Source of the DNA: a virus
Virus record (IMG/VR): IMGVR_UViG_3300046007_003513
Span: 1 to 24,479 of that record
Reading direction: 5' to 3' (one strand)
Length of the DNA stretch: 24,479 nucleotides
Position 1 is the stretch's first letter. Each line of letters begins with the position of its first letter. Under the pieces are notes generated by a model. It was not told the DNA's origin, did no database searches, and saw nothing but the letters and a program-made list of their open reading frames with translations. Of the stretch, positions 1 through 24,479 are shown piece after piece. Made by a program: the position numbers and the translations under genes.

Positions 1-1
1 A

Positions 2-238
2 ACAACTCGCACTGGAAGTCCAACTTTTACACCACCAGATGGAAAGTTATATAATGATAAAGGATATAGGTGGAATGGAGTTGGGTATTATTCGGCAGGA
101 CAAGAACTTCAACCTGCCGATGCCAGAACGGGTGGAACAAAATTTGATAAACCAGTTACATATGATCCTGCAAAAGCAAAGATATACAATCCCGCTGCCG
201 AATTACCTACTCCGACAGAAACTGGAAATCTTTGGTGA
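2..238 (+). CDS. C-terminal end of a probable virion structural protein (5' truncated)
   Basis: The frame starting at base 2 is open from the window edge to the TGA at 236-238, giving 78 residues. They are rich in Gly, Tyr, Pro and Thr (for example YNDKGYRWNGVGYYSAGQEL) and end in a Pro/Thr-rich tail, ETGNLW. The start lies outside the window. It is followed 35 nt later by the 735-aa structural gene, so a virion or baseplate component is the natural guess, but no family was recognised. A competing frame beginning at 39 overlaps it. I prefer this one because it is open to the window edge and its composition fits the neighbours. Confidence 0.6.
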   Translation, partial: TTRTGSPTFTPPDGKLYNDKGYRWNGVGYYSAGQELQPADARTGGTKFDKPVTYDPAKAKIYNPAAELPTPTETGNLW

Positions 239-240
239 GT

Positions 241-248
241 AATAAATA
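241..248 (+). promoter_or_regulatory. candidate late promoter (AATAAATA)
   Basis: AATAAATA is one base off the T4-type late promoter core TATAAATA. It sits just after the stop of the upstream gene, 24 nt before the ATG at 273. The strong Shine-Dalgarno AGGAGGT (257-263) would lie inside the transcript. The motif is short and AT-rich, so position is the main support. Confidence 0.45.
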
Positions 249-272
249 TCAGAACAAGGAGGTAACAGTATA

Positions 273-2480
273 ATGGCAGATTTCGTAAAAGGTCAGGCAA
301 CTTATTATGGTCCTGGTTTTCAGGGCAATAGAACTTCACAAGGTGATCGTTTCAATACTGAAGAATATAGCGCAGCGATTCAAATAGACATTAGAAATCA
401 GTTTGGTGTTCCGGAAAAAACAAAACAACTTGGATATGCCCGTGTTACAAATCTAGATACAAGAAAATCAATTTTAGTAAAACTCAATGATGTAGGATCA
501 CTAAAACCTGGGAGAGTAATTGATTTAAGTCAAGCATCTTTTAGATCATTATCACCAACAGGAACATTGGGACCAGGTGTTTTAAATAACATTAAAGTAG
601 AATATCTTGGACAATTTAAAAAAGGCAATCCTGTTGGACCCACTACAACTCCAAGAAGAACACCAACTCCACCACCTACAACACAAACACCGCAACCAGG
701 ACAAGCAGAAACACCACAACCAGGACAAGCAGAAACACCACAACCAGGACAAGAAGCAACAGAGAGTCCAATACCAAAAGCAGAAGAACTGACAAAAGAT
801 CAGATTGAATCTTTTACTCAATTAATAGAAGACAATCCACCAGAGTGGGAAAGTACAATTGATTTTCTTAAAAAACAATATCCAGATCAATTTGGAAGTG
901 TAGAACCATATACAAAGGAAGAGAAGGATAAGTTTTCGGCAGAAGAATTTGTAGCATGGCAACAGAGGCAAGAAGAATGGAAGAGAAGAAAAAAACCAGA
1001 TGTTGATCCAGCATCAGAAACCACAGGCAATTCTGTTATTCTTGCTGATCCTTGTAAAAATAACTTCTTTGCCCAAGTTGAATCATTCCTCCAAAACTTC
1101 TTTAAAAAGATTACAAAAGCTGGTAATTTTGTTCTAAATCTACCTGGAGAAATCAAATCAGTTGTTGATTTGATTGGAACTGCTTCCAAACAGTTTATTG
1201 GGCAGATCATGAACACGGTGACAAAAGCACTGGTCAAATGGATTAATGGAGGTCTTGCTGGTATTGCTCAAAAGATCTTTAATGCCATTTCCAATCCAAT
1301 TGAAGCTTTAGCAAAAGTGATTGGTGTTCAATCAGAGATACTAAATTTCTCCAAGAAATTATTTGACGCAATTAAATGTCTGGTTGCCAAAATATCAGAC
1401 GCATTGGTTGGTATGATTGAGGATATGATTGTCAGTATGGTCAAGAATGTTCTCAATGTTCCTGTCTGTGCCGTACAAGAATTCATTGGAGCACTTACAT
1501 CAAAGATTACTGGTCTTATTGATTCTTTCATTGGACCACTTCTTGGACCAATCTCAAAAATTATTGGAGTGGTGTTTAATCTACGAGACGCAATTTTGAA
1601 AGGAATTAATACGATTCGTAAGATTGCCAATCTATTCAAATGCGGTGAGAAGAAGAAGTGCCCAACAACTTATAAGTATGTGATTGATAAGGGTGTTCAA
1701 AAGGATAAGGACAATACTCAACAGAAAGACTTACTAGATAAGGCACTTGATTATTCACTGTCTGAAGGTGCTGGAAATCTTATTGGTGACTTCCAAAGAC
1801 AGTATGGAAAATGGTCTATCTTTGGTGAGACCGTTGGTGACTCTGGTTCAGAACTACCACCATGTAATACTGGAAACATCTTTAAGTGTGGAGCACCTAA
1901 AGTTGAATTCTTCGGTGGTGGTGGTGCTGGTGCGTCTGGACAGGTTATTCTTGGCAACTTCATTAATAAGATAGACAAAGATGATATTTTTGGTGGAGTT
2001 CAGAAGACCGCAAGTATCATCGGTGTAAACATCACAAGACCTGGAGAAGGATATACAGATGCTCCATTTGTTGCCTTTAGTGATGGGTGTGAGCAGGGAT
2101 ATGGTGCCTATGGTAGAGCAATCATTGATACAAATCAAAATTCACCAACCTATGGTCAGGTGACATCTGTCGTTGTATTCAGTGAAGGTGAAAACTATCC
2201 AGCAGAAGCACCAGAAGAATCTTATATTGGTACTGTGGTAATTGAGAATCCTGGTAGTGGATATGCTGATAATGATGTAGTTGAGAATGACGATGTTAAG
2301 GTTACATTCAGTGGTGGTAGAGTATCAACAGTTGAGATTAGAAAGCAGAGCACCTATCAGTCCCTGCCAGAACTAAATATTAGGACACTAACTGGTTCTG
2401 GAGCAATCCTGCGACCTGTTATGACGACTACACAAAGACCACAAACAGAGGTCGTAAGAGTTATTGATTGTGTATTATGA
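273..2480 (+). CDS. 735-aa virion/baseplate protein with N-terminal RlpA-like double-psi beta-barrel domain
   Basis: Residues 1-113 match the RlpA double-psi beta-barrel pattern: GQATYYG (7-13), NRTSQGDRF (19-27), VTNL (58-61), VKLNDVG (69-75) and GRVIDLS (80-86). In RlpA this fold cleaves or binds peptidoglycan. The Asp is kept (D73), but the AAH motif reads AAI (34-36), so catalysis is doubtful and glycan binding is possible. Residues ~117-165 are a Pro/Thr/Gln linker with a tandem 8-residue repeat. Residues ~265-460 are long, mostly hydrophobic helices. The C-terminal ~200 residues are beta-rich with GEGYTDAPF and GSGYAD motifs also seen in the 1784-aa protein at 11225. The ATG at 273 follows a strong AGGAGGT. 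The stop overlaps the next start (ATGA). A tail-tip or baseplate component that engages the cell wall is likely (inference). Confidence 0.85.
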   Translation: MADFVKGQATYYGPGFQGNRTSQGDRFNTEEYSAAIQIDIRNQFGVPEKTKQLGYARVTNLDTRKSILVKLNDVGSLKPGRVIDLSQASFRSLSPTGTLGPGVLNNIKVEYLGQFKKGNPVGPTTTPRRTPTPPPTTQTPQPGQAETPQPGQAETPQPGQEATESPIPKAEELTKDQIESFTQLIEDNPPEWESTIDFLKKQYPDQFGSVEPYTKEEKDKFSAEEFVAWQQRQEEWKRRKKPDVDPASETTGNSVILADPCKNNFFAQVESFLQNFFKKITKAGNFVLNLPGEIKSVVDLIGTASKQFIGQIMNTVTKALVKWINGGLAGIAQKIFNAISNPIEALAKVIGVQSEILNFSKKLFDAIKCLVAKISDALVGMIEDMIVSMVKNVLNVPVCAVQEFIGALTSKITGLIDSFIGPLLGPISKIIGVVFNLRDAILKGINTIRKIANLFKCGEKKKCPTTYKYVIDKGVQKDKDNTQQKDLLDKALDYSLSEGAGNLIGDFQRQYGKWSIFGETVGDSGSELPPCNTGNIFKCGAPKVEFFGGGGAGASGQVILGNFINKIDKDDIFGGVQKTASIIGVNITRPGEGYTDAPFVAFSDGCEQGYGAYGRAIIDTNQNSPTYGQVTSVVVFSEGENYPAEAPEESYIGTVVIENPGSGYADNDVVENDDVKVTFSGGRVSTVEIRKQSTYQSLPELNIRTLTGSGAILRPVMTTTQRPQTEVVRVIDCVL
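687..758 (+). repeat. three tandem 24-bp units encoding TPQPGQAE
   Basis: Three in-frame copies of an 8-codon unit, 687-710, 711-734 and 735-758, encode TPQPGQAE twice and then TPQPGQEA. They extend a Pro-rich linker between the RlpA-like head and the helical body. Copies 1 and 2 differ by a silent base (ccg/cca), and the third drifts at its end. In-frame unit gain or loss would change linker length. Confidence 0.9.
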
Positions 2481-3022
2481 CGCAAGAAGCAAGATCTATA
2501 GATGTATTTGGACCAAATCTGTTTCTTGAAACGGGTGGATCTCAAGTAGGAGTTGCTGGAAAAACTTCTTACACTATACAGGCACAAAATGAGTCTGGTA
2601 TAAAGTATAATCAAGGACTTTATCAGAGTGGTCTTTCTCGTCACTATGCCGAAAAAACACTTCAGGTTGAGTGTGGCGTCAAGAACAGTGAAGGTGATGT
2701 GAGTTATATGTTGGTTGCTCATAAGGGCGACCTGGCAATGAATGCCGATACTGGATTTATTAGAATTAAAGGAAAGCAGATTGTTCTTGAAGCTGCTGAT
2801 GAACTAGTTCTTCAATCTCGTAAGATTCGTATTGGTTATGAAGAAGAAGGAAGAACAAGTCAGATAGACATTATTGGTAATGAGACTAATATTCTTTCTT
2901 CGGAAGGTAATATGTCAGACCTTCTGGGAACAAGTAATATTTTTAAGGCATTTGCTGGAAGTTATGTGACCGATAAGGTTACAGATCTCGTCAAGGGTGT
3001 TTCTCTAGGACTACTGGGATAA
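2477..3022 (+). CDS. 181-aa probable baseplate spike-like structural protein
   Basis: The ATG at 2477 overlaps the upstream stop (ATGA), so the pair is probably translationally coupled. A TTG nine bases upstream (2468) is in frame but less likely. Residues ~80-120 are short alternating beta segments (GDLAMNADTGFIRIKGKQI, then LEAADELVLQSRKIRIG), which resemble the repeated strands in the beta-helix of gp5/VgrG-type spike proteins. The C-terminus (residues ~155-181) is Gly/Leu/Val-rich and helical. I did not recognise a specific family. Position directly after the RlpA-like protein suggests that both belong to the tail tip or baseplate; the spike reading is inference. Confidence 0.75.
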   Translation: MTQEARSIDVFGPNLFLETGGSQVGVAGKTSYTIQAQNESGIKYNQGLYQSGLSRHYAEKTLQVECGVKNSEGDVSYMLVAHKGDLAMNADTGFIRIKGKQIVLEAADELVLQSRKIRIGYEEEGRTSQIDIIGNETNILSSEGNMSDLLGTSNIFKAFAGSYVTDKVTDLVKGVSLGLLG

Positions 3023-3026
3023 AAAT

Positions 3027-5600
3027 ATGGCACTACCATTTGATCAGCAAAAAACACAATCTGGTAATTCTATTTTTGAAAACATATATGCCTATGGAAG
3101 TATCGAAACTCCTAAAATTAAAACAACATCAATTCCTGGAATTGAGGGAATATCAGAAGGTATTTTAGCTGCAAGTAAAAATAGAATTTTTGTATCAACA
3201 GCTGGTGATGATAATAATAGTGGTCTGAGTGCCGATGATCCAGTTCTTACAATTAAAAGAGCAGCAGAAATAGCAACAACTAATTTTGAAGATACTGATA
3301 AAAAATCAATTTATGTTTCTTCTGGAGAATATGTGGAACAAAATCCTATTGTTCTTCCAAGATTTTGTGCCATTATTGGAGATAGTTTAAGAACAGTTGT
3401 ATTAAGACCTGGAATTCCTGATATTGACTACTTCAAAGTCAAAGAAGGTGATATGTTAATGAATCTTGTTTTTAGAGACAATGATGGTGGAGATTTTACA
3501 TTTAGATATGCGATGTCATATGATAATAGTGGTCCAAAACTAATCATCAACCAATCTCCATATGCTTTAAATTGCTCATTAATTTCAACTAGAGGTAGAG
3601 GTAAAAACTCATATTCAATAGTTGCTAATCAATGGACAAAGGGATTTTCACAAGAACCAAGAGGATCTTTTGCTTATGTTGATGGAAACGCCGTAGATTC
3701 AATATCCAGTGGAGATTCTAGTGGTGGAAATCTTGAGTCTATGGTTTTTGCTCTATTATCAATAATTACACCTGGTATTGGCATCCATATTGATAATTGT
3801 GCGTATGCTCAGATTGTTAATGTCTTTGGAATTTTTAATACTGATAATATTTTGTGTGAAAACGGTGGTTATGCCTCTGTCACAAACTCAGCAACAAACT
3901 TTGGGATTAACGCTCTTCGTGCTGTAGGATTTTCGACAGTTACTAACTCATATTCTCAAGATGTTGGTATAGTAACTTTTGCCTGTGCTAGTTCTACTGG
4001 TGTTGGAAGCACTGATAGGATTACGATTGCTGGAGCGGCAACCACAATTGCAAGTTCACAATCCATCGTTAGTATTGTTGATAATGGGAATGGGGATGAA
4101 CTACAAAAACCAAATATTAATAATTTGTTGAGATTTGGATATACTGATGGAGAAACTAATTTTACACACTCTGGCATAGAGTTTCAGATTAGAAAGGTTT
4201 CCGATTCAAGAACTATCACTTATAGTGGAGAAACTAGAACTGTATATGATGTTTCAATTTCTCCTCGTTTAGATGAATACTTCTCTGGATCATATATTCA
4301 ATATTCAAATTTTAATAACATAAGCGTCAAACAGTTAAGACCATCAGTTGTTAACTCATCATCTCATACTTGGGAATATGCTGGATCTGGAACCAATTAT
4401 GATGCACTTCCAAAAAATGGAGGATTCACAAGGGTAGAAAATGAACAAGTGGAGGAAGATTATGGACAGGTCTACACTTCAGGAACAAACGAACTTGGTG
4501 ATTTCAAAGTAGGAAACTTTGTTGTTCTTAAAAATAATACAGGTGAAGTTCAGTTTACGACTCCAATTCCGATTGCCCAGATTGATAGAATTAATTTCAC
4601 TTCTGGAAATACAAATCTGATTATTACTGGTGCTGTCGATGATACTCAAATGGGTGGGTCCGCACCATCAGATAATTTTATACCAACTCAAAGAGCGGTA
4701 AATGTTTTTGTAAGTTCTGGTTCAACAACACTTACCAATAAAATAATTGCTGCTGGTTCAAATACAATTACTGGATTAACTAACTCAAATTTATCTGGTA
4801 GTGCTGGTATTACAAATGCAAATCTTGCAACACCAACTATTTCAGGAATATCTCTTGGAAGTAATCTTACAGATTTAACACTTGGAACACACTTAAGTTT
4901 TGCAAGTGGTTCTACTTATAACGGAGGAACTGCAAGACAAATTGTAACTAATGCCACAAGTTCTAATACAGCATCAGCAATAGTTGCTCGTGATGGTTCT
5001 GGTAACTTTAGTGCAGGTCAGATTACGGCAACTTCATTTGTAAAATCTGGCGGAACTTCAAGTCAATTCTTAAAAGCAGATGGTTCTATTGACTCTACAA
5101 CGTATGCTTCCGCAAATACCTTTAATGGAACTCTGAACAACATATTAACACTTAATACTTCTGGGACTGGATTATCTGGTATTGCAACATACAATAATGC
5201 TTCCGCAGTTACGTTCACTGTTACAAGCAATGCAACAAGTTCTAACACTGGCGGCACAATAGTTGCTCGTGATGGATCTGGTAATTTTAGTGCTGGAACT
5301 ATTACCGCAACAGACTTTAACTCAACATCAGATATCAATCTGAAAACCAATATCAAACCAATTCTTTCACCATTATCCAAGTTACTTCAACTTAATGGTA
5401 TAACTTTCAACTGGAAAAAAGATAATAGACCTTCTGTTGGTGTAATAGCACAAGAAGTTGAAAAAGTATTTCCAGAACTTGTAAATGAAACTGAAAACTT
5501 TAAGACAGTTAATTATGATGGTTTGATTGGATTACTGATAGAAGCAATTAAAGAGCAACAACAGCAAATAGACGAGCTCAAAAAACAGGTCAATAAATAA
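3027..5600 (+). CDS. 857-aa tail fibre/baseplate protein with C-terminal Peptidase_S74 chaperone
   Basis: Near the N-terminus, RIFVSTAGDDNNSGLSADDP and TIKRAAEIA are the entry strand of a pectin-lyase-like right-handed beta-helix, the fold used by fibres and tailspikes. The middle contains an HTWEYAGSGTNYDALP stretch and YTSGTNELGDFKVGNF, both with counterparts in the 1784-aa protein. Two 27-residue repeats around ARDGSGNFSAG follow. The C-terminus has SDINLKTNI (from S768) and GVIAQEVEKVFPEL, then a Gln/Lys coiled tail: the S74 intramolecular chaperone. In that family the domain drives trimerisation and cuts itself off at the conserved Ser, here S768. The gene starts 4 nt after the previous stop. 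An adhesin or fibre role is likely; no enzymatic site was seen in the helix. Confidence 0.88.
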   Translation: MALPFDQQKTQSGNSIFENIYAYGSIETPKIKTTSIPGIEGISEGILAASKNRIFVSTAGDDNNSGLSADDPVLTIKRAAEIATTNFEDTDKKSIYVSSGEYVEQNPIVLPRFCAIIGDSLRTVVLRPGIPDIDYFKVKEGDMLMNLVFRDNDGGDFTFRYAMSYDNSGPKLIINQSPYALNCSLISTRGRGKNSYSIVANQWTKGFSQEPRGSFAYVDGNAVDSISSGDSSGGNLESMVFALLSIITPGIGIHIDNCAYAQIVNVFGIFNTDNILCENGGYASVTNSATNFGINALRAVGFSTVTNSYSQDVGIVTFACASSTGVGSTDRITIAGAATTIASSQSIVSIVDNGNGDELQKPNINNLLRFGYTDGETNFTHSGIEFQIRKVSDSRTITYSGETRTVYDVSISPRLDEYFSGSYIQYSNFNNISVKQLRPSVVNSSSHTWEYAGSGTNYDALPKNGGFTRVENEQVEEDYGQVYTSGTNELGDFKVGNFVVLKNNTGEVQFTTPIPIAQIDRINFTSGNTNLIITGAVDDTQMGGSAPSDNFIPTQRAVNVFVSSGSTTLTNKIIAAGSNTITGLTNSNLSGSAGITNANLATPTISGISLGSNLTDLTLGTHLSFASGSTYNGGTARQIVTNATSSNTASAIVARDGSGNFSAGQITATSFVKSGGTSSQFLKADGSIDSTTYASANTFNGTLNNILTLNTSGTGLSGIATYNNASAVTFTVTSNATSSNTGGTIVARDGSGNFSAGTITATDFNSTSDINLKTNIKPILSPLSKLLQLNGITFNWKKDNRPSVGVIAQEVEKVFPELVNETENFKTVNYDGLIGLLIEAIKEQQQQIDELKKQVNK
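4953..5033 (+). repeat. diverged direct repeat, copy 1 (ARDGSGNFSAG unit)
   Basis: A 27-codon unit ending just before 5034 is repeated in frame at 5232-5312, 279 bp downstream. Both encode ATSSNT, then ARDGSGNFSAG, then an ITAT stretch. Most differences are at third positions or in the variable centre. It is a fibre shaft-type repeat inside the 857-aa gene. Confidence 0.8.
5232..5312 (+). repeat. diverged direct repeat, copy 2 (ARDGSGNFSAG unit)
   Basis: Second copy of the unit at 4953-5033. It lies immediately before the S74 chaperone domain, so the repeats form the last fibre segment ahead of the expected self-cleavage site. Confidence 0.8.
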
Positions 5601-5607
5601 AAATAAA

Positions 5608-5988
5608 ATGGCATTTCAAATTTCTGGAACCACAATAATTGATAATAACAGAGGTTTAAAGCAATATGGCGATACGTTAAATTCGCTTGGTAATACTGGA
5701 ACCTCTGCAACTTTAAATTTGTCTCTCGGAAATTTTATAACTGCTACTCTTACAGGTAGTTGCACTTTTTCTTTTTCAAATCCTACTACCAATGCTTTTG
5801 CTTTTACTTTAGTTCTTACAAATGATGGCACCGGTGGTAGAACAATTACTTGGCCAGCAGCAGTAATTTGGCCATCTGGATCAATTCCCACTAGAACTAC
5901 ATCAGCAAATAAAACTGATGTTTATACTTTTTTCACTGTAAACTCTGGATCAACCTGGTATGGTAATCTAGCACAATACAACTATTGA
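5608..5988 (+). CDS. 126-aa tail-fibre accessory/structural protein
   Basis: The ATG at 5608 lies 7 nt after the upstream stop. The protein begins MAFQISGTTIIDNNRG and is almost all beta-strand. TLTNDGTGGRTITWPAAVIW and GSTWYGNLAQYNY match a pattern I know from many phage tail and fibre proteins (strand, GGRTITWP, strand, GSTWYG), which form small beta-sandwich domains. No enzymatic motif is visible. It sits between the S74 fibre and the dioxygenase/adhesin block, so it may be a fibre-tip or fibre-connector domain encoded as a separate gene. Family membership is from memory. Confidence 0.75.
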   Translation: MAFQISGTTIIDNNRGLKQYGDTLNSLGNTGTSATLNLSLGNFITATLTGSCTFSFSNPTTNAFAFTLVLTNDGTGGRTITWPAAVIWPSGSIPTRTTSANKTDVYTFFTVNSGSTWYGNLAQYNY

Positions 5989-5992
5989 TATT

Positions 5993-6583
5993 ATGGATTC
6001 AAAATATAACAATTTTATTGGAATGTATCATGATGTATTTCCTGATGGATTTTGTAGTCATTTAATTGATGAATTTGAAAGATTACTAGTTTCTGGTGCT
6101 TGTGGCAATAGACAAACATATGAAAATGCACTAAAAACTGCGAAAGACGATTATCACTACTTTATGAATATTAAAACTAATCCTATGGATTTTTTTAATA
6201 ATGAATCTGTAGTAGATGTATTTGTAAATGGACTACAAAAATGTTTTAATGATTATGTAAATGAATATGATATTCTAAGAGATTATGATTTGAGATGTAC
6301 CCATCTTAAAATGCAAAAAACTGTTCCTGGTGGTGGGTATCATAGATGGCACGCAGAACAAAGTCCAGATGCTGATGCAGCAAGATGTTTAGTATATATC
6401 GCTTATTTGAATGATATAGAAGAAGCAGGAGAAACAGAGTTTTTATATCAAAGAATTAGAATACCCCCAAAAGAAAACACAATGGTAATTTGGCCAGCAT
6501 CATTTACACATACTCATAGAGGTAACGTAGTTCATGGTGACAAATCTAAATACATAGTGACTGGATGGTTTTACATAGAATGA
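5993..6583 (+). CDS. 2OG-Fe(II) dioxygenase (prolyl-4-hydroxylase-like)
   Basis: The 196-aa protein has the C-terminal layout of 2-oxoglutarate/Fe(II) oxygenases of the prolyl-4-hydroxylase type. GGGYHRWHAE contains H120 and E122 as an HxE variant of the usual HxD iron pair. AYLND and GETEF form the core strands. THTHRG supplies the distal His (H175). A Lys in KYIVTGW (about K186) is positioned to hold 2-oxoglutarate. The family hydroxylates amino-acid side chains, often Pro, using O2 and releasing succinate and CO2. The next gene, 3 nt downstream, encodes a Gly/Pro-rich protein with about 16 Pro-Gly pairs, which are plausible substrates (inference). Glu for Asp occurs in some family members as I recall, but activity is not proven. 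Confidence 0.85.
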   Translation: MDSKYNNFIGMYHDVFPDGFCSHLIDEFERLLVSGACGNRQTYENALKTAKDDYHYFMNIKTNPMDFFNNESVVDVFVNGLQKCFNDYVNEYDILRDYDLRCTHLKMQKTVPGGGYHRWHAEQSPDADAARCLVYIAYLNDIEEAGETEFLYQRIRIPPKENTMVIWPASFTHTHRGNVVHGDKSKYIVTGWFYIE

Positions 6584-6586
6584 AGT

Positions 6587-7447
6587 ATGACTGCCAATTC
6601 TAGAAGACTTTCTTCATCCCAACAAATTGCCGGAAGTGTAACTTTTAATTCTCCAGGAAATTGGACTTCTCCAAATAGACTGGTTCAAGTAACTGTTCAG
6701 GGACAAGGTGGAACAGGAAGTCCAGGAAATTCTGGAACAGCAGGCACTGGCGGCCCAGGAAATTCTGGAACTAGTGGTGGTGGCGGAGGTGGAGGTAGCT
6801 CACCAAACCACAATGGTGGTTCTCCAGGAAATCCAGGAACTGGAGGAGGAGGCGGATCAGCAGGATATAGTGGAAATCCTGGAGGATCAGGTGGCGCAGG
6901 TAATCCTGGTGCTGCAAATCCTGGAATTTCTGGAAATGCAGGAACTTCTGGAACAAGTTCTTCAGCTTTAGGAGTTATTTTTCCTGGCGGTGCTGGTGGA
7001 AATGGGGGAACTGCTAATCCAGGAACAGCAGGTTCTGGTGGTGGTGGAGGAAACGGCGGCGGCGGTGGTGGTGGTGCCAACTATGGAGGTAATAACGGGG
7101 CTGGAGGAAACCCCGGAGGTAATTCAGGAACCAACCGACCAAAAAACACAGGTAGCTCTGTTGGAGGAAATGGAGGCGCAGGAAGTGCGGCTAGCGGTGG
7201 AAACGGCGGAGCCGGTGGAAATGTAAGACCATCTCGCCCTGGGGTAGCTAATAATATGGGATCTGGCGGTGGTGGTGGCGGCGCTAATGTTGGAAATCCT
7301 GGAGCCCCTGGTTCATCAGGACCAGGAAATAGTGGATCTGCAGGATCTCCATCAACTTCTCCAGGAGTATCTGTAACTCCCGCAACTTCTTATCCAATCA
7401 CTGTTGGATCTGGAGGATTCATAACCATTTCTTGGAACACACAATAA
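6587..7447 (+). CDS. Gly/Pro-rich adhesin-like tail protein (286 aa)
   Basis: A short beta segment at the N-terminus (GSVTFNSPGNWTSPNRLVQV) is followed by ~210 residues dominated by Gly with Asn, Ser, Ala, Thr and Pro, and a closing strand, YPITVGSGGFITISWNTQ. This layout is common in phage tail proteins, and its composition resembles the polyglycine-II adhesin gp38 at the long-tail-fibre tip of T2/S16-type phages. I see no sequence identity that proves gp38. It has runs of 6-7 Gly and about 16 Pro-Gly pairs in GNPG, PGNSG and SPG contexts. It is not a strict Gly-X-Y collagen. The ATG is 3 nt after the dioxygenase stop; the TAA overlaps the next start. Probable role: receptor contact at the fibre tip (inference). 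Confidence 0.8.
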   Translation: MTANSRRLSSSQQIAGSVTFNSPGNWTSPNRLVQVTVQGQGGTGSPGNSGTAGTGGPGNSGTSGGGGGGGSSPNHNGGSPGNPGTGGGGGSAGYSGNPGGSGGAGNPGAANPGISGNAGTSGTSSSALGVIFPGGAGGNGGTANPGTAGSGGGGGNGGGGGGGANYGGNNGAGGNPGGNSGTNRPKNTGSSVGGNGGAGSAASGGNGGAGGNVRPSRPGVANNMGSGGGGGGANVGNPGAPGSSGPGNSGSAGSPSTSPGVSVTPATSYPITVGSGGFITISWNTQ

Positions 7448-7803
7448 TGGACACATTTACGAAATATGCTTTCTTAGATAGGAATAACATAGTAGTCAAT
7501 TGTATAGTGTCTGTTGGTATTTTAACCGAAATTGGAAGTTCTTTAGAACCTTACGGTATTATTGAATATGGATCAGAAAATTCTTTAATTTTAAATGAAG
7601 CGTCTATTGGATATAGTTTAGATGAAAATCTAAACGCTTTTATTCCGCCTCAACCAGACTCAACTTATCTTTTAGACCAAACATCGTGGAGTTGGAAACC
7701 AGATCCATCATTAGAATATGATTTGAAAAATGATGGTAAAATGTATAAGTATGATGATGAAAATACTTGTTGGATTCCAACTTGGAAAAGTGACAATATA
7801 TAA
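7447..7803 (+). CDS. 118-aa cyanophage-type tail-region protein, function unknown
   Basis: The ATG at 7447 shares its A with the upstream TAA (TAATG), which indicates coupling. An in-frame TTG at 7432 is less likely. The sequence runs KYAFLDRNNIVVNCIVSVG, then GYSLDENLNAFIPPQPD, then SWSWKPDPS, then NDGKMYKYDDENTCWIPTW. I recognise the order (YAFLDENNIV, IGYTYD, AFIPP, LW, DGKMY, W) from proteins common near tail-fibre genes of marine cyanophages, but their biochemical role is not known to me. Repeated Trp-centred strands suggest a small beta protein. Its position after the adhesin-like gene would fit a capping, fibre-attachment or assembly role (inference). Confidence 0.75.
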   Translation: MDTFTKYAFLDRNNIVVNCIVSVGILTEIGSSLEPYGIIEYGSENSLILNEASIGYSLDENLNAFIPPQPDSTYLLDQTSWSWKPDPSLEYDLKNDGKMYKYDDENTCWIPTWKSDNI

Positions 7804-7829
7804 ATTAGCAGAAACAATAATTTTAGATT

Positions 7830-8270
7830 ATGGCACAGAAAAAAATTTCCAAAACAAGAAAACAAATACATGCAGAATATGAAAACAATGAGCTTGCTGG
7901 TTTAAAACAAAATCAAACCAGAGCAAGATCTCTTTCTGTTGGAACATGTACTGGTGGACTAATTGAAGTCAACATGAGAGGAGACTTTTCCAATCTTTGG
8001 TATATTTTACATCCTGTTGAAGCAGTTGAAGTTATGGAGCAACTTGCTGCTGCATGTGGTCTACAAATTGCTATGCGTCCCAAACAAGATTTTAGTACCT
8101 GGAGATCTTGGGATACTACAATTCCAAGTGAATCTCATTGGTTGGGAACAGCTCCTTGGCAACTTGACGACGAACAAAGGGAAAAATTAACAGAGATTAG
8201 AGAAAAGAATATAAAAGCAATAGAAGAAAGTAAAGATAAACTGCTTAACGAATCAAAAGATGAATCTTGA
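7830..8270 (+). CDS. 146-aa conserved-looking phage protein, function unknown
   Basis: The ATG at 7830 is 26 nt after the previous stop with no clear Shine-Dalgarno. The N-terminus is basic and helical (AQKKISKTRKQIHAEYENNE). The core (SLSVGTCTGGLIEVNMRGDF, then NLWYILHPVEAVEVMEQLAA) looks like an alpha/beta domain, with WRSW and HWLGTAPW Trp motifs after it. The C-terminus is a charged helix (~110-146). The MRGDF..LWYILHPVEAVE pattern seems familiar from cyanophage hypothetical proteins. No catalytic motif was identified. It overlaps the next gene by 11 nt, placing it in the same transcription unit as the sulfotransferase. Confidence 0.72.
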   Translation: MAQKKISKTRKQIHAEYENNELAGLKQNQTRARSLSVGTCTGGLIEVNMRGDFSNLWYILHPVEAVEVMEQLAAACGLQIAMRPKQDFSTWRSWDTTIPSESHWLGTAPWQLDDEQREKLTEIREKNIKAIEESKDKLLNESKDES

Positions 8271-8799
8271 TGAACTTTATGTTTTAGTTGATACTCGTCA
8301 AAAAATAATCATTGATAAGATACAAAAACTTCCAGAAAACTGGAAAAATATTGCTGGTCTTTCTGGTTTAACTGACGAACAACTTAGTGACTTCAAGTGG
8401 GCAGGGTATGAACATTACGGATGGATAAAACTGAATTCACCTTCTTTGAATGACTATCATTCTAGTTCGGAAAATTTGGAGTTGAATAAAAATACTTTTA
8501 AGAAGTTAGTTTCTAATTTCAAAAAAGAAAAAATACTAGATGGAATTGAATATCAAGGAATAAAATTTACTGCTGATGAAAAAACTAGATATTCACTTTT
8601 TATTAAAAAATTGAGTAATCTAGATACAGTCAACTATAAATCTTTTAACAAGTACTATACTCTCACTAAAGAACAAATTATTGAAATCTGTGATATGATA
8701 GAAGAACGTATTCAAGATTGCTTTGACTGGGAAATGAAAATATATCAACAAATAGAATCCTGTAAGAAAATAACTGATTTTTTAAACATTAAATTATGA
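8260..8799 (+). CDS. 179-aa protein with DUF4376-like C-terminal half
   Basis: The ATG at 8260 lies inside the previous gene (11-nt overlap), and the stop overlaps the sulfotransferase start (ATGA). The N-terminal half has GLTDEQLSDFKWAGYEHYGW. The C-terminal half (EYQGIKFTADEKTRYSLFIK, then YYTLTKEQIIEICDMIEERI, then CFDWEMKI) has the spacing of DUF4376-type phage tail-region proteins: a short Y-x-G-x-x-F strand, a helical segment, a LT turn and a final long helix. That assignment is weak and from memory. If right, the protein is a tail accessory or assembly factor. Codons are strongly AT-biased, as in the next two genes. Confidence 0.7.
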   Translation: MNLDELYVLVDTRQKIIIDKIQKLPENWKNIAGLSGLTDEQLSDFKWAGYEHYGWIKLNSPSLNDYHSSSENLELNKNTFKKLVSNFKKEKILDGIEYQGIKFTADEKTRYSLFIKKLSNLDTVNYKSFNKYYTLTKEQIIEICDMIEERIQDCFDWEMKIYQQIESCKKITDFLNIKL

Positions 8800-9641
8800 A
8801 AACTATTGTCCCACTGACAGGAACTCCAAGATCTGGTTCTACATTATTGATGCACATTTTGAATCAAAATCCAGATTTTACAGTTGGTGCTGATTCTTCT
8901 TTACCTGTAGTTTTAAACAATATTAGATCCTTTGTTCAAGATAACACAACAACCGAACAATTGCCTAATAAAACTTTTAATGATTGTGTTTTGAAGTTTT
9001 GTAGATCAGGTTCAGAATCTTGGGTAAATGAAATTTGCCCAACAAATATTTTTTTAGATAAGTCTAGATATTGGTTATATCAATATCAGTTTATGTTTAA
9101 AGTATTTCCAAACATAAAAATGATATTGAACATTCGTGACCTTAGAGAAATTGTAAATTCAGTGGAAAAAATTCATCACAATTCTTTGTGCATGAACTTT
9201 CAAAATTATTATAATGGATTTGAAAAAGATTTTCTTCATCAAAGAGTTGATAATATATTAGATTTGTGGTTTATAAAGGAATCTCTTGTAAGTCTTAAAG
9301 AGTTAATTGAAGTTGCTCCAAAATGTAGAGATAACATTCTTATTTTTAGATATGAAAATCTTCTACAAGAACCTCAAGAATCTATGAATAGAATTTATGA
9401 TTTTTTAAAACTTCCTAAATTTAATCATGATTTTGAAAATATTCAAGATATGACTAATCATTTTGATAACATATACTTACCATACGGAAATCATAAAATT
9501 AGAAATAAATTAGAGAGATGTGATGAAGATCTTCCTTATCTTCCACAAAATTTTTGTGATTATATTATAGAAACTCATAAGTGGTATTATGAGCATTTTT
9601 ATCCTGAAATTTTAGAAGGGATGGTAGAGAATGATATTTAA
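8796..9641 (+). CDS. PAPS-dependent sulfotransferase
   Basis: The 281-aa protein has both PAPS-binding elements of sulfotransferases. The 5'-phosphosulfate loop is GTPRSGSTLLMHIL (from residue 9), matching the PxSGTT-type loop. The 3'-phosphate element is NIRDLREIVNS, with R114 and S122 eight residues apart, as in known family members. FRYENLLQEPQESMNRIYDF (from 184) is the typical later helix. The enzyme would move sulfate from PAPS to a hydroxyl or amine; the acceptor cannot be read. Its start overlaps the upstream stop (ATGA) and it overlaps the next gene by 11 nt, so it is co-transcribed with the second dioxygenase. A sulfotransferase in a phage tail region suggests decoration of a virion protein or host glycan (inference). 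Composition is very AT-rich. Confidence 0.88.
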   Translation: MKTIVPLTGTPRSGSTLLMHILNQNPDFTVGADSSLPVVLNNIRSFVQDNTTTEQLPNKTFNDCVLKFCRSGSESWVNEICPTNIFLDKSRYWLYQYQFMFKVFPNIKMILNIRDLREIVNSVEKIHHNSLCMNFQNYYNGFEKDFLHQRVDNILDLWFIKESLVSLKELIEVAPKCRDNILIFRYENLLQEPQESMNRIYDFLKLPKFNHDFENIQDMTNHFDNIYLPYGNHKIRNKLERCDEDLPYLPQNFCDYIIETHKWYYEHFYPEILEGMVENDI

Positions 9642-10143
9642 AACCATTTTCCTTCATAAAAAAATCATCACAAGAAAAGAACAAAAATTTTTATTAGATT
9701 GGATTTTTAAAAACGAAGACAAATTTCTTGCAAATTATGCTGGACCACATAGAAAATTTTTAACTCTTCATAAGACAGAAAATGTTCCTACATTGTTTTA
9801 TGAAATAAAAAAAAGAATTCTTGAAAGGGAAAAGATAACTGAATGGAAATTAGATCCTTTTTTTGGTGATATCATTACCTTCAATACCACAGGGGGTTTT
9901 ATTCATAATCATAAGGATGAGGCAGAACCAAACAAAGAACACATTCGATTTAATTTGTTTCTATCTAAACCAAAAAAAGGTGGAGATCCCATATTAATGG
10001 GTCAAAAGTTACACTTTGAAGAGCGAGAGTATATTAAGTATCATGTAAACAATCAGTGGCATAGTTCACTTCCTGTTGAGGGGAATAAACCCAGAATAGC
10101 GATATCCTATGGTATTTCTGTAATAGCACCACAAGACCCTTGA
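9631..10143 (+). CDS. second 2OG-Fe(II) dioxygenase (170 aa)
   Basis: Iron ligands are visible: HNHKD at 92-96 gives H94-x-D96 after GGF, and QWHSS gives the distal H144. PRIAISYG (from 154) supplies R155, the expected 2-oxoglutarate-binding Arg. IRFNLFLSKPKKGGDPI is the core strand pair. This is the canonical HxD...H arrangement, unlike the HxE of the first dioxygenase at 5993, so the two are not recent duplicates. The start overlaps the sulfotransferase by 11 nt. The TGA stop is embedded in the TTGACA of the next promoter. The substrate is unknown; protein side chains or small molecules are both possible for the family. Confidence 0.83.
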   Translation: MIFKTIFLHKKIITRKEQKFLLDWIFKNEDKFLANYAGPHRKFLTLHKTENVPTLFYEIKKRILEREKITEWKLDPFFGDIITFNTTGGFIHNHKDEAEPNKEHIRFNLFLSKPKKGGDPILMGQKLHFEEREYIKYHVNNQWHSSLPVEGNKPRIAISYGISVIAPQDP

Positions 10144-10168
10144 CAGGCGCCCCCAGATGCCCTATAAT
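10140..10168 (+). promoter_or_regulatory. perfect-consensus sigma70 promoter
   Basis: TTGACA at 10140-10145, a 17-bp spacer and TATAAT at 10163-10168. All twelve consensus bases and the optimal spacing are present. The -35 overlaps the stop codon of the dioxygenase. The predicted start near 10175 lies after the in-frame GTG at 10171, so translation should begin at the ATG at 10195. Confidence 0.93.
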
Positions 10169-10194
10169 ATGTGGGTAATCAACGAAACCACCCC

Positions 10195-10386
10195 ATGACT
10201 GCCAACACCGAAGAGTTTCTATCCCGCTGTGTCGTGGATACTCTGGCACGTAAGTTTTATTTGTATTCTAATGAAGGTGACGAGCGAATCGTAGAATGTG
10301 AGACTGTTGATCAGTTTATGAGTGTCCTGGATGTTGTCAGGAATCAAGTAAGCGAAGATTGTCTTGCCTACGCTAACCCTCTTTGA
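10195..10386 (+). CDS. 63-aa small early protein, function unknown
   Basis: The ATG at 10195 is chosen over the in-frame GTG at 10171 because the consensus promoter would start transcription near 10175. The protein is MTANTEEFLSRCVVDTLA, then KFYLYSNEGDERIVECE, then VDQFMSVLDVVRN: an alpha-beta-alpha outline with an acidic bias. I recall closely similar small proteins in cyanophages but know no function. The leader is about 20 nt with no clear Shine-Dalgarno. It is followed 3 nt later by the Phd-like gene, so the two form a small operon leading into the tRNAs. Confidence 0.78.
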   Translation: MTANTEEFLSRCVVDTLARKFYLYSNEGDERIVECETVDQFMSVLDVVRNQVSEDCLAYANPL

Positions 10387-10389
10387 AAA

Positions 10390-10563
10390 ATGGAAGTTTT
10401 CACTGTGGAAGAGTTTCAAGAAAGATTTGATGAACTTATGAGTCGTGTAGAGAACGGCGAGCACATAGGAATCGTTAATGAGGACGGGCAGGCAGCAGTG
10501 ATGATGCCCGTTGATGACGAACTCATACGAATACATACTGAGTTAAACAACGAAGCACAGTAG
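10390..10563 (+). CDS. Phd/YefM-like antitoxin-fold protein (57 aa), orphan
   Basis: The reading frame 10390-10563 encodes FTVEEFQERFDELMSRVENG, then EHIGIVNEDGQAAVMMPVDD. This is the N-terminal DNA-binding pattern of the Phd/YefM antitoxin family: helix-rich FQERFDELMSRVENGE, then strand-turn-strand IVNEDGQAAVMMP. In toxin-antitoxin modules it represses its operon and its C-terminal tail blocks the toxin. Here the C-terminal tail is only about ten residues (IRIHTELNNEAQ) and no toxin gene is adjacent; upstream is the 63-aa protein, downstream are tRNAs. It may therefore act as a small repressor or as an anti-toxin factor against a host system (inference). Confidence 0.75.
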   Translation: MEVFTVEEFQERFDELMSRVENGEHIGIVNEDGQAAVMMPVDDELIRIHTELNNEAQ

Positions 10564-10573
10564 TATTTGTATT

Positions 10574-10661
10574 GCGAGTGAGACTTGGTAGTCAGAGGAG
10601 TCTTATAAACTCTTTCCGCCAGATTAGCGGCTTTGACCTGGTTCAAATCCAGGCACTCGTA
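10574..10661 (+). tRNA. atypical class II tRNA-like gene, apparent anticodon UAU
   Basis: The acceptor stem GCGAGTG (10574-10580) pairs with CACTCGT (10654-10660; the outer pair is G:U) and the discriminator is A. The T arm is CCTGG-TTCAAAT-CCAGG. The anticodon stem GGAGT/ACTCT closes the loop CTTATAA, giving anticodon UAU. Between the anticodon stem and the T arm lie 23 nt with a CCGC/GCGG hairpin, so this is a long-variable-arm (Leu/Ser/Tyr class) shape. The D arm (GAC-TTGGTA-GTC) is short and the base after the acceptor is A, not U. The amino-acid identity cannot be stated; it may be a degenerate or non-canonical tRNA. Confidence 0.6.
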
Positions 10662-10663
10662 TT

Positions 10664-10686
10664 GCTATTCGGTATTTGCGAATAGC
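10664..10686 (+). other. 8-bp perfect hairpin between tRNA genes
   Basis: GCTATTCG (10664-10671), loop GTATTTG, then CGAATAGC (10679-10686). It lies between the first and second tRNAs. No U-run follows, so it is more likely an RNA-processing or stability element than a terminator (inference). Confidence 0.6.
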
Positions 10687-10690
10687 GAAC

Positions 10691-10763
10691 GCTCCTTTAG
10701 CAATCTGGCGAATGCAGCGAACTCATAATTCGCGTGAGGTCAGTTCGATCCTGACAAGGAGCA
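10691..10763 (+). tRNA. tRNA with CAU anticodon (Met or Ile2)
   Basis: A 73-nt cloverleaf. The acceptor GCTCCTT pairs perfectly with AAGGAGC and A is the discriminator. The D arm is GCA..TGC with CTGGCG in the loop. The anticodon arm is GCGAA-CTCATAA-TTCGC (anticodon CAU), the variable loop GTGAG, and the T arm GTCAG-TTCGATC-CTGAC. No CCA is encoded. A CAU anticodon means Met, or Ile2 if C34 is converted to lysidine. Consecutive C4-G69 and C5-G68 pairs are present, which I recall as TilS recognition elements, so Ile2 (reading AUA) is a real possibility. Confidence 0.92.
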
Positions 10764-10768
10764 CCTAC

Positions 10769-10851
10769 GGGGAGGTGGTGGAATCGGTAGACACACCAGA
10801 CTTAAAATCTGTTGGGCATTGCCCGTGGGGGTTCAAGTCCCCCTCTCCCTA
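10769..10851 (+). tRNA. tRNA-Leu (UAA)
   Basis: An 83-nt class II tRNA. The acceptor GGGGAGG pairs with TCTCCCT and A is the discriminator. T8-G9 is followed by the D arm GTG-GAATCGGTAGA-CAC. The anticodon loop CTTAAAA gives UAA, the variable arm is GGGC-ATT-GCCC, and the T arm is GGGGG-TTCAAGT-CCCCC. It reads UUA/UUG codons, which suits an AT-rich phage. It lies 5 nt after the CAU tRNA, so the tRNAs are probably processed from one transcript. Confidence 0.93.
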
Positions 10852-10855
10852 TAAA

Positions 10856-10863
10856 AATAAATA
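10856..10863 (+). promoter_or_regulatory. candidate late promoter (AATAAATA)
   Basis: Lies just after tRNA-Leu and 20 nt before the ATG at 10884. If used, transcription would begin near 10869. It is intergenic, unlike several other ATAAATA matches. Confidence 0.4.
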
Positions 10864-10883
10864 AGATATATGGGAAAACCCCT

Positions 10884-11189
10884 ATGTCTTATCGTATAGA
10901 TCACGCATATTGCTGGTACAATGATGGCAGTATGATTGTGAAAATGTATTTCATCAATCACATTCCTTTTACATTTGACGAACTTCCAGATGGTCATTTG
11001 TACGATCAAGATCTTTGTAGAGCAGCAGATAAGAATCGCACATTTGAACCAGACGATTTATACAGAAGTTCCTTCTACTTGATAGATGAGGAGGTTCATC
11101 CTTGCTTCTTTCCAGTTGAGTTAGAGAACCCTGAAGATATGCCAGATGACATTGAATATGAATATAATGAAGAGGATTTACTGGGATAA
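10884..11189 (+). CDS. 101-aa acidic protein, function unknown
   Basis: The ATG at 10884 is the first sensible start after the tRNAs; the frame upstream runs through tRNA-Leu. The protein starts MSYRIDHAYCWYNDGSMIV, has strands KMYFINHIPFTFDELPDGH and YRSSFYLIDEEVHPCFFPV, and ends in a very acidic tail (ENPEDMPDDIEYEYNEED). I did not recognise a family. Its beta-rich core and acidic tail would fit a small binding or mimic protein, but that is a guess. It is a single gene between tRNA-Leu and the 1784-aa structural gene; the ATAAATA motif at its end probably serves the next gene. Confidence 0.7.
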   Translation: MSYRIDHAYCWYNDGSMIVKMYFINHIPFTFDELPDGHLYDQDLCRAADKNRTFEPDDLYRSSFYLIDEEVHPCFFPVELENPEDMPDDIEYEYNEEDLLG

Positions 11190-11192
11190 ATA
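11185..11192 (+). promoter_or_regulatory. candidate late promoter (GATAAATA)
   Basis: Overlaps the end of the 101-aa gene and lies 32 nt before the ATG of the 1784-aa virion gene at 11225. Predicted start near 11198, giving a leader of about 27 nt. Confidence 0.45.
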
Positions 11193-11224
11193 AAAGATAG
11201 AAATATTTTGGCGAATATAATCCG

Positions 11225-14200
11225 ATGCCTCTTAATAAATTAGAGAATTTTGTTAAAAACACAGAGGGAAGAATTCTCTACGTTAATCCAAATGACATTG
11301 ACGCAACTGATAGTATTTCAAATCAGGGAAACTCCCTAACCCAACCTTTCAAAACAATTCAAAGAGCTCTTATTGAGTCGGCAAGATTCTCATACTTGAG
11401 AGGCAGCAATAACGATATTACAGAAAAAACAACCATTCTTCTGTTTCCTGGCGAGCACGTCATTGATAACAGACCTGGTTTTGCGATCAAAGATGTAGGT
11501 GGTGTTGCGACTGCGGTATCACCATCAGGAGCAGAGACGGCAGCACAAGATACTCTGACTCTGACATTATCCTCTAACTTTGATATCACACAAAACGACA
11601 ACATTCTCTACAAGTTTAACAGTATTAATGGTGGTGTTGTTGTTCCAAGAGGTACATCTATCGTTGGTCTTGACTTAAGAAAGACCAAACTGCGTCCAAA
11701 GTATGTTCCAAACCCAACTGATACAAGCGTAGAAAAGTCAGCGATCTTTAGAATCACTGGTGCTTGTTACTTCTGGCAGTTCTCTCTGTTTGATGGTGAT
11801 GAAACTGGTCTAGTTTATACGGATGATGCTGATTTCTCTGCGAATAATCAGTCAAAACCAACATTCTCTCACCATAAACTGACTTGCTTTGAGTATGCTG
11901 ATGGTGTCAATGTCCCACAGGGATATACGATCACCGATCTTGATATGTATTATAGCAAACTATCAAACGCATTTAATAGTGCGTCTGGTAGAGATATTGA
12001 TCAAAAGTACCCATCCGATACTCTTGGATTTGCCAAGCAGCGTCCAGAATGGGAAATCGTTGGTGCTTTTGCTCCCGATCCAGTTAATATTTCTGCGATT
12101 ATTTCTGGAGATGGATCAACTCCAGGAACCGTTATCACCGTAACAACCACATCGGCACACGGATTTACTGCTGGAACTCCAATTAAGATTAATGGAATCA
12201 GCACACTAGATTATAACATCTCAACAAAAGTTCAGAATGTTATCAGTGCGACACAATTCACTTATCTCCTTCCTTTTGTAAGAGATAATCTCCCTGCTTC
12301 TCCTGGTGTTGCTTCTGGAACCGTAACCATTGAAACTGATACGGTTTCTGGTGCTTCTCCATACATTTTCAACGTATCTCTGAGATCCGTATGGGGTATG
12401 AATGGAATGCTTGCTGATGGTAGCAAGGCATCTGGTTTCCGTTCAATGGTCGTGGCACAGTTCACCGCTGTTTCTCTACAAAAAGACGACCGTTCATTTG
12501 TAAAATATAACAAGACCTCTAGACTTTATGAAGGTATAACTGTTAATCTGACAAAAGGTGCTGCTCTTTCTGCGGCAGCATCATCTCTTGATCCAGCAAC
12601 AGTCTATCACCTAGATGCCGATGCGATTTACAGACACGGTTGGGAAACCAGTCACGTCAAAATGACAAATGATTCGTTCGTTCAGATCGTTTCTGTATTT
12701 GCGATTGGATTTAACAAGCACTTTGATTCTGAATCTGGTGGTGACGGATCTATTACCAACTCCAACTCCAACTTTGGTCAGATCTCGCTATCAGCAGATG
12801 GATTCAAAAAAGAAGCATTTGCGAAAGACAATAATGCCTATGTGACTTCTATTATTACTCCAAGAGCAAATGTAGAAGAAGAAGTCAACATTGACTGGAT
12901 CTCGCTTGATGTTGGACTAACAACCTCTGTCGGCATTTCAAGTCACCTGTATCTGTTTGGTTATAATGACCAAGACGATGCTCCACCAATCATCATTCAA
13001 GGTTATCGTATTGGTGCTAGACAGAACGATAAACTGTATGTAAACATCGGTTCTGGAACCAGTGAAGCATCAATCTGTATGCTTGACAATGTTCTTGGAT
13101 CAGGAACAACCATTGCTCAGGGTACAAGCGTATCGGAAAAGAACTATCCTGTTCTTTCTGGACCTTCATCTAATATCTTTACTCTTGGAACTCATCAGAT
13201 TCAAACTGGTGAAACAGTCAGAATCTTCAGTGATGATGGCGATCTGCCAGAAAACATTCTTGATAATACTCTTTACTATGCGATTCGCCAATCATCCACT
13301 GAAATTAAACTTGCTTCATCACAAACAAACGCAGAAAATGGATCAGCAGTTACTGTTTATGGTGGAGCAAAACTTTCCATTGTCAGCAGAGTATCTGATA
13401 AAAATGCTGGTGAGATTGGTTCACCAATTCAATGGGACACATTACGTTCTAATTGGTTTGTAAAAGCACAAACAAATAACCAAATCTACTCTGCGATTGC
13501 TTCTCAAGGCGTAGCAAATCTTACAGAAAGAACAAATGTATCTTTTGTCAAGAGAAAGGACGATCCAAGATCTCTGGACGAAAAACTCTATAAGGTTCGT
13601 GTCGTTATTCCAAAAGAATCCATTAACGGAAAAAATCCTAGCGATGGATTTATCATTCAAGAATCTAGCAGCACTGGTGCTAGAACCAATACTGACTTTA
13701 CACTCACATCAATCAGTGATACGGATTATGCGTATAATAGAAATCCAAGATTCATTGGTACTTGTTCTGTTTCTACTAACACAGTAACAGTTCTCGCAGA
13801 ACTTCCACACAACTTGAATGTTGGTGAGCAAATCATTGTTCGTAATGTAACCAGCACAACAAATACTGCTGGAACAAATGACATTGGATACAACGGAACC
13901 TTTGAAGTCACAGCAGTTGTTGACGACAAGAGATTTCAATATTCAACTACTGATGTTAATGGAGTCACTCATAGCGTCGGAACATTTACAAACAATGTAT
14001 CCACAAGAAATACATCACTGCCAAGATTTGAGAGAAATGATCTTAAGTCTAACTACTTTGTTTATAGAAGTGATGTCATCAGTCCTTATATCTTCAACAC
14101 TCAAGATGGAATCTACCATCTGTATGTTCTGAAGGCAGACAATGCGATTTCAACTGAATTTACTGGCCTTAAGTATAGTCAGAATGTTGTAGATTTGTAT

Positions 14201-16579
14201 CCACAACTTGATAAGGACAATATAGATGATAATCCAAGATCAGCAAAGACATTTGCGAAGAGAAGTCCTCTTGGTGATGTCTCAACTAATGATCTAAAGA
14301 AGAGTATTACCAGAGAAGCAACAGACCAATTTGTCAAGGACTTTGGCGTTGGTCTTAAGATTTCTGGAGTTTCTACTTCATTCACAAGCACTACTGCTGG
14401 TATTGCCACAATTACATTTGAAAGAGAGCATGGATTCAGTGGTATCATCACATACAATGCTCTAACTGGTGGTTCTGGATATACAAACGGAACCTTCTAT
14501 AATGTTAAATTGTTCAATGATGGAACCAGCAATTGGGATGGTGCCACAGCAAAAGTCACTATCGCTGGTGGAAGTATTAGATCTGCAGAGATCATTGATG
14601 GTGGTTCAGGATATACAAACAACGAACAACTTGACTTTGATACATCACTGATCGGGGCTGGTGCTGGTGCTGGTCTTACAGTCACAACTGCTGGTATTTC
14701 TACAAATATCGGTGATGTTCTCCAAATCACTGGTATTGGAACCACTTCAGACGGATACTACAGAATCTCGTCGGTTCCTTCAACCACAACAGTTGCGATT
14801 GCGATTACAAATGGTGATCCAAGAATCGCCACAAATCAATATGCGATTGATTTGGGACCATCAATTCGTGTCTCTACAAGTTCTTACGATTCAGTCAGTG
14901 GAGTCTCAACCTTCAATTGTTCTTCAGGTCACGCTCTTGTATCTGGAAATCGTTTTAGAGTTCTAGACAGTTCTAATAACAACATTGGAGACTTCCTGGT
15001 CAAAGAGAGAGTCGGTGTTAATACATTCTCGGCAACGACTAATCGTTCCCTATCTCCACTTTATATTCTAAGACACGGTTTGTCGGCAAATGAAGGAACA
15101 TCTGATTCTTCAACAGAGAGCCTAGGTGCTCGTGGTATTTCTTTCTATGCTGGAGAGACCCTGACTCTGCTTTCAAATGTTACAAATGATACTACATTCC
15201 ATGTTCAGACAACTAACTCTGGAATTGGAACAGTAACAAGATTCCCACTTGGATCTTATATTCAGATTGATAATGAGATTATGAGAATCACCAGTTCTAC
15301 ATTGACTGGATCAAGTCTTAATGAAATTACAGTCATTCGTGGTGTTCTGGGAACAAGAAAACAGAATCATTCTGGTGGATCATTGATTAAGAAGATCAAA
15401 CCACTGGCAATTGAATTCCGTAGACCATCCATTATTCGTGCTTCTGGACACACATTTGAATATCTTGGATATGGTCCTGGTAACTATTCAACTGGTTTAC
15501 CACAAGTTCAAGTCAAGACTCTGACCGAAAGAGAGGACTTTCTTGTCCAGGCACAAGAAAGATCTTGTGGAACCGTTGTTTATACTGGTATGAACAGCGA
15601 TGGTGACTTCTTCATTGGTAATACTAAGTATTCATCATCTTCGGGAACTCAAAAAACATTTGATATTCCAACACCAACAATTACAGGACAAGATCCTTCA
15701 AGATTGTCTGCTGTATTTGATGAAGTTGTCATTAAAGAAAGACTGATTGTTGAAGGTGGAAACTCTGGAACAGTTCTGTCACAGTTTGATGGTCCTGTTA
15801 CATTCAATAAGGAAATTAAAATTAACGATGACACCATCATTAACGGAACTCTGAAGGTTAATAACACCGTTGAGATCACCAATACAACACAATCAACCAG
15901 CAAAGATAGTGGTGCTCTGATTGTTGATGGTGGATTTGGACTTGAGAAGAATCTGAATGTTGGTGGAAATGTTTCTGTAGCAGGAACATTTGGTGTTATT
16001 GGTGCTGCTACACTTTCTAGCACCTTGGGAGTTACTGGAAACAGCACATTTACTGGAAGAATTATTCCTTCTTCCGGAAGTGCAGTTAATAACGGAATTG
16101 AGTGGGCATCAGATATCGGTGGTGGTAGTGGTGATAGAGCATTTATTAAATATTACGTAGAATCGGGTGAAAATACAAGATTACATATTGGAATTCAAAA
16201 TGATTCCGATGATGATTTATACCTTGAAGCATCTACGACTCTAATAAGTGGAGCACTGAATGTTGTTGGTGACATTACAGCATTCTATAGTTCTGATGAA
16301 AGATTGAAAGATAATATCACTCCAATTGAAAATCCTCTCGCAAAGGTTCTTTCAATCAGTGGTAACACCTTTGACTGGAATGATAAGTCATCACATACTG
16401 GTAAAGACATTGGTGTCATCGCACAAGAAATTGAAAAAGTTCTTCCTGAGATTGTGACGACTAGAGAGAATGGTTTCAAGGCAGTTCAGTATGAAAAGAT
16501 CACTCCACTTCTGATTGAAGCGATTAAAGAGTTATCACATAAAGTTGATGACCTTCAGCAAAAACTGAACGATAAATAA
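11225..16579 (+). CDS. 1784-aa virion structural protein/fibre with beta-helix entry and S74 chaperone
   Basis: The start MPLNKLENFVKNTEGRILYV and QPFKTIQRALIESARFSYL match a large structural protein I associate with T4-like cyanophages. PFKTIQRAL followed by LLFPGEHVIDNRPGF is a pectin-lyase-like beta-helix entry. The middle has Ig-like and beta repeats, including ITGLTNG-type GGSGYTNGTF and a second GGSGYT ~38 residues on, shared with the 735-aa protein. Near the C-terminus HTFEYLGYGPGNY and VYTGMNSDGDFFIGN have counterparts in the 857-aa fibre. The end is an S74 chaperone: SSDERLKDNI (S1689-S1690), GVIAQEIEKVLPEIV and a coiled tail, expected to trimerise and self-cleave at the Ser. It is one of the longest genes a phage tail carries; no frameshift was seen. 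Confidence 0.88.
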   Translation: MPLNKLENFVKNTEGRILYVNPNDIDATDSISNQGNSLTQPFKTIQRALIESARFSYLRGSNNDITEKTTILLFPGEHVIDNRPGFAIKDVGGVATAVSPSGAETAAQDTLTLTLSSNFDITQNDNILYKFNSINGGVVVPRGTSIVGLDLRKTKLRPKYVPNPTDTSVEKSAIFRITGACYFWQFSLFDGDETGLVYTDDADFSANNQSKPTFSHHKLTCFEYADGVNVPQGYTITDLDMYYSKLSNAFNSASGRDIDQKYPSDTLGFAKQRPEWEIVGAFAPDPVNISAIISGDGSTPGTVITVTTTSAHGFTAGTPIKINGISTLDYNISTKVQNVISATQFTYLLPFVRDNLPASPGVASGTVTIETDTVSGASPYIFNVSLRSVWGMNGMLADGSKASGFRSMVVAQFTAVSLQKDDRSFVKYNKTSRLYEGITVNLTKGAALSAAASSLDPATVYHLDADAIYRHGWETSHVKMTNDSFVQIVSVFAIGFNKHFDSESGGDGSITNSNSNFGQISLSADGFKKEAFAKDNNAYVTSIITPRANVEEEVNIDWISLDVGLTTSVGISSHLYLFGYNDQDDAPPIIIQGYRIGARQNDKLYVNIGSGTSEASICMLDNVLGSGTTIAQGTSVSEKNYPVLSGPSSNIFTLGTHQIQTGETVRIFSDDGDLPENILDNTLYYAIRQSSTEIKLASSQTNAENGSAVTVYGGAKLSIVSRVSDKNAGEIGSPIQWDTLRSNWFVKAQTNNQIYSAIASQGVANLTERTNVSFVKRKDDPRSLDEKLYKVRVVIPKESINGKNPSDGFIIQESSSTGARTNTDFTLTSISDTDYAYNRNPRFIGTCSVSTNTVTVLAELPHNLNVGEQIIVRNVTSTTNTAGTNDIGYNGTFEVTAVVDDKRFQYSTTDVNGVTHSVGTFTNNVSTRNTSLPRFERNDLKSNYFVYRSDVISPYIFNTQDGIYHLYVLKADNAISTEFTGLKYSQNVVDLYPQLDKDNIDDNPRSAKTFAKRSPLGDVSTNDLKKSITREATDQFVKDFGVGLKISGVSTSFTSTTAGIATITFEREHGFSGIITYNALTGGSGYTNGTFYNVKLFNDGTSNWDGATAKVTIAGGSIRSAEIIDGGSGYTNNEQLDFDTSLIGAGAGAGLTVTTAGISTNIGDVLQITGIGTTSDGYYRISSVPSTTTVAIAITNGDPRIATNQYAIDLGPSIRVSTSSYDSVSGVSTFNCSSGHALVSGNRFRVLDSSNNNIGDFLVKERVGVNTFSATTNRSLSPLYILRHGLSANEGTSDSSTESLGARGISFYAGETLTLLSNVTNDTTFHVQTTNSGIGTVTRFPLGSYIQIDNEIMRITSSTLTGSSLNEITVIRGVLGTRKQNHSGGSLIKKIKPLAIEFRRPSIIRASGHTFEYLGYGPGNYSTGLPQVQVKTLTEREDFLVQAQERSCGTVVYTGMNSDGDFFIGNTKYSSSSGTQKTFDIPTPTITGQDPSRLSAVFDEVVIKERLIVEGGNSGTVLSQFDGPVTFNKEIKINDDTIINGTLKVNNTVEITNTTQSTSKDSGALIVDGGFGLEKNLNVGGNVSVAGTFGVIGAATLSSTLGVTGNSTFTGRIIPSSGSAVNNGIEWASDIGGGSGDRAFIKYYVESGENTRLHIGIQNDSDDDLYLEASTTLISGALNVVGDITAFYSSDERLKDNITPIENPLAKVLSISGNTFDWNDKSSHTGKDIGVIAQEIEKVLPEIVTTRENGFKAVQYEKITPLLIEAIKELSHKVDDLQQKLNDK
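16571..16578 (+). promoter_or_regulatory. candidate late promoter (GATAAATA)
   Basis: Overlaps the last codons and stop of the 1784-aa gene, 14 nt before the ATG at 16593. The leader would be only about 8 nt, so it is weaker than the sites at 241 and 11185. Confidence 0.3.
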
Positions 16580-16592
16580 CTAAAAAACCAAG

Positions 16593-18491
16593 ATGTCTAA
16601 TATTAGAAAGACTTTTAACTTTAGGGATGGAGTTCAAGTTGATGATGACGATCTAGTCGTTCGTGGTGGTCAGGTTGGAATTGGTAGCACAGTTCCAACC
16701 GAAAGATTAGATGTAAATGGAAATATTCGTTCGGTAGGACTTGTTACTTCTAGAAATCTTTTTGTAACTGGTGTATCAACAACCACAGAACTTAGAGTTG
16801 GTAATAATATCAGTGCTTCGGCAAGCAGTGGCATCATTACAGCCACTGCTTTTTATGGTAATGGTGCGACTCTTTCTAATCTTCCAACATCACAATGGGT
16901 TGATATTGATGTAGGTCTTGGTTTTACTTCAATTTATGCCGCAGGTAACGTTGGTATCGCTACCACAGATCCCCGTAGCACCTTCCAGGTTGGTGCTAAT
17001 CCAAACGCTAGTGGTAGAGGGGTAGGATTCAATTCAACAGGCGATATAAGGGCATCTGGAGTCGTTACAGCGTATGCTTTTGTTGGATTTGGAACTGATA
17101 TTACCAATTTAAACGCAGATAATATCACAAACGGAACGATTTTAAATGCGTTCTTGCCAACCATTGATAATGCTAAACTTCCAGCAAACATCAATGTTTC
17201 TGGAATTATCACTGCTTCTGGTGGATTCATTGGATCAGTTACTGGAAACGTAACTGGAAACGTAACTGGAACTGCTCAAAGTGCTTCTTCACTGACAGGC
17301 ACACCAAATATTAATGTTGGTGTTATTACGGCTACGAGAATTGTAGCAGATACGATTGAAGTTATTCAGTCTCCAGTTGGTGTTACCACAATTGCCAATA
17401 CTCTAAATGTTGGAACTGGTGGAACTGGATTCACAGCAACTGGTGCTGGTTTAATTGGAGTGGGAACAGCAAATCCCACATCAGAAATTCAAGTTCGTAA
17501 GGATGGAACTACAACAGTTGAAGTCTTAAGCAACACCGGTGAATCAAGAATCAGTATTGGTCAATCTGTAGGTCTTGGAAATAGTTCTACTGTCCTAAGA
17601 TTTGGTAACTCACAAGGGACTTTTGATGTTCTGAACAGATCCACTGGAGCATTTAATCAACATATTCACGCTGGTGGTGCTGGTGTAGGAACAGGGAACT
17701 TTAACTGGATCTATGGTCAAACTAATGCTGAGTTAATGACCTTAACTTACGGCGGTAGATTGGGTATTGCTAAAACAAATCCAGACAACACCTTACACGT
17801 TGTTGGAACCTCTACAGTCACTGGAAATGCTTTCTTTGGTGGAAACGTTGAGATTCCTAATACTCTTACAGTTGGTTCTGGTGCTAACAAAGCAGTTCTA
17901 GGTGGTTCTGGCGGTGTTCTTGCGAATGTCAATCTCAACAATACATCGGGTATTACCACACTTTCTCAACTGAATGTAACTGGTGTTTCTTCAGTCGGTA
18001 TTGGACTTACAACTCCAGCTGTTGGTTTGGACGCAAGAGGACAAACTGGTTTCTTTAGCAGAATTGGTATTCTTACCACAAGTCCTAATTTTGACCCAAG
18101 ACTTTATGTGGGTGGAACTGTAGGTATTACTGAAAAGGTCGGTATCGGAACCACGGCTCCATTAGGACAAATTAATGATCCAGCGAATGGTACTTTGAAT
18201 GCTGGTGCTCTTCAAGTCTTTGGTCAAGCAAATATCTACAATAATAATCTGATTATTCGTGGAATCGGTGCCGTTGGTATTAACTCTGATCTTCCTATTG
18301 GTCCAATTGACTTACGTTTTGCGAATCTTACAGCATCGTTAAGAGGTGTATTCTATCCCCCAGTTCTTACAACAGCACAAAGAAACGCAATTACCCCAGC
18401 ATCTGTTGCCGCTGGTGCGATTATCTTTAACTCCAGCACTGGCAAACATCAAGGTTATGATGGATCTGCTTGGAATGATTTCTACGCTTGA
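16593..18491 (+). CDS. 632-aa tail fibre protein
   Basis: The protein is made of repeating short beta units: GGQVGIGSTVPTERLDVNGN, then VGIATTDPRSTFQV, then IGVGTANPTSEIQV, then RLGIAKTNPDNTLHV, then VGIGTTAPLG. This VGIGT-x-x-P-x-x-x-LxV pattern is typical of trimeric fibre shafts in phages and bacterial surface proteins. A duplicated GNVTGNVTG occurs near residue 215. The C-terminus (VFYPPVLTTAQRNAITP, then GAIIFNSSTGKHQGYDGSAW) is a common fibre-tip ending. Unlike the 857- and 1784-aa proteins it has no S74 domain. It starts 13 nt after the 1784-aa gene and ends at the terminator region, so it is the last gene of the late structural run. Confidence 0.85.
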   Translation: MSNIRKTFNFRDGVQVDDDDLVVRGGQVGIGSTVPTERLDVNGNIRSVGLVTSRNLFVTGVSTTTELRVGNNISASASSGIITATAFYGNGATLSNLPTSQWVDIDVGLGFTSIYAAGNVGIATTDPRSTFQVGANPNASGRGVGFNSTGDIRASGVVTAYAFVGFGTDITNLNADNITNGTILNAFLPTIDNAKLPANINVSGIITASGGFIGSVTGNVTGNVTGTAQSASSLTGTPNINVGVITATRIVADTIEVIQSPVGVTTIANTLNVGTGGTGFTATGAGLIGVGTANPTSEIQVRKDGTTTVEVLSNTGESRISIGQSVGLGNSSTVLRFGNSQGTFDVLNRSTGAFNQHIHAGGAGVGTGNFNWIYGQTNAELMTLTYGGRLGIAKTNPDNTLHVVGTSTVTGNAFFGGNVEIPNTLTVGSGANKAVLGGSGGVLANVNLNNTSGITTLSQLNVTGVSSVGIGLTTPAVGLDARGQTGFFSRIGILTTSPNFDPRLYVGGTVGITEKVGIGTTAPLGQINDPANGTLNAGALQVFGQANIYNNNLIIRGIGAVGINSDLPIGPIDLRFANLTASLRGVFYPPVLTTAQRNAITPASVAAGAIIFNSSTGKHQGYDGSAWNDFYA

Positions 18492-18516
18492 CATAATCCT
18501 TAAATACCACTAGACT
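18488..18516 (+). promoter_or_regulatory. possible sigma70 promoter overlapping a stop codon
   Basis: TTGACA (18488-18493) overlaps the TGA of the fibre gene, exactly as at 10140. After 17 bp comes TAGACT (18511-18516), a 4/6 match to TATAAT. Only about 70 nt separate the predicted start from the terminator at 18559-18591, and there is no gene in that interval. Confidence 0.35.
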
Positions 18517-18558
18517 ACCTTTGTCTGGGTTGAAGATCAGAGTCTAAGACACTTTAAG

Positions 18559-18591
18559 AACCGTCCACTGGGTCGCACCAGGGGCGGTTTT
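18559..18591 (+). terminator. intrinsic terminator after the fibre genes
   Basis: AACCGTCC (18559-18566) pairs with GGGCGGTT (18582-18589) with one G:U. After a bulged A, CTGG (18568-18571) pairs with CCAG (18578-18581) around loop GTCGCA. The stem ends in a TTTT run (18588-18591). It should end transcription from the structural genes just before the helicase promoter. Confidence 0.88.
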
Positions 18592-18592
18592 C

Positions 18593-18601
18593 TGCTATAA
18601 T
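18593..18601 (+). promoter_or_regulatory. extended -10 promoter for the helicase (TGCTATAAT)
   Basis: TG-C-TATAAT is a full extended -10 element; no good -35 is present (the terminator stem occupies that position). The ATG at 18615 lies only about 7 nt after the predicted start, so the message is nearly leaderless. The same 9-mer recurs at 20320-20328. Confidence 0.72.
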
Positions 18602-18614
18602 AGTTTCATACGCG

Positions 18615-19796
18615 ATGAGACCTGTGTTTGAACTCCGACCTCACCAGCAACGTGGTCTTGATGCTATGGAACAGTATCAACTCGGTCAACTGATCATGCC
18701 GACTGGTGCTGGCAAGACCCCCACGATGATCTTTGATGCTATTCGCCAGTTTCTAAAAGATACTCCCCAGACGATTGTAGTCTGCTGCCCGCGCATCATC
18801 CTGGCAGAGCAGTTGTCCAGTGAGTTTCTTGAGTTTATCACAAACGCACAAGTTCTCCATTGTCACAGTGGTGAGACTCATCACTTCAGCAGCACTCGTC
18901 CCAATGTGATTCGTACTTGGGTAGAAGCAACTCAAGGTCACAAACTAATCTTCACTACTTATAATTCTCTTCAGCGTCTTCAGCAAGCAGATATTCACGT
19001 TGATACCATCTACTTTGATGAGGCACACAACTCTGTTCAGCGTAACTTTTTCCCTGCTACGGAGCACTTCTCTGCTGTTGCTGACCGCTGCTATTTCTTC
19101 ACTGCTACTCCTAAGCATTCTGTCACTATTTCTAAACCTGGTATGAATATGCCAGAGGTTTATGGTCAGGTCATCTGTAATGTTCCTGCCCCTGAACTGG
19201 TGGAGCAAGGTTACATCCTGCCCCCTAAAGTTGTGGTCAAGCAACTGGAGATGGTTCAGGACAAGCAGATGATTGCTGACCGTGACTCTGCTAACCTACT
19301 GGAGACTATTGATGATAATGGTCTGGACAAAATCCTGATCTGTGCTCGTTCCACCAAACAAATCGTCAACCTTGTTTCACAGTCTGACTTCTGCTCTGAC
19401 CTCAAGGAGCGTGGTTATTCTTGGATGTATATTACTGCCAAGACTGGTGCTGTGATTGATGGTCAGAAGGTCAACCGTGAGGTGTTCTTTGACACTCTGA
19501 ATGCCTGGGGCAAAGACTCCTCCAAGAAGTTTGTGGTTCTTCATCACAGCATTCTGTCTGAAGGAATCAATGTTCAGGGTCTGGAAGCAGTTCTGTTTAT
19601 GCGGAATATGGACTACATTGGTATCTCTCAGAGCATCGGGCGGGTGATCCGTCTGGGAGGCACCCAGAAGACCTTTGGACTGGTCTGTGTGCCCATTTAT
19701 GACAAGGTGGGCATCAGCACCGCCAAGAGCGTCCAGGCGGTCGTAGACACCGTTTTCCGTCAGGGTCAACCTGCCATCTCAGTGGTCCGCCGATGA
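18615..19796 (+). CDS. SF2 DEAD/DEAH-box helicase
   Basis: 393 aa with all core SF2 motifs: Q-type entry ELRPHQQRGLDAM (6-18), Walker A MPTGAGKT (28-35), Walker B DEAH (135-138), motif III TATP (163-166), motif V SEGINVQGLEAV (from 315) and motif VI QSIGRVIRLG (from 339). Both RecA-like domains are present. This is the compact type found in restriction-enzyme R subunits and in phage helicases such as UvsW; I would not call it UvsW from motifs alone. It should use ATP to move on or unwind nucleic acid. The stop overlaps the next start (ATGA). The 3' third is visibly more GC-rich than the flanking genes. Confidence 0.9.
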   Translation: MRPVFELRPHQQRGLDAMEQYQLGQLIMPTGAGKTPTMIFDAIRQFLKDTPQTIVVCCPRIILAEQLSSEFLEFITNAQVLHCHSGETHHFSSTRPNVIRTWVEATQGHKLIFTTYNSLQRLQQADIHVDTIYFDEAHNSVQRNFFPATEHFSAVADRCYFFTATPKHSVTISKPGMNMPEVYGQVICNVPAPELVEQGYILPPKVVVKQLEMVQDKQMIADRDSANLLETIDDNGLDKILICARSTKQIVNLVSQSDFCSDLKERGYSWMYITAKTGAVIDGQKVNREVFFDTLNAWGKDSSKKFVVLHHSILSEGINVQGLEAVLFMRNMDYIGISQSIGRVIRLGGTQKTFGLVCVPIYDKVGISTAKSVQAVVDTVFRQGQPAISVVRR

Positions 19797-20317
19797 TTGA
19801 TTTTACTACTTTTCAACTAGAACGTTTCTCTAAACTTCTGATGTCAATCAGAGGTTATACCGATAATAACCTAAGATATCCAAAAGCAGGAGAACTTGTG
19901 GAGAAAGCACTTGCTGAATATAGCAATGGACTGCTTACCCGAGTTAATCTTCCTGGTGTTGATTTAATTGGTCCAAACAACACAACCTATGAGTCAAAGA
20001 TTACTCAATTTTTAAATAAATCACAAATGGCAGTTCGTGGGATGATTCTTAAAAATCGTCGTGCCGCAAAAGATTATGATGATAAATTGGCAGATTATTT
20101 CATTATTACCGATGTAAAAAAAGGTAAAATGTGTTGTATACCATCGTCAAAACTTTACAACTTCAAAGACACCGGTGCTGTTATGACTGCCAGTGCCGAT
20201 CCAGATCTATCCGATTTCTTTCTAACTGGATACAATTTACTGGAGGGTGCTCTGGAAACAAAGGATTACTTTAGAGAATCTGAAGATTTTGACCTCTCCT
20301 TCCTAAAATCCCTCTAA
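19793..20317 (+). CDS. PD-(D/E)XK nuclease-like protein, coupled to the helicase
   Basis: 174 aa; the ATG at 19793 overlaps the helicase stop. The order helix with Glu (KAGELVEKALAEY, 31-43), then GVDLIG with D57, then TYESK with E67-x-K69, then helix VRGMILKNRR, then strand DYFIITD is the alphaA-beta(D)-beta(ExK)-alpha-beta core of PD-(D/E)XK nucleases. KGKMCCIPSSKLYNF follows. The motif is short, so the assignment is a hypothesis. If right, the pair resembles helicase-nuclease cores of restriction-like systems, but the usual specificity (methylase/HsdS) partners are not present here. Alternative: an unrelated cyanophage protein. Confidence 0.65.
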   Translation: MIDFTTFQLERFSKLLMSIRGYTDNNLRYPKAGELVEKALAEYSNGLLTRVNLPGVDLIGPNNTTYESKITQFLNKSQMAVRGMILKNRRAAKDYDDKLADYFIITDVKKGKMCCIPSSKLYNFKDTGAVMTASADPDLSDFFLTGYNLLEGALETKDYFRESEDFDLSFLKSL

Positions 20318-20319
20318 TC

Positions 20320-20328
20320 TGCTATAAT
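20320..20328 (+). promoter_or_regulatory. extended -10 promoter (TGCTATAAT)
   Basis: Identical 9-mer to the helicase promoter, immediately after the nuclease-like gene. The best -35 at 17 bp is TTCCTA (3/6), so it relies on the extended -10. The ATG at 20355 follows a strong AAGGAGGA (20339-20346). Confidence 0.72.
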
Positions 20329-20354
20329 ACTCACACACAAGGAGGAATCCCCCA

Positions 20355-20498
20355 ATGCGCTGCAAAGTTCAACTCTATGTCGCTGGTAAAGTCTTTGATG
20401 AGATCGTTGAGGCACGTGATTATGATGATGCCAAGCGGACTGCTCTGGCACGCAACCCAAGTGCTAAAGTTGTTGGTGTGACCGCTGTATTCGGATGA
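20355..20498 (+). CDS. 47-aa conserved-looking cyanophage protein
   Basis: The frame 20355-20498 begins MRCKVQLYVAGKVFDEIVEA and ends PSAKVVGVTAVFG. It reads as strand, GKVFDEIVEARDYDDAKRTA (helix), then strand, a small ferredoxin-like alpha/beta outline. I recall this family (VQLYV-GKVFDEIV-ARDY-DA...VIGVTAVF) in cyanophages with no known function. Start support is good: Shine-Dalgarno AAGGAGGA 8 nt upstream and an extended -10 promoter. The stop overlaps the next ATG (ATGA). Confidence 0.82.
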   Translation: MRCKVQLYVAGKVFDEIVEARDYDDAKRTALARNPSAKVVGVTAVFG

Positions 20499-20740
20499 GC
20501 GAAAACTTTCAGAAACCTTTTGTAGATCGTCCAGGAATCTTAAATCCAAAACCATCAGATCCACAAGGTTATATAACTAAAGATGGAATGTGGGCTGCTG
20601 TTCCATTTGGTAAAAAATTTATGATTATTCATAACGGACAGCAGGTTCATCTAGCAAACAATTACAAGTCCGCCAAAACCTACATTCAAAAGTCCGCAAA
20701 AGGCGCATCGGTCTCCAGTCTGGATCAATTTCTTGGTTAA
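20495..20740 (+). CDS. 81-aa protein, function unknown
   Basis: The ATG at 20495 overlaps the upstream stop. The sequence is MSENFQKPFVDRPGILNPKP, then GMWAAVPFGKKFMIIHNGQQ, then a Lys/Ser-rich helix (YKSAKTYIQKSAKG). The middle is a strand-turn-strand (WAAVPFGKKFMIIHNGQQV) with an HNG turn. No family recognised beyond general cyanophage resemblance. It is translated with the 47-aa gene from the 20320 promoter. Confidence 0.72.
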   Translation: MSENFQKPFVDRPGILNPKPSDPQGYITKDGMWAAVPFGKKFMIIHNGQQVHLANNYKSAKTYIQKSAKGASVSSLDQFLG

Positions 20741-20762
20741 ATAATAAAACTATGAGACCTAG

Positions 20763-20996
20763 ATGATGACTTATTACGCTTGGTTTATCGTATTCGCAGT
20801 AGTGGCATACTTCATCGCAACGGATGAAAGTGTCGCTGCTGCTTTTTATTATGTGCTTAAGTTAGCAAAGTCTAACTATGAGAAGCAGAAGTGGTGGTTG
20901 TTGAACAATCCACGTAATCCTGTGGTAAAATATCTAATGTGGCGTCGTTCTATGAAACTCGCAAAAGAGTTAATGGACGAAATGAAAAATAAATAA
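20763..20996 (+). CDS. 77-aa single-pass membrane protein
   Basis: YYAWFIVFAVVAYFIA (residues ~4-19) is a hydrophobic helix near the N-terminus, followed by a second amphipathic helix and a basic C-terminal tail (SNYEKQKWW, then WRRSMKLAKELMDEMKNK). The topology suggests an inner-membrane anchor with a cytoplasmic basic tail. Two ATGs in tandem (20763 and 20766) are possible starts. The function is unknown; small membrane proteins of this kind in phages can act in lysis timing or in altering the host membrane, but nothing here decides that. Confidence 0.72.
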   Translation: MMTYYAWFIVFAVVAYFIATDESVAAAFYYVLKLAKSNYEKQKWWLLNNPRNPVVKYLMWRRSMKLAKELMDEMKNK

Positions 20997-21016
20997 CCCT
21001 ATATCTGGAGAAAGAT

Positions 21017-21334
21017 ATGTTGTCTACACAATATCGTCTTCGGTTGGAAGCAATCTGTGAGAAGATTGTACTTCACGAAGAAGTGAGTTTGGAAGATATG
21101 ATTTGGGCAGAGAAACTTGCGAAAGCAAATCGTTCTGCTGCTACAATACTTCGTCAGGCAAGAAGAAGAGCAGAAAATCCTGATATGGATGAGATGGATG
21201 ACTTCCTGAACTCAATGGATATTGGTGGTCTGGGTCACGAAAGATTTGGTAGAAGAGGATTTGATAGTCCTGATGAACTTCACGATTGGTTTAAGCGTGA
21301 TGACGATGAGACTGATTGGAGAACAAGAGATTGA
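21017..21334 (+). CDS. 105-aa helical cyanophage protein, function unknown
   Basis: STQYRLRLEAICEKIVLHEE, then VSLEDMIWAEKLAKANRSAA, then ILRQARRRAENP is a helical N-terminal domain. The C-terminus (MDEMDDFLNSMDIGGLG, then DSPDELHDWFKRDDDETDW) is acidic and partly disordered. I recognise the SLEDMIWAEKLAKANR stretch as common in T4-like cyanophages. A GGAG in ctggag sits 8 nt before the ATG. The next gene starts with TTG at the stop (TTGA). No function is known to me. Confidence 0.78.
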   Translation: MLSTQYRLRLEAICEKIVLHEEVSLEDMIWAEKLAKANRSAATILRQARRRAENPDMDEMDDFLNSMDIGGLGHERFGRRGFDSPDELHDWFKRDDDETDWRTRD

Positions 21335-21537
21335 AATACGAGGAGTTTATTCATAAGGGCACAGAATTCTATATGGAAATGGTGCGTCTTGTTGATATTA
21401 AACTCAAGTATCGTTTAGAACTGACCGATGTTGAGAAAGAAATAAAGGATCATATTATGGAGTTTCAACATCAAGTTAAACTTAATGAGTTGAGAGATAA
21501 GTTTGAGAAATGTTTAGATCTTGACAACCAGACCTAG
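21331..21537 (+). CDS. 68-aa helical protein with probable TTG start
   Basis: The only start that couples to the upstream gene is TTG at 21331, one base before the stop TGA (TTGA), with GGAG about 9 nt upstream. A TTG at 21316 and an internal ATG at 21373 are the alternatives. The protein is nearly all helix with charged heptad-like spacing (VRLVDIKLKYRLELTDVEKE, then HQVKLNELRDKFEKCLDLDN), suggesting a coiled coil. The function is unknown. Its 3' end overlaps the next promoter: the TTGACA at 21521 is within its last codons. Confidence 0.65.
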   Translation: MKYEEFIHKGTEFYMEMVRLVDIKLKYRLELTDVEKEIKDHIMEFQHQVKLNELRDKFEKCLDLDNQT

Positions 21538-21549
21538 ATACTCTATAAT
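21521..21549 (+). promoter_or_regulatory. perfect-consensus sigma70 promoter
   Basis: TTGACA (21521-21526), 17-bp spacer and TATAAT (21544-21549), the second all-consensus promoter in the window. The -35 lies inside the coding end of the upstream gene. The ATG at 21572 follows a leader of about 16 nt without a Shine-Dalgarno. Confidence 0.93.
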
Positions 21550-21571
21550 ACCCACATAAACACCTTTCATT

Positions 21572-21775
21572 ATGGACTACAAACCCTATAGTATGGAATG
21601 GAGTCGGCGGCGGTATCTTGCCGAAGCAATCCAACAATACTTTGATACTGATGCGTCTCTGGATGTTGTCCTGGACGATATTGTGAGTGTTCTTGAGGAG
21701 AATGTTGAACACCACAAGAGTCGTGCCGAACGCTTTCAGGAAGTTCTGGATGGTCTGAAATCTCTTCCTTATTGA
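21572..21775 (+). CDS. 67-aa small early protein, function unknown
   Basis: First gene after the perfect promoter at 21521. MDYKPYSMEWSRRRYLAEAI, then QQYFDTDASLDVVLDDIVSV, then LEENVEHHKSRAERFQEVLD: three helices, the last basic. It resembles proteins found in early regions of cyanophages. No motif gives a function. The next gene's ATG is 1 nt past the stop. Confidence 0.78.
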   Translation: MDYKPYSMEWSRRRYLAEAIQQYFDTDASLDVVLDDIVSVLEENVEHHKSRAERFQEVLDGLKSLPY

Positions 21776-21776
21776 T

Positions 21777-21962
21777 ATGAAACCTAACTTTCGTAAGGTA
21801 TTGGAGATGGCACTGGAAGAGGGTGTTCGTTATGGATACAATCGTGCTCATAAACACGTAGAGAATCCACACGAAGATGCTGTGGTTGATTGTGTGGTAG
21901 ATGGTGCGATGAATTCCCTGTATGAATGGTTTGACTTTGAGGAGAACAATGAATCTGATTAA
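21777..21962 (+). CDS. 61-aa conserved-looking cyanophage protein
   Basis: MKPNFRKVLEMALEEGVRYG, then YNRAHKHVENPHEDAVVDCV, then NSLYEWFDFEENNESD. The EEGVRYGYNRAHKHVENP...SLYEWFDF pattern is familiar from cyanophage small proteins of unknown role. A similar helical outline (YKWVHSAFVMGYNMGRMEM) occurs in the 136-aa protein at 24022, so the two may be distant relatives (weak). The ATG is 1 nt after the upstream stop; the next gene starts inside it (14-nt overlap). Confidence 0.78.
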   Translation: MKPNFRKVLEMALEEGVRYGYNRAHKHVENPHEDAVVDCVVDGAMNSLYEWFDFEENNESD

Positions 21963-22236
21963 ATTTAAACACCGCTATGATTTTGGACACGAAGTTTATG
22001 TCCAAGTTGTTAATATTAAACGATGGAGTTTGTTTCAGTTTTCTGTAAGTTGGAATGACTACCCATCTTCACCTTATCTTCAGATTACAATGGGAAGCAA
22101 TGGTCTTTTAGGTATTCTGTTCTGGGCATATAAGTTTGGATTTGATATTGATGTTCTTTCTAGGACTTGGAACTGGGACTATATGAAAGAAGTGGATGAA
22201 AAGGAAACTGAATATCTTGGAATGGATGAGTGCTGA
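21949..22236 (+). CDS. 95-aa beta-rich protein, function unknown
   Basis: The ATG at 21949 follows GGAG at 21941-21944; an in-frame ATG at 21922 lies deeper inside the upstream gene and is less likely. Sequence: KFKHRYDFGHEVYVQVVNIK, then SLFQFSVSWNDYPSSPYLQI, then LLGILFWAYKFGFDIDVLSR. It has beta strands first, then a hydrophobic helix (LLGILFWAYKFGF) that could touch a membrane or be a core helix. I do not recognise a family. Confidence 0.75.
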   Translation: MNLIKFKHRYDFGHEVYVQVVNIKRWSLFQFSVSWNDYPSSPYLQITMGSNGLLGILFWAYKFGFDIDVLSRTWNWDYMKEVDEKETEYLGMDEC

Positions 22237-22640
22237 TGTTTAGTAAAGCACTTAAAGGAACTGATAAAAAGAAAACCACCTTGAACTGGTGGGAGTATTG
22301 GATTGGTCATTGTTGGATGACTGGATGGCAGAGTATGCGAATCACATTTCGCATCTGGGCTGACCTGATGACTTCCAACTATGATAACTATGCTCTCCCC
22401 AGAACAGTAGAAGATCCAGAAGAAGAATGTAGAGATTGGTTCTGGTCTTCTCTTGGTGAAGATGATGTGTATCCCAAAGAGTTTCTGGAATATCTTCTAC
22501 AAATGGTAGAAGACGTTGAGCTTGGTAAAGTAGAAACATATTCTATGGATGAAGTGATGGAAAGGGTAAAAAAATGGTCAGATGAAGTATTGGAAGATGT
22601 AGATTTGGATGAGGAGTTGCCTGATGAAGAACCTACCTGA
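22236..22640 (+). CDS. 134-aa Trp-rich protein with acidic tail, function unknown
   Basis: The ATG at 22236 overlaps the upstream stop (TGATG). The N-terminal part has many Trp residues: NWWEYWIGHCWMTGWQSMRI, then TFRIWADLMTSNYDNYALP. The C-terminus is acidic helical (KVETYSMDEVMERVKKWSDE, then VLEDVDLDEELPDEEPT). Neither enzyme motifs nor a clear signal peptide are visible. It overlaps the next gene by 17 nt. Confidence 0.75.
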   Translation: MFSKALKGTDKKKTTLNWWEYWIGHCWMTGWQSMRITFRIWADLMTSNYDNYALPRTVEDPEEECRDWFWSSLGEDDVYPKEFLEYLLQMVEDVELGKVETYSMDEVMERVKKWSDEVLEDVDLDEELPDEEPT

Positions 22641-22815
22641 GAAATTTGACCTGGACATTATGTGGACGGTGGCGACCTCAACCAGTATCGAAACTGGCAC
22701 AAGACCCCACTACGGGTTCGCCCAGATGCTGTATGATTACCTCACAGACAAACAACTCCCCGTAGGACTTGGCGATGAATCTCAAAGAGAAGAAGGCACT
22801 ACTCAAACGACTTGA
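22624..22815 (+). CDS. 63-aa small protein, function unknown
   Basis: The ATG at 22624 sits inside the end of the 134-aa gene and follows GAGGAG (22610-22615). Residues KNLPEKFDLDIMWTVATSTS, then GFAQMLYDYLTDKQLPVGLG, then a polar tail. No family recognised. The 3' end (41 nt) is shared in another frame with the next gene, so the tail sequence is constrained by both. Confidence 0.65.
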   Translation: MKNLPEKFDLDIMWTVATSTSIETGTRPHYGFAQMLYDYLTDKQLPVGLGDESQREEGTTQTT

Positions 22816-23047
22816 ACAGACAGGCACAACCTGTATGGATTGTGGACAAAAGTATGGTATCTATTCAGTCGGTTGTTCATCTGTCTGGAATGGTAAGTGT
22901 GGTGTATGTGGTGAAGAAAAACGGGTGACTGAATCCCGTGATTTTGCTTACTTCATTACTGGTATTCGCAAACTCAAACTGGAGATTCAAAATGAGAAAA
23001 GTAACAGTAAAACCAAAGTCCAGCAAAGCGAAGAACCGTCTTGCTAA
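22775..23047 (+). CDS. 90-aa zinc-ribbon-like protein
   Basis: CMDCGQKYG and GKCGVCGEEK give two CxxC pairs 19 residues apart (CxxC...CxxC), a zinc-ribbon pattern. The region between reads YSVGCSSVWNGK. The N-terminus is a basic helix (MNLKEKKALLKRLEQ) and the C-terminus a polar tail. The DCGQKYG..VGCSSVWNGKCGVCGEEK..TESRDF order is familiar from cyanophages. Zinc ribbons often bind nucleic acid or act in protein contacts; here the partner is unknown. The ATG at 22775 lies 41 nt inside the previous gene, with AGGA upstream. Confidence 0.78.
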   Translation: MNLKEKKALLKRLEQTGTTCMDCGQKYGIYSVGCSSVWNGKCGVCGEEKRVTESRDFAYFITGIRKLKLEIQNEKSNSKTKVQQSEEPSC

Positions 23048-23204
23048 CACTATGGACAACAATCCTGTTTGTATTGTAGAGCAGGATACTGGTGGTGAGT
23101 TGTTCTTGGCATCAGAAAATCGCAAATACTTTTTCTGGGTTAGTACTCGTACTGGTACTAACCGTTTCGGTGACAAATCTGACGCACATTGGGAGGTGCT
23201 CTAA
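22992..23204 (+). CDS. 70-aa basic protein, function unknown
   Basis: The ATG at 22992 follows GGAGA at 22981 and lies inside the zinc-ribbon gene's tail (56-nt overlap). The N-terminus is strongly basic (MRKVTVKPKSSKAKNRLANT); the rest is strand-rich (NPVCIVEQDTGGELFLASEN, then RKYFFWVSTRTGTNRFGDKS). The basic start suggests nucleic-acid contact; no fold was recognised. The TAA overlaps the next ATG (TAATG). Confidence 0.72.
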   Translation: MRKVTVKPKSSKAKNRLANTMDNNPVCIVEQDTGGELFLASENRKYFFWVSTRTGTNRFGDKSDAHWEVL

Positions 23205-23419
23205 TGTCTTTGATTGATACACTTGAATATTTCATTGATGATACCAGAGCACGTCTATCTGATGTGGAATGGGAAATCCGTGAAGAAACCAACTACGATG
23301 ATGGGGGGCATCAAGAACGTATGGAGCAATTCTGTGAAGAATATGATGAGATTGAGGTACGATTAGAAGATCTACAAAAGATCAAATCTATCATTGAGAT
23401 TATGGAGATTGACGAATGA
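23204..23419 (+). CDS. 71-aa acidic coiled-coil protein, function unknown
   Basis: The ATG at 23204 follows GGGAGGTG (23191-23198) and overlaps the upstream TAA. SLIDTLEYFIDDTRARLSDV, then EWEIREETNYDDGGHQERME, then EYDEIEVRLEDLQKIKSIIE: a long charged helix pair with heptad-like Leu/Ile. Likely a coiled coil or small binding protein; the function cannot be read. The stop overlaps the next ATG (ATGA). Confidence 0.75.
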   Translation: MSLIDTLEYFIDDTRARLSDVEWEIREETNYDDGGHQERMEQFCEEYDEIEVRLEDLQKIKSIIEIMEIDE

Positions 23420-23592
23420 ATTACCTATGCTTTGTTGATGGTCTTTTAGAATACGCCAGCACTTCTGAAAGTAGCTTTGCTCACTATCAACTGGTGTATG
23501 CCGAAGAACACCGTGATGCTGATGTTCAGTATCTCACACTGACTGATGAAGAGTATGATGAAATGTTCCCTTATGAGGAGGATGAAGAATGA
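23416..23592 (+). CDS. 58-aa acidic protein, function unknown
   Basis: The frame 23416-23592 is open between two neighbours that overlap it by ATGA at each end, which strongly supports it although it is short. MNYLCFVDGLLEYASTSESS, then AHYQLVYAEEHRDADVQYLT, then DEEYDEMFPYEEDEE. The last 16 residues are almost all acidic. It looks like a small alpha/beta protein or a DNA-mimic-like acidic protein (guess). Confidence 0.72.
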   Translation: MNYLCFVDGLLEYASTSESSFAHYQLVYAEEHRDADVQYLTLTDEEYDEMFPYEEDEE

Positions 23593-23843
23593 GGTTTCGT
23601 AACATAGAGTTTCGTTGGAGTAAAGTCAACAACAAGTATGAACTCGTCAAGTGGTATACTCACGACTCTGGTGATAGTTGCTATGTCGTTGCTTTCTTCA
23701 ATAAAAACACAGAAGGATATGATATGGAAACTGTGGGTGATCGGTTCTTTGAGGATAAAGATGCTTGGGTTGTGGGTAAGTATGGTTTGGAGTTTCTAAA
23801 TGCTATCTCTGCTATTGAAAAAGAGGAAGAGGAACTGAAATGA
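23589..23843 (+). CDS. 84-aa conserved-looking cyanophage protein
   Basis: MRFRNIEFRWSKVNNKYELV, then KWYTHDSGDSCYVVAFFNKN, then TEGYDMETVGDRFFEDKDAW. Alternating strands with a closing helix (GLEFLNAISAIEKEEEE). I recognise the FRNIEFRWSK..YELVKW..CYV.AFF pattern from cyanophages, with no function known to me. The ATG overlaps the upstream TGA; the downstream gene starts with ATGA overlap. Confidence 0.82.
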   Translation: MRFRNIEFRWSKVNNKYELVKWYTHDSGDSCYVVAFFNKNTEGYDMETVGDRFFEDKDAWVVGKYGLEFLNAISAIEKEEEELK

Positions 23844-24025
23844 CTAACAAACTAAAATTCACACAAGTATCCAGAGTCATCTGCCCCAAGACTGGTGTTC
23901 ATTATCTTGATGCGATTGATGAAAATGGAATACACTGGGTTGCTCAACAAGAAATTGGTGTGGAACGGTGGATTACATACAAAGAAGTTTGGAAGAAAGA
24001 CCCCCAGCAACCATTAGACCTATGA
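23840..24025 (+). CDS. 61-aa protein, function unknown
   Basis: MTNKLKFTQVSRVICPKTGV, then HYLDAIDENGIHWVAQQEIG, then VERWITYKEVWKKDPQQPLD. Strand-rich, with a C-x5-H pattern (C25? region CPKTGVHY) too small to call a metal site. Resembles small proteins of cyanophage early regions. Both ends overlap neighbours by 4 nt (ATGA). Confidence 0.75.
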   Translation: MTNKLKFTQVSRVICPKTGVHYLDAIDENGIHWVAQQEIGVERWITYKEVWKKDPQQPLDL

Positions 24026-24432
24026 AACATCCTACAAACGATTGGGACTTTGATGATACAATTGAAGAAGCATTTCAGGAATGGTTTAATGACCTTAATG
24101 GTGGTTTTGCATTTCGTAGTGAATATTTTTTCGGTGATGCGGAAATCGGGGATGTGAATACTCGTAAGGACTTGATGTATAAGTGGGTTCACTCTGCGTT
24201 CGTTATGGGGTATAATATGGGAAGAATGGAAATGACTGACGAACAACTACTCAATTCACTACAAGGAACTATGGCAACGATTGACCCTTATTCAGTTAAA
24301 AAAGAAGCAATTGATGAATATCTTATAGACACAATTGAGGAACGACTTACTCGTATTGAAGATAAAGTTGATTTACTCATTACTCAACTTAAAATAGAAT
24401 TTTATAAGAAAAATGATGGGACATCCAGATGA
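24022..24432 (+). CDS. 136-aa helical protein with coiled-coil C-terminus
   Basis: The ATG at 24022 overlaps the upstream stop. DDTIEEAFQEWFNDLNGGFA, then MYKWVHSAFVMGYNMGRMEM, then SVKKEAIDEYLIDTIEERLT, then RIEDKVDLLITQLKIEFYKK. The last ~35 residues form heptad-like coiled-coil. The middle helix resembles the 61-aa gene at 21777. The function is unknown. Its 3' end overlaps the next partial gene. Confidence 0.75.
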   Translation: MKHPTNDWDFDDTIEEAFQEWFNDLNGGFAFRSEYFFGDAEIGDVNTRKDLMYKWVHSAFVMGYNMGRMEMTDEQLLNSLQGTMATIDPYSVKKEAIDEYLIDTIEERLTRIEDKVDLLITQLKIEFYKKNDGTSR

Positions 24433-24479
24433 TATTATACTCACAAATCCTTCAAAGATGTTTGAGTATGAAAAATCCT
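24416..24479 (+). CDS. start of a small conserved cyanophage protein (3' truncated)
   Basis: The frame from the ATG at 24416 (or the tandem ATG at 24413) reads MGHPDDIILTNPSKMFEYEK to the window edge with no stop. The NPSKMFEYEK start is one I recall from T4-like cyanophages, ahead of a short helical protein. It overlaps the upstream gene by 17 nt. A second frame, ATG at 24429 with ATGA overlap, is also open to the edge and is the alternative. Confidence 0.6.
   Translation, partial: MGHPDDIILTNPSKMFEYEKS

Follow-up and report, generated by a model that had tools for sequence, protein, structure and literature searches.

A viral tRNA gene that joins the isoleucine anticodon UAU to a class II body raises the question of whether it encodes a working tRNA, which amino acid it would deliver to AUA codons, and what its long variable arm is. 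The window, that is the whole stretch of DNA analysed, covers 24,479 bases of a virus record. It encodes tail proteins of the T4-like cyanophage kind (a baseplate hub with tail lysozyme, and a tail fibre with an S74 chaperone domain), and its best matches are Synechococcus and Prochlorococcus phages. Three tRNA genes sit between a gene for a Phd-like antitoxin (10390-10563) and the tail fibre. The antitoxin gene lies directly upstream of the UAU tRNA without an obvious toxin, and phage S-SKS1 has a Phd-like antitoxin gene at the equivalent site. The tail-fibre region also carries a sulfotransferase-family gene (8796-9641) and a 2OG-Fe(II) oxygenase gene (5993-6583).

A class II tRNA with a UAU anticodon

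ARAGORN called a tRNA-Ile(tat) at 10573-10662 of the window. At minimum energy this segment folds into a full cloverleaf in which the variable arm forms a hairpin of its own (-32 kcal/mol; z = -3.49, with 1 of 200 shuffles equally good). The tRNA and its two neighbours are composed as follows:

10574-10661, + strand: two-arm tRNA-Ile(UAU), mature body without CCA (ARAGORN, fold, family covariance model)
10574-10580, + strand: 5' strand of the acceptor stem, GCGAGUG, with a G1-U72 wobble; pairs with 10654-10660
10582-10593, + strand: reduced D arm, GACU-UGGU-AGUC (sequence and fold; D arm type as in the cyanophage group)
10597-10613, + strand: arm 1, the anticodon arm, loop CUUAUAA with U33 and A37 (sequence, fold, family comparison)
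10616-10630, + strand: arm 2, the variable-arm hairpin, CCGC-CAGAUUA-GCGG (fold, family conservation, covariation)
10631-10636, + strand: 6-nt linker CUUUGA from arm 2 to the T stem, similar in length to a class I variable loop
10637-10653, + strand: T arm, CCUGG-UUCAAAU-CCAGG (sequence and fold)
10654-10661, + strand: 3' strand of the acceptor stem and discriminator A73; CCA is not encoded (UUG comes next)
10691-10765, + strand: neighbouring ordinary tRNA(CAU) (ARAGORN and general Rfam tRNA model)
10769-10851, + strand: neighbouring ordinary class II tRNA-Leu(UAA) (ARAGORN and general Rfam tRNA model)

A preliminary description of the locus had reported a class II shape with a 23-nt variable region, a UAU anticodon, a short D arm and no U8, and had called UAU on a class II frame a non-standard combination. 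Our reading of the sequence and the fold bears out all of these points: the variable region spans 10614-10636, the anticodon lies at 10604-10606 in agreement with the ARAGORN call, the D stem has 4 bp and closes a 4-nt loop (UGGU), and position 8 is an A (10581) in place of U. A14 is missing from this copy as well. Pair 29-41 of arm 1 is A-U. Arm 2 holds GAU at 10622-10624, an A at the equivalent of position 38 (10626) and a C-G pair at the equivalent of 29-41 (10617/10629). The acceptor and T stems have the 7/5 architecture, with a 7-bp acceptor, in the window and in the family described below.

The general Rfam tRNA model does find the two neighbouring tRNAs of the window, but it misses the UAU tRNA at its gathering score and at E values up to 10. 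With a family covariance model built from 50 diverse rows, the window tRNA scored 67.6 bits, a value that is not independent by construction since the window is among the rows. The neighbouring tRNA(CAU) was weighed as a lysidine-type tRNA-Ile2; its pair 29-41 is G29-C41.

The tRNA belongs to a widespread phage family

BLAST matches to the window tRNA were obtained in phages S-SRM01 (98.9%) and S-SKS1 (83.5%), with a more distant copy in S-CRM01, and all three copies are without annotation. Between the window and S-SKS1, paired changes fall on both sides of stems. In S-CRM01 a 3'-half fragment of a second two-arm tRNA (L003:3005-3060), comprising arm 2, the T arm and part of the acceptor strand, lies directly behind the intact copy.

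Pattern scans of IMG/VR returned at least 120 matches each. Among the matches listed, the first two patterns together with the named phages gave 227 hits, of which 218 were parsed as tRNAs (95 distinct); the nine unparsed hits, partly contig ends and chance hits, were left out of the counts. ARAGORN run on all loci collected yielded at least 223 distinct class II UAU tRNAs, with L251-L253 counted as real members. Five of the 223 had no assignable loop and were left out, which gives n = 218 for the arm-2 loops below. The members were grouped into 51 clusters that are less than 75% alike and are not phylogenetically independent; L346 (misparsed acceptor) and L394 (doubtful loop) are kept in the 51 clusters and excluded from alignment A1.

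Named carriers are Synechococcus phages (Kyanoviridae, Llyrvirus), the Lactobacillus phages LpeD, Lpa804, ENFP1 and 3-521 of the Herelleviridae, and the Vibrio phages Achelous (Demerecviridae), henriette 12B8 and V6Aob; two Aeromonas records and one Sinorhizobium record are also among the matches listed. When the family model was run on ten named phage genomes, the two-arm tRNA was the top match in 10/10. In unrelated phages (L001, L247, L250, L528, L530), genes for HNH endonucleases were seen immediately behind the two-arm tRNA or in its vicinity. A pattern scan of 84,980 bacterial species genomes gave 19 loci, one of which (L228) is a chance match without a tRNA, and the family model was positive in 17 of 119 Pyrinomonadaceae genomes and 2 of 145 genomes of the Nostoc family. 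The Pyrinomonadaceae copies mostly lie within dense tRNA arrays (up to 24 tRNAs in 8 kb), and the two-arm tRNA often has a tRNA-Ile(GAU) as its neighbour there (L229, L233, L241, L246, L535-L546). A scan of plasmids for the two-arm tRNA gave no match.

Across the 50 diverse rows, 94.9% of cells were paired in the three helices tested, the helix covariation score was 0.805 against 0.165 after shuffling, and in both arm 1 and arm 2 no pair was without changes on both sides. A73 is present in 50/51 clusters, and G18G19 and the T-loop motif are conserved. Of the 36 clusters with a canonical D arm, 27 pair 15-48 as A-U and 3 as G-C, and CCA is encoded in 57 of the 95 distinct sequences among the matches listed; in the cyanophage group the D arm is stripped and CCA is not encoded. 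Position 4-69, where C4-G69 is an element of tRNA-Ile alongside U12-A23, is C-G in 24/51 clusters, against 952/2778 other tRNAs, and A4-U69 in the window. A G1-U72 wobble at the acceptor end (10574/10660 in the window) occurs in 25/51 clusters and also in 43/185 Leu tRNAs with a long variable arm. Four members (L145, L187, L204, L220) have the T loop AUCGUAA in place of UUCRANY, with U54-A58 exchanged for A54-U58.

Thus the window tRNA is a member of a widespread phage family and not a wreck. Because its stems covary and its loops are conserved across a large family, the earlier suggestion that it may be degenerate is unsupported, and covariation and family size likewise led us to reject a pseudogene. 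Neither a standard cloverleaf with another anticodon nor close homologues of normal shape, the outcomes that were to overturn the description, were found; the homologues have the same shape. Two known classes were also rejected: the 7/5 acceptor/T architecture and A73 separate the family from the allo-tRNAs, which are 8/4 or 9/3, and A73 in 50/51 clusters does not fit tRNA-Ser, since the Ser tRNAs of the studied loci have G73 in 187/219.

AUA is read as isoleucine in the carrier phages

AUA accounts for 16.4 per 1000 codons in the ORFs of the studied loci and for 84 of 7194 codons in the ORFs of the window. Its meaning was examined by codon alignment, in which homologues with the identical codon were excluded to keep the baseline fair. 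The homologues at 3170 aligned AUA positions had Ile in 0.395, Val in 0.202, Leu in 0.140 and Ser in 0.015, a measure of whole-cell reading that includes host tRNAs and is not the charge of the two-arm tRNA. The corresponding values at AUU positions were 0.364, 0.265, 0.144 and 0.015, and at Leu codons the homologues had Leu in 0.57-0.62. Expressed as Ile/(Ile+Leu), AUA stood at 0.738, AUU at 0.716 and the Leu codons at 0.11-0.17. The 1896 AUA positions from cyanophage-type loci gave Ile 0.403, Leu 0.133 and Ser 0.014.

Because AUA aligns with Ile as AUU does, AUA is not a Leu or Ser codon for these phages. The preliminary description had named recoding as one possibility; a switch to Leu or Ser, an idea prompted by the nematode nev-tRNAs, was rejected by the alignment both in raw form and without identical codons. 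The reading of AUA as Ile in these phages is therefore well supported by sequence comparison, and it is very probable that the two-arm gene encodes a functional phage tRNA that inserts Ile at AUA codons.

Resemblance of the variable arm to an isoleucine anticodon arm

In 218 of the 223 class II UAU tRNAs, the variable arm has a 7-nt NNGAYNN loop on at least three stem pairs. CAGAUUA (127) and CAGAUAA (52) are the common loops, and the rest are 17 rarer forms. When numbered as an anticodon loop, G34 and A35 are present in 218/218, although the parse demanded both; U36 is found in 215, A33 in 203 and A38 in 201, and position 37 is U in 145 and A in 62. The exceptions are three GAC loops, an odd loop in L291 and AAU in L383. 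Six of the 218 have U33 (CUGAUUA, CUGAUAA), and CUGAUAA is identical to the anticodon-loop consensus of the tRNA-Ile(GAU) genes from the studied loci. The stem has only three pairs in 36/218, and 28-42 is G.G in 48/218.

In arm 2, 205/218 members and 46/51 clusters have C-G at 29-41, and this holds while pairs 31-39, 30-40 and 28-42 vary among the clusters. Among 2773 distinct tRNAs from the studied loci, C29-G41 is found in 0.64 of the 87 tRNA-Ile (86 of them GAU) and in at most 0.23 of any of 19 other isotype groups. Arm 1 has C29-G41 in 15/51 clusters and A38 in 24/51; the difference between the arms in C29-G41 is significant (Fisher 3e-10, uncorrected for shared ancestry). In a table of the review PMC9976931, the anticodon-branch determinants of bacterial tRNA-Ile are C29-G41, C/G34, A35, U36, A37 and A38, with t6A37 a strong determinant for bacterial-type IleRS. 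Arm 2 holds this set except for A37, and arm 1 does not hold it. In the window, arm 2 has U37 and A37 sits in arm 1.

Stem pairs alone, with the anticodon and position 33 masked, placed arm 2 nearest to tRNA-Ile among 20 isotypes in 35/51 clusters, and arm 1 in 8/51 by the equal test. Adding positions 32, 37 and 38 gave 28/51 for arm 2, and the four pairs with positions 32 and 38 gave 23/51; Ile had the best summed score in every version. Variable loops of the Leu, Ser and Tyr tRNAs of the studied loci are mostly varied and short, GNRA and UUCG included, and the arm-2 motif was not found in them.

The likeness to GAU was noticed post hoc, and the C29-G41 and stem tests were devised after the idea. 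Since the first search pattern contained MGATTA, circularity was controlled by scans blind to the variable loop, one fixing the length from anticodon to T arm and the other using the D arm and anticodon only. Among the matches listed, loci new in the blind scans held 124 distinct UAU tRNAs, 123 of them class II; the loop was present in 121 of the 123, with GAU in 119, C29-G41 in 109/121 and A38 in 106/121.

The linker between arm 2 and the T stem points the same way. In 206/218 members it measures 5-6 nt, much as class I variable loops do, whereas most Leu and Ser tRNAs of the studied loci have 1-2 nt at this place and most Tyr tRNAs have 3 nt. With this difference from 1-3 nt and a UAU anticodon, the gene does not fit an ordinary class II tRNA-Leu, -Ser or -Tyr. 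Vibrio phage Achelous carries an ordinary tRNA-Ile(GAU) and a two-arm tRNA side by side; both share the D arm UAGCUCAGUUGGUAGAGCA, and the T arm is preceded by AGGUC in one and UGGUC in the other, both like class I variable loops. Given this likeness and the linker length, the two-arm gene can be described as a tRNA-Ile with an extra UAU hairpin placed before the GAU arm. The variable arm thus looks like an isoleucine anticodon arm in disguise, and the earlier guess that the tRNA may be chimeric survives in spirit, as a resemblance to a second, tRNA-Ile(GAU)-like anticodon arm.

A possible division of labour between two anticodon arms

U33 is otherwise near-universal in tRNAs, and U34 tRNAs are poorly charged by E. 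coli IleRS. According to PMC11938285, IleRS needs G34 or a modified C34; the E. coli enzyme does not charge tRNA-Ile2 with unmodified C34, and lysidine or ava2C at this base cures its charging. In the mechanism that we propose, arm 1 (UAU, U33, A37) alone would pair with AUA on the ribosome, and host IleRS would read arm 2 (GAU, A38, C29-G41) when charging. With a UAU arm for decoding and a GAU arm for charging, the reading of AUA would depend neither on lysidine at C34 nor on a U34-tolerant IleRS. As GAU would serve IleRS and UAU the ribosome, no lysidine would be needed. The A33 of arm 2 may keep that arm off the ribosome.

We hold with moderate confidence that the tRNA has two anticodon arms, UAU read by the ribosome at AUA and GAU read by IleRS, and we lean towards the view that the phage family as a whole splits the two jobs in this way, with the GAU arm disabled for the ribosome by A33. 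Several observations count against such a mechanism. Arm 2 has U37 in place of t6A37 in 145/218; A33, which a normal anticodon loop does not have, is present in 203/218, stems are short or mismatched in part of the family, and three loops read GAC. Phages also carry ordinary UAU tRNAs of class I that lack arm 2 (at least 95 distinct ones, from 120 hits among the matches listed), so arm 2 is not always needed. C29-G41 was not significantly rarer in arm 1 than in these class I tRNAs (p = 0.13), and the difference in A38 was weak (p = 0.04). U37, the stems, the GAC loops and the class I UAU tRNAs are the reason why our confidence in the mechanism is only moderate, while that in the plainer claim of a functional tRNA for AUA as Ile is high. 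In the Lactobacillus brevis phages 3-521 and ENFP1 the arm-2 loops are altered (CGGACAG, CAGAUGG), and CAGAUUA is kept in two other Lactobacillus phages; the altered loops would fit hosts with a UAU-accepting IleRS, which is only suggestive.

The same tRNA might instead be a simple tRNA-Ile(UAU) in which IleRS reads the UAU arm and A73, and arm 2 is a structural or stabilising part with no specific binding partner, or serves another host factor such as a modification enzyme or an elongation factor. We regard this as possible though rather unlikely. The class I UAU tRNAs of phages and the A37 kept in arm 1 speak for it, and Uesugi 2022 is said to describe some lactic acid bacteria with an IleRS that accepts UAU. 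It leaves unexplained why conservation in arm 2 falls on just the bases of the Ile identity set while its other stem pairs vary. If the 7-nt GAU loop were used on the ribosome, arm 2 could also read AUU and AUC, and one tRNA would serve all three Ile codons; six of 218 loops do have U33, but A33 in 203/218, against U33 in 78 of 86 tRNA-Ile(GAU), makes this very improbable.

Equally improbable is a missense or recoding tRNA of the nev type, in which the long variable arm and A73 would lead to charging by LeuRS or SerRS and AUA would be read partly as Leu or Ser. Class II shape, A73 and UAU are what such a tRNA would have, and nematode nev-tRNA-Ile(UAU) is reported to take Leu in vitro (PMC4300185, PMC4033280). 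At the 3170 AUA positions, however, the Ile/(Ile+Leu) value of 0.738 and a Ser share of 0.015 argue otherwise, as do the Leu, Ser and Tyr tRNAs of the studied loci, whose variable loops lack the arm-2 motif, and position 8, where U8 is missing in many members (T8 in 40/51 clusters). A degenerate or decoy tRNA with no decoding role, for example a bait for host nucleases, would agree with the failure of the general Rfam model on the window copy and with the stripped D arm and missing CCA of the cyanophage group. We consider it highly unlikely in view of the covarying stems, the conserved G18G19, T loop and A73, the 15-48 pair (A-U or G-C in 27 and 3 of 36 clusters) and the CCA encoded in 57/95.

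Comparison with known systems

IleRS and the ribosome both read the isoleucine anticodon, and AUA is the classic conflict between the two, which cells resolve by modifying C34 chemically. Should the two-arm mechanism hold, a GAU arm kept for the enzyme would solve this conflict in a different and purely genetic way: a natural tRNA with two anticodons would read AUA without modification of the wobble base. One tRNA could then serve the synthetase with one arm and the ribosome with the other, a design in which protein engineers would find the decoding anticodon freed from charging. Behind many phage genes annotated as tRNA-Ile(UAU) there is a distinct architecture, and the copies in S-SRM01, S-SKS1 and S-CRM01 carry no annotation at all. 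Variable regions of at least 11 nt were also seen in phage Cys (L086, L127, L159, L178), Lys (L056, L089, L384) and Asn (L005, L097) tRNAs; 47 rows of supposed class I isotypes have such regions, some of them parse errors and several genuine.

In the open-licence literature we found no tRNA with a second anticodon arm read by a synthetase, and a report behind subscription is possible. The nearest known systems are the nev-tRNAs, the allo-tRNAs, tRNA-Ile3(UAU) and mimics that a synthetase reads, such as the thrS operator. tRNA-Ile3(UAU) is a class I tRNA, unlike the two-arm tRNA, and the IleRS of M. mobile and of lactic acid bacteria is reportedly adapted to U34. According to PMC8450103, tRNA-Ile3 occurs in Bifidobacterium, Mycoplasma, some Lactobacilli and a few archaea, and it shares UAU and the reading of AUA with the phage tRNA. 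Bacterial tRNA-Ile2 (CAU, with lysidine or ava2C at C34) has in common with it A73 and AUA as Ile, but is class I and must be modified at C34 by TilS before IleRS accepts it (PMC11938285); position 34 of the phage tRNA is U, and there is a second arm.

The nematode nev-tRNA-Ile(UAU) combines a class II arm with UAU, as the two-arm tRNA does; it is eukaryotic and reportedly takes Leu in vitro (PMC4300185), whereas the phages read AUA as Ile and the variable loop is Ile-like. The allo-tRNAs are class II too, and those of the 8/4 type often have UAU as their anticodon (PMC7609411), but their 8/4 or 9/3 stems and Ser-type identity set them apart from a 7/5 family with A73. Further systems to compare are the thrS operator, which mimics a second anticodon stem (PMC9976931), and the tRNA-like structures of plant viruses; in these, the synthetase recognises a hairpin that resembles an anticodon arm but does not belong to a normal tRNA. 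These mimics are parts of an mRNA or a genomic RNA, whereas the phage family would unite an arm for the ribosome with another for the enzyme in a single tRNA.
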